DNA of 64,000 bases, taken from assembly GCA_029959285.1 (NCBI GenBank), contig JASCOE010000008.1, forward strand, positions 124,001-188,000, given 5' to 3'. Below, one piece after another: positions 1-64,000 of this stretch. The first letter of the stretch is position 1; every line of letters begins with the position of its first letter. The notes under the pieces were generated by a model. The model had not been told where the DNA came from, did not search any database, and saw nothing but the letters and a program-made list of their open reading frames with translations. The stretch is from Flavobacteriaceae bacterium PS02337. Its GTDB lineage: Bacteria > Bacteroidota > Bacteroidia > Flavobacteriales > Flavobacteriaceae. The translations under genes were made by a program, and so were the position numbers.

Positions 1-1148
1 GTATTTGAAACTGTTCCATTCGGAACATAATATCCGTCAGCATTATTATTCCAAAACATGACATAACTTATTTGAATATCATTTTTAGTCAAAGCGCTGT
101 ATAACAAAGTCGAAAACCAATCTGTAATGGCTGGCGTTGAGGTTGTAACACGATATCCAGTTTCAGTTAAAGCCGCGATTTTTACTTTCGCTTTAGCGTA
201 ATCTGAAAGGATTTTAAGTTTTGAATTTGCTTTATCAGAACCAATTTGTCCTTGATTATTGAAATCGCCGTAATTGTCCATTCCGATAATATCAACATAT
301 TTATCGCCTGGATAACGGCTTAAATAATTGGTTTCGGTTGTATAAGAGTTATCAGGAGAAAAAGCATATAAAATGTTGTGAACGCCTTTTGTGTTCTTTA
401 AATAATCAACAGTAAATTGATACGCTTTTTTGTATTCATCGGGAGTACAAAAATCGGCTCCCCACCAAAACCAGCTTCCGTCAAATTCGTGAAAAGGTCT
501 GAAAATAACTGGAATCAATTCGCCGTTTGAACCTTTTAAATTTGAAAATACGCTCGCTACTTTGTCTAGTTTTTTCTTGTACCATTCGTTATTTGCTCCG
601 CCTGGCAGAATACTTCTAAATGCAGTTGCTTTTTGTTCAGAAGTCATATCTGAAGCGTAAAAAGAATCTTCTTTATTAGGTTCTCTCAAATGCCAACTGA
701 AAGTGTTGATTATTCCTTTCGCGTAAGCGACTTTAGTATCGACAATTACTTTTTGTTCTTGCTGATAAAACCAATTATCTGCTTGATTATTATTGTTTTT
801 ATCTGTAATAAAAATAAAATCTGAACCTAAAACCGCAGGATCAAAGCCTGTATTTTTTTTAATGTCTGAATCTCCGCCTGCATCTTTATAAAAACCTGTA
901 AAAGCATCTTGTTGACCAATTGCGGTTTTGGTTTTTGCGAGTCTTTTTAAGTTGTAAAAAAGTGCAACAGTTTCTTTTGTTGCGCTAGGATCAACCATAT
1001 AAGATGCCGCGTTTGAAGTCGTTAAAGGATCGTTTTGCGTTGGCGGATCTACGATAATTTCTTCCGCAGAATCTTTGTCTGATGAACAGCTAGTTACAAT
1101 TAGAACCGCTACACTCAGATATATTATTTTTAAAAGATGTTTTTTCAT
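1..1148 (-). CDS. GH26 endo-beta-1,4-mannanase lipoprotein (C-terminus beyond window)
   Basis: This is the distal gene seen of a leftward mannan operon; its 3' end lies outside the window, so about 382 codons are visible. It starts at the ATG whose complement is at 1146-1148, five bases after the stop of the upstream CBM-like gene. The N-terminus MKKHLLKIIYL followed by VTSCSSD is a lipoprotein signal, and SSD after the cysteine fits export to the outer membrane or cell surface. The GH26 acid/base region reads RPFHEFDGSWFWWG and the nucleophile region reads ALTETGY. Both match the paralogue at 5582-6718, which shares the same fold and order of motifs. Predicted role is endo-cleavage of beta-mannan to mannooligosaccharides. 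Family assignment is strong; the preferred substrate within GH26 is inferred from the neighbours. Confidence 0.9.
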   Translation of the reverse strand, partial: MKKHLLKIIYLSVAVLIVTSCSSDKDSAEEIIVDPPTQNDPLTTSNAASYMVDPSATKETVALFYNLKRLAKTKTAIGQQDAFTGFYKDAGGDSDIKKNTGFDPAVLGSDFIFITDKNNNNQADNWFYQQEQKVIVDTKVAYAKGIINTFSWHLREPNKEDSFYASDMTSEQKATAFRSILPGGANNEWYKKKLDKVASVFSNLKGSNGELIPVIFRPFHEFDGSWFWWGADFCTPDEYKKAYQFTVDYLKNTKGVHNILYAFSPDNSYTTETNYLSRYPGDKYVDIIGMDNYGDFNNQGQIGSDKANSKLKILSDYAKAKVKIAALTETGYRVTTSTPAITDWFSTLLYSALTKNDIQISYVMFWNNNADGYYVPNGTVSN

Positions 1149-1153
1149 TTTGG

Positions 1154-1702
1154 CTATTTTGTTTCGGGACTTAGTTTAGCATATTCTTCTTCACCAAGCG
1201 CAATCATATTTATATCGTCAAAAAAAACAGTGCCGTTTGTTTGTGCCAAAGCAAGCATTATTCTAATTTTTTTTGCGTTTGCTGGAATTTTTACTGCTTT
1301 TTTGTAGTTCGTCCAATCGGTTGTGTTTTTTGCTCTTCCAATAGTTTCTGAACTAATTTGTTTATCGGCTGCATTAGTAAATTCTATAATTATCGCAGCA
1401 GCTTTATATTCTTCTTTTTGATTTTCTACTTGATCGGTTTTCATCCAAGCGCTGCATTCAATGGCATAACTATTTTTCGGAATCAAAATAATTTGATCCA
1501 AAGCTTTCCATTCTGCTCCTGTATATTGATTTATCAAAGCGCTGCTTCTTCCTGTTTTTTTATCGTAAGATGAAAGTGCGGCATTTTCCTGACCATTCCA
1601 ATTGGTAAGATCTCTTTCAAAGCCAGCATTTTTTACGAGATTTAACTGAGCATTTGTTATTGTGGCAAGAAATAATAAACTAAAAAGTAAAAGTTTTTTC
1701 AT
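1154..1702 (-). CDS. Secreted carbohydrate-binding-module-like (jelly-roll) protein
   Basis: Small exported protein of 182 residues. I place the start at the ATG complemented at 1700-1702 because MKKLLLFSLLFLATITNAQ is a clean Sec signal; an in-frame upstream start would add 18 unlikely residues and run into the preceding epimerase gene. The mature protein opens with NLVKNAGFERDLTNW, the usual opening of CBM4/9/16/22-type beta-sandwich domains, and ends with a stretch containing VFFDDINM, the typical last strand. No catalytic motif is visible, and the domain fills the protein. It lies between the epimerase and a GH26 gene and probably helps bind mannan at the envelope. The exact CBM family cannot be assigned by eye. 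Confidence 0.75.
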   Translation of the reverse strand: MKKLLLFSLLFLATITNAQLNLVKNAGFERDLTNWNGQENAALSSYDKKTGRSSALINQYTGAEWKALDQIILIPKNSYAIECSAWMKTDQVENQKEEYKAAAIIIEFTNAADKQISSETIGRAKNTTDWTNYKKAVKIPANAKKIRIMLALAQTNGTVFFDDINMIALGEEEYAKLSPETK

Positions 1703-1736
1703 GATAATGCAATAATTAGAATTTGAACGAAATAGG

Positions 1737-2927
1737 TTAATCTTGAATTCGGGCAATAAGTTCTAAGCAAGCGCGACCGTTATGATAAGGGCATTTCCAG
1801 AATCCGGCTTTATCTTTTTCCATTAAAGAATAATCGCCGTAAACTCCCCAAAACCATTCGCCGTTTTGCGGATCAATCATGTGTTTTTTTGTGAATTTCC
1901 AGATTTTATAAACGATATCCAAATATTCTTCTTTTCCTGTTAATTGATAAGCATTGTAAAAACCGATTAAGGCTTCCGCTTGCGGCCACCAATGTTTTTC
2001 TGGAATCAATTCGTCTTTTTCTGGATCAAATTCATACCATAAACCGCCATCAGAATCTAAACCTTCTTTGGTAACTTCGGCCATTTGAATTGCATGTTTT
2101 TTATAGTTAACAATCAAAGTTTCGTTTCCTGAAATTTCAGCGCATTGCTGTAAAAGCCAAGCTGCTTCAATATCATGTCCGTATGAAATTACGTCTGGTT
2201 TTTCGACCCAATTTTCATCAAAAAATAAATGCAAATGACCTGTTTCTGTATTGATGAAATATTTTTCGATTGTTTCTAATAATTCAACAATGTCGTGAAG
2301 CAGTTTTTCGTCTTTCCAAACTTTATATAAATTCACATAACCTTCAATAATATGAAGATGCGTATTCATCGTTTTCTTTTCGTTGGCGTCTTTTGCGCTT
2401 AAACGCAAATCTTCAATTGGTTGCCAATCTCTTGTAAAAGCTTCAAAATAACCTTTATTCACTTTGTCGTAACTGTGTTCTTGAATTTTTGAATATAAAT
2501 TTTTAGCTATTTCTAAGGCTTTTTCATCTTTAGAAATTACATAGTATTCAGACAATCCATAGATGGCAAATGCTAGAGCGTAAATTTGGTTTTTGGTGTC
2601 TTTTGGAGTTTTATCCTCATTAATACTCCAAAAAAGACCTCCAAACTGTGTGTCATAAAAATTAGCAGCAAGAAATTCAAATGCTCTTTTTGCCAGATTT
2701 TTGTGGTTTTCGTTTTTTGTGGTTTGATAACTGGCAGAAAACGTCCAAAGAATTCGGGCATTTAAAACCGAACCTTTTTCTGCATTGGCAATTTGATGAT
2801 CATTAAAATCGATTTGACCAACAAAACCGCCATTTTGATCGTCGACAGTTCGTTCTGACCAATAATTTAAAATGGAATTCAGTTCTGCGGTTAACTCAGA
2901 TTTTAAAAGCTTTTTTTGTAATGACAC
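1737..2927 (-). CDS. Mannobiose / cellobiose 2-epimerase (AGE superfamily)
   Basis: Cytoplasmic 396-residue (alpha/alpha)6-barrel epimerase, the usual length for cellobiose 2-epimerases. Family motifs are present: HLHIIEGYVNLYKVW, ISYGHDIEAAWLL, KHWWPQAEALIGFYNAY and CPYHNGRACLE. The histidines in YGHD and PYHN correspond to the catalytic pair of the family. It has no signal peptide. In mannan-degrading Bacteroidetes this enzyme turns beta-1,4-mannobiose into mannosyl-glucose, the substrate of the GH130 enzyme encoded six bases upstream. The tight spacing to the GH130 gene and to the transporter makes this pathway role much more likely than cellobiose or N-acylglucosamine metabolism. Confidence 0.9.
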   Translation of the reverse strand: MSLQKKLLKSELTAELNSILNYWSERTVDDQNGGFVGQIDFNDHQIANAEKGSVLNARILWTFSASYQTTKNENHKNLAKRAFEFLAANFYDTQFGGLFWSINEDKTPKDTKNQIYALAFAIYGLSEYYVISKDEKALEIAKNLYSKIQEHSYDKVNKGYFEAFTRDWQPIEDLRLSAKDANEKKTMNTHLHIIEGYVNLYKVWKDEKLLHDIVELLETIEKYFINTETGHLHLFFDENWVEKPDVISYGHDIEAAWLLQQCAEISGNETLIVNYKKHAIQMAEVTKEGLDSDGGLWYEFDPEKDELIPEKHWWPQAEALIGFYNAYQLTGKEEYLDIVYKIWKFTKKHMIDPQNGEWFWGVYGDYSLMEKDKAGFWKCPYHNGRACLELIARIQD

Positions 2928-2933
2928 GATATT

Positions 2934-4124
2934 TTAAATTGCGTTATTTTTTTCGATTTGATTAATGATTGTCTGAACTGAACCTGCAGAAATAAAAGTG
3001 TCTGCTGGAGCATTTGTTACATAATCAACCAATTTTTCTACAGATGAAACGGCAACGTGCATTCTTGTATCTGAAGAAGCGTAATAAACATAAACAGTTC
3101 CATCTTCATCTTCAATCCATCCGTTAGAAAATAAAACATTCGAAACGTCACCAACTCTTTCAATTCCTTCAGGTCCCATAAAATGTCCGGCCGGAACGTG
3201 CGTTACTTTTGCAATATCATTCAAATCAGTCATAAACATGTATAATGTATAACGTAATCCTGCGGCAGTATTTCGAACTCCGTGCGCTAAATGTAACCAG
3301 CCTTTTGAAGTTTTTATTGGAGCAGGACCAAGACCATTTTTCAATTCATAAATAGTATGATATTGTTTTCCGAAGATGATTTTTTCCTCTTTAACAACAG
3401 GATTTGTCATATCATCAACATAACCTAAACCAATTCCGCCGCCAGAACCAACATCAATAAAACCATCTTGCGGACGCGTATATAAAGCATATTTTCCGTT
3501 TACAAATTCTGGATGTAAAACTACATTTCGCTGTTGTCCTGTATTTGAAATCAAATCAGGAAGTCTTTCCCAATTTACTAAATCTTTAGAACGCACGATT
3601 CCTGCATTGGCTACAGCCGAACTTGTATCGCCTTTTGGAGCTTTAGGATCTTTTCTTTCGGTGCAGAAAATACCGTAAACAAATCCATCTTCGTGATGTA
3701 CAAGACGCATATCGTACACGTTTGTGTCTGGTTCTTCAGTTTGTGGAATCACGCAAGGTTTATTCCAAAATTTGAAATTGTCCACTCCGTTTGGACTTTC
3801 CGCAATAGCGAAAAACGATTTTCTGTCGATTCCTTCAACACGAACCGCCATTAAATATTTTCCGTTCCATTTCATCGCGCCAGCGTTGAAAGCTGCATTT
3901 ATTCCAATTCTTTCCTGCAAAAATGGATTTGTATTTTCATTAAAATCAAAACGCCAGTTTAACGGAATATGAGCCGCTGTAACAACAGGATTTTTATAAC
4001 GATCATAAATACCGTTTCCGATAATTTCCTGTGGTTCGTTTTTTTGTTCGATTAGTTTTGTATGTTGTTTTTCTAATGCCGATTTTCTTTCTTGAAAAAT
4101 GGCTGAAGAGGTGATTGTCGTCAT
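2934..4124 (-). CDS. GH130 4-O-beta-D-mannosyl-D-glucose phosphorylase
   Basis: Cytoplasmic 396-residue five-bladed propeller enzyme, without signal peptide. The sequence carries typical GH130 stretches: RVEGIDRKSFFAIAESPNG, DPKAPKGDTSSAVANAGIVRS, and GLGPAPIKTSKGWLHLAHG. The length and the RVEG..RKS segment resemble GH130 subfamily 1, the mannosylglucose phosphorylases. Reaction: mannosyl-glucose plus phosphate gives alpha-mannose-1-phosphate plus glucose. It sits 30 bases after the transporter gene and 6 bases before the epimerase gene, so the three encode import, isomerisation and phosphorolysis of mannobiose. GH130 also includes mannooligosaccharide phosphorylases, so subfamily is inferred rather than proven. 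Confidence 0.9.
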   Translation of the reverse strand: MTTITSSAIFQERKSALEKQHTKLIEQKNEPQEIIGNGIYDRYKNPVVTAAHIPLNWRFDFNENTNPFLQERIGINAAFNAGAMKWNGKYLMAVRVEGIDRKSFFAIAESPNGVDNFKFWNKPCVIPQTEEPDTNVYDMRLVHHEDGFVYGIFCTERKDPKAPKGDTSSAVANAGIVRSKDLVNWERLPDLISNTGQQRNVVLHPEFVNGKYALYTRPQDGFIDVGSGGGIGLGYVDDMTNPVVKEEKIIFGKQYHTIYELKNGLGPAPIKTSKGWLHLAHGVRNTAAGLRYTLYMFMTDLNDIAKVTHVPAGHFMGPEGIERVGDVSNVLFSNGWIEDEDGTVYVYYASSDTRMHVAVSSVEKLVDYVTNAPADTFISAGSVQTIINQIEKNNAI

Positions 4125-4154
4125 ATTAATTGATTTCTGTGTCTGTATGGTTTA

Positions 4155-5543
4155 TTATTTTTGATCTCTCTTTTCGTTTAAATCCTGTTCTATAATCTGT
4201 AATTTTTCTTCTGATAAAGGATAAAATGCTATAAAAGCAACCGAAATCGCTGCAGCAATTGCAGGCAGTATGCTTAACATTAATTGAATTCCGTTTTGTG
4301 CAGTTGCTGTTTGCTCAACATTGGCTTGAAAACCGTAATAACCTAAAAGCCATCCCGCTCCAGCGCCTCCAATTGTCCATCCGAATTTTTGTGACATGGA
4401 AGAAGCTGAGAAAACTAAACCTGTTGCTCTGCGTCCTTCTTTCCATTCTGAATAATCGGCGCTGTCTGCGTACATAGACCAGATTAATGGGAAAATGCAT
4501 CCTGCGCAAATACTAATTAAAACCTGAAAACTTAGGATTAATGAAATATCTTCTTTTCCGAATAAATAGAAAATCAGACTTAAAATTGCCGCCAAAGCCA
4601 TAGCGCCAAAGAATGTTTTCTTTTTACCAATTTTATTCGCGATTGGTGTTGCAATGATTACTCCGATAATATTTGCCGCTTGTCCTAAAACCAAATAAAT
4701 TGAAGTTGGTGTCATGTGGAAATCGGTTCCAAAAAGTGAAAAATCGAAGTTTACGGTACTGCTTACATAATATTTAAAGTAATAAACTGCGGCTCCGTCA
4801 CGAATTGAATTAAAAACTAAAGCGCCAATTCCGGCTCCAAGCAAAATCCACCACGGTCTATTTTTTAGAAGATCTTTTAAGTCTTCTTTTAAGTTGTTTT
4901 GCTCATTCTCAATTGGTTTAATTCTTTCTTTTGTGAAGAAAAAACAAGCCCAGAAAAAGATTGTTGTAATGAATCCGAAAACAGAAATTGTTGCCAACCA
5001 TCCTGTTTTAGAATTTAGATTTCCTCCAAAATAATTTACCAAAGGTTCAATTAACCAAAGTGCCAAAAGACTTCCTCCAAAAGCAAAAACCATACGATAA
5101 GAAGAAAGCGTGTTTCTTTCTTTTCTATCTGAAGACATAACGCCTAAAAGTGATGCGTAAGGAACATTGATTAAAGAATAAATCATCATCATTAGTGAAT
5201 ACGTCACATACGCGTAAATGATTTTTCCTTTTTCGTCAAAATCTGGAGTGTAGAAAGTTAGAACTCCAATCACGGCAAAAGGAATAGCAACCCAAAGTAA
5301 ATACGGTCTGAATTTTCCCCATTTGCTTTTTGTTCTGTCAGCTAGAATTCCGACAATTGGGTCAAAACAAGAATCCCAGATTCGGGTAATTAAAAACATA
5401 GTTCCTACTACGGCTGGTGCCAATCCGAAAACGTCGGTATAGAAAAATAACAGATACATACTGAAAATTTTCCAAAACATGGATGATGCAGCATCTCCAA
5501 GTCCGTAACCGATTTTTTCTTTTAAACTGATTTTGTCGTGCAT
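4155..5543 (-). CDS. GPH-family (MFS) sugar:cation symporter, probably mannobiose importer
   Basis: Inner-membrane protein of 462 residues with about twelve hydrophobic segments. The opening LKEKIGYGLGDAASSMFW and the FFYTDVFGL segment are characteristic of the glycoside-pentoside-hexuronide:cation symporter family, as is DRTKSKWGKFRPYLLW in the first cytoplasmic loop. It lies 38 bases after the GH26 gene and 30 bases before the GH130 gene, which points to uptake of mannobiose or other short mannooligosaccharides from the periplasm. Substrate is inferred from context only; sequence of this family does not reveal it. Confidence 0.88.
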   Translation of the reverse strand: MHDKISLKEKIGYGLGDAASSMFWKIFSMYLLFFYTDVFGLAPAVVGTMFLITRIWDSCFDPIVGILADRTKSKWGKFRPYLLWVAIPFAVIGVLTFYTPDFDEKGKIIYAYVTYSLMMMIYSLINVPYASLLGVMSSDRKERNTLSSYRMVFAFGGSLLALWLIEPLVNYFGGNLNSKTGWLATISVFGFITTIFFWACFFFTKERIKPIENEQNNLKEDLKDLLKNRPWWILLGAGIGALVFNSIRDGAAVYYFKYYVSSTVNFDFSLFGTDFHMTPTSIYLVLGQAANIIGVIIATPIANKIGKKKTFFGAMALAAILSLIFYLFGKEDISLILSFQVLISICAGCIFPLIWSMYADSADYSEWKEGRRATGLVFSASSMSQKFGWTIGGAGAGWLLGYYGFQANVEQTATAQNGIQLMLSILPAIAAAISVAFIAFYPLSEEKLQIIEQDLNEKRDQK

Positions 5544-5581
5544 TGATTAATTTTTTGAGGTTTTGGTTTTGAGTTTAGGTT

Positions 5582-6718
5582 TTATTTTAAAGTTTTTTTA
5601 ATGTCTTTTTCAAATATAGTTTTATCCAAATTATAAAAATCGATAAAATCTTTTTCGCTTACTTGTCCGTTAAACGGAACGTAATAATGCATTTTTTGTT
5701 CTTTTTCTTGCCAGCCGTGATTTCTCCATAAAAGCACATAAGAAATTTTATAATCTCCTATCGCTTTCAATAAAGTTCCTGTCCACCATTTTGGGTCTGG
5801 AACAGCTTCATAACCAGCTTCTGCCAGAGCAATCAATTTATGTTTTTTTGAATTGATTTCATTCAATATTTTAAACTGATTTTGAACTTCACGAATAAAT
5901 TTTTCACCATTCGTGTCATTAGTGTTTTGATAACTGTCAAAACTTAACATGTCAGCGTAATTGTCACCAGGATAATTGGTTAAGAAATCTGCTTCACTTG
6001 CAAAACCGCCTGTATTGTAAACATAAACTAAATTGTGAACTCCTTTTTTCTGAAGATAATCGACAGTAAATTTCCAAGCCGTTTTAAATTCTTCTGGAGT
6101 ACAATTTCCTTTTCCCCACCAAAACCAACCGCCAGTTAATTCATGAAATGGTCTAAAAAGAATTGGAATATTTTTACCATTTTTATCTTTTAAAGAAAGG
6201 AAGAAAACAGCAGCTTTATCTAACCAAGAAATAAATTTTTTGTGATTTTCTGCTCCTGGAAGAATGGTTTTTAAAGAATTAGGAACATTATCCCAAGCGC
6301 TTTTTCCAGTAGCAGGATTATCAAAATGCCAGCTGATTGTCGAAATTCCGCCTCTTGCATTAGCTTCAATAATATATTGTTTCATTTTTTTGAATGGAAC
6401 TCCATCAATATTATTTGCATCATCTTTTTCTAAACCTGCAATATCCCAGCCGTAAACCGCAGGATAATCGCCAACTACGTCTTTTACATCGCTGCGTCCA
6501 TCTTCATATTTCCATTTTACGCCATAAGCCAAATCATCTTGATGTCCGAAAAGAAACCCTTTTTGAGATAAAGTATTCAGGTTTTTGTATAAAGTTTTGG
6601 TTTCGGTTGTTGCTTTTTTATCCGAAAGTGACAAATTAGTATTACTTGTACTTTTTTGAGAAAAGCACGAAGTCGTAATAAGAGTAAGGGTTAAGAGCTT
6701 TATAAAGTGTTTTTTCAT
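5582..6718 (-). CDS. GH26 endo-beta-1,4-mannanase lipoprotein
   Basis: First gene of the leftward mannan operon, 378 residues. The signal ends in LITTSC with the cysteine at residue 18, so it is a predicted lipoprotein. The GH26 catalytic pair is seen as RPFHELTGGWFWWG (acid/base Glu at about residue 193) and ALAEAGYE (nucleophile Glu at about residue 300); WHFDNP at about 130-135 is another conserved active-site stretch. It is a paralogue of the enzyme at 1-1148 and probably differs in location or chain-length preference. Stops 38 bases before the transporter start. A candidate promoter lies at 6916-6923, leaving a leader of nearly 200 bases. Confidence 0.93.
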   Translation of the reverse strand: MKKHFIKLLTLTLITTSCFSQKSTSNTNLSLSDKKATTETKTLYKNLNTLSQKGFLFGHQDDLAYGVKWKYEDGRSDVKDVVGDYPAVYGWDIAGLEKDDANNIDGVPFKKMKQYIIEANARGGISTISWHFDNPATGKSAWDNVPNSLKTILPGAENHKKFISWLDKAAVFFLSLKDKNGKNIPILFRPFHELTGGWFWWGKGNCTPEEFKTAWKFTVDYLQKKGVHNLVYVYNTGGFASEADFLTNYPGDNYADMLSFDSYQNTNDTNGEKFIREVQNQFKILNEINSKKHKLIALAEAGYEAVPDPKWWTGTLLKAIGDYKISYVLLWRNHGWQEKEQKMHYYVPFNGQVSEKDFIDFYNLDKTIFEKDIKKTLK

Positions 6719-6809
6719 TGTAAAATTATACGTTACGGCTTAATTAAAAGCAAAATAAACAATAGGTTAAGAGTATTAAAAATGATGATTTTCTCTCTCG
6801 AAAATTCTG

Positions 6810-6822
6810 TATCATATTATTG
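6810..6822 (+). repeat. 13-bp direct repeat copy 1, candidate regulator site
   Basis: The 13 bases TATCATATTATTG occur here and again, identically, at 6967-6979. This copy lies in the presumed leader of the leftward GH26 operon. The AT-rich background makes chance similarity easier, but a 13-base exact match within 170 bases is notable. Confidence 0.4.
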
Positions 6823-6915
6823 TTAAAATTATTAAAACTATAAAAAGTTATTTAATAAAAAATGATTAATGTTTATTATTAATGTTCTTTTTAAAGAAAT
6901 GATAATTTGATTTTT

Positions 6916-6923
6916 CAAAGATA
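6916..6923 (-). promoter_or_regulatory. Candidate -7 promoter element for leftward mannan operon
   Basis: Reads TATCTTTG on the minus strand, matching the Bacteroidota consensus TAnnTTTG. A clear -33 TTG at the expected distance is not visible, which would fit a promoter that needs an activator such as the adjacent AraC-type protein. Confidence 0.45.
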
Positions 6924-6966
6924 AACGGATGAATATCGTGTAATTAATATTATTTTATCAATTATA

Positions 6967-6979
6967 TATCATATTATTG
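6967..6979 (+). repeat. 13-bp direct repeat copy 2, candidate regulator site
   Basis: Exact second copy of TATCATATTATTG. It is about 45 bases upstream of the leftward -7 element at 6916-6923 and about 45 bases before the regulator start codon at 7022, so it could serve either direction. Confidence 0.4.
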
Positions 6980-7021
6980 CAGTCAAAAAAGAATATAGCT
7001 TTCCCGAAAATAGATTTTAAG

Positions 7022-7900
7022 ATGAGTACTACAAAGAATTTTTATAGAGAAATTGCGCCGCTTGCATCAAGTGATAGCTTTTTGGTTTTTGATCGTGTAA
7101 AAGATAGTTTTGATTTTCCGGTTCATTATCATCCAGAATTTGAGATTAATTTTATCTTAAATGGAAAAGGCGTCAAACGTGTTGTTGGAGATAATATTGA
7201 AGAAATTGACAATGTCGAATTGGTTTTGATTGGTCCAAATTTATATCACGGTTGGGAATTGAATAAATGTACGAGCAAAAAAATTCACGAAATCACAATT
7301 CAGTTTCATAACGATCTGTTTCATGAGTCTTTATTGTCGAGACGAATTATGAATCCGATTCGAGATATGTTTAATAGATCTATTCATGGAATTCTTTTTT
7401 CTAAAAAAACAGCAGATGAGTTGACGCCTAGACTTGTCAGACTCTCTAAACTTGACGGTATGGACTATTTTTTAGAAATCACTTCTTTATTATATGATTT
7501 AGCCAATTCTAGAAATCAGCGTTTGCTTTCTACTTATACAGTTGATTATGATACGTTTGATGATTATGATAAAATGAAATTGGTTTACGAATATGTGCAG
7601 AAACATTTTGCTGAAAAAATAACTTTAGAAGATGTGGCAAATGTGGCCAGTATGTCGATTATTTCTTTTAACCGATTTATAAAAAAACGTACCGGAAAAA
7701 CTTTTGTCAATTATATAAATGATATTAGAATTGGTTATGCGGCGCGCTGGCTAGTTGAGAAAGATATGAGTGTTTCTGAAGTGGCTTTTAAATCGGGGTT
7801 TAATAATATTGCCAATTTTAATCGCAGTTTCAAAGCGACTAAAAATTGTACTCCTAGTCAATATAGAGAAGATTTCTCTGGGTTAAAACGTATTCTTTAA
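7022..7900 (+). CDS. AraC-family transcriptional regulator of the mannan locus
   Basis: 292-residue cytoplasmic regulator. The N-terminal half is a cupin-like sensor (FDFPVHYHPEFEINFILNGKG). The C-terminal hundred residues hold two helix-turn-helix units: ITLEDVANVASMSIISFNRF and SVSEVAFKSGFNNIANFNRSF, ending in CTPSQYRE. I chose the ATG at 7022 over an in-frame TTG at 6977 because the extension adds fifteen unconserved residues and overlaps the 13-base repeat. It sits exactly between the two divergent arms of the locus and most likely activates both when mannooligosaccharides bind the cupin domain. Many Bacteroides glycan loci use hybrid two-component or ECF regulators instead; the inducer here is unknown. 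Confidence 0.88.
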   Translation: MSTTKNFYREIAPLASSDSFLVFDRVKDSFDFPVHYHPEFEINFILNGKGVKRVVGDNIEEIDNVELVLIGPNLYHGWELNKCTSKKIHEITIQFHNDLFHESLLSRRIMNPIRDMFNRSIHGILFSKKTADELTPRLVRLSKLDGMDYFLEITSLLYDLANSRNQRLLSTYTVDYDTFDDYDKMKLVYEYVQKHFAEKITLEDVANVASMSIISFNRFIKKRTGKTFVNYINDIRIGYAARWLVEKDMSVSEVAFKSGFNNIANFNRSFKATKNCTPSQYREDFSGLKRIL

Positions 7901-8073
7901 CTGATACTTTTTTGTCATCAATAAATATTATTTTTAACGAAAACGTTTGATTTTTGCCTTTTCATTGTTTTTTATGTATGGTTTAGGTTCTTTTTGAGTA
8001 TTGTCATTGCGAATAATTCAAAATTTATATGATTTTATTTTCATATCCGTTTTTAAAATCGCTTACAGTAAAA

Positions 8074-8106
8074 ATATTATCATTAAATGATATAATATTA
8101 TCGATT
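8074..8106 (+). promoter_or_regulatory. Paired direct-repeat site upstream of susC promoter
   Basis: ATATTATCATT at 8074-8084 and ATATTATCGATT at 8095-8106 start 21 bases apart, two turns of the helix, and end at the -33 region. AraC-type activators commonly bind two direct half-sites in this geometry. The core ATTATC/TATCAT resembles the 13-base repeat near the regulator gene. Binding is inferred. Confidence 0.4.
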
Positions 8107-8132
8107 TGATAATTCTCAGTGTTATAGATTTG
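8106..8132 (+). promoter_or_regulatory. Candidate promoter of the susC operon
   Basis: TTG at 8106-8108 and TAGATTTG at 8125-8132, with a 16-base spacer, fit the Bacteroidota -33/-7 pattern. Confidence 0.45.
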
Positions 8133-8218
8133 TTAAATAATTTGAAAGATAAAATATCCAGGCTCTTTTTATTTTTCGAATTGGCAATAAAACACTTTAA
8201 ACTAACCAAACATTTATT

Positions 8219-11200
8219 ATGAAAAAACTAATGACTAACTTTATTCATTGGAAAGCTAACCACAGAGCAGTTCCTTTGATATTATTTTTGTTGCTGACAA
8301 GTAATTTTATTACAGCTCAGGTAAAGGTTTCAGGAACTGTTTCTGATGAAAAAGGATTATCGATTCCGGGTGCAAACATTTCGATTGCAGGTTCTAAAAC
8401 AGCAGTTTCTACTGACTTTGATGGTAAATATTCTATTGATGTTCCGCCAAATTCTACATTATTATTCTCTTTTATCGGTTTCACAACGCAAAAGGTAGTT
8501 GTTGATGGTAAAAGAACAATCAACGTAATTTTAAAATCTAACGCTGAAGACTTAAAAGATGTAGTTGTAATTGGATACGGAACGCAAAAGCGTAAAGATG
8601 TAAACAGTGCTATTTCTAGTATTGCTTCAAAAGATATTGAAAATCTTAAAGTGGCATCTTTCGATCAGATGATGCAAGGTAAAGCGGCTGGGGTAGTCGT
8701 AAATAGTAACTCTGGTGCTCCCGGAAGTAACGTTTCGGTGAGAATTCGTGGAATTTCTTCTTTGACAGGTACAAATGAGCCTTTGTACGTAATTGATGGT
8801 GTGCCAATTTCTGGAGATGCAAGAAATTCATCTACTTCTGGAAGAAATGCGGCGGGAGATTCTAACTTTTCAAATGCAGGAAATATTACTTTAAGTCCAT
8901 TATCTTTAATAAATCCAAATGATATTGAATCTATTGATATTTTGAAAGATGCTTCTGCAACAGCAATTTACGGTTCAAGAGGTGCAAATGGAGTTGTAAT
9001 TGTAACAACAAAATCGGGTAGAAAAGGAACAGGAAAATTGACTTACGAAAACTCGTATTCCTTTAGTAATCTGCCAAAAAAACTGCATTCTATGAACTTG
9101 CAAGAATATGCAATTCATCAAAATGCATTAGCAGATGTTTACGATCCAACAGCAAAACGTCCTGAGTTTGCTCATCCAGAAATTTTAGGAAAAGGAACAG
9201 ATTGGCAAGATGCGATTTATGAAACTGGAATTATGAAATCAAATCAGTTGTCTTTTTCTGGAGGTAAAGAAGGAATCAACTATTATATTTCTGGAGGAGT
9301 TTTAAACCAAGAAGGAATTGTAATTGAATCTGGATTTAAAAGATATAATTTCAGATCGAACATTGATGCACGAGTTAATAAATTTATCAAAGTTGGGGTA
9401 AATATTAGTGGAGCTATTACAGATGAAAAATTAACATTAAATGGTCAATTTAACGGAGTTGTTGCAACTTCTTTATTAGCAACTCCAGATGTTGCGGTTA
9501 GAGAATTATCAGGTGCATTTGCTGGTCCGCCAGCGGGAGGACAAACCTCTTTTGTGAATCCTGTTGCTACTTCATTATTAGGTTCAAATACTTTAGTTAG
9601 AAAAAATTATTCTGGAAATTTTTACACTCAAGTAGATATAGTAAAAGGTTTAGAATATCGTTTTGAAGCAGGTGGATATATTTATGAGAATTTAGGACAA
9701 CGTTTTGATCCGATGTATTCTTTAGGAAATGCGGTAAAAAGTTATGCCAACTTGTATTACAATCCATCAAGCGGAAATTCTTGGAACTTAAAAAACATGC
9801 TTACTTATAAAAATACAATTGGTAAACATAATTTTACAGTTTTAGCAGTTCAAGAATCGAACAGAGCGCACTGGGAAGGTTATTCTATAACAGGTTACGG
9901 TTATAAAGATAATAACGACAAATCGCTTTCGGCTTCAGATTTATCTAAAGCAGTTACAAGCGGTGTTTATTCTGGAACGCAAACTTTAGCTTCTTATTTA
10001 GGAAGGGTAGTTTACGATTACGGAGATTTATACGGATTGACAGCTTCTGTAAGAACAGACGGTTCTTCTAAATTCTTCGTTGGAAATAAATGGGGTGTTT
10101 TTAGTTCTGTAAGTGGTTCTTGGAAACTTTCTAATGAAAAATTCATGGAAGGAACAAGAAAATATGTTGACGGAATTAAATTTAGAGCTGGATGGGGACA
10201 AACTGGAAACAACCAAATTGGAAACAATTTATACGATTCTAATTTGCACCTTGTAAACAGTACAATGGGAACTTCATATCTTCCTTCAAATACGCCAAAT
10301 AAAGATTTGAAATGGGAAACGCAAGATCAAACCAACTTAGGTTTAGATTTTAATATGTTTAGTGCTAAACTTACTGCTTCGGTAGATGTTTATAAAAAGG
10401 TTTCTAAAAATTTCTTATACCAAGTGCCGCTTCCAAATTTCCTTTCAGGTGGTGGAGATTATGAAGGTGGTGTAAATCCTCCGTATTTTAATCTTGGAAG
10501 TATGGAAAATAAAGGTATCGAGGTTACTTTAGGATATACTGAAAAATTCTCAGAAAACTTTACTTGGAATGTTAGCGGAAACTTTACAAGATATGTAAAC
10601 GAAGTGACAAATATGGCTGGTTTAAATATTGTGAAAACAATGAATACGCTTGCTTACAACACCGTAACCGTTTCGAGAACAAGAGAAGGTCTTCCGATTG
10701 GTTCATTTATTGGTTATGAAGCTACAGGAATTTACAGAACTGATGATGATTTGACTAAATACGGTCACACAGATGCTTCAGGAAACAAAGTGGTTTTAAA
10801 AGATGGAACAAATTCTTTACAGCCAGCATTCCAAAAAGGAGATGTTATTTATAAAGATCAAAATAATGATGGTGTTATCGATTTGAATGATTTAGTGCCA
10901 ATTGGAAATCCAAACCCGAAATTTACTTACGGATTTACAAATAACTTTAAATACAAAAATGTCGATTTGTCTATTTTTCTTCAAGGAACTGCAGGAAATA
11001 AATTAATGAACTTAACACGTTTATCTGGAACGATGAACAGTTACATGGGAACAAATTATTTAACTGAAGCAGCAGATTTTTATTCAGCTTCAAATTTAGA
11101 TGCATCGCTTCCTAGGCCTTCAACTTATGATAATATTAATAATGCAATTTCAAGCCGCAATATTGAAAACGGATCATATCTAAGAATTCAGAACGTAACT

Positions 11201-11416
11201 TTAGGATATTCACTTCCTTCAGAAATGATTTCTAAACTAAGTTTAACAAGATTGAGAATTTATGCTTCTGGACAAAACTTATACACGTTTACGAAATATA
11301 AAGGATACGATCCTGAAGTAGGTAATTTTAACCAAGATGCATTGCTTTCTGGTGTCGATAACGGACGTTATCCTGTGCCGAGACAAATTACTTTTGGTTT
11401 TAATGTTGAATTTTAA
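8219..11416 (+). CDS. SusC/RagA-type TonB-dependent outer-membrane receptor
   Basis: 1065-residue transporter of oligosaccharides across the outer membrane. A signal ends near ITAQ (about residue 34). Next comes a carboxypeptidase-regulatory-like beta-sandwich (VSGTVSDEKGLSIPGANISI), then the plug domain with the SusC signature DVVVIGYGTQKRKDVNSAI, ANGVVIVTTKSG, and a 22-strand barrel ending in ITFGFNVEF with a terminal aromatic residue. It forms a pair with SusD twelve bases downstream. Within this locus the ligand is probably mannooligosaccharide, possibly galactosylated given the GH27 gene. Confidence 0.96.
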   Translation: MKKLMTNFIHWKANHRAVPLILFLLLTSNFITAQVKVSGTVSDEKGLSIPGANISIAGSKTAVSTDFDGKYSIDVPPNSTLLFSFIGFTTQKVVVDGKRTINVILKSNAEDLKDVVVIGYGTQKRKDVNSAISSIASKDIENLKVASFDQMMQGKAAGVVVNSNSGAPGSNVSVRIRGISSLTGTNEPLYVIDGVPISGDARNSSTSGRNAAGDSNFSNAGNITLSPLSLINPNDIESIDILKDASATAIYGSRGANGVVIVTTKSGRKGTGKLTYENSYSFSNLPKKLHSMNLQEYAIHQNALADVYDPTAKRPEFAHPEILGKGTDWQDAIYETGIMKSNQLSFSGGKEGINYYISGGVLNQEGIVIESGFKRYNFRSNIDARVNKFIKVGVNISGAITDEKLTLNGQFNGVVATSLLATPDVAVRELSGAFAGPPAGGQTSFVNPVATSLLGSNTLVRKNYSGNFYTQVDIVKGLEYRFEAGGYIYENLGQRFDPMYSLGNAVKSYANLYYNPSSGNSWNLKNMLTYKNTIGKHNFTVLAVQESNRAHWEGYSITGYGYKDNNDKSLSASDLSKAVTSGVYSGTQTLASYLGRVVYDYGDLYGLTASVRTDGSSKFFVGNKWGVFSSVSGSWKLSNEKFMEGTRKYVDGIKFRAGWGQTGNNQIGNNLYDSNLHLVNSTMGTSYLPSNTPNKDLKWETQDQTNLGLDFNMFSAKLTASVDVYKKVSKNFLYQVPLPNFLSGGGDYEGGVNPPYFNLGSMENKGIEVTLGYTEKFSENFTWNVSGNFTRYVNEVTNMAGLNIVKTMNTLAYNTVTVSRTREGLPIGSFIGYEATGIYRTDDDLTKYGHTDASGNKVVLKDGTNSLQPAFQKGDVIYKDQNNDGVIDLNDLVPIGNPNPKFTYGFTNNFKYKNVDLSIFLQGTAGNKLMNLTRLSGTMNSYMGTNYLTEAADFYSASNLDASLPRPSTYDNINNAISSRNIENGSYLRIQNVTLGYSLPSEMISKLSLTRLRIYASGQNLYTFTKYKGYDPEVGNFNQDALLSGVDNGRYPVPRQITFGFNVEF

Positions 11417-11428
11417 TACGAATTAAAT

Positions 11429-13027
11429 ATGAAAAATATAATACAAAGAAGCAGCGCAGTTTTTATGACATTATTAATGTTAATGTCTTCTTCTTGTTCT
11501 CAAGATTTCCTTGATGTTCCTGCTGAAGGAGCTCCAACTGTAGGTAATTACTATGATTCGGATACGAAATTGGACAATGCTGCCAACGGATTATACGGTA
11601 TCGTTTGGTTTAATATGAATAAATCGGCTTTTTACGGTATTACAGATGTTATTTCTGGAAATATGTATGCGAGCCCTTATAACGATTTTGGAAGATTTAC
11701 AGATTTGAGTTTTACCAATTCTCAGGCTTTTATTTCAGATGCATGGAGATCATGTTTTGGAGCAATTGCAAATTCTAACGCTTATATTAGCAACCTTCCA
11801 CAAAGTGTTGGTCCAAGTGTGAGCAAAGAAGCGTTGAATAATGCTTTAGGAGAAGCGCATTTCATTAGAGCTTTTTCATACTTTTTCTTAGTGAGATTAT
11901 GGGGAAATGTGCCAATTATCGAGAACAATGCAGATTATTCTAAGAATTTCGTGATTCCTAGTAATCCGGTTCAAGATGTTTACACCTTTATAGAAAACGA
12001 CTTAAAATATGCGATTGCAAATTTGAGACAAAAAAACAGAGGATCAGATTATGCTGCTAACGCGCACGTTTCTAGCGGATCTGCAAAAGCATTCTTGGCT
12101 AAAGTTTATTTGTATCAAAAGAAATACGATCTAGCAAAAGCTATGGCTCAGGAAGTAATCAATAGCGGAGAATTTAAACTACTTGGTGGCGAGGCTTTGC
12201 CAACAAAATCATTTGCAGATTTATGGCTTCAAAAAAATAACAATAACGAAGAGTCTATTTTTTCTTGGCAATGGACAGGAGCTGGAACATATTTCGAAGG
12301 AAACTTCTCTAATACTTTATTTGCTCCAGAAAACAGATTGGTAGAAACTACTTATTCTGGTCAGATTGCACCATCACAAGATTTAATTAAGAATGTTTTT
12401 GAAAATGGAGATAGAAGAAGAATCGAAACTTTTATGCTTCCAGGAGATTATTATCCAAATTTAACTTATGCTCAAACTTTGGCAGTAGATTCTCCAAAAC
12501 TTTTAGGATATACTTTCGAATTGAAAAATGAAGCTCAAAATTCTGGTGCTGGTTTGAAAAAATATGTAATCGGAAAAGAAAATCTTCCAATTACGGGGCC
12601 GTTTAATGCGCCATTTAATGGAGAAAGCAGTATGAACAGTTATATGATGCGTTATGCAGAATTATTATTAATTCATGCAGAAGCAACTCTTGGTTCACAA
12701 TCAGGAAGCACTACAGATGCAAACGCACTAAAATCATTCAACGCCGTTCGTAAAAGAGCAGGTTTAGCAGAGAAAACATCAATTTCTTTCAATGATATTT
12801 TCAAAGAAAGACGTGCAGAATTGGCTTGCGAAGGAGATTATTATTTTGATTTAGGTCGTCTTCCATTCGCGCAAGCGAAAGCAATTTTAGAAGCTCAGAA
12901 TAGAGGTGATAAAGAAAATGAGAAACACATCACGATATCAGCATCCAATTTATTATTGCCTTATCCAGCTGATGATTTAATTAAAAATCCAAAATTAACA
13001 GAAGTAGCACCGTATACTTTTAAATAA
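11429..13027 (+). CDS. SusD/RagB-type surface glycan-binding lipoprotein
   Basis: 532 residues; the lipoprotein signal ends in LMSSSCSQDFLDVP, where the SusD-typical DFLD follows the lipidated cysteine. The body has the TPR-like helices of SusD (NALGEAHFIRAFSYFFLVRLWGNVP) and the C-terminal signature FKERRAELACEGDYYFDLGR. It lids the SusC barrel and captures glycan at the cell surface. Encoded 12 bases after susC and 15 bases before the IPT/TIG lipoprotein gene. Confidence 0.96.
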   Translation: MKNIIQRSSAVFMTLLMLMSSSCSQDFLDVPAEGAPTVGNYYDSDTKLDNAANGLYGIVWFNMNKSAFYGITDVISGNMYASPYNDFGRFTDLSFTNSQAFISDAWRSCFGAIANSNAYISNLPQSVGPSVSKEALNNALGEAHFIRAFSYFFLVRLWGNVPIIENNADYSKNFVIPSNPVQDVYTFIENDLKYAIANLRQKNRGSDYAANAHVSSGSAKAFLAKVYLYQKKYDLAKAMAQEVINSGEFKLLGGEALPTKSFADLWLQKNNNNEESIFSWQWTGAGTYFEGNFSNTLFAPENRLVETTYSGQIAPSQDLIKNVFENGDRRRIETFMLPGDYYPNLTYAQTLAVDSPKLLGYTFELKNEAQNSGAGLKKYVIGKENLPITGPFNAPFNGESSMNSYMMRYAELLLIHAEATLGSQSGSTTDANALKSFNAVRKRAGLAEKTSISFNDIFKERRAELACEGDYYFDLGRLPFAQAKAILEAQNRGDKENEKHITISASNLLLPYPADDLIKNPKLTEVAPYTFK

Positions 13028-13042
13028 TTTAAAAATATAAAT

Positions 13043-14101
13043 ATGAAAAATCTAAAAATTGTTTCGTTAGCAGCGTGCATAGCATTGATGCTTTCTTTAA
13101 TGTTTTTTACTTCATGCTCTAATGATGATATTGCTTCATCTTCTTCGGGAGGAGCGCCAGTTATAGAAAGTGTTGTGCGTTCAGGTTACGATGAAGATGG
13201 AAAAATGTTTCCGTCAACTCCTGTAACTGTTGGTGATCCTAAAAATTATTATATCATTCACGGTAAAGGTTTATTAACTACAGAAAAAATCTACTTTAAT
13301 GATTATGATACTTATTTCAGACCAACATTTGTAACAGATACTGATATAGTAGTTTTAATTGATGAAAATACTCCTTACGCAAATGCATCAAATGAGTTAA
13401 AAATCGTTACGAAAAATGGTACCGTTACTATGCCCTTTACGGTTGCGCCTCCGGTTCCAACTTTTTCAGGATTTAATTCTATCAATTGTGCAGCAGGTGA
13501 TGAGGTTATCATTAAAGGTAAATATTTCTTAAATCCTGTGGTTACGCTTGCAAAAACAGCTACACTACCAGAAGTTCCTGTTACGATTGTTTCTTCGACT
13601 TTAGAGCAGATTATTGTAAAAATTCCTGCGAATGCAGATTATAGAAATCTTGCTGTAACTAATATTTCAGGGACTGCGGTTTCAAAAGAAGCAATCGGTA
13701 CAGCTTTATATGATGATAAATTATATGGAATGCAATGGGGTGGACCTTGGGCAGGAAAAGGTGTTAATTTTGATTTTGATGGAGATTCTTATCAAGGTGA
13801 AAAATCTTGGCAATGGACTTTCGGCGGTTGGGACGGTGGAAACTGGGGCTTCAATGTTGATTTATCTAAATATAAAGCCTTCAGAATTGCTGTGAAAGGA
13901 GCTAAAAATGGTCAAGTAAACTTTAGTATGAATGGAGGAGCTAACTACGTAATTCCTGTAACAACTACTTGGGTTTACATCGAAATTCCATTCGATAAAT
14001 TAGGAAATCCTACTGTTTTGTCAATGATTACTTTTCAAGAATCTAATAATGACGGCGGAAATGTCGTGCTGTTTGATGATTTAGGATTTGTATTAAAATA
14101 A
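13043..14101 (+). CDS. IPT/TIG-domain surface glycan-binding lipoprotein (SusE/F-position)
   Basis: 352 residues with lipoprotein signal LMFFTSCSND. Two IPT/TIG-like immunoglobulin folds can be traced, the second starting at PVPTFSGFNSINCAAGDEVIIKG. The C-terminal third (from about residue 225) is tryptophan- and glycine-rich, with WGGPWAGKGVNFDFDG and WQWTFGGWDGGNWGF, and ends like a jelly-roll glycan-binding domain. Proteins of this build in the third position after susCD are surface glycan-binding proteins. The exposed tryptophans suit stacking on mannan. It has no catalytic residues I can recognise. A strong hairpin follows the gene. Confidence 0.8.
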   Translation: MKNLKIVSLAACIALMLSLMFFTSCSNDDIASSSSGGAPVIESVVRSGYDEDGKMFPSTPVTVGDPKNYYIIHGKGLLTTEKIYFNDYDTYFRPTFVTDTDIVVLIDENTPYANASNELKIVTKNGTVTMPFTVAPPVPTFSGFNSINCAAGDEVIIKGKYFLNPVVTLAKTATLPEVPVTIVSSTLEQIIVKIPANADYRNLAVTNISGTAVSKEAIGTALYDDKLYGMQWGGPWAGKGVNFDFDGDSYQGEKSWQWTFGGWDGGNWGFNVDLSKYKAFRIAVKGAKNGQVNFSMNGGANYVIPVTTTWVYIEIPFDKLGNPTVLSMITFQESNNDGGNVVLFDDLGFVLK

Positions 14102-14125
14102 GATTCTGTTTTGAGTTAGTTTGTG

Positions 14126-14163
14126 AGATGTTCCCTAGTTGAAAGATTAGGGAACATCTTTTT
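14126..14163 (+). terminator. Rho-independent terminator or attenuating hairpin
   Basis: Perfect 12-bp stem AGATGTTCCCTA / TAGGGAACATCT with a ten-base loop, followed by a short T run. It separates susCD and the binding-protein gene from the GH27 and GH5 genes, so the enzymes may be transcribed by read-through at lower level. Confidence 0.75.
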
Positions 14164-14185
14164 ATAATAATTTAAGTTTTATAAA

Positions 14186-15418
14186 ATGAAAAAAATCACC
14201 TTGTTATTTGCTTTAAGCATTTTCAGTTTTAGTTTCGGTCAGGGAAATACACATAAACAGCAGGCAGGAAAATTTGAAGGTCTTGCTATGACTCCGCCAA
14301 TGGGTTGGAATTCTTGGAATACTTTCGCAACTAATATTGATGAGAAACTGGTAAAAGAAACTGCAGATATAATGGTTTCTTCAGGCTTGGCCGCTGCGGG
14401 TTATAATTATATTGTATTAGACGACGGCTGGATGACGCATGAACGCGATGCGAATGGTGATTTAGTTCCAGATCCTCAAAAATTCCCAAACGGAATGAAA
14501 GCACTTATCGATTATGTTCATAGTAAAGGTTTAAAATTCGGTTTGTACAATTGCGCAGGAACAAAAACGTGTGCTGGTTATCCCGGAACACGAGGTTACG
14601 AATATCAAGATGCAAGATTTTATGCAAAATTAGGAATCGATTTTCTAAAATATGATTGGTGCAACACAGAAGGAATTACTGCAAAAGAGGCTTATACAAC
14701 AATGAGTAACGCGCTTAAAACTGCTGGAAGACCAATTGTTTTCAGTCTTTGCGAATGGGGCGATAATAAACCTTGGGAATGGGGAAAACCAGTTGGAAAT
14801 CTTTGGAGAATTTCTGGAGATATTTATCCTTGTTTCGATTGCGAATTCAAACATCCAGAAAATTGGTCGTCTTGGGGATTCATGAAAATTGCCGATATGC
14901 GAAAAGATATTCGTAAATATTCTGGTCCAGATCATTGGAATGATTTTGATATGATGGAAGTTGGAAACGAAATGAACGATACAGAAGATAAGTCGCATTT
15001 TGCCATGTGGTGTATGCTTTCTTCGCCTTTATTTACAGGAAATGATTATCGAAAAATGTCTAAAGAAACGCTGGCAATTTTAACTAATAAAGAATTGCTT
15101 TCAGTAAATCAAGATAAACTTGGAATTCAAGGTTTTAAATATACTATTTTAGACGGAGTAGAAGTGTGGGTAAAACCGCTTTCAGACGGAGCTTGGGCAA
15201 TTAGTTTTATAAATAAATCTGATACTTCAAAAAAAGTTAATTTCGATTGGAAGAAAAACACCATTAAAGATGCAGATTTTGGTTATCAAGCCAATTTCAA
15301 CAAAACAATTTTCAAAATAAAAGACCTTTGGAAAAATAAAGAAATTGGAAATACCAAAAAAGCTTTTACTGCTGAAATTCCTTCGCATGACGTTATTACT
15401 TTAAAATTAATTCCTTAA
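14186..15418 (+). CDS. GH27 alpha-galactosidase
   Basis: 410-residue exported enzyme; signal peptide MKKITLLFALSIFSFSFGQ. GH27 hallmarks: MTPPMGWNSWNTF near residue 35, VLDDGW, FLKYDWC with the nucleophile Asp at about residue 157, and WRISGDI with the acid/base Asp at about 212. The C-terminal antiparallel beta domain is present. It removes alpha-1,6-galactose side chains from galactomannan, opening the backbone to the GH26 enzymes. It precedes the GH5 gene by eleven bases. Activity assignment is strong from motifs; galactomannan as substrate is from context. Confidence 0.94.
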   Translation: MKKITLLFALSIFSFSFGQGNTHKQQAGKFEGLAMTPPMGWNSWNTFATNIDEKLVKETADIMVSSGLAAAGYNYIVLDDGWMTHERDANGDLVPDPQKFPNGMKALIDYVHSKGLKFGLYNCAGTKTCAGYPGTRGYEYQDARFYAKLGIDFLKYDWCNTEGITAKEAYTTMSNALKTAGRPIVFSLCEWGDNKPWEWGKPVGNLWRISGDIYPCFDCEFKHPENWSSWGFMKIADMRKDIRKYSGPDHWNDFDMMEVGNEMNDTEDKSHFAMWCMLSSPLFTGNDYRKMSKETLAILTNKELLSVNQDKLGIQGFKYTILDGVEVWVKPLSDGAWAISFINKSDTSKKVNFDWKKNTIKDADFGYQANFNKTIFKIKDLWKNKEIGNTKKAFTAEIPSHDVITLKLIP

Positions 15419-15429
15419 AAAATATCATT

Positions 15430-16391
15430 ATGAAATCAAAGTTTTGGTTTGTCGCTTTTTCTCTTTTAATGATTATAAATGTTTCAAAAGCGCAATTTGT
15501 AAAAAAACATGGTCAATTAAGTGTGCAGGGAACGCAGCTTGTCGATAAAAATAATAATCCAATCGTGCTCCGCGGATTAAGTTTTGGCTGGCATAGTATG
15601 TGGCCGAGATTTTATAATGAAAAAGCAGTAAGTTGGCTAAAAAAGGATTTTAATTGCAATGTTGTACGCGCCGCAATGGGAATTGAACTTGGAGATCATT
15701 CTTATAATAATGACCCTCAATTTTCTAAAGAAAAAGTTGAAGCTGTCGTAAATGGCGCAATTAAATCTGATATATATGTAATTATAGATTGGCACAGTCA
15801 TAATGTCAATTAAAAGAAGCCAAAAAGTTTTTTGATGAAATCTCCAAAAAGTACGCAAAGTATCCTAACATTATATATGAGGTATTTAATGAGCCGGATT
15901 ATGAAACTTGGTGGGAAGTAAAAACTTATGCAGAAGAAATTATTAGAGTAATACGAGAAAACGATCCTAACAATATTATTTTGGTGGGCTGTCCGCATTG
16001 GGATCAAGATATAGATCTTCCAGCCGAAGATCCGATTGTAGGTTATACTAATATAATGTATACCATGCATTTTTATGCCGCAACGCATGGCAAATACTTA
16101 AGAGATCGAACAGATGCGGCTATAAAAAGTGGTTTGCCGGTTTTTATTTCAGAATCTGCGGGAATGGAAGCCTCTGGAGACGGACCTTTAAATTATCAAG
16201 CATGGCAAGATTATATCGATTGGATGGAATCTAAAAAATTGAGCTGGGTTACTTGGTCAGTTTCAGATAAAGATGAAACTTGTTCTATTCTGAAAAAATC
16301 TGCAAACTCTGAAGGAAAATGGAAAGATGAAGATTTGAAAGAATCTGGAATTAAAGTGCGCGAATATTTAAGGAAATATAATAAGGAGTAA
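15430..16391 (+). pseudogene. GH5 endo-glycanase (beta-mannanase/endoglucanase-like) interrupted by a -1 frameshift
   Basis: The first frame (15430-15813) gives a signal peptide ending in SKAQ and the GH5 start (VLRGLSFGWHS, YVIIDWHSHNVN) and then hits TAA at 15811. The reading continues from 15804 in another frame with KEAKKFFDEISKKYAKYPN, then VFNEP (acid/base Glu), YTMHFYA, and VFISESAG (nucleophile Glu), to 16391. The two parts join without loss if one T or A is restored in the AATTAAAA run at about 15809-15815, giving about 320 residues, a normal GH5 length. A single-base deletion or a sequencing error in the run explains this. If real, no active enzyme is made from this copy. GH5 subfamily cannot be fixed by eye; mannan context suggests mannanase. 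Confidence 0.85.
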
Positions 16392-16411
16392 TAGTTAGTT
16401 TTGTTTTCATT

Positions 16412-16447
16412 AAAAAAAGTCTGTTCAGTTTCTGAGCAGGCTTTTTT
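16412..16447 (+). terminator. Terminator at the end of the mannan locus
   Basis: Eleven-pair stem AGTCTGTTCAG / CTGAGCAGGCT with G-T wobbles and a TTT loop, preceded by an A run and followed by TTTTT; works in both directions in principle. Confidence 0.8.
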
Positions 16448-16608
16448 GTTTTCAAAACATTTGAATTAAAAATTTGAGGTCTTAAAACAGCAAAGTAAGA
16501 GTGATTTTAGATTAATATTTTGTAAGAATTATACTTGTTGAGAATTTGCGTTATTGAGAAGGTTTGAAATGGTTGTTGTATCCTTGTTTTTTATTTAAAA
16601 TTTTCAAT

Positions 16609-16637
16609 AACCCCTATTTTTTAGGGGGTTTTGTTTT
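16609..16637 (+). terminator. Orphan terminator-like hairpin
   Basis: AACCCC pairs with GGGGTT (one extra G) around a T-rich loop, followed by TTTTGTTTTT. No gene precedes it after the earlier terminator at 16412-16447, so it may end an unrecognised short transcript or be a relic. Confidence 0.35.
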
Positions 16638-16995
16638 TAAAAGATGTTTTATTGGTTGTTTGATCTTGTTTTTTGTAGTAAAAATTATATTTGACCCTAT
16701 TTATTTTGTAAAAACTCTTAAAATTTTGTTATTGAATTTTCAAAAACAATTCGTGATAAATATGAAATAACGATTATTGGAAGATTAATTTTTGTAATCC
16801 GTAATTCTTCGCTCAAAACGTCAAAAAAGTACTTTTGAATTATTCTGATCATACAAAAGTTAATAAATTCGCTAATGAAAATGAAGATGATTTGAGGGAG
16901 AATGAAAGTTTTTAGAAATGACTTATACTATTACATAGATATATAAAAGATTAACTAACCAGAATCAATTTAATAACTAAAAACCAATTTAAAAC

Positions 16996-18087
16996 ATGAA
17001 AAAAGCATTTTACATTTTAACCGCCATGTTAACAAGTTCTTTTGCCTTTGCCCAAGAAGATGAAGCTGCTGCTCCACCTGCAACCACTTGGGGAGGTTCT
17101 GCTGATGCGTATTACAAATATGATTTTTCAAAACAAATGAATGGATTAACGAGCTTCACCAACTCTCAGAATTCATTTGAATTAGGAATGGCTTCTGTAG
17201 AAGCAAGTCATACTTTCGGAAAAGCATCTGTATTTGTAGATTTAGGTTTCGGAAAAAGAGCGGGAGAATTTTCATATAATGAAACAGCTGATAAAGATGG
17301 AAGTGCAAGATTTTTAATTAAACAATTATACTTCACGTATAATGTAACAGAAAAATTCAAATTCGTAGCGGGTAGTTTCGGAACTCATATCGGATATGAA
17401 GTATTAGATGCAGTAGATAACAAAAACTACAGTATGTCTTACGCTTTCTCTTATGGACCATTTTTTAATACTGGTTTGAAAGCGCAATATACTTCTGATA
17501 AATTTACGGCTATGTTAGGGGTTACAAACCCAACAGATTTTAAATCTGCAATGGATGCAGGTTCATATCAAAAAACGTTTATCGGACAAGTTGGATATAT
17601 TGGAGAAACAGGAAGTGCTTACTTGAATTTTACAACAGGAAGTACAAATCCAATTCCAGGAAGTACAATTCCGGTTTCAGATGAAAACAAAACGCAATTT
17701 GATTTAACAGCTTCTAAAACAATCAGCGATAGTTTTGCACTTGGTTTAAACGCTACTTATGCTAAAACTACAAATGATTTTGATAGCAATTTAGATGGAG
17801 AATGGTTTTCATTAGTAGGATATGCAAACTACTCATTTAGCCCATCATTGCTTTTAGCTTACAGAATTGAATATTTTGATGCGAAAGATGCTGCTCCAAG
17901 TTTAGGAACTTTGGCTGGATCTAGTGTTTTTGCTAACACCGTTTCTTTAAACTTTAAAGTTGGAAAACTAACCATAATTCCTGAGCTAAGATACGACGCT
18001 GCATCAGAAGATATCTTTTTAGATAAAGATGTAATGCCAACAGGAGGAAGCTTCTACGGATTAATTGCTACAACATACTCTTTCTAG
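16996..18087 (+). CDS. Outer-membrane beta-barrel porin, BBP2/OmpL-like
   Basis: 363 residues with signal peptide ending FAFAQ. The mature chain has alternating hydrophobic strands and family-typical stretches: GSADAYYKYDF near the start, ASVFVDLGFGKRAGEF, and the inward-folded segment AGSFGTHIGYEVLDAVDNKNYSMSY; it ends in TYSF, a C-terminal aromatic as in barrel proteins. The AGxFxTxxGYExxD pattern is typical of the putative beta-barrel porin-2 family. It stands alone with its own terminator. Substrate is unknown; similar proteins are annotated simply as porins. Confidence 0.85.
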   Translation: MKKAFYILTAMLTSSFAFAQEDEAAAPPATTWGGSADAYYKYDFSKQMNGLTSFTNSQNSFELGMASVEASHTFGKASVFVDLGFGKRAGEFSYNETADKDGSARFLIKQLYFTYNVTEKFKFVAGSFGTHIGYEVLDAVDNKNYSMSYAFSYGPFFNTGLKAQYTSDKFTAMLGVTNPTDFKSAMDAGSYQKTFIGQVGYIGETGSAYLNFTTGSTNPIPGSTIPVSDENKTQFDLTASKTISDSFALGLNATYAKTTNDFDSNLDGEWFSLVGYANYSFSPSLLLAYRIEYFDAKDAAPSLGTLAGSSVFANTVSLNFKVGKLTIIPELRYDAASEDIFLDKDVMPTGGSFYGLIATTYSF

Positions 18088-18118
18088 AGATAAAGATTGA
18101 TATTTTTTTTTTTTTTTT

Positions 18119-18158
18119 GGAGCTGTCGAAACATACTAATGTTTTGGCAGCTTTTTTA
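18119..18158 (+). terminator. Porin terminator
   Basis: Stem GCTGTCGAAACA / TGTTTTGGCAGC with G-T pairs, six-base loop and TTTTTTA tail. A tract of some 16 T residues directly precedes it, a likely length-variable run. Confidence 0.8.
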
Positions 18159-18302
18159 TTTTAATTGTTAGTTTAATTGTTAATTGTTAGTTGTTAGTTG
18201 TCAGGATTTTACGGACTGTAAAATAACGAGTTGTATTTTATGTATATTTTGAAAATCTATTTGGATGTGTTTTTTTATTTTCTGTTTAAATATCCATCTG
18301 TA

Positions 18303-18325
18303 GAGGCGCACCGCAGTGCGTCTCC
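18303..18325. repeat. REP-like GC-rich hairpin (GAGGCGCACCGCAGTGCGTCTC)
   Basis: Short stem of GAGGCGCAC pairing with GTGCGTCTC around CGCA. It stands out in the AT-rich surroundings. I recall very similar 'GTAGAGACGCACCGCAGTGCGTCTC' elements dispersed between genes of other flavobacteria. Confidence 0.5.
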
Positions 18326-18405
18326 TTTAAAACAAGAGTAAATAAGAGGTTCATTATAATATATCCTTAATATATAGAAAACAGGATAGAATAAGAATTG
18401 ATAAA

Positions 18406-18442
18406 AAAAAACGCATTTCTAGTTTTTTAGAAATGCGTTTTT
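18406..18442. terminator. Bidirectional terminator between porin and amidase genes
   Basis: Perfect 15-bp stem AAAAACGCATTTCTA / TAGAAATGCGTTTTT with a six-base loop; A and T runs on either side let it serve both strands. Confidence 0.8.
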
Positions 18443-18463
18443 ATATTTTGAATTGATTGCTAT

Positions 18464-19369
18464 TTATTGAACTTGTTTTTTGTAAATCGAATAAATGGTA
18501 TCAATTGTTTTTCTGTCTAAAGTTGAGGTTGCATCGGTTTGAATATAATGCAATTTAAAAGCTTGAATAGCAGCGGTTAAATTTTTAGTATTATAACCAA
18601 TAATTCTAAGTGCGGGCTCAATTTTAAAATCAAAAGGAGCAGGCTCTAAAACTTCATCGGGCCAAATTCCAAATCCTTTTTCGGCTAGTATTTTCCAAGG
18701 AAATAATGCGCTTGGATCTTGTTTTCTTCCTGGGGCAATATCTGCGTGACCCAAAAAGTTTTGAGTTGGAATGTTGTAATCCTTTTTCAATTTAGTCAGT
18801 AAAGCAAGTAAACTGTTTATTTGCGCTTCTGTAAAAGGTTTGAATCCGTTATTATCTAACTCAATTCCAATAGAACAAGAGTTTAAATCGGTTGTTTTTC
18901 CCCAAGTAGAATTTCCTGCATGCCAGGCTCTCAAATAATCATTCAGCATTTGAACTACTTTTCCATTCTCAGAAATTACATAATGAGCACTTACTTGTGT
19001 TTTTGTTTTGGTAAAAGTATTAATAGTCTGCTGAAGAGAATCTTGAGCAGTGTGATGTATAATTACAAAACTTGGTTTTCGCAAGTTGAAATTTACTGTA
19101 CCAACCCATTCTGTATTAACTCCGTTTACTAAATAAGTAGATCCAGTTTTAGACAAAGTATCTTTTATAATGCCTAATTGTTGAGCATAAGAAGTATCAA
19201 TGGCAAGAGGGCTAACAGCCGGAATTGGCTGTGCTTCTTTACTAGTAATTTGGTTTTCTAAAGTTTTTAACTGTTGGTTATACGCTTTTTCCGTATTCTT
19301 ATACGGATTTGTAGAGCAAGAACTGATTATAATTGCTAAAATCAGATAACAAAAAAGCTTTTTTGTCAT
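18464..19369 (-). CDS. N-acetylmuramoyl-L-alanine amidase (amidase_2) lipoprotein
   Basis: 301 residues with lipoprotein signal LAIIISSCSTNP. The zinc-amidase fold (AmpD/PGRP type) is seen as FVIIHHTAQDS (first metal histidine), SAHYVISENGKVVQML, AWHAGNSTWG, SIGIELDNNG, and FLGHADIAPGRKQDPSALFPW (second histidine and the metal Asp). The last 60 residues form a helical tail of AmiD type (peptidoglycan-binding-like). It cuts the bond between MurNAc and the stem peptide, probably in the periplasm from the outer membrane, for wall recycling. The length and tail resemble AmiD of E. coli. Confidence 0.9.
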   Translation of the reverse strand: MTKKLFCYLILAIIISSCSTNPYKNTEKAYNQQLKTLENQITSKEAQPIPAVSPLAIDTSYAQQLGIIKDTLSKTGSTYLVNGVNTEWVGTVNFNLRKPSFVIIHHTAQDSLQQTINTFTKTKTQVSAHYVISENGKVVQMLNDYLRAWHAGNSTWGKTTDLNSCSIGIELDNNGFKPFTEAQINSLLALLTKLKKDYNIPTQNFLGHADIAPGRKQDPSALFPWKILAEKGFGIWPDEVLEPAPFDFKIEPALRIIGYNTKNLTAAIQAFKLHYIQTDATSTLDRKTIDTIYSIYKKQVQ

Positions 19370-19394
19370 AATTCGTTGTTTTATATTAGAACGA

Positions 19395-19952
19395 TTATTC
19401 TGAGATTTTCGTATCTGTATTTTCTTTTACTTCTTCTTTTGAATCTTTCGAATCCTTATCTTTTTTCTTTTTTGATTTCGTTTTTTTAACTTCTTTCAAA
19501 GTATCCATAAAAGTTTTATACTTTTCAACTTGATCTGGATTTAAAAAAGAGGTAATTTTTTTATCAGTACTTTCTCTTAAAGCTTTAATTTGTTCAATTT
19601 TTTGATCTTGGCTACTGCTTTCGTTTTTTAATAAAATACCTTGTTCTCTAATGCTGTCTGCTAAAACATTCGAAATCGCAATTGCCTGAAGTTCGTCAAG
19701 ATTTACCTGTGGTTTCATTTGTTCAACAATCATTCCAGCAGTTTCTTCAGGAGGAGTTTCTTTAGGTTTGCTTTGTGAACCTTGTTGTTGTCCGCCCATC
19801 ATACCTCTGTTCATTCCCATTCCGCCACCTCTTCCGTAGCCACTATTATAACCATTGCCATAGCCGTTATTATATCCGCCGCCATATTGTGCAGAAATAG
19901 TGAAACTCACTAAGCTAAAAACCAAAATAAATAAAGTTTGAAAAGGTTTCAT
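19395..19952 (-). CDS. Secreted Gly/Tyr-rich protein with helical C-terminus, function unknown
   Basis: I place the start at the ATG complemented at 19950-19952, giving 185 residues, because MKPFQTLFILVFSLVSFTISAQ is a normal Sec signal; an upstream in-frame ATG adds nine residues. After the signal comes a low-complexity stretch of GYN/GYG/GMG repeats (about residues 23-60). A helical region follows with LNPDQVEKYKTFMDTL, reminiscent of the LTxxQ-type motif of Spy/CpxP-like proteins. The tail is lysine/glutamate-rich (KKTKSKKKKDKDSKDSKEE). It lies 42 bases after rimO, perhaps in one transcript. The Spy-like resemblance is weak and only suggestive. Confidence 0.7.
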   Translation of the reverse strand: MKPFQTLFILVFSLVSFTISAQYGGGYNNGYGNGYNSGYGRGGGMGMNRGMMGGQQQGSQSKPKETPPEETAGMIVEQMKPQVNLDELQAIAISNVLADSIREQGILLKNESSSQDQKIEQIKALRESTDKKITSFLNPDQVEKYKTFMDTLKEVKKTKSKKKKDKDSKDSKEEVKENTDTKISE

Positions 19953-19994
19953 AAAAGTATTTTTATCTGTGATTAACAATTGTTCAGCGTAAAT

Positions 19995-21308
19995 TTAAGC
20001 AGGTTCTCCGTATAAATCAAATTCTGTTGCTTCAATTATTTTGATATTAACAAATTCTCCTGTTTTTACATAATGTTTAGAAGCATCGATTAGAACTTCG
20101 TTGTCAACATCTGGACTATCAAACTCTGTTCTTCCAACAAAATGTGCGCCTTCTTTTCTATCAATAATACATTTGAAAGTTTTGCCAACTTTTTCCTGAT
20201 TTAAATCCCATGAAATTTGAGATTGTAATTCCATAATTTCATTCGCTCTTGCTTGTTTTACATCGTCTGGAACATTGTCTTCTAGTAAATAAGCATGCGT
20301 ATTTTCTTCATGAGAATAAGCAAAACAACCCATTCTGTCAAATTTCATTTCCTGAACAAAATCTTTCAAAATTTCAAAATCTTCTTGAGTTTCTCCCGGA
20401 TAACCAACAATTAAAGTCGTTCTAATTGCCATTCCTGGAACAGCTGCGCGGAAATCTTTTAATAACTGAGTAGTTTTAGCTTGAGTAGTTCCACGACGCA
20501 TTGATTTCAAAATTGAATCTGAAATGTGCTGTAATGGAATATCAATATAATTACAGATTTTCGGTTCGCGTTTCATTAATTCTAAAACATCCATCGGGAA
20601 ACCAGTAGGATAAGCATAATGAAGACGAATCCATTCGATACCTTCAACCGCAGCCAAGGCTTCTAATAATTCTGCAAGATTCCTTTTTTTGTAAAGATCT
20701 AAACCGTAGTAAGTTAAATCTTGAGCAATTAAGATCAATTCTTTTACGCCATTTTTAGCTAAACCTTGCGCTTCTTTAACCAATTTTTCAATTGGCTGAG
20801 AAACGTGAGAACCTCTCATTAAAGGAATCGCACAAAAACTGCAAGGTCTGTCACAGCCTTCAGCAATTTTTAAATAAGCATAATTTTTTGGAGTTGTTGT
20901 TAAACGCTCTCCAAGTAATTCGTGTTTATAATCAGCTCCTAAAGCTTTTAATAATTGAGGTAATTCTGTAGTTCCAAAATATTGATCTACATTCGGAATT
21001 TCTTTTTCTAAATCTGGCCTGTAACGCTCAGATAAACATCCTGTTACGAAAACTTTATCAACAAGTCCTCTGTCTTTTTTATCGGCATATTCCAAAATCA
21101 TATTTACTGATTCTGCTTTTGCATTATCAATAAAACCACAAGTGTTGATTACAATAATGTTTCCTTCTTTTTCTGCAGGAGCTTCGTGTTCAACTTCTTT
21201 TCCATTTGCACGTAGCTGTCCCATAAGGACTTCACTATCATAAACATTTTTTGAACACCCAAGAGTGATTACGTTAATTTTGTTCTTTTTTAAAGACTTG
21301 GTTCTCAT
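19995..21308 (-). CDS. rimO: Ribosomal protein S12 methylthiotransferase RimO
   Basis: 437-residue radical-SAM enzyme that adds a methylthio group to the conserved Asp of ribosomal protein S12. The MTTase domain has INVITLGCSKNVYDSE, NTCGFIDNAKAES and VTGCLSERY, whose cysteines bind one iron-sulfur cluster. The radical-SAM motif is EGCDRPCSFCAIPLMRG. A TRAM domain occupies the last 60 residues. NVYDSEVLMGQL and CAIPLMRG favour RimO over MiaB. A leftward -7 element is at 21328-21335. Confidence 0.95.
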   Translation of the reverse strand: MRTKSLKKNKINVITLGCSKNVYDSEVLMGQLRANGKEVEHEAPAEKEGNIIVINTCGFIDNAKAESVNMILEYADKKDRGLVDKVFVTGCLSERYRPDLEKEIPNVDQYFGTTELPQLLKALGADYKHELLGERLTTTPKNYAYLKIAEGCDRPCSFCAIPLMRGSHVSQPIEKLVKEAQGLAKNGVKELILIAQDLTYYGLDLYKKRNLAELLEALAAVEGIEWIRLHYAYPTGFPMDVLELMKREPKICNYIDIPLQHISDSILKSMRRGTTQAKTTQLLKDFRAAVPGMAIRTTLIVGYPGETQEDFEILKDFVQEMKFDRMGCFAYSHEENTHAYLLEDNVPDDVKQARANEIMELQSQISWDLNQEKVGKTFKCIIDRKEGAHFVGRTEFDSPDVDNEVLIDASKHYVKTGEFVNIKIIEATEFDLYGEPA

Positions 21309-21327
21309 ACTTTTATAAATTGGAGTG

Positions 21328-21335
21328 CAAAATTA
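21328..21335 (-). promoter_or_regulatory. Candidate -7 element for rimO
   Basis: TAATTTTG on the minus strand, 20 bases before the start codon, fits TAnnTTTG; no -33 TTG at good distance was seen. Confidence 0.4.
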
Positions 21336-21482
21336 CACTTTTTTTATTCAAACAGCACTAGTTTCAATCGCTTTTACATGTTTTTTATGAAGTTAATACG
21401 TTGAAAAAGCTTTAATAAGGATTAAAAAAAATCCGCCAAGTAAAAACCTGACGGAAATTCTCATTAATCTATTTAGATTTAA

Positions 21483-22985
21483 TTACAATTCGAATAATAA
21501 TGTAAGAGTTACATTGTTTAGTTTAGAGTTGATATTTGCTCCATCTGTAAAACCTGTTCCAAAAAATCCTTGATTCGATTTTCTGTGCGCATAAGAATAA
21601 GCTAAATCTAATTTTGTTCCGCCAAAATTATAACCTAAACCACCTGAGAAACTATTAAGATCTCCAATAGTTCTTCTGTTTTCGTATGGGCTTCCTTCAA
21701 ATCGGTATCCACCTCTTAAACTCAATTGGTTAATTTTGTATTCTGCACCAATTCTAAGTTCGTCATTTCTTTTTAAATCGTTGCTTATGTCTGAGTTAAC
21801 TCCTCTAAATCCAGCATCATTTGTTGGTTTAAATTTGCTGTTTCCGTAGTTTTTTGTAGAATAGTCAATGCTAATTAAACCTGATTTTCCAAAAACATAA
21901 GCTGCACTAAGAGTCCATTTGTCTGGAGTTTGTAAAGTATAAGATTCGTATACGTTTACAACATTAGGATTAACTCGGTTGTCGAATGAATCACCTGCGC
22001 TAGTTTCTGTTGTTGTAAATAAACTTTGAGTGACTTCATCATATAATTCGTACCATGTATTAGATTCGTAAGCTAAACCTAATCTAAGAGATTTTGTTAC
22101 TTTTCCGATTGCACCAAGTTGGAAAGAGAATCCATTTCCGTAAGTATAAAGCTCGTTATTGAAACGTAAATTAGAAATTGTTTCGTTCGGTACTAGCGGA
22201 TTGTTGTTAGATTCGTAAAAACTTGAAGTTCTTCTGTAGTCAGTTACATGAACATTTAGATTTGCTCCAATAAATATTCGGTCTTTATATGAAGTTGAAA
22301 TATTAAAGCTTGCTTTACTATTATATCCGCTCGTGTATATTTCATTTTCTTGATAATAATTTCCTCCTGCAGGCACATTTGAAGTGTATTGTGTATTGTT
22401 GTCGTTGTTTGCAACAGGATTTATTACAAAGCCGTCATAACCAAAAAAAGCTTGCTGTTCTCTGTATGTTAGATCTTCAAAAGCAATTTTAGAAATGTCT
22501 CCTAGCGGAATTCCATTCGCGTAAGCTAAAAAATAGCCATCTATAGAATTGGTTGGGTTTGTTCCTGCTGAAAAAACACTGTTTTTAAAATTATTTGTGT
22601 TTTCGTATGTTGCTCCAATTGCAATTTTATTCCATCCATTGTTTGGGTTTCTGTCTTTAAAAACAAAAACACCTCCAGCTTGGTTTAGAATAAAAGAATT
22701 TTCTTTATCAGAAGTTGCTGTTCCGAAGTAATTAGAATTATTTTTTACATTCTGATTGCTAAATGAAACTCCAACTTGATTGGTATTAAAAATTGCAGAA
22801 CCAGCAGGATTTACACTTAAAGCAGATAAATCTCCACCCACAGCACCAAATGCACCGCTCATGGCTCTAAATCTTGCTGTACCAGTTAAATTATCTTGAG
22901 AATATCGCAATGCGTCTGAAACTTCCTGAGAGTATGACGCGCTGACAGTTAGTCCTGTTATGAAAAGGAATAATATTTTTTTCAT
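21483..22985 (-). CDS. Outer-membrane transport protein, OMPP1/FadL/TodX-like
   Basis: 500 residues with signal peptide MKKILFLFITGLTVSASYSQ. The N-terminus of the mature protein, ALRYSQDNLTGTARFRAMSGAFGAVGGDLSALSVNPAGSA, is the typical hatch-like start of FadL-family proteins in Bacteroidota (often called hemin receptor). The rest alternates as a beta-barrel and ends in TLLFEL. Likely imports hydrophobic compounds, but this family branch is not functionally proven. It follows the Gly/Tyr-rich lipoprotein gene by 37 bases and may share its transcript. Confidence 0.85.
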   Translation of the reverse strand: MKKILFLFITGLTVSASYSQEVSDALRYSQDNLTGTARFRAMSGAFGAVGGDLSALSVNPAGSAIFNTNQVGVSFSNQNVKNNSNYFGTATSDKENSFILNQAGGVFVFKDRNPNNGWNKIAIGATYENTNNFKNSVFSAGTNPTNSIDGYFLAYANGIPLGDISKIAFEDLTYREQQAFFGYDGFVINPVANNDNNTQYTSNVPAGGNYYQENEIYTSGYNSKASFNISTSYKDRIFIGANLNVHVTDYRRTSSFYESNNNPLVPNETISNLRFNNELYTYGNGFSFQLGAIGKVTKSLRLGLAYESNTWYELYDEVTQSLFTTTETSAGDSFDNRVNPNVVNVYESYTLQTPDKWTLSAAYVFGKSGLISIDYSTKNYGNSKFKPTNDAGFRGVNSDISNDLKRNDELRIGAEYKINQLSLRGGYRFEGSPYENRRTIGDLNSFSGGLGYNFGGTKLDLAYSYAHRKSNQGFFGTGFTDGANINSKLNNVTLTLLFEL

Positions 22986-23022
22986 TAGAATAAATTTTAG
23001 TTTGAATTAAGTTGAAGGAAAA

Positions 23023-24057
23023 TTATCTTCTTCCTCCGCCTCCGCCACCAGATCTCATGCTTCCGCCACCGCCACCGCCGCCAGATGATCTCATGCTTCC
23101 TCCGCCACTATTGTTCATTGAACGAGATGGGCTAGGAGTGTAGCTTCTTGACGGACTGCTGTTGTTGCTAGGAGTATAACTTCTATTTGTTGTAGTATTG
23201 CTACTGTTGTTGTTATACGATCTTCTGTTGCTGTAAGTATTATAATCTGAACCGCTTGAAGTTGATCTTCTGTTTGTAAACGTAGGACTTGAGCTTCTGT
23301 TCATAGTAGAATTTCTTCTGAAATCAGTATATCCGTTGCTAGATCTATTTGTTGTGTAATTTCTGTTTGTGGTATAATTTCCTCTGCTTGTTGTGTAGCC
23401 GCTTCGGTTAGAATTAAAGTTTCTGTTTGAAGCATAAGCTCTGTTCGAAGTGTAGCCTCCTCTGCTATATCCGTAATCTCTACCTCCGTAATATGCTGCA
23501 GAACCTCTTCTTCCGTAAGAATAGTTGTAGTTGTTGTAGTAGCCGTAGTAACCGCCACCCCAATGTCCTGGGTATCCCCATCCTGGACCCCAATAACCTG
23601 GATAACCCCAAGCGTATCCTGGGTAACCCCAGCCTCCGCCCCAATATCCTCCGTAACCATAACCCCATCCGTAGTAAGGGTATCCCATCCCGAAACCTAA
23701 TGACCAAGTTGGATTAGAATAAACATTTACAGAAACTTCAGAATTGCTGCTTCCCCATGCAGGATAGCCTACAGATGCAGTTTGCGTACTGTCGTTTTCT
23801 GCGTAGTTGGTGTAATTGTCAACATCTGTAAATATTTCAGTTGGCTGATTGTCGTCTTGCAAAGATCTAAAATAGTCTTTGTATTGATTGTTCGTGCTGG
23901 TTGTTTGCACATAGCTGTTTGATGAATTGCCATAAACTCCGTCATTGTCGTGATATGAAGAGTTTTGGTAAGAACCACACGATGCAAGTAGTAAACTCAA
24001 TAATCCAATTATGTAAAAATGATTAGAGTTTTGGCGAATAGAAATGTTAGTTTTCAT
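23023..24057 (-). CDS. Low-complexity lipoprotein rich in Gly/Tyr/Trp then Asn/Ser/Arg
   Basis: 344 residues. The lipoprotein signal ends in LLSLLLASCGSY. Residues about 20-110 are polar (YFRSLQDDNQPTEIFTD), followed by a striking aromatic-glycine block of WGYPGY-type repeats (about 120-180), then an Asn/Ser/Thr/Arg-rich block with YTTNRNYTTNR repeats, and a tail of glycine runs with SMRSS/SMRSG and final GGGGGGRR. No enzymatic motif is visible. Surface-exposed adhesive or prion-like behaviour can be imagined but not shown. The repeated codons leave long open frames on the other strand and frame; these are artefacts. Divergent from proS with nearly abutting -7 elements. Confidence 0.85.
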   Translation of the reverse strand: MKTNISIRQNSNHFYIIGLLSLLLASCGSYQNSSYHDNDGVYGNSSNSYVQTTSTNNQYKDYFRSLQDDNQPTEIFTDVDNYTNYAENDSTQTASVGYPAWGSSNSEVSVNVYSNPTWSLGFGMGYPYYGWGYGYGGYWGGGWGYPGYAWGYPGYWGPGWGYPGHWGGGYYGYYNNYNYSYGRRGSAAYYGGRDYGYSRGGYTSNRAYASNRNFNSNRSGYTTSRGNYTTNRNYTTNRSSNGYTDFRRNSTMNRSSSPTFTNRRSTSSGSDYNTYSNRRSYNNNSSNTTTNRSYTPSNNSSPSRSYTPSPSRSMNNSGGGSMRSSGGGGGGGSMRSGGGGGGRR

Positions 24058-24074
24058 ATCTGTGGTGTTTTTTA

Positions 24075-24105
24075 TTGTTGCACATTACAAAAATAGTTAG
24101 TTTTG
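24075..24105 (+). promoter_or_regulatory. Candidate proS promoter
   Basis: TAGTTTTG at 24098-24105 preceded by TTG at 24078-24080 (17-base spacer) or at 24075-24077. The transcript would start about 50 bases before the chosen proS ATG. Confidence 0.5.
24088..24095 (-). promoter_or_regulatory. Candidate -7 element of the Gly/Tyr-rich lipoprotein gene
   Basis: TATTTTTG on the minus strand. It lies between the -33 and -7 elements of the rightward proS promoter, so the two promoters should compete. Confidence 0.45.
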
Positions 24106-24159
24106 TCAAACTATTTAGTTAAAATTATAGAAAACAAAATTTGTGCCAAACTATATAAT

Positions 24160-25638
24160 ATGAGTAAGAACCTTACTACAAGATCAGAAGATTATTCGAA
24201 ATGGTATAACGAGCTGGTTGTAAAAGCAGATTTAGCTGAGAATTCAGGAGTTAGAGGATGTATGGTAATTAAACCATACGGTTATGCTATTTGGGAAAAA
24301 ATGCAAGCAGAATTAGATCGCATGTTCAAAGAAACTGGACATCAAAATGCCTATTTCCCATTATTCGTGCCTAAGAGCATGTTTGAAGCTGAAGAAACAA
24401 ATGCAGAGGGATTTGCAAAAGAATGTGCTGTTGTAACACATTATAGGTTGAAAAATGATCCTGAGAAACCAGGAAAATTGATGGTTGATCCAAATGCAAA
24501 ATTGGAAGAAGAACTTATTGTTCGTCCGACAAGTGAAGCAATTATTTGGTCTACATATAAAGGATGGGTGCAATCTTACAGAGATTTACCTTTATTGATT
24601 AATCAATGGGCGAATGTTGTGCGTTGGGAAATGCGTACTCGTTTGTTTTTAAGAACTGCTGAATTTTTGTGGCAAGAAGGGCACACAGCTCACGCAACAA
24701 AAGCAGAGGCTATTGAGGAATCTGAGAAAATGATGAATGTTTATGCAGATTTTGCTGAAAACTTCATGGCAATCCCTGTTGTAAAAGGAATTAAAACAGA
24801 AACAGAGCGTTTTGCAGGTGCAGATGAAACTTATTGTATTGAAGCATTAATGCAAGATGGAAAAGCATTGCAAGCTGGAACTTCTCACTTTTTGGGACAG
24901 AACTTTGCAAAAGCTTTTGATGTTAAATTTGCAAACGCAGAAGGAAAACAAGAACACGTTTGGGGAACTTCTTGGGGAGTTTCTACTCGTTTGATGGGTG
25001 CATTGATTATGACGCATTCAGACGATCAAGGATTGGTTCTTCCTCCAAATTTAGCTCCGATACAAGTTGTAATTGTTCCAATTCATAAAACAGATGAGCA
25101 ATTAGCAGAAATTACAGCGGCGGTTAATGAATTGACAGCAAAATTAAGAAAGTTGAAAATTTCGGTGAAGTATGATGATAGAACAACGCAAAAACCAGGA
25201 TTTAAATTTGCGGAGTGGGAATTAAAAGGGGTTCCTGTTCGAATTGCTGTTGGTCCAAAAGATCTCGAAAATGGAACTTTTGAAGTTGCAAGACGTGATA
25301 ATTTGTCAAAAGAGGTTGTTGCTTCAGAAAAAATTGTTGATTACGTAAATGATTTATTAGAACAAATTCAAACTGATTTATTTGATAAGGCATTAAACTA
25401 TAGAAATACACATATTACGGAAGTAAATAATTTTGAGGAGTTTAAAGAAGTTTTAGAAGGAAAAGGAGGTTTTATTTCTGCTCATTGGGATGGTACTGCA
25501 GCGACCGAAGAGAAGATAAAAGATTTGACAAAAGCAACGATTAGATGCATTCCTTTGGATGCTGTTGAAGAGGCGGGAACCTGTGTGTTTACTGGTGCTC
25601 CTTCTTCTAAAAGAGCACTTTTTGCTAAGGCATATTAA
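24160..25638 (+). CDS. proS: Prolyl-tRNA synthetase (short, archaeal/eukaryotic-type)
   Basis: 492 residues from the ATG at 24160 ([18 protein letters not shown]). An in-frame TTG at 24103 is rejected because it overlaps the -7 element. Class II motifs: [14 protein letters not shown] (motif 1 region), [10 protein letters not shown] and [25 protein letters not shown] (motif 2), [17 protein letters not shown] (motif 3). The anticodon-binding domain begins near PIQVVIVPI, and a ProRS-type C-terminal zinc-like domain ends in the aromatic KAY. The lack of an inserted editing domain and the length mark the short type that charges tRNA-Pro. It is followed by a tRNA-Glu cluster. Confidence 0.96.
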
Positions 25639-25666
25639 AAAAAAATAAAAAATTTTGCATCAGCTA

Positions 25667-25696
25667 TTGTGCAACTAAAAAATAGATGTATCTTTG
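25667..25696 (+). promoter_or_regulatory. Promoter of the tRNA-Glu cluster
   Basis: TTG at 25667-25669 and TATCTTTG at 25689-25696, 19-base spacer, 22 bases before the first tRNA: a near-ideal Bacteroidota promoter. Confidence 0.7.
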
Positions 25697-25718
25697 CATC
25701 CGCATTAGAGAAATACAT

Positions 25719-25790
25719 GGTCCGTTCGTCTATCGGTTAGGACGCCAGGTTTTCATCCTGGTAAGGGGGGTTCGATTCCCCCACGGACTA
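25719..25790 (+). tRNA. tRNA-Glu (TTC), copy 1
   Basis: 72-base cloverleaf. The anticodon stem CCAGG/CCTGG encloses the loop TTTTCAT, giving anticodon TTC. The T-arm GGGGG TTCGATT CCCCC and the acceptor stem GGTCCGT/ACGGACT are intact (G1-U72 wobble). CCA is not encoded, so the CCA-adding enzyme at 61196-62617 is needed. Confidence 0.97.
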
Positions 25791-25833
25791 CTTTTTTTTC
25801 TGCAAATTTTTAAGTTATTTAACTTGATGTAAT

Positions 25834-25905
25834 GGTCCGTTCGTCTATCGGTTAGGACGCCAGGTTTTCATCCTGGTAAGGGGGGTTCGATTCCCCCACG
25901 GACTA
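25834..25905 (+). tRNA. tRNA-Glu (TTC), copy 2
   Basis: Identical in all 72 bases to the copy at 25719-25790, separated by 43 bases. A recent tandem duplication or gene conversion is implied. Confidence 0.97.
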
Positions 25906-25947
25906 CAATTTCAATTTTATATAAATTGAAGAAAACTTAGAAGAAAC

Positions 25948-26019
25948 GGTCTGTTCGTCTAGGGGTTAGGACTCCAGGCTTTCGTCCTGGTAACAGGGGT
26001 TCGATTCCCTTACAGACTA
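25948..26019 (+). tRNA. tRNA-Glu (TTC), divergent copy 3
   Basis: Loop CTTTCGT between CCAGG and CCTGG gives anticodon TTC again. Acceptor GGTCTGT/ACAGACT keeps pairing through compensating changes relative to copies 1 and 2, and the D-loop reads CTAGGGGTTAGGACT. The T-stem AGGGG/CCCTT uses G-T pairs. It looks functional but clearly different from its neighbours. Confidence 0.93.
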
Positions 26020-26174
26020 CAAAAATTAGTTGTGAATAAGTTTTGTGAAATAAAAATTGGTGTCTCGGTTTTTATTTTATTAGTTAAAACCAAAGTGATT
26101 GTTTTGCAATTGTGGGAGGTTTTTCTTTTTTAACTGATATTTATAATTATTATTACATCTAAAATTAAAAGAAA

Positions 26175-26426
26175 ATGGCAAATCATAAGTCAGCATTAAA
26201 AAGAATCAGAAGTAACGAGAAAAGAAGAGTTCTTAACAGATACCAACACAAAACTACTCGTAATGCTATTAAAGCATTAAGATTAGCTACTGATAAATCT
26301 GATGCAGCTGCAAAATTATCAACTGTAATTTCTATGATTGATAAATTAGCTAAAAAGAACATCATTCATGATAATAAAGCTTCTAACTTGAAGTCTAAAT
26401 TAACTAAACACGTTGCTAAATTGTAA
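26175..26426 (+). CDS. rpsT: 30S ribosomal protein S20
   Basis: 83 residues, lysine/arginine-rich and all helical as expected: MANHKSALKRIRSNEKRR at the start and DKLAKKNIIHDNKASNLKSKL near the end are S20 hallmarks. It binds 16S rRNA early in small-subunit assembly. It stands between the tRNA-Glu cluster and a strong terminator. Confidence 0.98.
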   Translation: MANHKSALKRIRSNEKRRVLNRYQHKTTRNAIKALRLATDKSDAAAKLSTVISMIDKLAKKNIIHDNKASNLKSKLTKHVAKL

Positions 26427-26450
26427 TTAATTGCATTTTACTAATAATAT

Positions 26451-26478
26451 AAAAGTCCTCTTTAGAGGACTTTTTTTT
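26451..26478 (+). terminator. rpsT terminator
   Basis: Perfect stem AAAAGTCCTC / GAGGACTTTT with TTTA loop and a run of eight T. Confidence 0.92.
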
Positions 26479-26502
26479 GTTTTAGATCTAAGCTTGATTA
26501 AA

Positions 26503-26561
26503 AAAAAATAAATTCCAAATCCTAATTTTGTTTAAATGTTAGGATTTGGAATTTATTTTTA
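26503..26561. terminator. Long bidirectional hairpin between rpsT and the response-regulator gene
   Basis: Arms AAATTCCAAATCCTAA at 26510-26525 and TTAGGATTTGGAATTT at 26539-26554 pair perfectly and extend outward through A/T tracts to about 22 pairs. Likely ends the leftward kinase/regulator transcript. Confidence 0.75.
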
Positions 26562-26604
26562 AGGTTGAATTTAGTTCTGAATTTGGATTTAATGAATTTT
26601 TCTT

Positions 26605-27012
26605 CTAAAGATCAATTTTCTTCTTTAGATATTCTAACATCGGCTGAGTGATTGGTTTAGAAAGAAAATCAATAATTATAGGATATTTTTTTGCTTTGGC
26701 TAAGTCTTCAGGGTCAATTGTAGAAGATAAAACAATTACGGGCGCAGAATTAAATTCTTTATAATCTGGAGAGGTAAAATGGTCTAAAAATTCCCAGCCG
26801 CCCATTATAGGCATGTTTAAATCTAAGAAAATCAGTTCTGGTTTTCTTTTGTTTTTGTCATTAGTGTATTTTAAAGTATTGAAATGATGGAGGGCTTCTT
26901 CACCGTTTTGAGCCGTAATAACTTCATGTGAAAATGAAGATTTTGAAATTACTTTCTTGCATAACATCAATGTGATTGGGTCGTCATCGATGCATAAAAT
27001 TTGCTCAAGCAT
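26605..27012 (-). CDS. Single-domain response regulator (REC only)
   Basis: 135 residues: LCIDDDPITLMLC supplies the acidic pocket (Asp 9-11), FLDLNMPIMGGWEFL carries the phosphorylated Asp at about 64, VIVLSST the switch Ser/Thr, and FLSKPI the conserved Lys. There is no output domain. It lies five bases after the PAS histidine kinase and is its likely partner, passing the phosphate to another protein or acting by binding. The family is common in Flavobacterium beside such kinases. Confidence 0.92.
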   Translation of the reverse strand: MLEQILCIDDDPITLMLCKKVISKSSFSHEVITAQNGEEALHHFNTLKYTNDKNKRKPELIFLDLNMPIMGGWEFLDHFTSPDYKEFNSAPVIVLSSTIDPEDLAKAKKYPIIIDFLSKPITQPMLEYLKKKIDL

Positions 27013-27017
27013 AATAA

Positions 27018-28727
27018 TTAATTTTTAAATGTTATTGTAAATGTAGTTCCTTTGTTGACTTCACTATCGATAGAAATTGTTCCTCCCATTGTTTCTACCT
27101 GCGATTTTACGAGATAAAGACCTAGGCCTTTGCTGTCTGGATAATTGTGGAATCTTTGGTATAGTCCAAATATTTTATCTCGATTTCTTTCAAGGTCAAT
27201 TCCAATTCCGTTGTCTTTAAAGGTTAAAATTGCTTTGTTGTCTACTTGTTCGGCTGTAATAGAGATTTTTAGTTTCCTATTTTCAGATTTGTATTTTATA
27301 GAGTTCGTGAGTAGGTTTAATAAAATACTTTCAATGTATGCTTTGTTTGTTGTTAATTGCGGTAGCTTGTCAAACTTAAGTTTAATTATTGGTTTGTGTA
27401 ATTCAATTTGAAATGAAAGCTGACTGAATACATTTTCGAAAACTTCTTTTAAAGAAACTTCTTCTTTTTGCATCGAAGGGTTGTCTTTAATGATAATTAC
27501 TTTAACTAAATCATTAATGGTTTCGTTTAGTAAATGAGTCGATTTTGTAAATCCTGTTAGGATTTCTTGCAACTCTTCATTTTCTATTGGAATATCTTCT
27601 GTTAGGTTTAAAAGCCCAATTAAATTGGATAAAGGAGCTCTAAGATTGTGAGAAGTTATGTAAGAAAATTGTTTTAAATCTTTGTTGTTTTGAGTTAATT
27701 CTCGAATAAGATGTTCTTTTTCTGTTTCTAATTTTTTTTCATCAGTAATATCCCTTTGAATTGAAATCCAATGTGAAATTACTTCTTCGTTGTTAAAAAT
27801 CGGAATCATCGAAAAACGCACCCAATATTCTTCTTTATTTTTGGTATACGTTATGGTCTCAATTAGGCATTCTTCCTCATTTTTTATAGCTTTTAAAAGT
27901 TTTTTCAATTCGTCAGAATCAGATTTTGGACCTTTAAAGATATTAGCTGATTTTCCAATTATTTCATTAGATTGATATCCAGACATCTGAGAAAATGCTG
28001 GATTAACGTATACTATTTTTGGGATTTTTCCGTCAGGCGAATTGGCTTCTGTAATTAAAATAGAGTCTTTAGATTGTGTAATTACGGTTTCAAGAAGTTT
28101 TAAACGCTGTTCTTCTTCTTTTTGTTTCGTAATATCTTGAATGGCTCCAATCATTCTGATTGCTCTTCCGTTTTCATCTTTCAATAAAAAACCTCTATCT
28201 AAAACATATTTATACGTTCCGTCTGCGCATCTGAAACGATATTGATCCTGCCAATTTTGTGTTTTTTGTTCAATAAAAGAATAAAGTTTTATAGACATTC
28301 GAATACTGTCTTCAGGGTGTATTTTGTCGAACCACCATTTAGAAGTTTTACCTACTTCTTCGGGGTTGTAACCAAAAACGCCTTCTATTCCTTTGTTCCA
28401 ATTTATACTATCCTCTTGTATTTTCCAATCCCAGATAGTGTCACTTGTTGCTTTCGCTACAATATCATATTTCTCATTAGATTCTTTTATCTCTTCATTA
28501 ATTTTGTTTAACTTTTCAAAAATTGTAATGTTTCTTTTTTCATTTTTTGCAAGTATTAAACTGAAAACTAACCCTGTAATTAAGATAAATATAATGTCTT
28601 TTAATAGAGGCAGATATAAATATTCGGTAGAAGAAAAGTAAGTGATGAGTAATTGATGACATATAACTGCCATAATTATCGTGATGATTGTGTAAATAAG
28701 AGTAATTTGGAGAGTTTTACTTTTCAT
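27018..28727 (-). CDS. PAS-domain membrane histidine kinase
   Basis: 569 residues. Two transmembrane helices (about 6-28 and 40-60) are joined by a very short periplasmic loop. The first PAS domain (about 88-200) has IWDWKIQEDSINWNKGIEGVFGY and a PAC end GAIQDITKQKEEE. The second PAS runs about 210-335. The H-box is SYITSHNLRAPLSNLIGLL (His about 360), the N-box LLNLLTNSIKYKS, and G-boxes FKDNGIGIDL and KGLGLYLVKSQVETMGG. Sensing is probably by PAS in the cytoplasm. The start ATG lies only six bases after a -7 element (28733-28740), implying a leaderless message or a later start. Confidence 0.93.
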   Translation of the reverse strand: MKSKTLQITLIYTIITIIMAVICHQLLITYFSSTEYLYLPLLKDIIFILITGLVFSLILAKNEKRNITIFEKLNKINEEIKESNEKYDIVAKATSDTIWDWKIQEDSINWNKGIEGVFGYNPEEVGKTSKWWFDKIHPEDSIRMSIKLYSFIEQKTQNWQDQYRFRCADGTYKYVLDRGFLLKDENGRAIRMIGAIQDITKQKEEEQRLKLLETVITQSKDSILITEANSPDGKIPKIVYVNPAFSQMSGYQSNEIIGKSANIFKGPKSDSDELKKLLKAIKNEEECLIETITYTKNKEEYWVRFSMIPIFNNEEVISHWISIQRDITDEKKLETEKEHLIRELTQNNKDLKQFSYITSHNLRAPLSNLIGLLNLTEDIPIENEELQEILTGFTKSTHLLNETINDLVKVIIIKDNPSMQKEEVSLKEVFENVFSQLSFQIELHKPIIKLKFDKLPQLTTNKAYIESILLNLLTNSIKYKSENRKLKISITAEQVDNKAILTFKDNGIGIDLERNRDKIFGLYQRFHNYPDSKGLGLYLVKSQVETMGGTISIDSEVNKGTTFTITFKN

Positions 28728-28732
28728 TACTC

Positions 28733-28740
28733 CAAATATA
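28733..28740 (-). promoter_or_regulatory. -7 element immediately before the kinase start codon
   Basis: TATATTTG on the minus strand, six bases from the ATG of the kinase gene. Transcription would begin at or near the ATG. Confidence 0.45.
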
Positions 28741-28868
28741 GTTAAATTAACTATAACTAAACATATGTTAATGTCAATTTAAAGCCTATATTTTTATGTT
28801 TTGTATTAACTAATTGATTGTATATACGCAAACTATGTCAGAAACATTTTTTTTTAAAAAATAAAGTG

Positions 28869-28876
28869 TACCTTTG
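28869..28876 (+). promoter_or_regulatory. Candidate -7 element for typA
   Basis: TACCTTTG 19 bases before the typA ATG; a T-run occupies the -33 region. Confidence 0.55.
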
Positions 28877-28895
28877 CGCCCATTAAAAATCACAG

Positions 28896-30692
28896 ATGGA
28901 ATCTATTAGAAACATTGCAATTATTGCCCACGTCGATCACGGGAAAACAACTTTGGTTGATAAAATTATGTATCACTGTCAATTATTTCGTGACAACGAA
29001 AACACAGGTGATTTAATTCTTGATAATAACGATTTAGAGCGTGAGAGAGGTATTACTATTACTTCTAAGAACGTTTCTGTTCAATATAAAGGAACAAAAA
29101 TCAATATTATTGACACTCCTGGCCACGCGGATTTTGGAGGTGAAGTAGAACGTGTATTAAACATGGCCGATGGTGTATGTTTGCTAGTGGATGCTTTTGA
29201 AGGCCCAATGCCACAAACACGTTTTGTATTACAAAAAGCTATTGACTTAGGTCTTAAGCCTTGTGTAGTTATCAATAAAGTAGACAAAGAAAACTGTACG
29301 CCTGAAGAAGTTCATGAAAAAGTTTTTGACTTAATGTTTGAATTAGGAGCTACTGAAGAGCAATTGGATTTTCCAACTGTTTACGGTTCTGCTAAAAACA
29401 ACTGGATGTCTGATGATTGGAAAAATCAAACAGAAAACATCGAGCCTTTATTAGACATGGTTTTAAACAATGTGCCAGCTCCTAAAGTATCAGAAGGTAC
29501 TCCGCAGATGTTAATTACATCTTTGGACTTCTCTGCTTTTACTGGACGTATCGCTATTGGTCGTTTAGAAAGAGGTATTTTGAAAGAAGGTATGCCAATA
29601 TCTTTAGTAAAAAGAGATGGTAGTGTAACAAAATCAAGAATCAAAGAATTACACACTTTTGAAGGTCTTGGACGTAAAAAAGTTGCTGAAGTTATCGCAG
29701 GAGATATTTGTGCTGTAGTTGGTATCGAAGGTTTTGAAATCGGTGATACTATTGCAGATAACGAAAATCCTGAAGGTTTAGCTTCTATCGCTATTGATGA
29801 GCCAACAATGAGTATGTTGTTTACAATTAACGATTCGCCTTTCTTTGGTAAAGAAGGTAAATTTGTAACTTCTCGTCATATTAGAGAAAGATTGACAAAA
29901 GAATTAGAGAAAAACTTAGCTATGAAGTTAGGTGAAACTGATTCTGCAGATAAATTCATGGTTTTTGGACGTGGAGTACTTCACTTATCTGTTCTTATTG
30001 AAACAATGAGAAGAGAAGGTTATGAGTTACAGATTGGACAGCCACAAGTTATCATCAAAGAAATTGATGGTAAAAAATGTGAGCCAATCGAAGAATTAAC
30101 AATCGATTTACCAGAAAATCTTTCTGGAAGAGCTGTTGAGTTCGTAACAGTTCGTAAAGGTGAAATGTTAAGTATGGAAACTAAAGGTGAGCGTATGATT
30201 ATTAAATTTAATATTCCATCTCGTGGAATTATTGGTTTAAGAAATCAATTGCTTACAGCTACTGCTGGAGAGGCTATTATGTCACACCGTTTCATTGGAT
30301 ATGAGCCTTACAAAGGAGAAATTTCTGGACGTAACAAAGGATCATTAATTTCTATGGAAAAAGGAAAAGCAATTCCTTATTCTATCGATAAATTACAAGA
30401 TCGTGGTAAGTTTTTTGTTGAACCAAATGCTGAAATTTACGAAGGACAAGTAATTGGTGAAAACTCTCGTGGTGATGATATGTGTGTAAACGTAACGAAA
30501 GAGAAAAAACAATCTAACGTTCGTTCTTCTGGAAATGATGAAAAAGCGAGAATTATCCCTCCAATTATTTTCTCATTAGAAGAAGCTTTAGAGTACATTC
30601 AAAAAGATGAATATGTGGAGGTTACTCCAAAATCTATTCGTTTGAGAAAAATCTATTTGACAGAAACTGATAGAAAAAGATTTAAAATCTAA
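28896..30692 (+). CDS. typA: Translational GTPase TypA/BipA
   Basis: 598 residues of the EF-G-like GTPase that acts on ribosomes in stress and subunit assembly. G1 is [13 protein letters not shown]2 [12 protein letters not shown]3 [14 protein letters not shown], and G4 NKVDKE. The C-terminal TypA-specific domain carries [20 protein letters not shown] and [16 protein letters not shown]. Length matches the family. A single-gene transcript, judged by its own promoter and terminator. Confidence 0.97.
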
Positions 30693-30711
30693 TTAGATTT
30701 AAATTCAATAT

Positions 30712-30750
30712 AAAAATCCCAAATTCCTTATGGAGTTTGGGATTTTTTTT
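30712..30750 (+). terminator. typA terminator
   Basis: Stem AAATCCCAAATTCC / GGAGTTTGGGATTT with TTAT loop and T8 tail. Confidence 0.9.
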
Positions 30751-30792
30751 ATTTCTAGTTGAATTGAATTTTAGAACTGAAATTTTTTCGGC

Positions 30793-33144
30793 TTATCTTT
30801 TTAAACTGAAATGCCCTTTTACGGTTTTTCCATTAGCAAATAATAATGTAAACCAATAATCATCCGAAGGTAGTTCTTGTCCGTTAAAGGTTCCGTTCCA
30901 ACCAGAGCTATTTTGATTCATTTGTTTTAATAATTTTCCATAGCGATCAAAAATAGATATGCTGTAATTAGGCATTAATTCGATGTTTTTAACTTCCCAT
31001 AAATCGTTAAAGCCATCTCCATTTGGTGTAAAAAAGTGTGGATAATCTAATACGTAGACTAAAAATGAATTTGATAAACCGCAACCGTTTTTATCTCGAG
31101 CTACAGCATTATAAATTCCTGGACTAACTTGATTAAATGTTGCGTCATCTTGAAAAACCGATCCATCAAGCGAAAATTCATAATCTCCAACGCCAGTATA
31201 TTCTATTGTTACGCTATTTTCGGTTCCAGAGAAATCTTTTACTTCAGCTCCAGATATTAATGCTTGTTCAGAAGAAATTATTTTGAATTTTTTAGTTTTT
31301 TGACAATCATTCGTGTTCGTAACCAAAACGCTATAATCTCCTGGAGCACTAATTAAAGTTGAATTAAGAGTTTCTGCATTAGACCATTGATAAGTTTTAA
31401 AACCTGAAGCAACAGACAGCGTTATTTCATCGCCTTTGCACAAATAAAGCGTTTCTTCTTCAAAATTTGGAGGGTCAAAAGTATGAACAACCAATTCTAC
31501 AGGTGCAATATCGTAACAATCGGGACCATTTATAGCTCGAACATAAATGGTCTGACTATTCGGAATGGTATTTTTAAATATATTCGGTAATGGATTTGTT
31601 TCTGTTACAGCTTCATTTGCAGTTAAATAATAATTAACAACTAATCCTGAAGGCAGTCCAGCCATAATTTGAGGAGTTACTTGCGCATTTAAATCAAATT
31701 GGTATAATCCGTCTTGTGTGTTATCTTCATCGCATATTTCAATTGGAGCTTGGTCAGGAATTACATAACTTGAAACATTCAATAGGATTTGTGGAGTTGC
31801 AAAACAGCCATAAATATTTTCAATTCGAGCATAAACAACTTGACCAGGTGTTTTATTGCTATAACTTTGAGGGTTTGCGATTGGATTTGTCTTTGTGCGA
31901 GCGTTAAATAAAGTTTCATAATATCCTTGATTAGTAATCTGGGTATTGCTATTTCTCACAATATCAGCAACTTTAGTCAAATTGAAAATTGTAATTCCAT
32001 CGCTATTGTCATCACATTGCATTAAAGAACTGTTCGTAGATGCAATTTCTGGAGCAAATTCGGCTGTAATTTCTCCAACAGATGTACAGGTTGTACTGTT
32101 TAAAACAGCTTCGACTTTATAAGTTCCTGGCGTAATAACGGCATACGTTGGAGTTGTTGCGCCCGATAATTGCACATAATTATTAGATGCATTTTTAATA
32201 TACCACTTAAAAGTATATTGAGCGGCGCTTAATTTTGTATCTAAAACAAAGTTTTCTCCAAAACAAACAGGATTTTTATTTGCTATAGTTCTGTCTTCGC
32301 CAAAGTTTATTTTTGTTAGAAAACTTCCAGCTTCTAAAAAAACTGCCGAATTATATTGTCTTGTCACATCATCGGCAATTACTAATTTTAAATGGTATTT
32401 TTTGTTCGGAATTACATCAGTATAAGCATTCATCACGACAGTTTGCCCTGCATAATTGATTGGACTTGATGGAGAATTACTACCGTTATAAAAGCTCTCA
32501 TTTATGGCTTCACATCCCGGTTGAATTGTTCCGTTGATTAAAGGAACAGGATTAATTTTCGGATGAACTGTATTGGCTGAAACCGCTGAATTTGTATTAG
32601 GTAAAACAGCTAAGTTTTTATAAGGATCACTGCTTCCGGCTTCTTTAATTAAAAAAGCAAAACCATCCGAATAAACGCAAGGAAAATAGGATTGATATTC
32701 GTTTGATGCAAAAATATAATTAAAGCTAATTGAGTTGGTCAATGCTATAAAATCAAATTCTAAAACGGTTGCTTGTCTGCTATCAGTAATTCCGAGAACT
32801 GTATTTAAATCGTTATCTCCATTCCAACCATTAACTTTTTCACCTTCAGAATCTGATTGATTGAATGGACCTTGAGCCCTAATACTCGATGAAGTGCTTA
32901 AAACGATTCCGCCAGAAAAAGGAAAATTTGGTCCACCTGTAAAAGAACCATAACTTGCTCTATTTGGCGTAGGGTTTCCTGATGAATTTACATTATCAAT
33001 AGTAAGACAAGAACTGTTGATCAAAATATTTTGAACTAAATCTGTAGCCGTTACAGTTGGATCAACAGTAATGTTTTGAGCACTAGTTTTAGACCAGACA
33101 CAGAGTAAAAGGCATATAAAAAGTGGTATTTTTGGATAATTCAT
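30793..33144 (-). CDS. T9SS-exported choice-of-anchor L protein with type B sorting domain
   Basis: 783 residues with signal peptide ending KTSAQ. The N-terminal choice-of-anchor L domain (about 30-270) is seen in ASYGSFTGGPNFPFSGGIVLS, FNQSDSEGEKVNGWNGDNDLN, and FNYIFASNEYQSYFPCVYSDGFAFLI. Several immunoglobulin/PKD-like repeats follow, with regular CDD/CDE..DG elements (QCDDNSDGITIFNLT, ICDEDNTQDGLYQFDL). The end from YPHFFTPNGDGFNDLW to GHFSLKR is the type B (gliding-motility-associated) C-terminal domain, which sends proteins out through PorSS/T9SS. Likely an extracellular adhesin-like surface protein. The intergenic gap to the permease gene is only 13 bases and contains a -7 element. Confidence 0.92.
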   Translation of the reverse strand: MNYPKIPLFICLLLCVWSKTSAQNITVDPTVTATDLVQNILINSSCLTIDNVNSSGNPTPNRASYGSFTGGPNFPFSGGIVLSTSSSIRAQGPFNQSDSEGEKVNGWNGDNDLNTVLGITDSRQATVLEFDFIALTNSISFNYIFASNEYQSYFPCVYSDGFAFLIKEAGSSDPYKNLAVLPNTNSAVSANTVHPKINPVPLINGTIQPGCEAINESFYNGSNSPSSPINYAGQTVVMNAYTDVIPNKKYHLKLVIADDVTRQYNSAVFLEAGSFLTKINFGEDRTIANKNPVCFGENFVLDTKLSAAQYTFKWYIKNASNNYVQLSGATTPTYAVITPGTYKVEAVLNSTTCTSVGEITAEFAPEIASTNSSLMQCDDNSDGITIFNLTKVADIVRNSNTQITNQGYYETLFNARTKTNPIANPQSYSNKTPGQVVYARIENIYGCFATPQILLNVSSYVIPDQAPIEICDEDNTQDGLYQFDLNAQVTPQIMAGLPSGLVVNYYLTANEAVTETNPLPNIFKNTIPNSQTIYVRAINGPDCYDIAPVELVVHTFDPPNFEEETLYLCKGDEITLSVASGFKTYQWSNAETLNSTLISAPGDYSVLVTNTNDCQKTKKFKIISSEQALISGAEVKDFSGTENSVTIEYTGVGDYEFSLDGSVFQDDATFNQVSPGIYNAVARDKNGCGLSNSFLVYVLDYPHFFTPNGDGFNDLWEVKNIELMPNYSISIFDRYGKLLKQMNQNSSGWNGTFNGQELPSDDYWFTLLFANGKTVKGHFSLKR

Positions 33145-33149
33145 AGTAA

Positions 33150-33157
33150 CAAATATA
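33150..33157 (-). promoter_or_regulatory. -7 element filling the gap before the T9SS protein gene
   Basis: TATATTTG on the minus strand, five bases before the ATG at 33144 and directly after the permease stop. Suggests a private, near-leaderless start for this gene. Confidence 0.4.
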
Positions 33158-33994
33158 CTATAAATCTCTATTTTTTAATAATTTATACGAAGAAGATATA
33201 AATACCACAGTCCATACCAATACGATTAAAATTGCTGAATAACTTACACTATAATCGACATCTGTACTAATGCCCATTTGTGTACCAATATTTTTGACAA
33301 CAGATAATCTTGGACCTGGGTTAACAATCAGATTTGACATCGCTTCTAAAGGTAAAAACTGTGTAATCATTTCATCAGTATCGCTATCAGGAAAAATTTT
33401 AAATGCTAATGTTCCTCTTATAATTCCTTCCATAATACTCCAAACCAAAAGAAATCCCAATGCAAAGGCAGAACGTTTTACTAAAATTCCTAGAAATAAA
33501 CAGAAAGAAAAGAAACCAGTTAGTTTTACAAAAAAGGCTAATAGGTAATCTAGATCGCTAAAAATGATGCTGAATTCAGTATAAGATGAAAAAGATAATC
33601 CTAAAATTAAACTCATTATAAAAACAAAAACTGTAGATCCGAATGCAAATAAAGTCACCGTCAAGAATTTTGAAAGTATAAACTCTTTTTTGCTCAAACC
33701 ATCAATTAAATTTTGTTTTAAAGTTCCGTAGCTATATTCGTTAGCCATCATAGAAACAATAACAATAGCTAAAAAGAACTTTAACCAAGCAGCAACATAA
33801 GTATTAAAATGCCAGATAAAAGGGAAATTGAAGATTCCCATTTCTGCTAAATGAAATTTAAACGGCCCAATATCAAATTTTATGGCAGCAATAAGCGCTA
33901 TAAAAGAAAGTAATATGAAATAAGTTAAAGTTAAAATTCTACTGGCTTTATTCATCCAGATTTTTTGTAATTCTATAGAGAGAAGTCTTTTCAT
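33158..33994 (-). CDS. ABC transporter permease (ABC-2 type)
   Basis: 278 residues with six hydrophobic segments, opening MKRLLSIELQKIWMNKASRILT as in ABC-2/NatB-like permeases; NEYSYGTLKQNLIDGLSKKEF is the typical cytoplasmic loop. It begins three bases after the ATPase gene, with which it forms an exporter. Substrate unknown; gene pairs of this type often confer resistance to peptides or move lipids and ions. Confidence 0.88.
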   Translation of the reverse strand: MKRLLSIELQKIWMNKASRILTLTYFILLSFIALIAAIKFDIGPFKFHLAEMGIFNFPFIWHFNTYVAAWLKFFLAIVIVSMMANEYSYGTLKQNLIDGLSKKEFILSKFLTVTLFAFGSTVFVFIMSLILGLSFSSYTEFSIIFSDLDYLLAFFVKLTGFFSFCLFLGILVKRSAFALGFLLVWSIMEGIIRGTLAFKIFPDSDTDEMITQFLPLEAMSNLIVNPGPRLSVVKNIGTQMGISTDVDYSVSYSAILIVLVWTVVFISSSYKLLKNRDL

Positions 33995-33997
33995 GGT

Positions 33998-34909
33998 TTA
34001 GTTTTTTTGAGAAGTAAAATTTTTCGTTAATTCTAAAAATTGCGCTTCTAAGCTGTTTTTACGTTTTACTAAATGACTTAAAACAATGTTTTTAGAAAAT
34101 AAAAATTGATTCAAGTCCGATGCCGATAAATCAGATTTTAGGTAAACTAAAAGTTTTCCTTCTTCTTCAGAAATTCGATCAACAGCAGTGTGTTCTTGTA
34201 AAACTGTTTTCAAAAGTGTATTATCATTCGCTTGAATTTCAAAGAAACCTTCATTAGAAGACATTCCATCAACAGAACCAGAATATAAAATTTCTCCTTT
34301 TCTTAAAACTACAACATGCGAACAAACTTTTTCAACTTCATCAAGTAAGTGTGAAGCCAATAAAATAGTAGTTCCTTCTGAAGCAATTTTTCTTATAATA
34401 TCTCGAATTTGATGAATTCCCTGCGGATCTAAACCATTTGTTGGTTCATCTAAAATTAAAATTTCAGGATCGTTTAAAAGGGCAGAAGCAATCGCCAGAC
34501 GTTGTTTCATTCCTAAAGAAAAAGTACTGAATTTGCTGTCTTTTCTTTCACTTAAACCAACCAATTCTAGTTTTTCATTGACTTTAGAATAATTGATGTT
34601 TTTGATTTTGCAAACCAATTTTAAATTTTGCTCCGCAGTCATGTACGGGTAAAAATTGGGTCTTTCTATAATGGCACCAACTTTTTTTAAGGCTTCATGC
34701 GTTTCAACTTTCCCGTCAAACCATCGGTAATTTCCAGATGATTTATTTACCACATTTAAGACAATGCCCAGTGTAGTCGATTTTCCGCTGCCGTTTGGTC
34801 CAAGGATGCCATAAACACGACCTTTTTGTATTTCAAAAGATACATTTTTTAAAGCCTGAATTCGGCCGTATCTTTTATTTAGATTCTCAATGGTTAATAT
34901 GGTTTCCAA
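33998..34909 (-). CDS. ABC transporter ATP-binding protein
   Basis: 303 residues: Walker A ILGPNGSGKSTTLG, signature FSLGMKQRLAIASALL, Walker B ILILDEPTNGLDPQG, and switch histidine in LLASHLLDEVEKVC. The 80-residue extension after the ATPase core matches the CcmA/NatA-like branch (drug or peptide export). It pairs with the permease just downstream. Confidence 0.94.
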   Translation of the reverse strand: METILTIENLNKRYGRIQALKNVSFEIQKGRVYGILGPNGSGKSTTLGIVLNVVNKSSGNYRWFDGKVETHEALKKVGAIIERPNFYPYMTAEQNLKLVCKIKNINYSKVNEKLELVGLSERKDSKFSTFSLGMKQRLAIASALLNDPEILILDEPTNGLDPQGIHQIRDIIRKIASEGTTILLASHLLDEVEKVCSHVVVLRKGEILYSGSVDGMSSNEGFFEIQANDNTLLKTVLQEHTAVDRISEEEGKLLVYLKSDLSASDLNQFLFSKNIVLSHLVKRKNSLEAQFLELTKNFTSQKN

Positions 34910-34990
34910 ATTTTTCTGGTTTTAGTTTTAAGTATGACGAATCAATTTGATTTTTGTTACTTTAAATTCTAACTTTAAATCGTATTGATG

Positions 34991-34998
34991 TAAATTTG
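34991..34998 (+). promoter_or_regulatory. Candidate -7 element for the 350-residue protein gene
   Basis: TAAATTTG 17 bases before the ATG at 35016. Confidence 0.4.
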
Positions 34999-35015
34999 TA
35001 TTAAAGATATTCAAA

Positions 35016-36068
35016 ATGAGCGAGCCTTTAATGGTTTTAAAAAAACCTTCATATCCTTTAACACAGCCACTTTTAAGTTATTTAGAAAGATACGAACGTA
35101 TTTCTAAAGTTTCTGTGTTTTATGATGATTTGCTTCGTTTTTCGGGTTCGATAAATGTTTATGATAAAAATGATACAGATACGCTTTGGATTCGCGTTTA
35201 TTATGGAGAATTTGAACGAAGTGAAATTGATTTAAATCTAAAGAAAATATATTCGCTTTTGCATTCTGACGGAAATAGTGAAATCATTCAGTTTCTAAAT
35301 GTCGATGCAATTGACTATTGCACTTTCGGAAATTCGAAACCTTTTAGAATCAAAGTCAGAAATATTCTCAATGACAATTACGTTCATTTTTATATCAAAA
35401 AAGCCGACGCTTCTAGAATTTACGGATTGGAGTTGGAAGATATTCTTTCGCCAGATAAAATCAATTTTTTGGTTTATAAAGACACTTTGATCGAAGAACA
35501 TATTATCGGAATTCCGGGTGATGTTTTTATGGATACTTTATTAGAAAGCTGTTCTGAAACTGAAAAAGCACAAATCGCAAAAGAGTTTGTAAAGTTTAAC
35601 GAACGTTGTATGATTCGCCTTTTGGGAGATATGCGCGCGTACAATTATGTCATTGTCCCGATTCACGATTTTGATCAAGTAGTTTATAAAATTCGTCCAA
35701 TCGATTTTGATCAGCAATGTTACGAGGGGAATTTTAAAGTATATCGACCACAGTTTTTCAAGGAAAATTTTCCAATGATTCAATTGATTAAAGAAAAGTT
35801 AGAAGAACGTTCGATCATTCAATATAAAGATGAAGAAAGAGCGATTTTGGCAAAACGTATTCATTCGGCAGAAACCAGAATCCATAAATTGTTGAATATA
35901 ATGTGCCACGACACAATTTCAACACATGAACATTTATTGCAATTAAAAATGGAATTGTATCGTTATACCAACGACATGAAATTTAAAAATGCAAAATCTA
36001 TGGGACACGTCATGCACGCGGCATTCGAATTTATTACGCGTAATTTTAAAAATACACATTTAGTATAA
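35016..36068 (+). CDS. Conserved hypothetical protein, 350 residues
   Basis: I do not recognise the family. The protein is soluble, without signal or membrane segment. Residues 1-120 look like alpha/beta (RISKVSVFYDDLLRFSGSINVYD). The segment NERCMIRLLGDMRAYNYVIVPIHDF followed by YKIRPIDFDQQCY at about 195-235 has a catalytic-loop-plus-DFD appearance that could hint at a divergent kinase-like fold, but no P-loop or classical HRD is present. The last 80 residues are helical (HKLLNIMCHDTISTHEHLLQLKMELYRY). It has its own likely promoter and stands between divergent transport genes and a lipoprotein gene. Codon use looks like that of neighbours. Confidence 0.8.
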   Translation: MSEPLMVLKKPSYPLTQPLLSYLERYERISKVSVFYDDLLRFSGSINVYDKNDTDTLWIRVYYGEFERSEIDLNLKKIYSLLHSDGNSEIIQFLNVDAIDYCTFGNSKPFRIKVRNILNDNYVHFYIKKADASRIYGLELEDILSPDKINFLVYKDTLIEEHIIGIPGDVFMDTLLESCSETEKAQIAKEFVKFNERCMIRLLGDMRAYNYVIVPIHDFDQVVYKIRPIDFDQQCYEGNFKVYRPQFFKENFPMIQLIKEKLEERSIIQYKDEERAILAKRIHSAETRIHKLLNIMCHDTISTHEHLLQLKMELYRYTNDMKFKNAKSMGHVMHAAFEFITRNFKNTHLV

Positions 36069-36079
36069 AAAAGTTGAAC

Positions 36080-36134
36080 CATATAAGTCATATAAGTGAA
36101 TTTAAGAAATAGGTTTACTTATATGACTTATATG
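36080..36134. repeat. Inverted repeat of ATATAAGTC/G nonamers
   Basis: Perfect 18-base arms CATATAAGTCATATAAGT at 36080-36097 and the complement at 36117-36134; each arm is itself a tandem 9-base repeat. May also act as a weak terminator between the two rightward genes. Confidence 0.7.
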
Positions 36135-36154
36135 TTGAGAAAAATTAAAATATT

Positions 36155-37012
36155 ATGAAAAAATCTGTTTTAGTTGCCGTTTCTATAATTTTATTAGCTT
36201 GTCAGCAACAATCTAGTTCTGATTTAAAAGAACTTTATTCGCTTCCGAAAAAACTAAAAGAAGTTTCTGGAATTGCTTATTTTCCTGAAAACAATATGAC
36301 TTATACTTTGGAAGATAGCGGAAATAAAAATGCCATTTATGCGATAGATTCTAAAGGAAAACTGGCTAAAACGATAACCATTTCTAACGCAACAAATGTA
36401 GATTGGGAAGATATTACAAAAGACAAAACAGGAAATATTTACATTGGTGATTTTGGAAATAACGATAACGAACGCAGAGATTTATGCATTTATAAAGTTG
36501 CCAAAAATCAACTGAATAATGATTTGGCTAAAGCCGAATATAAAATTTCATTTTCGTATCCGGAACAAAAAGAATTTCCTCCAAAGAAAAAAGAAATGTT
36601 TTACGATGTTGAAGGTTTCTTCGAGCAAGGCGGTTATTTTTATCTTTTTACCAAAAACAGAAGCAAAGGTTTTGACGGAACAGCTTTTATATACAAAATT
36701 AAAAACGCTTCAGGAACTCAAAAAGCAGTTAAAATAGGAGAGTTTAAAACGTGTAATAATTACAATCATTGCGTGTTGACAAGCGCCACAATTAGTCCAG
36801 ACGGAAAAAAAGTAGTATTATTAAGTCACGACAAAATTGTTTTGTTTAAAGATTTTAAAGGAGATTTATTTCATAAAGGAAAACAAACTGAAATAAGTTT
36901 GAGTCATTTCTCGCAAAAAGAAGCCATCGTTTTCAAAGACAATAATACATTGCTTATCGCCGACGAAAAAACGAATAAAATAGGAGGGAAAGTTTACGAA
37001 TTTAAGCTTTAA
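36155..37012 (+). CDS. Beta-propeller-like lipoprotein, function unknown
   Basis: 285 residues with lipoprotein signal IILLACQQQ. The chain reads as repeated four-stranded blades: LKEVSGIAYFPENNMTYTLEDSG, NVDWEDITKDKTGNIYIGDFGNN, FYDVEGFFEQGGYFYLFTKN, and TSATISPDGKKVVLLSHD. This resembles SdiA-regulated/NHL-like propellers of cell-surface proteins. The acidic WEDIT..GNIYIGDFGNN motif recurs in the esterase-like family. No catalytic claim is justified. Convergent with the large phosphoesterase gene across a nested hairpin region. Confidence 0.75.
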   Translation: MKKSVLVAVSIILLACQQQSSSDLKELYSLPKKLKEVSGIAYFPENNMTYTLEDSGNKNAIYAIDSKGKLAKTITISNATNVDWEDITKDKTGNIYIGDFGNNDNERRDLCIYKVAKNQLNNDLAKAEYKISFSYPEQKEFPPKKKEMFYDVEGFFEQGGYFYLFTKNRSKGFDGTAFIYKIKNASGTQKAVKIGEFKTCNNYNHCVLTSATISPDGKKVVLLSHDKIVLFKDFKGDLFHKGKQTEISLSHFSQKEAIVFKDNNTLLIADEKTNKIGGKVYEFKL

Positions 37013-37166
37013 GTTGCTAAGATTCTGAGCTACTAAGATGCTAAGAAAAAGTTAGCCACGAATTCACGAATTTTAATAAAAAAATAATTCGTGAATTCGT
37101 GGCTATTTTTTTTACTCAGAGTCAAAAAAACTTAGAACCTTAGTAGCTCAGAATCTTAACAACTTA
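37010..37166. repeat. Nested inverted repeats with CTAAG octamers between convergent genes
   Basis: Outer arms of 36 bases (37010-37045 and 37131-37166) match at 33 positions and are built from 8-base units such as GCTAAGAT and ACTAAGAT. An inner perfect 19-base pair AGCCACGAATTCACGAATT (37054-37072 with 37086-37104) with a T8 tail acts as a bidirectional terminator. The outer left arm overlaps the stop codon of the propeller gene. Confidence 0.8.
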
Positions 37167-37169
37167 AAA

Positions 37170-40100
37170 TTAAAAGCTATATGCTGCTCCAAAAATCACC
37201 CTTCCAATTTCGTCAGGAGATTTAAAGTACGAAATTCTAGCAGTCAAAATATTAATAGCGTTTAACCAAAGTCCACCGCCGTAATCGTGATGCCATTTTT
37301 TAGAATCTTCACCATCAAGCCAAACTCTTCCATAGTCAAAACCACCTAAAACTCCGTACGTAAACGGAGCAATCGTTTTACGGATTTTACCCAAACTTAA
37401 ACGCAAATCTGAGCTTTGAGAGAAATAAGAACTTCCTAAGAAACGCTCATTTCTAAAACCACGCAAATCAGTATCGCCACCAAGAGACGCACCTTGATAA
37501 AACTCGTAATTATTATTAAAAATTGCTTTTCCTTTAACGTAAGTTGCTAAAACTAGTTTTCCGTTATGATCAATTTTATGAGTAAAACCTAATACACTTT
37601 CTAGCGTTGGAAAATTCTTTTTTGTTTCATCAAGATTTGTTGTCCAAGTTCCTGCGACCATAAAATACATTCCCAAAGTTGGTTTTGCAGCAAAATCAGA
37701 ATTTTTGAAAAGATACTTAACCTTTAAACTTCCATAGTTCTGACTATTAAATACATCTGGATTTACAATTCCTGGAATATTAATATATCTATTTTCAGTT
37801 TCTTCAACAGTCATTCTTTGAAAAATAGGCTGAATGCTAAATTCACTTCCATATCTTCCTACGTGTCTAATAGCGCCCGAAGCATTAAATTTTCTAATAC
37901 GAACACGATTATAATCTAAATCATCGTCGTTGTCATATTTAGATTCGTTTCCGTATCCAAAATAATTCATTGCAAAATTCGGAGTTGTATATAAAGATTC
38001 AACATCAATAACCCATTTTCCTAATAAACCAGGGAAATGCGCAGCATAATTAAACTCCAAACCGCCCGTAGCAAAATAATAAAACGCATTTATAACATGT
38101 CTTTGCGTATACGGATTCTGCTTGAAATTGTTAACCGTATAATTTAAATTGATTCCGACTTTTACACCATCGTCAGGATTAAAACCAATATTTGGCAAAC
38201 CAGAAACAACATTGTATTTTGGTTTTTCATAATTATATAAGTTCACATCGTAATCGTCTGTTAATTGCGTTTGAGTTTTAGAATCTAGATTGTAAGTGTT
38301 TTGTTTTGATTTAAAATCATATACAATAACTTTTCTTCCGTTTTCAATATTATAAGTGTCATTGTTCTGACCGCCAATTAAACGAATTTTAATGCTTGAT
38401 TTCGAATTTCCTTTTACTTCAAAAATATCATCATCGTCTAAACCGTAAATCCATAAATTTTTGGTTTTAGCGTCGGTTACATTTTTGGTATAAACTAAAT
38501 CATCTCCTTCTTTTTTTACTCTGAAAACCTGAATTTCAAGTCCTTTTTTTGTATTATGATTAATGACAAACTTATCTTTTTTGTCTGTTCCTGCAATCAT
38601 TACGGTTTTGCTTAAAACATCAGAATATTTTATTGCATATTTTTGAAGCTCTTTTTTTCTGTTTTTCAATTTTCGAATAATTTCCTGAACTGTTGCGTCT
38701 TGAACTTCTTTTGGCATTGCTTTAAAAGCATTTTCGATATCGCTGTCAGATAAATTTTCCTGAATAAACTTAGCTTGTTCAATCCAATCTTTTTCGTTTG
38801 CAGTTCTTAAAAAAGCCAAATCCATTGGATAAGGTTCTCTACTCAGCCATTTTACATTTCCAATTTTATCTTTAAAAGTACGCATATGACGTAACGCTGG
38901 AATATTCATTAAAATAGAAAGCAAAGCACCATCATATTTTGCAAAAGCCTGATCTCTGTCGCGCGGAATTGGTCTGTAAACCACTTTTCCGTCTTTTTTA
39001 AATTCTGCCCAACGCCATTGGTCACTGTGTCTGTCCCAGTCGCCAATTAGAATGTCAAACAAACGCGCTTTTATGTATTCTTTTTCGTCAACCGAATATT
39101 TTTCATCTTTATGAAGATTCAAAAGCACATCATCTGTACCGATAATATTAGTTGGATTTCCGAAATTTTTTCCGTCTAAATGGTTGTCTGCAGGTCTTTC
39201 TTCTACCATGTATAATTGATCTCCAAAACCAGCATTAAATTCGCCTAAACCATTTTGTTTCGGAACATAATATAAAATCGGATTGGTGTGCAAAACTCCA
39301 ATTTTATCTGACATACTTCCAATTACAAACGGAGCGTATGGATGAGAAGTGGTGTAAAAATCAAATAAGAAACTTTCGGTATATGTATCTTCAAAATCAT
39401 TGACAACATATTGATCTTTAAAAGCTACAGATTGTAAAAATACAGAAGCACTTTTTTTCATGCCACGTAATACATATTCACGACCTTTTGGATCAGACAT
39501 TCTCAAAGAAACAGATTGATGTCCTCCGCCTTCGCGAATAGGTTTCAAACCGCCTTTTAGAGTGTCTATTGTGGCCACTTTTGCATCAATAGGCATGCTG
39601 TAATATTTTCTATAATGCTGTCCGAATAAAAATTTATGAAACAAACTTTTATCTGTCATTTTAGTAGAATAGATAGAAGTGGTAACTTTTTTAGGAAAAT
39701 TATCTGGAATATTGGCTGCCCAATTAATTTCTTTGGCTTTTATAATTTCTTTTTCAAAAAGCAGTTTTTCTTTATTGTTTTCATTTCCATAGAAAGAAAC
39801 TTTTGCATCACCACTTTTAAATAAAGTTAAGGTTGCATAACCATTTCCGCCATACGAAAAATCAAACGGATTTATAGCCCTTGCAGCTTCAGATTTTGAA
39901 CCCGCGCCGCTAATAATCTGTTGAATATTTTCTTTGCTAATGTATTGAAGATTATGATCGTGTCCAGAAACTACAATGACATTTTTCTGCTTTTGCAAAA
40001 GCGTTTTTATTCTTTTAGCATAAATAGTATATTGTTTATTTTGAAGGTCTTGCGGACTAACTCCAGATGTTTTTCTTAGTAAATTAATAAATGAACCAAT

Positions 40101-40901
40101 TATAGGCAACGGAATTTTTTTCTCCAATGGAAATAATTGTTTCTCTAATGAAAACTGCCCACCGTGCGTTCCGTTGCTTAAAAGCGGATGATGAATTGCT
40201 AAAACAACTGTTTTTTCTTGATTTTTGTTTAAAAGGCTTTCTAATTCTTCAAAAAAATCTTCTCTGGTTTTAATTTCGCAGTTGTCGTTTATTGTCGGAT
40301 GATTGTCCCAATCTTCTAGAAACCACTCACTATCAACAGCTATCAATGTTGCTGTGCTGTCGATTTTTACGTCTTCAATCGGACATGATTTTCTAGGTAA
40401 AAAAGCTTTTTTGTCGTTCAGGTATTTAGTCACAAAATCGGCTTGATTTTCTAAACCTTTTATGCCACTATACCAATCGTGATTGCCAGGAATTACTATT
40501 GTTTTTCCTTTAAATCCTTTCGTTAATTTTAATTGATTGGTAAGTTTTGTTTCAGCTAAAGCTTTTTCTTCTGTGTTTTTGTCACTTGGAAAACCTTTTG
40601 GGTAAATATTATCTCCTAAAAATAGCAACGTCGACTTTTTACTCGATCGTTTAAGCCTTTGTTGGAGAAGTCCTAAGGTTTGCTGTGCTTGTTCTTCATC
40701 AGCATTTCCTGCATCTCCGACTAAATAAAAAGTGTGTGCAATTTTTATAGTGTCTGTAGCGTTTTCATTTTCGTTCGCGCTTACATTTTTTCCGTATTGG
40801 GGCTTGTGGGTTGCGCAAGAATAAACAAGAAAAAGAGCAGTTAAAGCAATAGTTCTCGTTTTAATTTTTGCAATAAAATGATTATCCAAAAACAATTTCA
40901 T
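37170..40901 (-). CDS. Phosphoesterase / kinase-like / outer-membrane barrel fusion lipoprotein
   Basis: 1243 residues. The signal ends LFLVYSCATHKP, suggesting a lipoprotein. Residues 50-400 form a calcineurin-like phosphoesterase: FYLVGDAGNADEEQ, LFLGDNIYPKG, IPGNHDWYSG, VLAIHHPLLSNGTHGG and VVSGHDHNLQY give all metal ligands, and the order resembles purple acid phosphatases. Residues about 440-760 contain REYVLRGMKKS and, further on, FDILIGDWDRHSDQW and RPIPRDRDQAF, which look like the Lys, catalytic loop and metal Asp of CotH/HipA-type kinases. From about 890 the chain alternates as a beta-barrel (D15/surface-antigen-like), with ATYVKGKAIFNNNYEFYQGASLGGDTDLRG-like features and terminal IFGAAYSF. 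A secreted or surface phosphoesterase carried by its own barrel is the simplest picture. The kinase-like reading is my inference. Confidence 0.85.
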   Translation of the reverse strand: MKLFLDNHFIAKIKTRTIALTALFLVYSCATHKPQYGKNVSANENENATDTIKIAHTFYLVGDAGNADEEQAQQTLGLLQQRLKRSSKKSTLLFLGDNIYPKGFPSDKNTEEKALAETKLTNQLKLTKGFKGKTIVIPGNHDWYSGIKGLENQADFVTKYLNDKKAFLPRKSCPIEDVKIDSTATLIAVDSEWFLEDWDNHPTINDNCEIKTREDFFEELESLLNKNQEKTVVLAIHHPLLSNGTHGGQFSLEKQLFPLEKKIPLPIIGSFINLLRKTSGVSPQDLQNKQYTIYAKRIKTLLQKQKNVIVVSGHDHNLQYISKENIQQIISGAGSKSEAARAINPFDFSYGGNGYATLTLFKSGDAKVSFYGNENNKEKLLFEKEIIKAKEINWAANIPDNFPKKVTTSIYSTKMTDKSLFHKFLFGQHYRKYYSMPIDAKVATIDTLKGGLKPIREGGGHQSVSLRMSDPKGREYVLRGMKKSASVFLQSVAFKDQYVVNDFEDTYTESFLFDFYTTSHPYAPFVIGSMSDKIGVLHTNPILYYVPKQNGLGEFNAGFGDQLYMVEERPADNHLDGKNFGNPTNIIGTDDVLLNLHKDEKYSVDEKEYIKARLFDILIGDWDRHSDQWRWAEFKKDGKVVYRPIPRDRDQAFAKYDGALLSILMNIPALRHMRTFKDKIGNVKWLSREPYPMDLAFLRTANEKDWIEQAKFIQENLSDSDIENAFKAMPKEVQDATVQEIIRKLKNRKKELQKYAIKYSDVLSKTVMIAGTDKKDKFVINHNTKKGLEIQVFRVKKEGDDLVYTKNVTDAKTKNLWIYGLDDDDIFEVKGNSKSSIKIRLIGGQNNDTYNIENGRKVIVYDFKSKQNTYNLDSKTQTQLTDDYDVNLYNYEKPKYNVVSGLPNIGFNPDDGVKVGINLNYTVNNFKQNPYTQRHVINAFYYFATGGLEFNYAAHFPGLLGKWVIDVESLYTTPNFAMNYFGYGNESKYDNDDDLDYNRVRIRKFNASGAIRHVGRYGSEFSIQPIFQRMTVEETENRYINIPGIVNPDVFNSQNYGSLKVKYLFKNSDFAAKPTLGMYFMVAGTWTTNLDETKKNFPTLESVLGFTHKIDHNGKLVLATYVKGKAIFNNNYEFYQGASLGGDTDLRGFRNERFLGSSYFSQSSDLRLSLGKIRKTIAPFTYGVLGGFDYGRVWLDGEDSKKWHHDYGGGLWLNAINILTARISYFKSPDEIGRVIFGAAYSF

Positions 40902-40927
40902 AATTTAGTGGTATAAAAATATTCTTT

Positions 40928-42106
40928 ATGAATCTAATAGAACAATCCGAAGATTTCGTCAGTAATTTACTCAAAGATAAACTTTCTAATTTATATTCTT
41001 ACCATAATTTTAACCATACTTTCACAGTGGTTACGGCGGTAAAAGAACTTTGTAAAAAAGAAGACGTCGATGGCGATGATAAAGAAGCGCTTTTAGTAGC
41101 GGCTTGGTTTCATGATACTGGATATGTTCATGGATATGAAAATCACGAAAATACTAGTACAAAAATAGCTGCCGACTTTTTAAAAGAAAAAGGGAAATCA
41201 GAAGAATTTACAGCGTTGGTTTCTAGTTTGATTTTGGCTACAGCGAAAGAATATGAACCGAAAACGCATTTAGAAAAAATCATTAAAGATGCCGATTATG
41301 CGCATTTAATGGGAACTGAATATGTTACAACTTGCGAATTATTACGTTTAGAATTAAAAAATACTGGAATTGTAAGTTTTTCAAATGCTGAATGGACAAG
41401 AGAAAATTTGAATTTCTTATTGAATAAACATCGTTTTTATACCGATTATGCTTTAAGAAAATGGCAACCTTTAAAAGAAAAAAATCTATTATTAATTCAG
41501 AAGAAAATCAATAAACAAGAATTAAAAGCCGCTGCAGCCATCGAAGACGAAAACAAAAAGAAAGATAAAGCCGAAAAACCTGATCGCGGAATTGATACTT
41601 TATTTCGTGTTACACTTGGAAACCACACACGTTTAAGCGGAATTGCCGATAGTAAAGCTAATATTTTATTGTCTGTAAATGCTATTATTATTTCGATTGC
41701 ATTGTCGTCGATTATTCCAAAATTAGATAGTCCGAAAAATGCACATTTGGTTGTTCCGACTTTTATTATGCTGATGTCGAGTGTAATTACGATTATTTTT
41801 GCAATTCTTTCGACAAGACCAAAAGTGACATCGGGATTTTTTACACGCGAAGATGTCGAAGCTAAAAAAGTAAATTTGATGTTCTTCGGAAATTTCTATA
41901 AAATGCCTTTAGAAGATTACGATTGGGCTATGAATGAAATGATGAAAGACAGAGATTATCTTTATTCAACCATGATAAAAGATTTATATTATCTAGGTTT
42001 GGTTTTACAACGAAAGTATAATTTACTTCGAATTGCCTATAACTTCTTCATGTTCGGATTAATTATAACGGTTATCTCGTTTGTAATTGCTTTTAAATCG
42101 ATTTAA
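40928..42106 (+). CDS. HD-domain phosphohydrolase with C-terminal Pycsar-effector-like (DUF5706/PycTM) membrane domain
   Basis: 392 residues. The N-terminal HD domain (about 20-190) has YHNFNHTFTVV, AAWFHDTGYVHGYENHE (the HD pair at 62-63) and IIKDADYAHLMG, a complete metal-site set. A charged linker (about 200-225) leads to RGIDTLFRVTLGNHTRLSGIADSKANILLSVNAII, the hallmark start of the DUF5706/PycTM membrane domain, followed by hydrophobic segments near 252-272, 283-303 and 370-390. Stand-alone PycTM proteins are the cyclic-UMP/CMP-gated membrane effectors of Pycsar antiphage systems. No nucleotide cyclase gene is nearby in the window. The fusion suggests an HD enzyme that degrades a nucleotide signal coupled to a membrane effector. 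Starts only 26 bases from the divergent phosphoesterase gene. Confidence 0.87.
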   Translation: MNLIEQSEDFVSNLLKDKLSNLYSYHNFNHTFTVVTAVKELCKKEDVDGDDKEALLVAAWFHDTGYVHGYENHENTSTKIAADFLKEKGKSEEFTALVSSLILATAKEYEPKTHLEKIIKDADYAHLMGTEYVTTCELLRLELKNTGIVSFSNAEWTRENLNFLLNKHRFYTDYALRKWQPLKEKNLLLIQKKINKQELKAAAAIEDENKKKDKAEKPDRGIDTLFRVTLGNHTRLSGIADSKANILLSVNAIIISIALSSIIPKLDSPKNAHLVVPTFIMLMSSVITIIFAILSTRPKVTSGFFTREDVEAKKVNLMFFGNFYKMPLEDYDWAMNEMMKDRDYLYSTMIKDLYYLGLVLQRKYNLLRIAYNFFMFGLIITVISFVIAFKSI

Positions 42107-42137
42107 AAATTTGACGCATAATTTTGACGCAGATTTT

Positions 42138-42237
42138 ACGGATTCGCTATCGCGAAGACGCGGATGAACACAGATTGATCATTTGATTTTAGAATAAAAA
42201 TCCGTTTTTATCCGCGTCTTCGCGATAGCGAATCCGT
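42138..42237. repeat. 28-bp perfect inverted repeat between convergent genes
   Basis: Arms at 42138-42165 and 42210-42237 are exact reverse complements, containing GGATTCGCTATCGCGAAGACG; the 44-base spacer is AT-rich. GC content is well above the neighbourhood. Followed by A8 then AGCTCAACTTTTAGTTGAGCT (a further hairpin at about 42268-42288 that overlaps the GAF gene stop and may terminate it). Confidence 0.85.
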
Positions 42238-42277
42238 TTGATCCGTGTTCCAAAAAGCCAAAAAAAAAGCTCAACTT

Positions 42278-44647
42278 TTAGTTGAGCTCATCTAATAAAT
42301 CTTGGTAAGTTATTTTTTTAACACCCGATTTTGCATTGTTATTGATCACTTTTACGCGTATCGCTCTCAATCCAGAAACACCTTGAAGATCTTCAACTTC
42401 AAATTGCTCAATCGCAGGTTCTAAAATTTTCTTGTGTTGCAGGTATTTAATGTATTTTAAATATTCTGCTTCTTCACTATTTTGAGAATAGACAATTGTG
42501 ATTTTCTCTTTTTCAGTAATTCTTTCGTTACTTCCTTTAATGTTCGATTTATCAATTCGTTTTTTAACGACTTCATATCGTGCATTATAAGTTCCGTCAA
42601 CATCAAAACGTTTTTCATCCATTCTGAAACGAATAGAAAGCGGCGAACTGAAAACCAAAATCAACGAAGTTACATCCAATTCATACGGAAGAGATTCTTT
42701 AAGTTCGTGATGTTCCAATTCCATTTCGCATAAAGTCTGCAATTGCCACAAACGAAGATTATGCAAATACATAATGTCGAAAGGTTTAGTTGGCGAAATT
42801 GAAGCTCCGATATACAAATTATGTTCTACACCATCGGTTTTAAAACGCTCATAATAATGCGGATAAATTTGTTGCGCTTCAACCTGTTTTCTATCTAAAA
42901 CAGTTGCCAGCCTTTTATTAATAATAGACATTGCATTGTCGAATTTCTTTCTTTCGTGATAAAACATTCCTGTTTTTTCATCTAGTTTTTCAAAATACAG
43001 TTCTGCTAATTTTTCGTCTTTAGCACTGCCTTTTGTATTCTTTAATATCGGATGAATTTCTTCTTCAATATAACGCTGAATATGTTGTTCTGTATCGGCT
43101 TTTAGAGGAAAGTCCAGTTCAGTTCGAAGCGATTCCAACTCAAACTTTCTTTGTTCTAAAAGAACAAGGTTTGAATTTGGTTTCTGATTATCAAAGATTT
43201 CCAAAAGAGCGGTTAGCTGACTTTTTAAATCTGTTTTTACAGTTTCATTTCGATGTTCAGACGAACCTTTAATATCAATTTGTCCATAAAGCGGAAATAC
43301 ATTTTTAAAGACAATTTCTTTAAAAATATAATCTTTAGTATGATTTAGATTTTGAAAGTAATTCTGAGATTCTTTTTTGAATTTCCAATACACACTTGGG
43401 TGAATTGTAGTGTACTCACGTTGAATAATAGCTTCAACTTGGTGCTGCATATCGGTGTTATAACGATCTATCGTATCAGTTAAATACGGCAGAACCAAAT
43501 CCAGTTTTGTAGCATTGACACTATTTAAATCTCTAGGATTTTCAGAAACTAATTCTACAACGCCCAATAAATGACCATCTTTAATGACTGGAGCAAAAAT
43601 ACAACTTTGAATATTTTGCTTTAACAAATGCTCACCAAGCCTTTTATTTGTAGATTCTTCTGTAAATTTTTTGACATTAGAAATTACAAAAGGCTCATTT
43701 TTGTCTAATAAATTTTCAAATGAACAACCAAAAAAAGCATTTTTACAATCTAATTCCTGTTCGGTAGAAAGTAAAAAACTTCTAAGCTGTGTGTCATATT
43801 TTTCTGGTCTGAGAAATTTCTCTTCTTCTGGATTATAAATGATAAAACCAACTTTTAGATTCGCAAGATTAAAAATAGATTGAAATATGTTAGAAATCTC
43901 TTCACCAGAAGTAGCAGTTGTTACTCCAGGTTTTAGCAAATTACTTTTTAAGGTAGAAATAGCACTTTCTGTAGTTGCGTCAAATAAAGAAACAATTCCG
44001 AAACCTCTTAAAATCCAGCTTCCTTTTGGGAATTTAGATTTCCATAAATCGATATCACTATAATTATCAATAAGTTGATCTATATCTTCTTGAGTTAAAG
44101 CTACAGCATTTTCTGTTGGGATAATTTCCATGAAATCAGCATTATACAAAATTCTGTAATGTCTTTCTACACCATTTTCATCTGGAATATCATAGAAAAA
44201 CGGCTGATTAAAATCGATATGCTGGTTGTAATAATAGCTTAGAATCAAACAGCAGTTATTGATGTAGAATTGATGTTCGCTAAAATCACGAATTTCCATG
44301 TAAAATTCATCTCCAGCATTTTTCAGAATTTTTTTAAAACGTTCTGTATAATTAAAGGAAATATTTTGAAATGGAATGGTAACCGCTTTTATTTCATTGT
44401 TCGTTAGAGCAGTAGGAAATAAATCGGCTAATATATTTTTGATTAAAGGTTCATTGTCTTTAATAACAGAATAATCAGTAATTCCAGTGCGTAATTCTGG
44501 AATCAAATCGATCTGTTCTAAAATAGCTTTGGCATAATTTGATCTGTAATCAATGTCAGACAAAGCAATTTCTTCAAAAGATTCGATTAGCTTGTGAAAA
44601 GAGATTATGGTGGCAAAAGGACTTTCTTTGAAAAATTGAATATCCAT
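42278..44647 (-). CDS. Large GAF-domain protein, function unknown
   Basis: 789 residues, soluble. A GAF-like segment is seen at about 240-400 (ILSNIFQSIFNLANLKVGFIIYNPEE then IFAPVIKDGHLLGVVELVSENPRDLN). The flanking N- and C-terminal regions match nothing I recognise; the C-terminal part contains a helical stretch (about 455-610) and ends in a beta-rich region with SGLRAIRVKVINN. There is no kinase, cyclase or HTH output motif. It is widespread in Flavobacterium as far as I recall, under the name GAF domain-containing protein. A -7 element lies 19 bases upstream. Confidence 0.8.
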   Translation of the reverse strand: MDIQFFKESPFATIISFHKLIESFEEIALSDIDYRSNYAKAILEQIDLIPELRTGITDYSVIKDNEPLIKNILADLFPTALTNNEIKAVTIPFQNISFNYTERFKKILKNAGDEFYMEIRDFSEHQFYINNCCLILSYYYNQHIDFNQPFFYDIPDENGVERHYRILYNADFMEIIPTENAVALTQEDIDQLIDNYSDIDLWKSKFPKGSWILRGFGIVSLFDATTESAISTLKSNLLKPGVTTATSGEEISNIFQSIFNLANLKVGFIIYNPEEEKFLRPEKYDTQLRSFLLSTEQELDCKNAFFGCSFENLLDKNEPFVISNVKKFTEESTNKRLGEHLLKQNIQSCIFAPVIKDGHLLGVVELVSENPRDLNSVNATKLDLVLPYLTDTIDRYNTDMQHQVEAIIQREYTTIHPSVYWKFKKESQNYFQNLNHTKDYIFKEIVFKNVFPLYGQIDIKGSSEHRNETVKTDLKSQLTALLEIFDNQKPNSNLVLLEQRKFELESLRTELDFPLKADTEQHIQRYIEEEIHPILKNTKGSAKDEKLAELYFEKLDEKTGMFYHERKKFDNAMSIINKRLATVLDRKQVEAQQIYPHYYERFKTDGVEHNLYIGASISPTKPFDIMYLHNLRLWQLQTLCEMELEHHELKESLPYELDVTSLILVFSSPLSIRFRMDEKRFDVDGTYNARYEVVKKRIDKSNIKGSNERITEKEKITIVYSQNSEEAEYLKYIKYLQHKKILEPAIEQFEVEDLQGVSGLRAIRVKVINNNAKSGVKKITYQDLLDELN

Positions 44648-44665
44648 CTTAGTAAATTTTTAATG

Positions 44666-44673
44666 CAAAATTA
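44666..44673 (-). promoter_or_regulatory. Candidate -7 element for the GAF gene
   Basis: TAATTTTG on the minus strand, 18 bases before the ATG complement at 44645-44647. Confidence 0.4.
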
Positions 44674-44797
44674 ATGATAAATTAAGAATACTGGAAATTT
44701 TATAATCTCTTTCCTTTATAATATAATAGTTGTAACCCTAATAAATATAGGGTTCGAAATCTGTCTTTTAAATTTTAACTAATTTTTAACAATAATA

Positions 44798-44823
44798 ATA
44801 ACGGAACGATCGTTCCGTTATTG
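44798..44823. promoter_or_regulatory. Perfect 26-bp palindromic operator upstream of the SDR gene
   Basis: The palindrome is centred at 44810/44811 with core ACGGAACGATCGTTCCGT and ends one base before the -7 element TATCTTTG (44824-44831). It covers the spacer and -33 region of the promoter, so a bound repressor would block transcription. A near-identical core recurs before the TetR gene at 45645-45658. Confidence 0.85.
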
Positions 44824-44831
44824 TATCTTTG
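44824..44831 (+). promoter_or_regulatory. -7 element of SDR gene
   Basis: TATCTTTG, 43 bases before the SDR ATG and abutting the palindromic operator. Confidence 0.65.
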
Positions 44832-44874
44832 TACCATAATAATTGAATAATCAATAACTTAAAAAACAAATAAA

Positions 44875-45627
44875 ATGAAAAATTTAGAAAACAAAGTTGC
44901 AATTGTAACAGGTGGAAACAGTGGAATCGGATACGCAACAGCAGCTGATTTAGTATCAAAAGGAGCAAAAGTAATTGTAACAGGAAGAAACAAAGAAGCT
45001 TTATCGAAAGCTGAAACAGAATTGAATGTTACCGGAATTGTTGCAGATCAGTCAGATTTAAAATCAATTGACAGTTTAGTAGAACAAGTAAAAGCACAAT
45101 TCGGAAAAGTTGATATTTTATTTTTGAATGCAGGAATCGCAGCTTTTGCTCCAGTTGACTCAGCTTCAGAAGAACATTATGACAGTATTATGAATGTGAA
45201 CGTAAAAGGAGTTTATTTTACAGTTCAAAAGGTATTGCCAATTTTAAATGATGGTGGTTCTATTATTTTTAATACTTCTGTAAATGCTCAATTAGGAATG
45301 CCAGGTTCAAGTGTATATGGAGCAAGTAAAGCAGCAGTTTTATCATTAAACAGAATCTTTGCAGCTGAATTAGCAGGAAGAAAAATCAGAGTAAATGCCG
45401 TTTCTCCTGGTCCAATTGAAACTCCTTTATACGGAAAAGTTGGTTTAGAAAAAGAAGAAGTAGAAGGTTTAGGAGCTGCTTTAGGAAACAAAATATTATT
45501 GAAACGTTTTGGACAAGCTGCTGAAGTTGCTAAAACAGTAAGTTTCCTTGCTTCAGACGATGCTTCATTCATTACAGGAACTGAAATTGTTGTTGATGGT
45601 GGACTTACTGTAAATACAGTATTATAA
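44875..45627 (+). CDS. Short-chain dehydrogenase/reductase (SDR)
   Basis: 250 residues of a classical SDR. Cofactor motif VTGGNSGIGYAT, followed by VIVTGRN (Arg after the second strand favours NADP(H)); NAGIA; active-site Ser in NTSVNAQLG and YGASKAA (Tyr-x3-Lys); VSPGPIETPLYGK; ends ITGTEIVVDGG. Substrate unknown. The operator shared with the downstream TetR gene indicates control by that repressor, perhaps in response to a reactive carbonyl, quinone or foreign compound. Confidence 0.93.
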   Translation: MKNLENKVAIVTGGNSGIGYATAADLVSKGAKVIVTGRNKEALSKAETELNVTGIVADQSDLKSIDSLVEQVKAQFGKVDILFLNAGIAAFAPVDSASEEHYDSIMNVNVKGVYFTVQKVLPILNDGGSIIFNTSVNAQLGMPGSSVYGASKAAVLSLNRIFAAELAGRKIRVNAVSPGPIETPLYGKVGLEKEEVEGLGAALGNKILLKRFGQAAEVAKTVSFLASDDASFITGTEIVVDGGLTVNTVL

Positions 45628-45644
45628 TTTTTTTGACTAATTCA

Positions 45645-45658
45645 GGAACGATTGTTCC
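45645..45658. promoter_or_regulatory. Second TetR-type operator, before the tetR gene
   Basis: GGAACGATTGTTCC differs from the core at 44798-44823 by one base and lies ten bases before the -7 element TATCTTTG, suggesting autoregulation. Confidence 0.75.
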
Positions 45659-45668
45659 GTATTTTTAG

Positions 45669-45676
45669 TATCTTTG
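45669..45676 (+). promoter_or_regulatory. -7 element of tetR gene
   Basis: TATCTTTG; the transcript would start about six bases later, upstream of the ATG at 45700, which rules out a start at 45652. Confidence 0.65.
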
Positions 45677-45699
45677 GAAATGAATTTAATTTTAAAGTG

Positions 45700-46281
45700 A
45701 TGGCTAGAACGAAAGAATTTAACGAAGATCAGGCTTTAGAGAAAGCAATTGAAATTTTTTGGCACAAAGGTTACAACGGAACTTCTGCACAAGATTTGGT
45801 AACGCATTTAGGATTAAGTCGTTCGAGTTTGTATGATACTTTTGGCGATAAGCAAAAGCTTTTTGTAAAGTCTTTAAAACGCTATCAACAACAAAATCAG
45901 GAAAGTTTAATTCAGCTTTTTGAAAACTCTGAAAATATCAGAACAACAATTACAGAAATTTTCAAGCAAGCTGTTTTAGAAAGTCTTCAAGACAACATTA
46001 CAAAAGGTTGTTTTATGGTAAATTCTGCCGTCGAATTGGCGATGCACGATCCTGAAATTGGAAAAATTGTTCACGATAATCAAAAATCGGTTGAAGATAT
46101 TTTTTACAATGCAGTAAAAAAAGGGCAGGAGTCAGGTCAGATTTCAGACAAACAAGAAGCCAGATCGGTTGCACGTTTTATTTTTAACAATTATTCCGGA
46201 ATTCGGGTTTTGGCAAGAGCGGGCGAGAAAGACAAACAAGTTTACGATGATATTCTAAAAGCTATTTTCTCTTTATTTTAA
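45700..46281 (+). CDS. TetR/AcrR-family repressor
   Basis: 193 residues starting MARTKEFNEDQALEKAIEIFW. The HTH is GYNGTSAQDLVTHLGLSRSSLYDTFGDKQKLF, the standard TetR N-terminus. The C-terminal ligand domain (TKGCFMVNSAVELAMHDPEI) resembles the TetR_C_16 / YxaF-type group. The start at 45700 is chosen because the earlier in-frame ATG-like codon lies inside the operator and promoter. It probably represses itself and the SDR gene through the two GGAACGAT-GTTCC sites. Confidence 0.93.
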   Translation: MARTKEFNEDQALEKAIEIFWHKGYNGTSAQDLVTHLGLSRSSLYDTFGDKQKLFVKSLKRYQQQNQESLIQLFENSENIRTTITEIFKQAVLESLQDNITKGCFMVNSAVELAMHDPEIGKIVHDNQKSVEDIFYNAVKKGQESGQISDKQEARSVARFIFNNYSGIRVLARAGEKDKQVYDDILKAIFSLF

Positions 46282-46299
46282 AGTGAATTGAAGCACATA

Positions 46300-46334
46300 A
46301 AAAAAGGCAATTACAAATGTAACTGCCTTTTTTT
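46300..46334. terminator. Bidirectional terminator after tetR
   Basis: AAAAAAGGCAATTACA / TGTAACTGCCTTTTTTT with one mismatch in the stem; lies between convergent tetR and NdpA-like genes. Confidence 0.8.
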
Positions 46335-46366
46335 GTTTTAAGTAAGTAATAGAAAATGAAAACTTC

Positions 46367-47425
46367 TTAGCTTTTTTCTTCTTTGTTGAAGTAAACTAAG
46401 TAGTAATACATTTGTTTTTCTTCATCCCAGCCTTTTTCAACAAATTTTTCTGCACTTTCAGGATTAATAAAATCCATTTTAATCTGAATGTGAGTATCTA
46501 AATTAATCACATTTTTAATCGATTTTCTAGCGTCAGAAACTGCTGCGTTAGCAATTGGGAATGAGGTAACATCTTCGATGCTGTATTTTTCTCCTTTATC
46601 AACTTTATAGTTTTTAAATTCAGGAATCAAATCAGGATTGTCTAATACTTCATTCAAGAAATTCTGCTCTTCAAACTGATCATTTTTAGCGAAATAATTC
46701 ACAGATCGGTTCATAAACATTACTTCCTCTTTCTTATCTTCTGCTGGCAAAACAACGTCTTTTGCGAAGTTTTGACAGAACTTTAAATATTTTTTTGTGA
46801 TGAAATTTTCATCTTCAAAAGCATCTACAGATAAAAAGTGCTCTAACCAATAACGCGCGTCGTAACGGTTGCTGTCTACAGTTAAGATTTTGTATCCTTC
46901 TTCTTTTTTGTAATTGAAGATCAAACATCCTTTGTCTAATTTATTCAAGTTGATTCCTTGTTGTAGAATCATTTCAAGGTTGCTGTTTTTTTCTTCAAAT
47001 TGTAAAAAGTCAGCTTGCAACTCGCTTTTAAAAATTCCAATTGCATCAACAACATTGTTATCAATACTTAAATTAGTCAAATACGTTACATAAACTTCTC
47101 CGTTTTTAATATGCGGATGATTTGACTGCTCGTATAAATGTTTAGTGATGTTTTTAGAAACCTCATGAACACTTGACGGATTTGCGAAAATCTCAGTTGC
47201 ATATTTGAACATGTCGTTATAGTCCAAGTCCACTTCGTGTGCAAACTGATAATAGTTTTCTTCTTTTTCTCTAAAAGGTTTAAAAAAGAACTCTTTTATC
47301 AAAGGAACAATTTCGTCATTTAAATTAAATGGCTGCTCCGATAAAAAAATCGCTTCGTTACGGCTCTTGTTTCCTACGCGATGTATCGCAAGCGTCTCAA
47401 TGTGGGTGTTGAATAAATTGATCAT
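46367..47425 (-). CDS. Nucleoid-associated protein, NdpA/YejK family
   Basis: 352 residues. The start MINLFNTHIETLAIHRVGNKSRNE and the segment LEMILQQGINLNKLDKGCLIF fit the 37-kDa nucleoid-associated protein family (NA37), as does the length. Members bind DNA and nucleoid in proteobacteria; the Bacteroidota branch is little studied. It is an isolated cytoplasmic protein. The 5' end lies 12 bases from an octamer repeat island. Confidence 0.82.
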   Translation of the reverse strand: MINLFNTHIETLAIHRVGNKSRNEAIFLSEQPFNLNDEIVPLIKEFFFKPFREKEENYYQFAHEVDLDYNDMFKYATEIFANPSSVHEVSKNITKHLYEQSNHPHIKNGEVYVTYLTNLSIDNNVVDAIGIFKSELQADFLQFEEKNSNLEMILQQGINLNKLDKGCLIFNYKKEEGYKILTVDSNRYDARYWLEHFLSVDAFEDENFITKKYLKFCQNFAKDVVLPAEDKKEEVMFMNRSVNYFAKNDQFEEQNFLNEVLDNPDLIPEFKNYKVDKGEKYSIEDVTSFPIANAAVSDARKSIKNVINLDTHIQIKMDFINPESAEKFVEKGWDEEKQMYYYLVYFNKEEKS

Positions 47426-47437
47426 ATTTTTTTAGGT

Positions 47438-47469
47438 ACTGAGGTTCTAAGATGCTAAGGTACTAAGGT
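47438..47469. repeat. CTAAG octamer island, left flank of four-helix-bundle gene
   Basis: Four phased units: ACTGAGGT, TCTAAGAT, GCTAAGGT, ACTAAGGT. The last unit overlaps the stop codon (47463-47465) and final codons of the four-helix-bundle gene. Inverted relative to the island at 47884-47923. Confidence 0.8.
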
Positions 47470-47828
47470 TTAGTTCTGTCTTTTATTTTTTTTATAAAAG
47501 AAACTAACATTCTTTCTACTTCGCGACTATCCTCATATAAGGTGTTAAAATCGTCTTCTTTTAAATAAGATATATTTTTTGCGATCTCTAATTGCGTTTG
47601 CATTTCAAATAGAGAACCAATAGAAATGCTTAAAAAACGCAAAAGTTCTTTATCACTTTCTCTTCCATATCCTTCGGCAATGTTGCTTGGAATAGAAATC
47701 GAGCTACGTTTAATTTGTGAAGTTAATCCGAAGATTTCTTCTTTTGGAAATTTGTTTGTTAAGGAATAAATTTTGGTAATCAAGGTCATCGATTTCTGCC
47801 AAACCAATAAAGTTTTAAAATTGCTCAT
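47463..47828 (-). CDS. Four-helix-bundle protein (S23 / 23S rRNA-IVS / bAvd-like)
   Basis: 121 residues, all helical. LLVWQKSMTLITKIYSLTNKFPKEEIFGLTSQIKRSSISIPSNIAEGYGR is the signature of the TIGR02436-type four-helix-bundle family, related to proteins encoded inside 23S rRNA intervening sequences and to the accessory Avd protein of diversity-generating retroelements. Basic residues suggest nucleic-acid binding. No reverse transcriptase is in the window. The gene occupies a roughly 486-base block bounded by inverted CTAAG octamer islands; its last codons (TKP-stop) are spelled by the left island. Confidence 0.93.
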   Translation of the reverse strand: MSNFKTLLVWQKSMTLITKIYSLTNKFPKEEIFGLTSQIKRSSISIPSNIAEGYGRESDKELLRFLSISIGSLFEMQTQLEIAKNISYLKEDDFNTLYEDSREVERMLVSFIKKIKDRTKP

Positions 47829-47883
47829 TTCTCATTTTTAAATTAAATAAATATAAAAATAAGAAAAATCTTTCAAAATAAAA

Positions 47884-47923
47884 ACCTTAGAGCCTTAGCT
47901 TCTCAGAACCTTAGAACCTCAAA
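47884..47923. repeat. CTTAG octamer island, right flank of four-helix-bundle gene
   Basis: Five phased units: ACCTTAGA, GCCTTAGC, TTCTCAGA, ACCTTAGA, ACCTCAAA. Ends exactly before the stop codon (47924-47926) of the pRiA4b-like gene. Confidence 0.8.
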
Positions 47924-48466
47924 TTAGTTCCAATTCTCCTCAAATCCATAATCTTCGAAGCTATCGTCGCCTTCGAACATATCAAGATCATCTTCGTCTA
48001 AATCGTCTTCAAATTCTCCGTAGATATCGTTGTGCATATCATCTGCTTCGAAGTTTTTTTCAAGAGCTTCATCTGGCATTTCACCGTGAGAAAATAAAGT
48101 TTCTGGATAAATTGCTCCAACAGTTTCTTCATCGATAGCAGCCAATTCAACTAAGAAAGTCCACATACTGATAAAATCATAAACATAGATAATCTTTGTA
48201 TTTTCTTTATCTAAAATACTAGATAACGGATAATCGTTCATGGTTCTGATTTCGCCAAGAACATCTCCAGTATCAAAAAGCGGAATTTCATCTTCTTGAT
48301 TCCAAGTTTCATCACAAGTATAGAAAGAAGCAACTTCTGATCCGTCAAAACCAAAAGCGTTAAAGATGGCATTATGTAAATCCTCAAGTGTATCTTCCTC
48401 AAGAATAGCAATGTCTCTAAAAATATCTTCTTCGGCGTCTAGAATTACTCTAAATTTATAAACCAT
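47924..48466 (-). CDS. pRiA4b ORF-3-like (IS1096 TnpR-passenger family) protein
   Basis: 180 residues. The fold is recognisable from VYKFRVILDAEEDIFRDIAILEEDTLEDLHNAIFNAFGFDG and the later KIIYVYDFISMWTFLVEL, which match the PRiA4_ORF3 domain. The last 45 residues are strongly acidic (FEDDLDEDDLDMFEGDD). Despite the family name, there is no transposase or inverted terminal repeat nearby. Function unknown; cytoplasmic. Confidence 0.85.
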   Translation of the reverse strand: MVYKFRVILDAEEDIFRDIAILEEDTLEDLHNAIFNAFGFDGSEVASFYTCDETWNQEDEIPLFDTGDVLGEIRTMNDYPLSSILDKENTKIIYVYDFISMWTFLVELAAIDEETVGAIYPETLFSHGEMPDEALEKNFEADDMHNDIYGEFEDDLDEDDLDMFEGDDSFEDYGFEENWN

Positions 48467-48577
48467 AATCTTTGTTTTTATTGAGAGGTCAAAGGTAAAA
48501 TATAAAAAATGAAATACGAATTAGGAATCGCGATTTGTTGAAAAGATTTTTCAACTTTCTAATTAAGTTATATCGAT

Positions 48578-48656
48578 TGTCAGGCAGAGCGAAGTCGAAG
48601 CCCAATTCTAAGAAGAAAGCCCTTCTCCCGAAATCTCGGGATTGCTCAGGGTGAAG
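48578..48656. repeat. Degenerate dispersed repeat (CAGGCAGAGCGAAGTCGAAGC ... CTCAGGGTGA)
   Basis: Contains GCGAAGTCGAAGCCC, the inner palindrome CCCGAAATCTCGGG and GCTCAGGGTGAAG, which I recognise as parts of an intergenic repeat common in Flavobacterium and Cytophagia. This copy is imperfect, so the hairpin is weak. Confidence 0.5.
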
Positions 48657-48677
48657 TTTAGATAAAGAAGAAAAAAA

Positions 48678-49271
48678 TTACTTTCCAGTCAATCTCTTTC
48701 TAATTTTATGATAATGCTTGTGATAATTACTTGGGTAACTTCTGCTTGAAGTCATATTATTAAAAATCAAAGCCGTTAAAAATAAAATCAAAACTCCACT
48801 TAAAACAGGAGAAAGAACATACATATAACCTAAAGCCTTTACTTTTTCAGTTCCGATAACAGCAATTAAGGCTGTTGCGCCTCCAGGCGGATGAAGCGTT
48901 TTGGTAATTTGCATTAAAATAATGGCAATTGAAACGGCCAATGGAGCGGCGATATACATAATATCGGGAACCAATTTATGAACGGTTACACCAACGAGAG
49001 CAGAAATAACGTGTCCTCCAATTAAATTTCGAGGTTGAGAAAACGGACTCTGAATAATTCCGTAAACCAAAACACTCGAAGCTCCAAAAGAACCGATTAA
49101 ATAAACAGCGTCACTTCCAGAAAAATGTATCGATTGTACATAAGCCAGAATTCCGATTCCAACAAACGAACCTAAAAATGACCAAAAATGTTCTTTAAAA
49201 TCAATTAAAGTTTCTTTGTAAAGAATATAACGTGTTTTGCGGTAGCTTCTTTTTATTTTTTCAGTTGGCAT
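48678..49271 (-). CDS. HPP-family integral membrane protein
   Basis: 197 residues with four to five transmembrane segments. The family signature HPPGGATALIAV is present at about residues 127-138, together with GSFGASSVLVYGIIQSPFSQPRNLIGGH. Some HPP proteins carry nitrite in plastids and cyanobacteria; no nitrogen gene is nearby here. It follows the ClC gene by 76 bases and may be co-transcribed. An arginine/lysine-rich tail extends past the last helix. Confidence 0.9.
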   Translation of the reverse strand: MPTEKIKRSYRKTRYILYKETLIDFKEHFWSFLGSFVGIGILAYVQSIHFSGSDAVYLIGSFGASSVLVYGIIQSPFSQPRNLIGGHVISALVGVTVHKLVPDIMYIAAPLAVSIAIILMQITKTLHPPGGATALIAVIGTEKVKALGYMYVLSPVLSGVLILFLTALIFNNMTSSRSYPSNYHKHYHKIRKRLTGK

Positions 49272-49347
49272 TGTGGTATTATTTTGCTCGTTATGCTTTT
49301 AAATATATTTTGCTAGATACTTTTGATCTGTAGATTTAGTTTGGAAA

Positions 49348-50628
49348 TTATTTCACTAAACTTGGCGAATAACTATAAACCGTATACGGATAAATTGTTT
49401 TTGCAGTATATTTTGAAATCAAACAAACTACAAGAATTGGTAAAAATAAAGTATAATCGTTTGTTAATCCGCATACTAAGAAAATGGCAGTAAAAGGCGC
49501 GTGAATACTTGCGCTTAAAACGGCAGCCATTCCGATAATCATAAAGTTAACCGGAATTACATTTACATGAAAAAAGCTATTTAAAATTGAAGCCAATAAT
49601 AATCCTAAAAAAGCGCCAATAAATAAACTTGGAGCAAAAACTCCGCCGTCGCCGCCTGAAGCCAATGTTATTGACGTTACAATTGGTTTTAGAATCAAAA
49701 TTCCGATAAATGTTAAGGCTAAAGTTATACTCAATTGCATTTGAGCAGCGCCTCCAAAAATTCCTTTTATAGCGTGATAACCTTCTCCGTATAATTGTGG
49801 AAAAAAGAATAATGAAACACTCAAAACTGCAGATCCTAAAACTATTTTATAATAATGAGTATTAATTTTTCCGAATTGTGATTTGAAGAATAAAACACAA
49901 CGCGTTAAATAAACCGAATTCATTCCCGCTAAAATTCCTAAAAGAATAAAATACGGAATTGCTTTTAAATGCCAAGTTGTAATTGAAACGGCAAATAATG
50001 GTTCTTCTTTCAAAATCGTCAATAATCCGAAAGCAATTGAAACTGCAATTATATTTGAAATGATAAAAGCGCGTGTTACTTTTCTAGAAATGACTTCGAA
50101 AGCAAATAAAATTCCCGCAATCGGACTGCTAAAAAGTGCCGTAACTCCAGCCGCAACTCCCGCGCAAATTAATTCTGTTTTGTATTGACGGAAAACATTT
50201 TCTTTTTCGTGTGCTACAGAACCGATTGTTGCCGTTGCTACAACGGTAGAAACTTCGATTCCTGTAGAGCCTCCAAAAATAACCGTTAGTAATCCGTTGA
50301 TAAAGTGCGATGGAATTTTATAAGAAGGAAGATTTTTAGATTTTGATGCGGTACTTTCAAAAACTTCTTTGATTCCTTTGTTTTCTTTTTTCTTAAAAAG
50401 ATATTGTCTTAAGAAATAAATCACTGATAATCCGAAAACTGGAAATACAATGTAAAATATTGGGTGAACAGAAACTTCGTGAAAGAAGATTTCTTCGTAA
50501 TATTCGGTTATTTTTTTTAGTGAAATTCCGAGAAAGGCAGAAAGAAAGCCAATTAAAATAGAAACAATAACTAATTTTCGGAATTTAATGAATTGATGAT
50601 TTTTTTTGATTTGCGCCGTTTTGTTCAT
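49348..50628 (-). CDS. ClC-family chloride channel / H+ antiporter
   Basis: 426 residues with the ClC selectivity elements GGSTGIEVSTVVATATIGS (first GSGIP-like loop), GVAAGVTALFSSPIAGILFAFEV (the GKxGPxxH-equivalent helix region) and GDGGVFAPSLFIGAFLG (GxFxP). About ten to twelve membrane helices. Transports chloride or another anion. The GSTGIE variant of the GSGIP motif and the lack of CBS domains are ordinary for bacterial members of this branch. Confidence 0.92.
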   Translation of the reverse strand: MNKTAQIKKNHQFIKFRKLVIVSILIGFLSAFLGISLKKITEYYEEIFFHEVSVHPIFYIVFPVFGLSVIYFLRQYLFKKKENKGIKEVFESTASKSKNLPSYKIPSHFINGLLTVIFGGSTGIEVSTVVATATIGSVAHEKENVFRQYKTELICAGVAAGVTALFSSPIAGILFAFEVISRKVTRAFIISNIIAVSIAFGLLTILKEEPLFAVSITTWHLKAIPYFILLGILAGMNSVYLTRCVLFFKSQFGKINTHYYKIVLGSAVLSVSLFFFPQLYGEGYHAIKGIFGGAAQMQLSITLALTFIGILILKPIVTSITLASGGDGGVFAPSLFIGAFLGLLLASILNSFFHVNVIPVNFMIIGMAAVLSASIHAPFTAIFLVCGLTNDYTLFLPILVVCLISKYTAKTIYPYTVYSYSPSLVK

Positions 50629-50820
50629 CAGAGTAAGATTAAGAAATCCGCATTTTTTTTCTGCGGATTACAAAATTAAGCATCAAAATCGGTTTTTTCT
50701 AGGAAATCTTCATTTTAGTGTGTTAAAATCAATATAAGGAAGAAAAATCTTTCGATGTGTAGTTTTGTCACTAAGGCACTAAGTCCAAAGTTTTTTTATA
50801 AAACGAATGATTAAAGTCAA

Positions 50821-50930
50821 AGTTTGTCATTTCGACGAAGGAGAAATCTCCACAAGTAACTCCGCAATCAAAATCGCCAATCTTTGTAGAGCTTCTTGTG
50901 GAGATTTCTCCTTCGTCGAAATGACAAACT
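50821..50930. repeat. 36-bp perfect inverted repeat
   Basis: Left arm 50821-50856 and right arm 50895-50930 are exact complements (arms contain TTTCGACGAAGGAGAAATCT); loop 38 bases. I recall the GTCATTTCGACGAAGGAGAAATCTC sequence as a dispersed flavobacterial repeat. Would form a very stable RNA or DNA cruciform. Confidence 0.9.
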
Positions 50931-50960
50931 ATGCCTTATATTCTTTAAACTAAAGAAAAG

Positions 50961-51000
50961 CTTTGCAACTCTGTGCCTTTGTCACTTTGTCCCTATGTAA
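50961..51000. repeat. Five phased octamers (CTTTG/CTATG type)
   Basis: CTTTGCAA, CTCTGTGC, CTTTGTCA, CTTTGTCC, CTATGTAA exactly abut one another, ending three bases before the VOC gene stop codon complement. Confidence 0.75.
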
Positions 51001-51003
51001 AAC

Positions 51004-51393
51004 TTATCTCTCATAAAACTCTATCGGTAATAAATCTGGATCTGCAATAAAAGTAAAACGCTTTTCAGTAGTTTCATCAATTCTAATTGGTTCTGATTCA
51101 ATTTCTTTTGAAGTTAAAAAAGAAATAGTTTCTTCTAAATTTATAACTTCAAAAGCCAAATGACGCAAACCAACAGCTTCTGGTCGAGAAGGTCTTTGCG
51201 GCGGATTTGGAAATGAAAATAATTCAACAATATAAGAACCATTCAAAGCCAAATCTAATTTGTAAGACTGGCGTTCTTCACGATAAATTTCTCTAATAAT
51301 AGTTAAACCTAAAATTTGAGTATAGAAATATTTCGATTTTTCGTAATCGGAACATAAAATGGCAATATGATGAATTTTATTTAGAGTAAGCAT
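51004..51393 (-). CDS. VOC-family (glyoxalase-like, YaeR/GloA2-type) protein
   Basis: 129 residues with two beta-alpha-beta-beta-beta modules: LNKIHHIAILCSDYEKSKYFYTQILGLTIIRE and GLRHLAFEVINLEETISFL. Metal-ligand candidates are the His in IHHIAI, the Glu in YIVELF, the His in LRHLAF and the Glu in PIEFYE. Length and RPSRPEAVGLRHLAF resemble YaeR. Reading overlaps the upstream acetyltransferase stop by one base, so the pair is translationally coupled. Confidence 0.9.
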   Translation of the reverse strand: MLTLNKIHHIAILCSDYEKSKYFYTQILGLTIIREIYREERQSYKLDLALNGSYIVELFSFPNPPQRPSRPEAVGLRHLAFEVINLEETISFLTSKEIESEPIRIDETTEKRFTFIADPDLLPIEFYER

Positions 51394-51968
51394 TATGATT
51401 TTGATTCAGATTCTTGATTTAATTTTCGAATAACTTTCGCAGGATTTCCAACAGCCAACGAATTGTCTGGAATGTCTTTTGTAACTACCGATCCGGCACC
51501 AATAACGCAACCTTTTCCGATTGTAACACCAGGACAAATAACAGAATTTCCGCCAATCCAGCAATCGTCGCCAATTGTAACTGGATAAGCATTTTCTAAT
51601 GTTTTTCTTAATTCAGCGTCAAGCGGATGCGAAGCTGTATAAATCTGAACATTTGGAGCAATAAATACATTTGAACCTATATTTACTGGCGCGCAATCCA
51701 GAACAACACAATTTACATTGAAATAAACATTTTCTCCACAGAAAATATTATAGCCATAATCACAATGAAAAGGAGGCTCAATATATAAACCAGCTCCAGC
51801 ATTTGGAATCAGTTCTTTTAAAATTTCTTTTGCTTTTTTGGTAACTCGATATTCTTTTACGTTTAAACTATGCAAAAGATTTTTGGCGGCACGACGGCCT
51901 TTTAGTAATTCTGGATCAAAAGCGTTGTAATATTCGCCAGAGATCATTTTTTCTTTTTCTGTTTTCAT
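51393..51968 (-). CDS. maa: Sugar O-acetyltransferase (maltose/galactoside acetyltransferase type)
   Basis: 191 residues. MISGEYYNAFDPELLKGRRAAKNLL is the typical start of Maa/LacA enzymes, followed by a left-handed beta-helix of hexapeptide repeats (PVTIGDDCWIGGNSVICPGVTIGKGCVIGAGSVVTKDIPDNS) and the catalytic His region YTASHPLDAELR. Transfers acetyl from acetyl-CoA to a sugar 6-hydroxyl. Coupled to the VOC gene and 3 bases after the YciI-like gene. Confidence 0.92.
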   Translation of the reverse strand: MKTEKEKMISGEYYNAFDPELLKGRRAAKNLLHSLNVKEYRVTKKAKEILKELIPNAGAGLYIEPPFHCDYGYNIFCGENVYFNVNCVVLDCAPVNIGSNVFIAPNVQIYTASHPLDAELRKTLENAYPVTIGDDCWIGGNSVICPGVTIGKGCVIGAGSVVTKDIPDNSLAVGNPAKVIRKLNQESESKS

Positions 51969-51971
51969 AAA

Positions 51972-52430
51972 TTACATTTTCGTCTTGGCAATTTTTTCAT
52001 GCATTTTCGGAATTTCCTGCAAAGCTGCGGTGCAATACCAAGGCGTTAATTCGGCTTCTAACAAATTTGCTTTTATGGCTGGATCAGTTTCTACAAGCTT
52101 TTTCGCTTCTTCAACGGTTTCTACATTAAAAACATAAATTCCACGATAGTTTCTGTCATTTTTCATAAAAGGTCCGGCAACAACGAGTTTTCCTTCTTTA
52201 GCTAATTTTCCAATATTCGCCATATGTCCTTCAAAAAGTTTTTTGCTTTCTTCTTTAGAAACTGTTGTATTGGTTCCTGATTTTAAAAGACAAAAAACAT
52301 ATTTCTTCATTCCATATTCGTCGGCGTGAAGCGATTTTGCAAGATTTTCATCGTATTTTATCTCGGTTTCCTGTGAAAAAACTACAGTATTAAAAAGTAA
52401 AAAACTGAAAACAAGAAGGAATTTTTTCAT
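51972..52430 (-). CDS. YciI-like protein with signal peptide
   Basis: 152 residues: Sec signal MKKFLLVFSFLLFNTVVFSQ, then a ferredoxin-like YciI domain with YVFCLLKSGTN, LFEGHMANIGKLAKEGKLVVAGPFM, GIYVFNVETVEEAKKLVETDPAI and AELTPWYC. The His in GHMAN is the conserved residue of the family. An exported YciI is a common Bacteroidota variant. Function unknown; first of a three-gene leftward set. Confidence 0.87.
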   Translation of the reverse strand: MKKFLLVFSFLLFNTVVFSQETEIKYDENLAKSLHADEYGMKKYVFCLLKSGTNTTVSKEESKKLFEGHMANIGKLAKEGKLVVAGPFMKNDRNYRGIYVFNVETVEEAKKLVETDPAIKANLLEAELTPWYCTAALQEIPKMHEKIAKTKM

Positions 52431-52447
52431 AAGATGTATTTTTATTT

Positions 52448-52581
52448 AAACACATAGAAACATAGTTTTTTAAGTTGTATTTAGGCATTTCATTTTGCGT
52501 ACATTCACATAGCTATGTGTAAAATCTAGATTTTTAAATTTTCTTTTTTAAAGAATTAAAATTCTATGTTTCTATGTGTTT
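52448..52581. repeat. Inverted ACATAG repeat pair with central palindrome
   Basis: Perfect 18-base arms AAACACATAGAAACATAG (52448-52465) and complement (52564-52581) surround the palindrome CACATAGCTATGTG at 52506-52519. The arms again show 8-base phasing (ACACATAG, AAACATAG). Confidence 0.75.
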
Positions 52582-52589
52582 GAATAGAA

Positions 52590-53048
52590 TTAAAGCAGTT
52601 TCTTCAAAATAACAATCTGCCCTAAATGATACACATCGTGCTGAATAATTCCGTGAAGATGTTCGTAATAGCTATGACCATTATTAATGTAGATTTTTGC
52701 TAAATCAGCATCGTCAAAATCTTCAAAAAATGCAGTCCAAGAATCTTGAGATTTTGCCAACGTTTGAAGTGATTGTTCCCAAGCGACTTCAGACGGATCT
52801 AAAACGGGAACGAAATAATTATGATCTGGAGTTTTTATTACTTCACCTTGCATGCGTTCTAAAATGTTTCTTCTCCATTGAATCAAATGATTCACAATTT
52901 CCCAAATCGTATTCAAATTAGGGTTTATTTTTCTGTAAGCCTGTTCTGCGGTTACATTTTGTAAAGTGTTGGCTAGGTTAACTTCTAGCCACGGATTTCC
53001 ATTATAAATGGATTGATATAAATTTGAAATTCTGGTACTTTCTGACAT
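52590..53048 (-). CDS. DinB-family protein
   Basis: 152 residues from the ATG complemented at 53046-53048 (MSESTRISNLYQ); an upstream in-frame start adds sixteen residues of poor quality. Four-helix DinB/YfiT fold with metal-histidine candidates in IWEIVNHLIQWRRN, NNGHSYYEHLHGII and QHDVYHLGQIVILKKLL. Some members are thiol transferases using bacillithiol, a thiol present in several Bacteroidota. No partner gene is obvious. Confidence 0.87.
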   Translation of the reverse strand: MSESTRISNLYQSIYNGNPWLEVNLANTLQNVTAEQAYRKINPNLNTIWEIVNHLIQWRRNILERMQGEVIKTPDHNYFVPVLDPSEVAWEQSLQTLAKSQDSWTAFFEDFDDADLAKIYINNGHSYYEHLHGIIQHDVYHLGQIVILKKLL

Positions 53049-53161
53049 AAATGGTAATTTTTTGGAATTCCAAGCTAAGATACAAATTATAGTCATTTAC
53101 AACTCATCCTCGAAATTCTACAATTGGGTTATTATATATTTTTTAACGTTTAATGTTAAAA

Positions 53162-53169
53162 TATATTTG
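53162..53169 (+). promoter_or_regulatory. Candidate -7 element of the TonB-dependent receptor gene
   Basis: TATATTTG, 22 bases before the chosen ATG at 53192. Confidence 0.45.
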
Positions 53170-53191
53170 CTCTATCAAAACCAAAGATGAT

Positions 53192-55357
53192 ATGAAAACC
53201 AAATTATTTTTTACCGTAAGCTTTTTATTTTTTACAGCTTTAATTTTTGCTCAAAACACTATTTCAGGAAAAGTAGTAGACCAAAAAGGAAAACCAGTTG
53301 TAGGCGCAAATATTTATATTGATGGAACTTACGACGGAGCAACAAGTTCTGAAACAGGAGAATTTTCTTTTGAAACCACTGAAACTGGAAATAAATATTT
53401 AGTGGTAAGTTTTTTACTTTTCGAAACATTCAAACAAGAAATTGATGTTGCTAATTATAAAAATCAAACGGTAAAATTAAGAGAAAATGTTAATGCTTTA
53501 GATGCTGTTGTCATTACAGCTGGAACTTTAGAATCTGGAGAAAAAGCGAGAGTTTCTGTTTTGAAACCATTAGATATTGTTACAACTGCAGGTTCTGCCG
53601 GAAATATTGTAGCCGCTTTGCAGACTTTGCCAGGAACACAAACTGTTGGTGAAGACGGACGTTTGTTTGTGCGTGGAGGAGAAGCAAGTGAAACACAAAC
53701 TTTTGTTGACGGAATTCGTGTAGCACAACCTTACGGAGCAACGACAAATAATTTACCAACTCGTAGCCGTTTTTCTCCTTTCTTATTTAGCGGTATCGCT
53801 TTTTCTACTGGAGGTTATTCTGCGGAATATGGAGAAGCTTTATCTAGTGTTTTGCTTTTGAATACACAAGATGAAGAAGATCACGAAAAAACTGATATCG
53901 GTTTTATGACTGTTGGTTTGAGTTTAGGAAATACGCAGAAATGGAATAAAAGTTCTTTAAGTGTAAACATGATGTACGTTAATTTGGCGCCATATCAAGC
54001 TGTGATTCCTCAAAATGTAGATTGGAACAATCCATATCAATCGCTTGGTGGTGAAACGGTTTACAGATATAAATTTACAAACGGCGTTTTTAAATTATAT
54101 GCTTCTTTCGATTCGGAAAGATTTGATTTAAATCAGAAAAATATCAATTTCGAAAATCCGATTAGAACGGATATGAACAATAATAATTTTTATTTGAATT
54201 CATCTTATAAAGGAACTTTCGGAACAGGCTGGCAATTAACTTCGGGAGTTAGTTATGGTTACAGTAAAAACAAACTAAAATACGACATTACAGGAATCGA
54301 TACTCAAGAAAATGCTGCTCAATTGAAATTAAAATTGAGTAAGAAATTCTCAAATTATTTTAGACTTTCTTTTGGAACAGATTATTTCATTACAAAATAC
54401 AATGAAGGCGTAGCAGACAATATTTCAATTGATGTAACAAATGGTTACGATTCTAATATTTTTGCTTCGTATGTAGAAGGAGATGTTTCGTTTTCTAAAA
54501 ATCTGGCTTTAAAAGTAGGTTTAAGATATTCAAACAATAGTTTATTAAACGAAAATAATATTGCGCCGAGAGCTTCATTAGGATATAAACTTTCAAAAAG
54601 CAGCCAGTTTTCTTTTGCTTACGGAGATTTCTCTCAAACACCTGTTGTAGATTATATTAAATATTCTAAATACCATCAGTTTGAAAGTGAAAAAGCGCAA
54701 CATTATATTTTGAATTATACTTTTACAAAGCCTGGACAATTGCTGAGAACAGAACTTTACTATAAAGATTATAGAAATTTAGTTCAATATGATACGAGAG
54801 ATATTCAGTACAATTCGGTTTTCAATAACAACGGATCAGGTTATGCAAAAGGTTTCGATTTGCTTTGGAGAGACAGCAATTTGTACAAAAACTTAGAATA
54901 TTGGATTTCATATTCTTATATCGATTCAGAAAGACAATATAAAAACTTTCCAAACATGGCAACGCCAAGTTTTATTGCCAATCATAGTTTGTCTATTGTA
55001 ACCAAATATTTTATTACAGACTGGAAATCACAAATTGGATTTACAAATAGTTATAGTTCAGGACGTCCGTACAACGATCCAAATCAGACACAATTTATGA
55101 ACGGAAAAACAAAATCTTACAATAGTTTGAGTTTTAACTGGGCGTATTTATTGACAACACAGAAAATCCTTTATTTCTCAGTTTCGAATCTTTTAGGAAC
55201 ACAAAATGTTTTCGGTTACGATTATGCTAGAAATCCAGATCCGAGTGGAGTTTATCAAAGACAAGCCGTTGTTCCAACTGCCGATAGATTTTTCTTCGTA
55301 GGTTTCTTCTGGACGATTAGTCAGAATAAAAATGAGAATCAGTTGAAAAACTTGTAG
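53192..55357 (+). CDS. TonB-dependent outer-membrane receptor
   Basis: 721 residues from the ATG at 53192, giving signal MKTKLFFTVSFLFFTALIFAQ; an ATG at 53153 would lie upstream of the -7 element. A carboxypeptidase-regulatory-like domain (ISGKVVDQKGKPVVGANIYIDG) leads to a plug (FVRGGEASETQTFVDGIRVAQPYG, FSTGGYSAEYGEALSSVLLL) and a barrel ending RFFFVGFFWTISQ. It lacks the SusC-type GYGTQ signature and has no SusD partner, so it looks more like a small-ligand (siderophore, cofactor) or peptide receptor. Ligand unknown. Confidence 0.92.
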   Translation: MKTKLFFTVSFLFFTALIFAQNTISGKVVDQKGKPVVGANIYIDGTYDGATSSETGEFSFETTETGNKYLVVSFLLFETFKQEIDVANYKNQTVKLRENVNALDAVVITAGTLESGEKARVSVLKPLDIVTTAGSAGNIVAALQTLPGTQTVGEDGRLFVRGGEASETQTFVDGIRVAQPYGATTNNLPTRSRFSPFLFSGIAFSTGGYSAEYGEALSSVLLLNTQDEEDHEKTDIGFMTVGLSLGNTQKWNKSSLSVNMMYVNLAPYQAVIPQNVDWNNPYQSLGGETVYRYKFTNGVFKLYASFDSERFDLNQKNINFENPIRTDMNNNNFYLNSSYKGTFGTGWQLTSGVSYGYSKNKLKYDITGIDTQENAAQLKLKLSKKFSNYFRLSFGTDYFITKYNEGVADNISIDVTNGYDSNIFASYVEGDVSFSKNLALKVGLRYSNNSLLNENNIAPRASLGYKLSKSSQFSFAYGDFSQTPVVDYIKYSKYHQFESEKAQHYILNYTFTKPGQLLRTELYYKDYRNLVQYDTRDIQYNSVFNNNGSGYAKGFDLLWRDSNLYKNLEYWISYSYIDSERQYKNFPNMATPSFIANHSLSIVTKYFITDWKSQIGFTNSYSSGRPYNDPNQTQFMNGKTKSYNSLSFNWAYLLTTQKILYFSVSNLLGTQNVFGYDYARNPDPSGVYQRQAVVPTADRFFFVGFFWTISQNKNENQLKNL

Positions 55358-55365
55358 TTCTTGGT

Positions 55366-55460
55366 AAAGATGCTAAGCTACTAAGTTTCTGAGATGCTAA
55401 GGTTTTGTCTGAAAAGAGAAAAACTTAGCATCTTAGTAGCTCAGAATCTTAGAATCTTCA
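55366..55460. repeat. CTAAG/CTTAG octamer inverted repeat
   Basis: Units such as GATGCTAAG, CTACTAAG, TTTCTGAG and GATGCTAAG are followed by ACTTAGCATCTTAGTAGC-type complements, forming an imperfect long hairpin around a short GTCTGAAAAGAGA loop. Confidence 0.75.
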
Positions 55461-55554
55461 AAAAAAACAATTCATCATCAAAAATCAACAACTCAGTATC
55501 ATTTAGTTTTAAAAGAGTAAAAACCAACATACTTTTGAAGTATAAATTAAGTAA

Positions 55555-55641
55555 AGGTTCAAAGTTGCAAAGTAACAAAGTAGCAAAGGTTTTTTATAAA
55601 TTCAATAACTCTGTCCCTTTGAACCTTTGTCCCTTTGAACC
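55555..55641. repeat. CAAAG/CTTTG octamer inverted repeat
   Basis: GGTTCAAAG, TTGCAAAG, TAACAAAG, TAGCAAAG, then CCCTTTGAACCTTTGTCCCTTTGAACC in opposite orientation; pentamer CAAAG in 8-base phase. Confidence 0.75.
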
Positions 55642-55721
55642 AAAAAAAAGAGTTTTAATCATCAACAAAAAGCTCAGAACCTTAGTAACTTAGAATCTTA
55701 GAACCTTTAAAAAAAGAAATC

Positions 55722-56342
55722 ATGACCAAAATTATCACAGTTATTACGTTATTTATTTGCAGTTTATTATCTGCACAAACACAATTTGAACAAGGAATGA
55801 ACAAAGCTTTCGGACTTTGGAAAGAAGGAAAAAATGCAGAAGCTTCTGCAATGTTTGAAAGAATTGCTGGAGCAGAAAAATCAAGCTGGCTTCCTAATTA
55901 TTATGTTGGTTTAGTAAATACATTGTCTGTTTTTACAGAAAAAGACAGAACAAAAATCGATTTATTATTGACAAAAGCGCAAGATGCTGTAGATATTGAA
56001 ATGATTAAAGACCAAAGCAACTCAGAGTTATATGTTTTACAGGCTTTAATTTACACAGGATATGTTGTAGCAGACCCAATGACAAACGGAATGAAATATT
56101 CTGGAAAAGTTATGGAAGCTTACGCGAAAGCTAAAGCATTAAATCCAAATAATCCAAGAGCTATTTTTGGTGAAGCAGATTACCAATTAGGAGGCGCAAA
56201 ATGGACAGGAGTTGATACAAAACCTTTGTGCGAACAAGTTAATAAAGCTATTGAACTTTTTGGTACTTTTAAACCAGAAACACCTTTTTCTCCAAAATGG
56301 GGATTAGAAAGAGCTTTAGAAGTTCAAAAAACTTGTAAATAA
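55722..56342 (+). CDS. Secreted TPR-like protein, function unknown
   Basis: 206 residues with signal peptide ending CSLLSAQ. The chain is helical with TPR-like pairs: MNKAFGLWKEGKNAEASAMFERIAG, WLPNYYVGLVNTL, and VMEAYAKAKALNPNNPRAIFGEADYQLGGAKWTG. Probably periplasmic. It precedes the kinase gene by 21 bases and is likely the first gene of the LytS/2TM/LytTR operon, possibly as an extracytoplasmic helper or unrelated passenger. Confidence 0.8.
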   Translation: MTKIITVITLFICSLLSAQTQFEQGMNKAFGLWKEGKNAEASAMFERIAGAEKSSWLPNYYVGLVNTLSVFTEKDRTKIDLLLTKAQDAVDIEMIKDQSNSELYVLQALIYTGYVVADPMTNGMKYSGKVMEAYAKAKALNPNNPRAIFGEADYQLGGAKWTGVDTKPLCEQVNKAIELFGTFKPETPFSPKWGLERALEVQKTCK

Positions 56343-56363
56343 TTTAATAAAAACCTCAAAATA

Positions 56364-57704
56364 ATGATCTTAAAACCCAATCTGTATAAAGCGTTCTTAG
56401 TCGGTGGAATTGTATTTTTATTTTCCTTTTTAATTCGCTTTGCATCGCTGGGAACTACAATTTTCAATAAGGATCTTTATATATTCTTCTTGTATTGTAT
56501 GTTTTATACGGTTACATTATATATCGTTAATTCAGCATTATTTCAGTTTTTGGATAAGATTTTTGAGGGAGAAAATAGATTTTCTGGAAGAAGAATATTT
56601 ATAGGATTTGTAAGTTCATTTTTTATATCGCTCTTTGTTATTTTTCTATTACGAATTTTTACGCAAGTTATAATAGAAAGGCGATCGTTGATAAGTTTTT
56701 TTTCCAATGAAGATGCCTCAAATTATGTAGAATCTTCTGTAATGACTTTCATAGTTCTATTGGCCGTACATGCGTTACATTTTTATAAACTGTATCAAGA
56801 AAATAAAGTTATTGAACAGAAAATTATTGCAGGAACAGCAAATGCAAAATTCGAAAGTTTAAAAAACCAGATAGATCCGCATTTTCTATTTAATAGTTTG
56901 AATGTTTTAAGTTCTTTAATCGAAGAAAATCCTGATAATGCCCAACGTTTTACAACTTCTCTTTCTAAAATTTACAGATATGTTTTAGAACAAAAAGACA
57001 AAGAGTTGGTTTCAGTTGAAGATGAATTGTCATTTGCAAAAACGTACATGAATCTGCTGAAAATGCGTTTCGAAAATAGTCTATTTTACGAATTGCCGAC
57101 AGAAAGTATAAATCCAGAAGCAAAAGTGGTTCCGCTTTCGTTACAGCTTTTGTTGGAAAATACAGTTAAACACAATGTGGTTAGTGAACAAAAACCACTT
57201 CACATTAGAATATTTATTGATCGAGATTATTTGGCAATTCAAAATGATCTTCAGAAAAAAGAAGTTTTGCAAGACAGACAAGGTGTTGGACTTCAGAATA
57301 TTGTAAATAGATACGGAATTATAACCGACAGAAAAGTGAAAGTACAGGAAGATGAAAAGAATTTCACGGTTAGAATTCCAATTTTAACAAAACAAATTAC
57401 GGTTATGGAAATGAGTACAGAATATACCGACGAAGCAAAAGCATATTATAGAGCCAAAAAAAGAGTAGAAGAACTAAAAGGATTTTACGGAAATATAATT
57501 TCATACTGTTGTGTGATTCCGTTTTTGGTTTTTATTAATCTTAGATTTTCACCAGGATTTCAATGGTTTTGGTTTTCAGCTTTAGGCTGGGGATTTGGAG
57601 TTACCATGCATGCTTTTAAAGTTTTTGGATACAGCGCAGACTGGGAAGAACGAAAAATTCGAGAGATTTTAGAGAAAGATAACAAACAAAAAACGTGGAA
57701 ATAA
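56364..57704 (+). CDS. LytS-type histidine kinase fused to a C-terminal 2TM domain
   Basis: 446 residues. Four membrane helices in the first 145 residues are followed by the His_kinase domain with NQIDPHFLFNSLNVLSSLIEENPD (His at about 173) and an ATPase with LLENTVKHNV and GVGLQNIVNRYG. Unusually, after the ATPase (from about residue 350) a 2TM domain follows: DEAKAYYRAKKRVEELKGFYGN, two hydrophobic segments, HAFKVFGY, and WEERKIREILEKDN. This domain is paralogous to the four small proteins encoded next. The natural partner is the LytTR regulator at 59091-59858. Confidence 0.93.
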   Translation: MILKPNLYKAFLVGGIVFLFSFLIRFASLGTTIFNKDLYIFFLYCMFYTVTLYIVNSALFQFLDKIFEGENRFSGRRIFIGFVSSFFISLFVIFLLRIFTQVIIERRSLISFFSNEDASNYVESSVMTFIVLLAVHALHFYKLYQENKVIEQKIIAGTANAKFESLKNQIDPHFLFNSLNVLSSLIEENPDNAQRFTTSLSKIYRYVLEQKDKELVSVEDELSFAKTYMNLLKMRFENSLFYELPTESINPEAKVVPLSLQLLLENTVKHNVVSEQKPLHIRIFIDRDYLAIQNDLQKKEVLQDRQGVGLQNIVNRYGIITDRKVKVQEDEKNFTVRIPILTKQITVMEMSTEYTDEAKAYYRAKKRVEELKGFYGNIISYCCVIPFLVFINLRFSPGFQWFWFSALGWGFGVTMHAFKVFGYSADWEERKIREILEKDNKQKTWK

Positions 57705-57706
57705 TC

Positions 57707-58030
57707 ATGAAAAAAGATTTTACAGAAGCGGAACGTTATTATGATGCTCAAAAAAAAGTCAAAGAAATAAGAGAGTTTTATGAACATCTTACGGTTTATG
57801 TTTTATGCAATCCGATCGTGATTGTGGTTAACTTAATGACTTCTCCAGGATATTTATGGTTTATTTGGTGCGTATTGGGTTGGGGAGTTGCAATTGTTTT
57901 ACATGCATCGAAAGTTTTTGATTTTCCACCTTTTTTCAACAAGAAATGGGAAGAGAAAAAAATTAGAGAAATTCTAGAAAAAGATAACATACAACGATTA
58001 GAAAACGGTCATGGAAACAAATTTGAGTAA
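57707..58030 (+). CDS. 2TM-domain protein, paralogue 1
   Basis: 107 residues from the ATG at 57707, two bases after the kinase stop in a TAATCATG junction; a GTG at 57695 is possible but less likely. It is a stand-alone version of the kinase C-terminal domain: ERYYDAQKKVKEIREFYEHL, two helices, LHASKVFDF and WEEKKIREILEKDN. Both termini are probably cytoplasmic. Overlaps the next gene by 20 bases. Confidence 0.88.
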   Translation: MKKDFTEAERYYDAQKKVKEIREFYEHLTVYVLCNPIVIVVNLMTSPGYLWFIWCVLGWGVAIVLHASKVFDFPPFFNKKWEEKKIREILEKDNIQRLENGHGNKFE

Positions 58031-58340
58031 CGAGCAAGAGCAAACTATTTTGAAAGAGTTGGCAACTAAAAAAATGATTCAGCTAAAATCATTTTACAGA
58101 CATTTATTTGTTTATGCGATTGCAATGATTCTTTTTCTTTTAAAAGAATATACAAATCTGCCACTTCACATGTTTCCAATTAAGTTTTTAAATTGGGTAG
58201 TTGTAATTATTTGGTCGGCTGTAATTGTGGGTTCTGCAATTGATTTATTTGCATCTTATAAAATTTTCGGACAGCAATGGGAAGAACGCAAATTGAAAAG
58301 CATTTTAGAGAAAAAATATAAAAAACAAAAATGGGAATAA
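58011..58340 (+). CDS. 2TM-domain protein, paralogue 2 (divergent)
   Basis: 109 residues beginning inside the previous gene. MIQLKSFYRHLFVYAIAMILF and WEERKLKSILEKKYKKQKWE place it in the family, but the conserved His of the second helix (HA/GxKVF in the paralogues) is replaced in ASYKIFGQQ. Followed by another TAATCATG junction. Confidence 0.85.
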   Translation: METNLSNEQEQTILKELATKKMIQLKSFYRHLFVYAIAMILFLLKEYTNLPLHMFPIKFLNWVVVIIWSAVIVGSAIDLFASYKIFGQQWEERKLKSILEKKYKKQKWE

Positions 58341-58342
58341 TC

Positions 58343-58654
58343 ATGGAAATGGAAAGAAATTTAAGCGAAGAGGAAAGATACATTCAAGCAAGAAAAAAAG
58401 TTGAAAACATTAAAGGTTTTTATGGAAATCTAGTTGCTTTTGTGTTAGTAAATGCCATTTTAATCTTTATCAATTTATATACATCGCCACAATATTTATG
58501 GTTTTTCTGGCCGCTTTTATGGTGGGGAGTTGGAGTTGTTATTCACGGATTAAAAGTCTTTGAAGTTTTTCCTACAATGGGTAAAGAATGGGAAGAAAGA
58601 AAGATTAAGGAATTTATGGAGAAAGAAAAACAGAATAAAAACAAGTGGAAATAA
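58343..58654 (+). CDS. 2TM-domain protein, paralogue 3
   Basis: 103 residues from the ATG at 58343, chosen because it follows the previous stop by two bases like paralogue 1; an ATG at 58331 is in frame. ERYIQARKKVENIKGFYGNL, IHGLKVFEV and WEERKIKEFMEKEKQNKNKWK show the family features. Confidence 0.87.
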   Translation: MEMERNLSEEERYIQARKKVENIKGFYGNLVAFVLVNAILIFINLYTSPQYLWFFWPLLWWGVGVVIHGLKVFEVFPTMGKEWEERKIKEFMEKEKQNKNKWK

Positions 58655-58672
58655 TTATTTAAAAATAAAATT

Positions 58673-59053
58673 ATGGGACGTTTTAGAAGAGAAATGTACG
58701 AGGCATACGCAAAACAAAATTCAGGAGAATATACCAACGATGAAAACTATAATGCAGCATATAGAAAAGTTAAAAAAATAAAAGGATTTTACTCGCATTT
58801 AAAAGTTTACATTATCGTAAATCTAGTTATTATTGTGTCAAGCTTAACCAGAAGTCATACAGGTAATATGATTGATTTTAGCGGATTATCACAATGGCAC
58901 ACTTACTCTACAGCATTTTATTGGGGAATTGGTTTAGTAGCGCACGGATTGTCAGTTTTTGGTTCAGAATTATTTTTCAGCTCGGATTGGGAACAAAAGA
59001 AAATTCAAAAATATATGGATAAAGACGCTTCAAATAAAAATAAATGGGAGTAA
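58673..59053 (+). CDS. 2TM-domain protein, paralogue 4
   Basis: 126 residues with a longer polar N-terminus (GRFRREMYEAYAKQNSGEYTND) than the others. NAAYRKVKKIKGFYSHLKVY, AHGLSVFGS and WEQKKIQKYMDKDASNKNKWE identify it. The loop between the two helices is also longer. Confidence 0.88.
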   Translation: MGRFRREMYEAYAKQNSGEYTNDENYNAAYRKVKKIKGFYSHLKVYIIVNLVIIVSSLTRSHTGNMIDFSGLSQWHTYSTAFYWGIGLVAHGLSVFGSELFFSSDWEQKKIQKYMDKDASNKNKWE

Positions 59054-59090
59054 CTTTGAACTAATTTTTTTCAAATTTCATAATATATAA

Positions 59091-59858
59091 ATGATCACAT
59101 TAATTATAGAAGACGAAAAACCAGCGGCAAGATTGTTGCAAAGAAAACTTGAAAAGTTAGATGTGACTGTAGAAACCATGCTTCATTCTGTTGAAGAATC
59201 TGTTGAGTGGTTTGAAAATAATCCGCATCCTGATTTAATTTTTCTGGACATTCAATTATCGGACGGTTTGTCTTTTGAAATTTTCGAAAAAATAGATATT
59301 AAAAGCGCAATCATTTTTACAACAGCTTATGATGAATATGCTTTAAAAGCATTCAAACTAAATAGTATTGATTATCTTTTAAAGCCTATTGATGAAGATG
59401 ATCTGGAAACAGCTGTTTCTAAATTTAAAGAAAGACTTCCTAAAACTACCTCAGAATCTTCAAATCTTCAACTAGATTTCGAACAGATTCGCCAAATGTT
59501 GTCAAACCCTTTTGAAAAAACATATAAAAAGAGATTTACAGTTAAAATCGGACAACATTTAAAAGTAATTACAACAGAAGAAATTGAATGTTTTTTTAGT
59601 GAAAATAAAGGAACATACATTCATACATGCGACAATCGCGATTATTTGATCGATTCGACATTAGAAATTTTAGAACAAGAATTAGATAAGAAGGATTTCT
59701 TTCGCGTAAGCAGAAAATTTATTGTTCCGTTAAAGGCGATAAAAGAAATTCAAGTTTATACTAATTCTCGTTTAAAAGTGATTCTTCCAACTTATAAAGA
59801 AGACGAGGTTATTGTAAGTCGCGAAAAAGTGCAGGATTTTAAGACTTGGTTGGGGTAA
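59091..59858 (+). CDS. LytTR-type response regulator
   Basis: 255 residues. Receiver domain: LIIEDEKPAAR and LIFLDIQLSDGLSFEIF with the phosphorylated Asp at about 53, FTTAYDEYALKAF, and YLLKPID. The DNA-binding LytTR domain spans about 150-253 (KRFTVKIGQHLKVITTEEIECFFSENKGTYIHT, FFRVSRKFIVPLKAI). It is the output partner of the LytS-type kinase at the head of this operon. Confidence 0.95.
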   Translation: MITLIIEDEKPAARLLQRKLEKLDVTVETMLHSVEESVEWFENNPHPDLIFLDIQLSDGLSFEIFEKIDIKSAIIFTTAYDEYALKAFKLNSIDYLLKPIDEDDLETAVSKFKERLPKTTSESSNLQLDFEQIRQMLSNPFEKTYKKRFTVKIGQHLKVITTEEIECFFSENKGTYIHTCDNRDYLIDSTLEILEQELDKKDFFRVSRKFIVPLKAIKEIQVYTNSRLKVILPTYKEDEVIVSREKVQDFKTWLG

Positions 59859-59881
59859 AATTATTTGTTTAATGATTGTCT

Positions 59882-60023
59882 GACGGATTGAAATCCGTCT
59901 CTACAATATACATCGTTGCTTCGGAACTTTACGTTGTGTTTAATTATTTTCAGGGCATTTCCAAATTATCCAAAAAAAAGAGCCGCAGGCTCGATTTATA
60001 TTGTAGGGACGGATTTCAATCCG
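59882..60023. repeat. Inverted repeat GACGGATTGAAATCCGTC.CTACAATATA
   Basis: Arms at 59882-59910 and 59997-60023 are complementary over 27 bases with one mismatch. Each arm itself contains the small palindrome CGGATTTCAATCCG. I recall this element from other Flavobacterium genomes. Confidence 0.8.
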
Positions 60024-60104
60024 GTTAACGCGATATATTTTGTAGACCCGAATTTTAATTCGTTTACAAAACGTAATTTTTTAAACGAAATTAACCAAAT
60101 ATAT

Positions 60105-60142
60105 AAAGAAAAAGAGCTGAAATTTTTCAGCTCTTTTTCTTT
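60105..60142. terminator. Bidirectional terminator between LytTR and ctaA genes
   Basis: Arms AAAGAAAAAGAGCTGAAA and TTTCAGCTCTTTTTCTTT form an 18-pair stem; A and T runs suit either strand. Confidence 0.88.
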
Positions 60143-60157
60143 AGTATAATTTAAAAA

Positions 60158-61183
60158 TTATTTGCTTAATCGATGCAATGTAAACGTCATAGCACTCAAA
60201 AGAAAAAACGCCATAATTTGGTGAATTAATCCTAAAGCCAAAGGCACACTATATAATAAAGTGAAAACGCCCAATAAAAATTGAATAAAAACAAAAACGA
60301 CTAAAGTATTGATTCCGTTTGCTTGCGTACGTGTAAGAGAATATTTTTTACTTTTAAAGAAAAGTAAAAGAATAATAGCAACAACCACATAAGCAAAAGT
60401 TCTGTGTACAAACTGAACACCGCTTTTTCCTTCAATTAGGTTTTTAATTAAAGAAGATTGTTCAATAAAAACCGATTCGTGAATAAATTCTCCGTCGCTC
60501 ATTAAAGGCCAGTGATTGTGAATTAATCCTGCATTTAAACCGGCAACAAATCCACCATAAATAATCTGAATTAATAAGGCAACTAAAGCAAAACGAGCAA
60601 TTTTTCGAAGCGGTAATATTTTATTGATATTTCTATCAGGATAAATTAAATCTAACGCCACCCAAAGTGTATATGCAAAAGTGATAAAAGCAAAAGTCAA
60701 GTGAAGTGAAAGTCTAAAATGGCTCACATCTGGATTGTCAATTAATCCGCTTCGAACCATAAACCATCCTAAAAATCCTTGAAAACCGCCCATTGCCAAA
60801 AGAACAACGCATTTTTTAATTGTATCTGTATCTAATTTCTTTCTAACTAAAAAGTAAACGAAAGGTACAAAAAACACCAAACCAATAATACGACCGATAA
60901 AACGGTGAAACCATTCCCAGAAATAGATAAATTTATAATCTGATAATTGAAAATCGTTGTGAATATTTATTTTTTGATATTCAGGAAATTTCTTGTATTC
61001 ATCAAAAGCTGCTTGCCATTTGGCATCTGTCAACGGCGGAAAAGTATCAGTTACCAAATGCCAGTCGGTCATTGATAAACCTGAATTGGTTAAACGTGTA
61101 ATTCCGCCCACGACAACCATTAAAAATAATAAAACACAACCTGATAGTAACCAAATGATTACTGATTTATTCTCTTTTTTCAT
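60158..61183 (-). CDS. ctaA: Heme A synthase (CtaA/COX15)
   Basis: 341 residues with about eight membrane helices. LMVVVGGITRLTNSGLSMTDW near the start, FIYFWEWFHRFIGRIIGL, NHWPLMSDGEFI and VQFVHRTFAYVV show the family motifs with the heme-ligand histidines. Converts heme O to heme A for cytochrome oxidase. The gene begins twelve bases after the CCA transferase gene, with which it may be co-transcribed though function is unrelated. Confidence 0.94.
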   Translation of the reverse strand: MKKENKSVIIWLLSGCVLLFLMVVVGGITRLTNSGLSMTDWHLVTDTFPPLTDAKWQAAFDEYKKFPEYQKINIHNDFQLSDYKFIYFWEWFHRFIGRIIGLVFFVPFVYFLVRKKLDTDTIKKCVVLLAMGGFQGFLGWFMVRSGLIDNPDVSHFRLSLHLTFAFITFAYTLWVALDLIYPDRNINKILPLRKIARFALVALLIQIIYGGFVAGLNAGLIHNHWPLMSDGEFIHESVFIEQSSLIKNLIEGKSGVQFVHRTFAYVVVAIILLLFFKSKKYSLTRTQANGINTLVVFVFIQFLLGVFTLLYSVPLALGLIHQIMAFFLLSAMTFTLHRLSK

Positions 61184-61195
61184 TTTATTAAAAAC

Positions 61196-62617
61196 TTATT
61201 TCTCTACTTTTTTTAAGCCTAACTTTTCAGCTCTTTTAATCACAAAATCATAAGCAGCCTGATATTCATTAGGGATTTCACCTTCTAAAATGGCTTCCTT
61301 AACCGCTTCTTTTAAAACTCCGATTTCACGTGAAGGTTTTAGGTCGAATATTTCCATAATTTCTTCACCAGAAATTGGCGGCTGGAAATTACGAACCTGA
61401 TCGCGTTCTTCAACTTCAATAATTTTCTGACGTACAACTTCGAAGTTTTTATGATATTTTTTGAATTTCGCTGGGTTTTTGGTTGTGATATCGGCTGCAC
61501 ACAAAGTCATTAAACTATCTACATCTTCCCCAGCATCAAAAACCAAACGACGAACCGCGCTGTCGGTCACAATATCTTGCGCCAAAACAATGGGACGCGA
61601 ACTCATAATAACCATTTTTTGCACAAATTTCATTTTATGATTTAAAGGCATATGCAAACGTTCGAAGATTTTCTTCGCCATTTTTCCGCCTAAAAATTCA
61701 TGTCCATGAAAAGTCCAACCTTGTTTTTTATTGAAACGTTTTGTTGGTGCTTTTCCAATATCGTGTAATAAAGCTGACCAGCGCAACCAAACATCGTCTG
61801 TATTCGGGCAAATATTATCAACCACTTCTAAAGTGTGATAAAAATTGTTTTTATGAGTATGACCTTCAATTTCTTCTACCTGATTCAATGCCGTTAATTC
61901 AGGTAAAATTAAATCTAAAAGTCCGGTTTTGTATAAAAGTAAAAATCCTGTTGACGGTTTATCAGTAGAAAGAATTTTATTCAATTCGTCTACGATTCTT
62001 TCGCCAGAAATAATTTTGATTCTTTCTGCATTTTTTGTGATCGCATTCAATGAATTTTCTTCAATCTCGAAATTCAATTGTGTAGCAAAACGAATCGCAC
62101 GCAACATACGCAATGGATCATCAGAATAGGTAATATCTGGATCCAAAGGCGTTTTTATGGTTTTATTTTCTAAATCTGTTAAACCATTAAAAGGATCTAA
62201 AAGATCTCCAAAATTGTTTTTATTTAAAGATAAAGCAAAAGCATTGATTGTAAAATCGCGACGATTTTGATCGTCTTGCAAAGTTCCGTTTTCTACAATT
62301 GGGTTTCTGCTGTCACGGGTATAAGATTCTTTTCGTGCGCCAACAAATTCGATATCTGTATCTTCAAAACGCAACATTGCTGTTCCGTAGTTTTTAAAAA
62401 CCTGAACTTTTGGCTTATTCGGAAGTAAATCAGAAACCTTAAGCGCTAATTCGATTCCGCTTCCAACAGCAACTACGTCAATATCTTTTTTTGAACCTCG
62501 ATTTAAAAGTAAATCACGAACAAATCCTCCTATAACATAAGAGTCAACATTTAATTCTTGAGATGCTTTCGAAATAATATCGAAGATTTTGTTTTGTAAA
62601 GCAGTTTTATAATTCAT
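61196..62617 (-). CDS. CCA tRNA nucleotidyltransferase with HD domain
   Basis: 473 residues from the ATG complemented at 62615-62617 ([12 protein letters not shown]). The head has [27 protein letters not shown] (GG then DxD nucleotidyltransfer site), [13 protein letters not shown] and [17 protein letters not shown]-terminal HD domain has [15 protein letters not shown] and [13 protein letters not shown]. It adds CCA to tRNAs; the tRNA-Glu genes in this window lack encoded CCA, consistent with need for it. An upstream in-frame ATG at 62650 would start inside a palindrome and is rejected. Confidence 0.93.
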
Positions 62618-62629
62618 TTTTTTGCCACT

Positions 62630-62645
62630 CCCGATAGCTATCGGG
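62630..62645. repeat. Palindrome CCCGATAGCTATCGGG
   Basis: Perfect 16-base palindrome 12 bases upstream of the CCA gene start, GC-rich in AT-rich surroundings; it resembles dispersed CCCGATAGC elements in flavobacteria and may lie in the 5' leader. Confidence 0.6.
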
Positions 62646-62798
62646 ATCACTAATTTTTAATAAAAGCATTTTTAATTTCAGTAGAAATGAAATGCATGCA
62701 AATTTACAACATAGAAAATCCCTATTATAATCTATAGCACACTTTTTTGAAGAAATTCACATTTTGATAGGTTGATTTTTGTGAATTGAGAAATGGTT

Positions 62799-63109
62799 GC
62801 CACGAATTACACGAATTTACACGAATTGATTTTTTTCTGCCACAGATTAAAGGATTAAAAAGATTAAAAAATCTGTGAAAATCATTCTAATCTGTGGTAA
62901 ACAAATTTTAGGAATTGGTATGAAGAAAAATTCTTGGTTTAAAAAATGTTTGCCATGAATTATACTAATTTCCACGATTTTATTTTTTTTCTGCCACAGA
63001 TTAAAGGATTAAAAAGATTAAAAAATCTGCGAAAATCTTTCTAATCTGTGGCAAAAACTTCGCAATCTACGTTAAAGAATAATTCGTGGAAATTTGTGTA
63101 ATTTGTGGC
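62799..63109. repeat. Composite repeat: outer CACGAATT inverted arms around two CCACAGATTA hairpins
   Basis: The two internal units differ at about four bases over 65 and start 154 bases apart. Each unit begins CTGCCACAGATTAAAGGATT and ends TAATCTGTGG, pairing over ten bases. The outer arms are runs of ACACGAATT-type nonamers. Confidence 0.85.
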
Positions 63110-63175
63110 GAAAAAAAAACTATGCAGCAATAAAACAAATCAATTACGATAATCAATTTTTAGAAATGCAATTTG

Positions 63176-63183
63176 TATTTTTG
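63176..63183 (+). promoter_or_regulatory. Candidate -7 element of yaaA
   Basis: TATTTTTG, 20 bases before the yaaA ATG. Confidence 0.5.
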
Positions 63184-63203
63184 AATCATAGAAAAAAGCA
63201 CAA

Positions 63204-63962
63204 ATGAAAATAGTTATATCGCCAGCGAAGTCTTTAAATTTTGAAAAAGAATTACCAACATCTCAATATACAGAACCTTCATTTTTGAAAGAAGCGAGAG
63301 TGGTTCACAAAGTAGTTAAACAAAAAAAGCCATCTGAATTATCAGAATTAATGTCGATTTCAGACAAACTAGCCGATCTAAATTGGAAAAGAAATCAGGA
63401 TTGGAAAACACCTTTTACACCAGAAAATGCACGCCCAGCGGTTTATACTTTTGATGGAGATGTTTATACAGGTTTAGATGCCTATTCAATTCCGTTAGAA
63501 AAGCTAGAAGCATTGCAAGATAAATTAAGAATCTTATCTGGACTTTATGGTCTTTTGAAGCCATTAGATTTAATGCAAGCTTATCGTTTAGAAATGGGAA
63601 CGAAAATGCCAGTTGCAGAATCTAAAAACTTACACGAGTTTTGGAAACCAACCGTTACTAAAGCATTAAATAAAGAATTGAAAAAAGGTGAGTTATTTGT
63701 GAATTTAGCGAGTAACGAATACTTTTCTGCTGTCGATGTTAAAGCGTTGAAAGTTCCAGTTATTACTCCAGATTTTAAAGATTACAAAGACGGAAAATTA
63801 AAAATGATTAGTTTCTTCGCAAAAAAGGCGAGGGGAATGATGGTTCGTTATATTATCGATACAAATGCAGAAACTATTGATGATTTAAAAGGTTTCAATT
63901 ATGACGGATATCAATTTGATGCGAATCTTTCTAAAGGAAATCATTTAGTTTTTACAAGGTAA
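63204..63962 (+). CDS. yaaA: Peroxide stress protein YaaA (UPF0246)
   Basis: 252 residues matching YaaA along its length: MKIVISPAKSLNFE at the start, NARPAVYTFDGDVYTGLDA, LRILSGLYGLLKPLDLMQAYRLEMGTK, NLASNEYFSAVD and ARGMMVRYIID. In E. coli YaaA limits intracellular iron and DNA damage during peroxide stress, and it has a DNA-binding fold. It has its own likely promoter. Confidence 0.95.
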   Translation: MKIVISPAKSLNFEKELPTSQYTEPSFLKEARVVHKVVKQKKPSELSELMSISDKLADLNWKRNQDWKTPFTPENARPAVYTFDGDVYTGLDAYSIPLEKLEALQDKLRILSGLYGLLKPLDLMQAYRLEMGTKMPVAESKNLHEFWKPTVTKALNKELKKGELFVNLASNEYFSAVDVKALKVPVITPDFKDYKDGKLKMISFFAKKARGMMVRYIIDTNAETIDDLKGFNYDGYQFDANLSKGNHLVFTR

Positions 63963-63965
63963 ATT

Positions 63966-64000
63966 TGAGGAACAAAGGCTCAAAGTTGCAAAGGTTCAGA
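63966..64000. repeat. CAAAG octamer island at window end
   Basis: AACAAAGG, CTCAAAGT, TGCAAAGG, TTCAGA: phased 8-base units, cut by the window edge. Confidence 0.65.

Follow-up and report, generated by a model that had tools for sequence, protein, structure and literature searches.

What could a phosphatase and a kinase-like domain do together on one outer-membrane barrel? The question is raised by a gene of Flavobacteriaceae bacterium PS02337, found in a stretch of 64,000 nucleotides, hereafter the window.

Gene structure and overall layout

The gene occupies 37170..40901 on the minus strand of this Flavobacterium-type genome, as a single open reading frame (ORF) of 1243 amino acids with an ATG start. 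From the N-terminus, it encodes a lipoprotein-like signal, a purple-acid-phosphatase-type domain, a kinase-like domain, a linker and an Omp85 barrel. All motifs quoted in an initial annotation of this range were located in the ORF, including the C-terminal Phe. That annotation gave no strand; frame 1 of the plus strand is rich in stops here.

The putative signal peptide (40815..40901, minus strand) ends in a lipobox-like VYSC, at Cys29 (...SCATH). By a simple rule, the N-terminus was lipoprotein-like in 39 of 53 three-domain representatives, compared with 3 of 31 representatives consisting of middle and barrel. The Gly/Asp-rich linker YGLDDDD...RLIGGQNND (residues 819-848; 38358..38447, minus strand) is conserved, and the family consensus keeps GDDxFxVxG...GGxGxD. 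It had no Pfam match, and judged by eye it resembles what we take to be RTX-type repeats.

The phosphatase domain

The N-terminal phosphoesterase proposed initially was borne out by a Pfam Metallophos match at residues 57-316 (39954..40733, minus strand; E 6e-12) and by conserved ligands. The motifs GDAGN (62-66), GDNIYPKG (96-103), GNHDW (139-143), HH (237-238) and GHDHN (313-317) are all present. With a profile of 32 homologues, the nearest solved structures were purple acid phosphatases/TRAP (8.5e-18). The ligand columns were D63 and D97 (31/32 each), Y100 and N140 (30/32 each) and H237 (32/32), with H314 and H316 kept in at least 90%. Presumably, these positions bind metal as in purple acid phosphatases, whose two-metal ligand set, Tyr included, is present. 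All seven positions, the Tyr that follows GDN among them, are conserved as in TRAP (ACP5); unlike ACP5, the domain here is one of three in its protein, next to the kinase-like part and the barrel.

The kinase-like middle domain

Pfam gave no credible domain in the middle region, at about residues 420-760 (38622..39644, minus strand). Its motifs are REYVLRGMKKS (474-484), a candidate catalytic loop FDILIGDWDRHSDQW (615-629; 39015..39059, minus strand) and a candidate metal-Asp motif RPIPRDRDQAF (643-653; 38943..38975, minus strand). A candidate nucleotide-binding element, marked out by conservation, runs from the Gly-rich loop GGGHQS (458-463) to Lys483 (39453..39530, minus strand).

Conservation was counted in 87 representatives at 70% identity. 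In the catalytic loop, D616 was kept in 87, D621 in 84, D623 in 81, R624 in 84 and H625 in 79; D648 (82/87) and D650 (81/87) were similarly retained, as were G459 (80/87), Q462 (78/87) and K483 (83/87) in the candidate N-lobe motif. Because D616, D621, D623, R624, H625, D648, D650 and K483 are conserved in 79-87 of the 87, the motif pattern is not a product of chance. The initial kinase-like reading had leaned on the Lys and Asp residues and called for a survey of D616, D623, H625, D648 and D650; each of these five was found in 79-87 of the 87, and the Lys is likewise conserved in homologues. All seven key residues were kept in 75 of 85 relatives. Losses tended to co-occur, in favour of the kinase-like reading; the loss of at least three residues in 6 of the 85 counts against it.

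The catalytic loop and the metal Asp aligned with those of CotH and HipA kinases, as had been guessed initially, with the active-site motifs in register; the metal motif corresponds to IPyDyDntF of CotH. An 85-sequence profile of the middle was compared by hhalign with 24 ORF families, clustered without labels. The two CotH families ranked first and second and the HipA family fourth; the set included ORFs of CotH and HipA because their loci had been fetched. Of 785 single non-family ORFs, the 11 that scored best were all CotH ORFs, and 18 of the 42 CotH ORFs ranked outside the top 27. In the reciprocal hmmsearch, nine ORFs from CotH loci came directly behind the family itself.

Of all families compared by profile, CotH (PF08757) matched best, and it shares the order and register of the catalytic loop and the metal motif P.D.D..F. 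In contrast to true CotH proteins, the family stays below the Pfam cut-off (PF08757 matches 2 of its 85 members, with E no better than 0.024; the middle of the window protein scores E 47 against the CotH profile), its N-lobe is unmatched, and the domain is fused to a barrel. For HipA-type kinases (PF07804), the loop N.DDH.KNfsF and the stretch before it align with GDWDRHSDQW and its preceding stretch. The PADLOC model PDC-M03A (HipA-type) matched the window protein at 606-750 (E 7e-4), and its places coincided with the HipA_C place in 18 of 18 in genomes searched with both models; the genome search with PDC-M03A did not list the window gene itself. The HipA profile did not single out the family. 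In contrast to HipA-type proteins, the window protein had no PF07804 match (Pfam, E up to 1). PF07804 was also absent from the 25 families shown for 85 members, and no toxin-antitoxin setting as in HipA was seen.

Fam20C (PF06702) support came from a single gene, a homologue (G168/L134) matched at E 0.0012, or 4.8e-4 in the genome search. This was the best Fam20C match of 198 genomes, all of them below the cut-off. CotH is described as a distant relative of Fam20C (PMC7821199).

Profile comparison of the N-lobe with CotH or HipA stayed at chance level, with nothing above the control. Its best score, 26.2 to a GAF neighbour family, covered only 21 columns and looks spurious. Structures of CotH, HipA and Fam20C exist; the middle profile had no matches among PDB sequences at E up to 10. 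Judged from these alignments, the catalytic half (C-lobe) of the middle looks homologous to protein-kinase-like enzymes; we infer a kinase-type N-lobe, and with it a full kinase fold and catalytic activity.

The Omp85 barrel and its known relatives

The C-terminal barrel spans about residues 900-1243 (37173..38204, minus strand). NCBIfam Omp85_fam matched residues 1052-1215 (E 4e-19; 69 bits, under the cut-off of 200). Across the family, the same model matched 42 of 42 barrels (best 2.7e-33; that of the window protein 8.6e-21, under the curated whole-protein cut-off), and the barrel profile matched BamA structures, in agreement with the barrel claimed at the outset. Pfam Omp85 matched 27 of the 42, the barrel of the window protein not among them. 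The terminal Phe was found in 72 of 84. GGDTDLRGF (1141-1149) fits the GGxxxLRGF loop motif, whose columns G258, G259, L263, R264 and G265 in A4 are invariant or at least 90% conserved; for BamA, (V/L)RGF/Y is named as the loop-6 motif (PMC12611786).

The initial annotation had suggested that the protein would be newly related to the type Vd autotransporters, so that both enzymes would reach the cell surface through their own barrel. As in the patatin-Omp85 protein PlpD, enzyme domains lie N-terminal to an Omp85 barrel. Unlike PlpD, the window protein has no POTRA and no patatin match (Pfam, E up to 1) and carries a lipobox-like Cys at a lipoprotein-like N-terminus; moreover, the prototype PlpD reportedly has a periplasmic enzyme domain itself (PMC11116518). 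For these reasons the type Vd reading is unsupported, and we consider it highly improbable.

An envelope-assembly factor, whose barrel folds or exports clients that are marked or checked by the enzyme domains, would suit a barrel that is clearly Omp85, since Omp85 proteins generally act in assembly or translocation (PMC4104836). Against this stands the lack of a Pfam POTRA match, although POTRA domains are usual rather than universal, and POTRA-less Omp85 subfamilies are described (PMC4104836). Furthermore, judged by their description, the subunits of the BAM complex purified from F. johnsoniae appear to be other proteins, and the words phosphatase, phosphoesterase and kinase do not occur in the text of that source (PMC12611786). 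The recurrent neighbours examined were phosphate- or HD-type genes, and we regard an assembly role as improbable.

The pairing of phosphoesterase and Omp85 barrel had already been described: Heinz and Lithgow (2014) have a "Metallo" subfamily, grouped with the architectures that lack POTRA, in which PF00149, there called a metalloprotease, lies N-terminal to an Omp85 barrel (PMC4104836). The window protein has both. Whereas the section on "Metallo" reports no middle domain and the main text does not use the word kinase (PMC4104836), PF00149 is here a purple-acid-phosphatase-type phosphatase, with a kinase-like domain between it and the barrel. A literature search over titles and abstract openings, mostly outside subscription journals, found no report of a kinase-like domain on Omp85.

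Family distribution and modularity

Matches occurred in 22 of 40 near genomes, including its own, one of them partial and none with internal stops. Some part of the protein was matched in 124 of 296 Bacteroidota genomes. The comparisons establish a modular family: among 214 matching ORFs, 37 had the kinase-like part and the barrel with no recognised phosphatase, and the domains also occurred separately, even as three adjacent genes. In none of the 214 were phosphoesterase and barrel joined in the absence of the middle domain, and so the "Metallo" proteins, as described, are probably the same as this family. Five plasmid records carried the family, all of them from what we take to be Bacteroidota genera. 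In viral contigs, 18 pattern matches to the middle were found, none of them a relative.

Gene neighbourhood and the phosphate link

A divergent neighbour with an HD domain and a PycTM membrane domain lies at 40928..42106 on the plus strand (Pfam HD 5e-11, PycTM 7e-37), its start codon 26 bases from that of the 1243-aa gene. In a check for a role in phage defence, PADLOC assigned PycTM/2TM effector models to it, and PDC-M03A alone to the window protein. On the other side, 36155..37012 (plus strand) encodes an SdiA-regulated propeller lipoprotein (Pfam SdiA-regulated 1.5e-6, over the cut-off) with a weak phytase-like match (3e-4, under it). In other genomes, the SdiA-type gene frequently precedes the family gene immediately and on the same strand. 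All 80 Flavobacterium loci had an HD-PycTM gene nearby, as did 36 of the 80 divergent loci. SdiA-type genes were near 78 of 80 Flavobacterium loci with the window query; in the 80 divergent loci, 26 were found with the L170 query and 3 with the window query. The neighbour at 35016-36068 was tried as a second kinase (LGDMRAYN...IDFD pattern) and dropped, with hhalign at chance.

At 40 family loci versus 40 matched controls, ppk1 or sixA was near 15 versus 0 (PPK1 10 versus 0, SixA 9 versus 0), HD-PycTM near 22 versus 0 and SdiA near 12 versus 0. The polyphosphate linkage holds for part of the family: ppk1 or sixA was near none of the 80 Flavobacterium loci, and the two ppk1 genes of this genome are on other contigs. 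This linkage and the separate occurrence of the parts, including the three-gene form, are new here.

Such neighbours could point to phosphate scavenging, with the phosphatase and the SdiA-regulated/phytase-like propeller freeing phosphate to be stored as polyphosphate, and the kinase-like domain idle or binding phosphorylated ligands. The purple-acid-phosphatase type of the domain, the weak phytase-like match, the ppk1, PAP2 and phosphate-porin-like genes adjoining in some clusters and the loss of kinase residues in some lineages would all fit. However, most relatives keep the full kinase-type residue set (75/85), and some matching ORFs (37/214) have the kinase-like part and the barrel with no recognised phosphatase. 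We judge scavenging unlikely, but worth serious consideration.

A proposed phosphotransfer enzyme of the outer membrane

We favour, as reasonably probable, a phosphotransfer enzyme that Bacteroidota anchor in the outer membrane, whose purple-acid-phosphatase-type domain and kinase-like domain, similar to CotH, HipA and Fam20C, would sit at the periplasmic face. A lipidated N-terminus and the Omp85 barrel would hold both enzyme domains at that face of the outer membrane. It would probably phosphorylate a substrate in the periplasm or outer membrane reversibly, or handle phosphate esters there, and the phosphotransfer may be tied to the phosphate and polyphosphate economy of the cell. To our knowledge, few enzymes are known for extracytoplasmic phosphorylation in Gram-negatives, and it lacks a clear phosphate donor; the donor problem counts against a kinase. 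A bolder version, speculative and rather unlikely as a whole, is a widespread, unnamed outer-membrane kinase family on an Omp85 barrel, often with a purple acid phosphatase, acting as a reversible switch fed by polyphosphate or another exported donor instead of periplasmic ATP; such a donor would explain the ppk1/sixA linkage.

The findings suggest an identity for the middle region of the "Metallo" Omp85 proteins described in 2014, and some "noNterm" Omp85 proteins perhaps carry a kinase-like domain too. A phosphatase and a kinase-like domain on one barrel, with many relatives beside polyphosphate genes, suggest that the bacterial envelope is a site at which phosphate groups are attached and removed. 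With both domains often on one outer-membrane anchor, the family makes the question of envelope phosphorylation directly testable.

Domain architecture

A single ORF of 1243 aa fills positions 37170-40901 of the window on the minus strand. All the motifs that the initial annotation had quoted for a phosphoesterase, a kinase-like segment and an outer-membrane barrel were found in it. Apart from Metallophos at residues 57-316 and two weak DUF matches, Pfam recognised nothing in this protein; NCBIfam gave an Omp85_fam match at 1052-1215, below its cut-off. The named relatives were Flavobacterium species, with up to 91% identity (best 80 of 148).

For the phosphatase domain, a profile from 32 homologues matched purple acid phosphatase/TRAP structures best (8.5e-18), followed by Gap50 (9.8e-10). 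At each ligand column, the Tyr of GDNIY among them, the residue was kept in 30-32 of the 32 homologues, and H314 and H316 were conserved at 90% or more. In TRAP these positions are the ligands.

Omp85_fam matched 42 of 42 family barrels and Pfam Omp85 matched 27 of the 42, the window's own barrel having no Pfam match at 0.01. The barrel profile hit BamA structures as well as a protein with a POTRA domain (9.6e-15). A GGxxxLRGF loop motif was conserved among the barrels, and the C-terminal residue was Phe in 72/84.

The proposed kinship with type Vd autotransporters found no support. By a simple in-house rule, a lipobox-like Cys was present in 39/53 three-domain proteins (phosphatase, middle and barrel), and proteins with middle and barrel alone mostly had a plain signal peptide (28/31 without lipobox, same rule). 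A protein whose lipid sits in the periplasmic leaflet of the membrane that also holds its barrel would have both enzymes kept at the periplasmic face, although surface lipoproteins are known in the phylum Bacteroidota (PMC12611786). In PlpD, the type Vd prototype, the enzyme domain is reported to remain periplasmic (PMC11116518).

A kinase-like middle domain

The fold of CotH has been described as kinase-like but atypical, with a relationship to Fam20C, and its D228Q variant as inactive (PMC7821199). When 85 family members were searched singly against Pfam, Fam20C was matched in one (0.0012) and CotH in two (best 0.024), among the best 25 of 59 weakly matched families. All Fam20C matches inside the family came from that one gene (L134, genome G168).

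The middle profile was compared by hhalign with 24 ORF families, clustered without labels from loci that purposely included CotH and HipA loci. Two CotH families came first and second (46.3 and 38.2; 21/21 and 6/6 members CotH), followed by the family of a neighbouring GAF protein (26.4; 32/32) and a HipA family (22.6; 22/22); reversed profiles of all 24 families scored at most 19.5. The whole CotH and HipA sets scored 35.3 and 30.0 (reversed, 16.4 and 17.4). The region aligned with CotH and HipA was the catalytic loop plus the metal Asp. When the lobes were split, the C-lobe held the signal (CotH family 34.4, P 4.5e-4; HipA 26.1, P 0.0035), and the N-lobe gave none with CotH or HipA.

A ranking of 785 single ORFs of at least 200 aa, excluding the family itself as well as loci L023-L118 and L271, placed CotH at all of ranks 1-11. 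Within the top 27 were 24 of the 42 CotH ORFs, the other 18 being spread down to rank 731; the best HipA rank was 31. Mann-Whitney p-values were 1.7e-12 for CotH and 5e-4 for HipA, overstating independence because the ORFs are mutually related. In reciprocal hmmsearch of 1211 ORFs, nine CotH-locus ORFs came directly after the family (E 0.045-0.34). With the CotH-set profile, family members ranked after the CotH ORFs and a few others (window copy, E 47), and the family was not prominent in the HipA profile search of the 1211 ORFs. The PADLOC profile PDC-M03A matched the window protein at 606-750 (7e-4). Over 148 genomes it had 47 places among the matches listed, the window gene being absent from these; one was the G168 family member (2.5e-5), and all 18 places in genomes also searched with HipA_C coincided with HipA_C places.

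Residue conservation was assessed in 87 representatives. The pattern included a Gly-rich GGGxQxSL at 458-466, R479 (81/87), K483 (83), E567 (82) and R613 (85). The catalytic loop held D616 (87), D621 (84), D623 (81), R624 (84), H625 (79) and W629 (84), and the metal-Asp motif P646 (84), D648 (82) and D650 (81), with G658 (87) after it. K483, E567, D616, D623, H625, D648 and D650 were all intact in 75/85 alignment rows. Six of the other ten rows (L159, L189, L197, L198, L202, L210) had lost three to five of the seven together, as expected of dead kinases; these middles are likely pseudokinases on a barrel.

The kinase guess of the initial annotation thus gained real support for the catalytic half, through the CotH/HipA profile matches, and none for the N-lobe. 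With good confidence, we regard the catalytic half as homologous to CotH/HipA-type protein-kinase-like enzymes. Judged from sequence, a full kinase fold is likely for the whole middle, a putative kinase.

Distribution and modularity

With the whole protein as query, some part of it was matched in 124/296 Bacteroidota genomes, and in 22/40 of a nearer set, own genome counted. An ORF census (blastp at 1e-5) covered 210 loci, 80 of them close Flavobacterium loci, with some duplicates in the set. It gave 214 matching ORFs: 166 with phosphatase, middle and barrel, 37 with middle and barrel, five phosphatases alone, four middles alone and two barrels alone. A phosphatase and barrel without middle was found in none of the 214, by a query able to miss remote phosphatases, as in L184 and L186. 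At these two loci, a separate 403-aa gene, Metallophos by Pfam only, lies between a middle gene and a barrel gene, so that the three parts are carried as three adjacent genes (L184 4755-8801; L186 4947-8902). Tandem pairs of middle-barrel genes were seen at L176 (4968-10477) and L177 (4347-9561).

On a tree of 86 middles, built by a quick method and containing six long branches, the three-domain label changed eight times, at least six changes being forced by well-supported branches, versus a shuffled mean of 26.8. There were therefore several gains or losses, yet the label is strongly clustered.

Gene neighbourhood

In the 80 Flavobacterium loci, neighbours were HD-PycTM (80), a GAF protein (80) and an SdiA-regulated protein (78); PPK1 or SixA was near the gene in 0/80. 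The GAF neighbour in the window (42278-44647) is a 789-aa protein with weak GAF matches. A 350-aa protein without Pfam match (35016-36068) was present in 77/80. Its LGDMRAYN...RPIDFDQ looks like a kinase catalytic loop by eye; when profiles were compared, its likeness to CotH, HipA and the middle domain was at chance, and it was dropped as a candidate kinase.

Only 26 bases (40902-40927) separate the start codons of the gene and the divergent HD-PycTM gene. The HD-PycTM start lay 20-30 positions from the gene start in 73/80 Flavobacterium loci (mechanical ORF starts; overlap by ORF choice in the other seven), and this recurrent short spacing suggests a shared promoter region.

Among the 80 divergent loci (L131-L210, counting truncated loci and those with a phosphatase alone; flanks up to 5 kb), HD-PycTM was present in 36, SdiA-regulated in 26, PPK1 in 17, SixA in 14, GAF in nine, PAP2 in four and CotH in three. 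The SixA label is our assignment from the motif and Pfam His_Phos_1. Forty of these loci, picked for long contigs, had as matched controls 40 other stretches of those contigs. HD-PycTM occurred in 22 vs 0, SdiA-regulated in 12 vs 0, PPK1 in 10 vs 0, SixA in 9 vs 0, and PPK1 or SixA in 15 vs 0. GAF (4 vs 0) and CotH (2 vs 0) were not significant, generic ABC genes gave 2 vs 4, and SDR genes 0 vs 6. The window's own genome has two ppk1 genes, both on other contigs.

Two gene orders recurred: HD> PPK1> SdiA> three-domain> in four loci (gaps -22 to 76 bases; GAF> next in three), and PAP2< CotH< porin< SdiA> middle-barrel> PPK1< SixA< HD< in L170 and L173. At L170 (8419-11382), L173 and L180, the middle-barrel gene adjoins one run that encodes a PAP2 phosphatase, a CotH kinase and a phosphate-porin-like protein; two kinase-type genes lie near each other there.

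Relation to known Omp85 proteins

Part of the architecture is already in print: an Omp85 'Metallo' subfamily is defined by PF00149 (Heinz and Lithgow 2014, PMC4104836), the sole paper found in a literature search for Omp85 together with PF00149. PF00149 is termed a metalloprotease there, whereas in Pfam it is Metallophos, a calcineurin-like phosphoesterase. The same paper describes some barrels without recognised N-terminal domain that resemble Metallo barrels. Middle-barrel proteins would appear as such barrels because the middle matches no Pfam family. In the available text of PMC12611786, the subunits described for the BAM complex purified from F. johnsoniae are other proteins. The interest of the family lies in a previously unrecognised kinase-like domain in a phylum-wide outer-membrane family, and also in the polyphosphate genes beside part of it.
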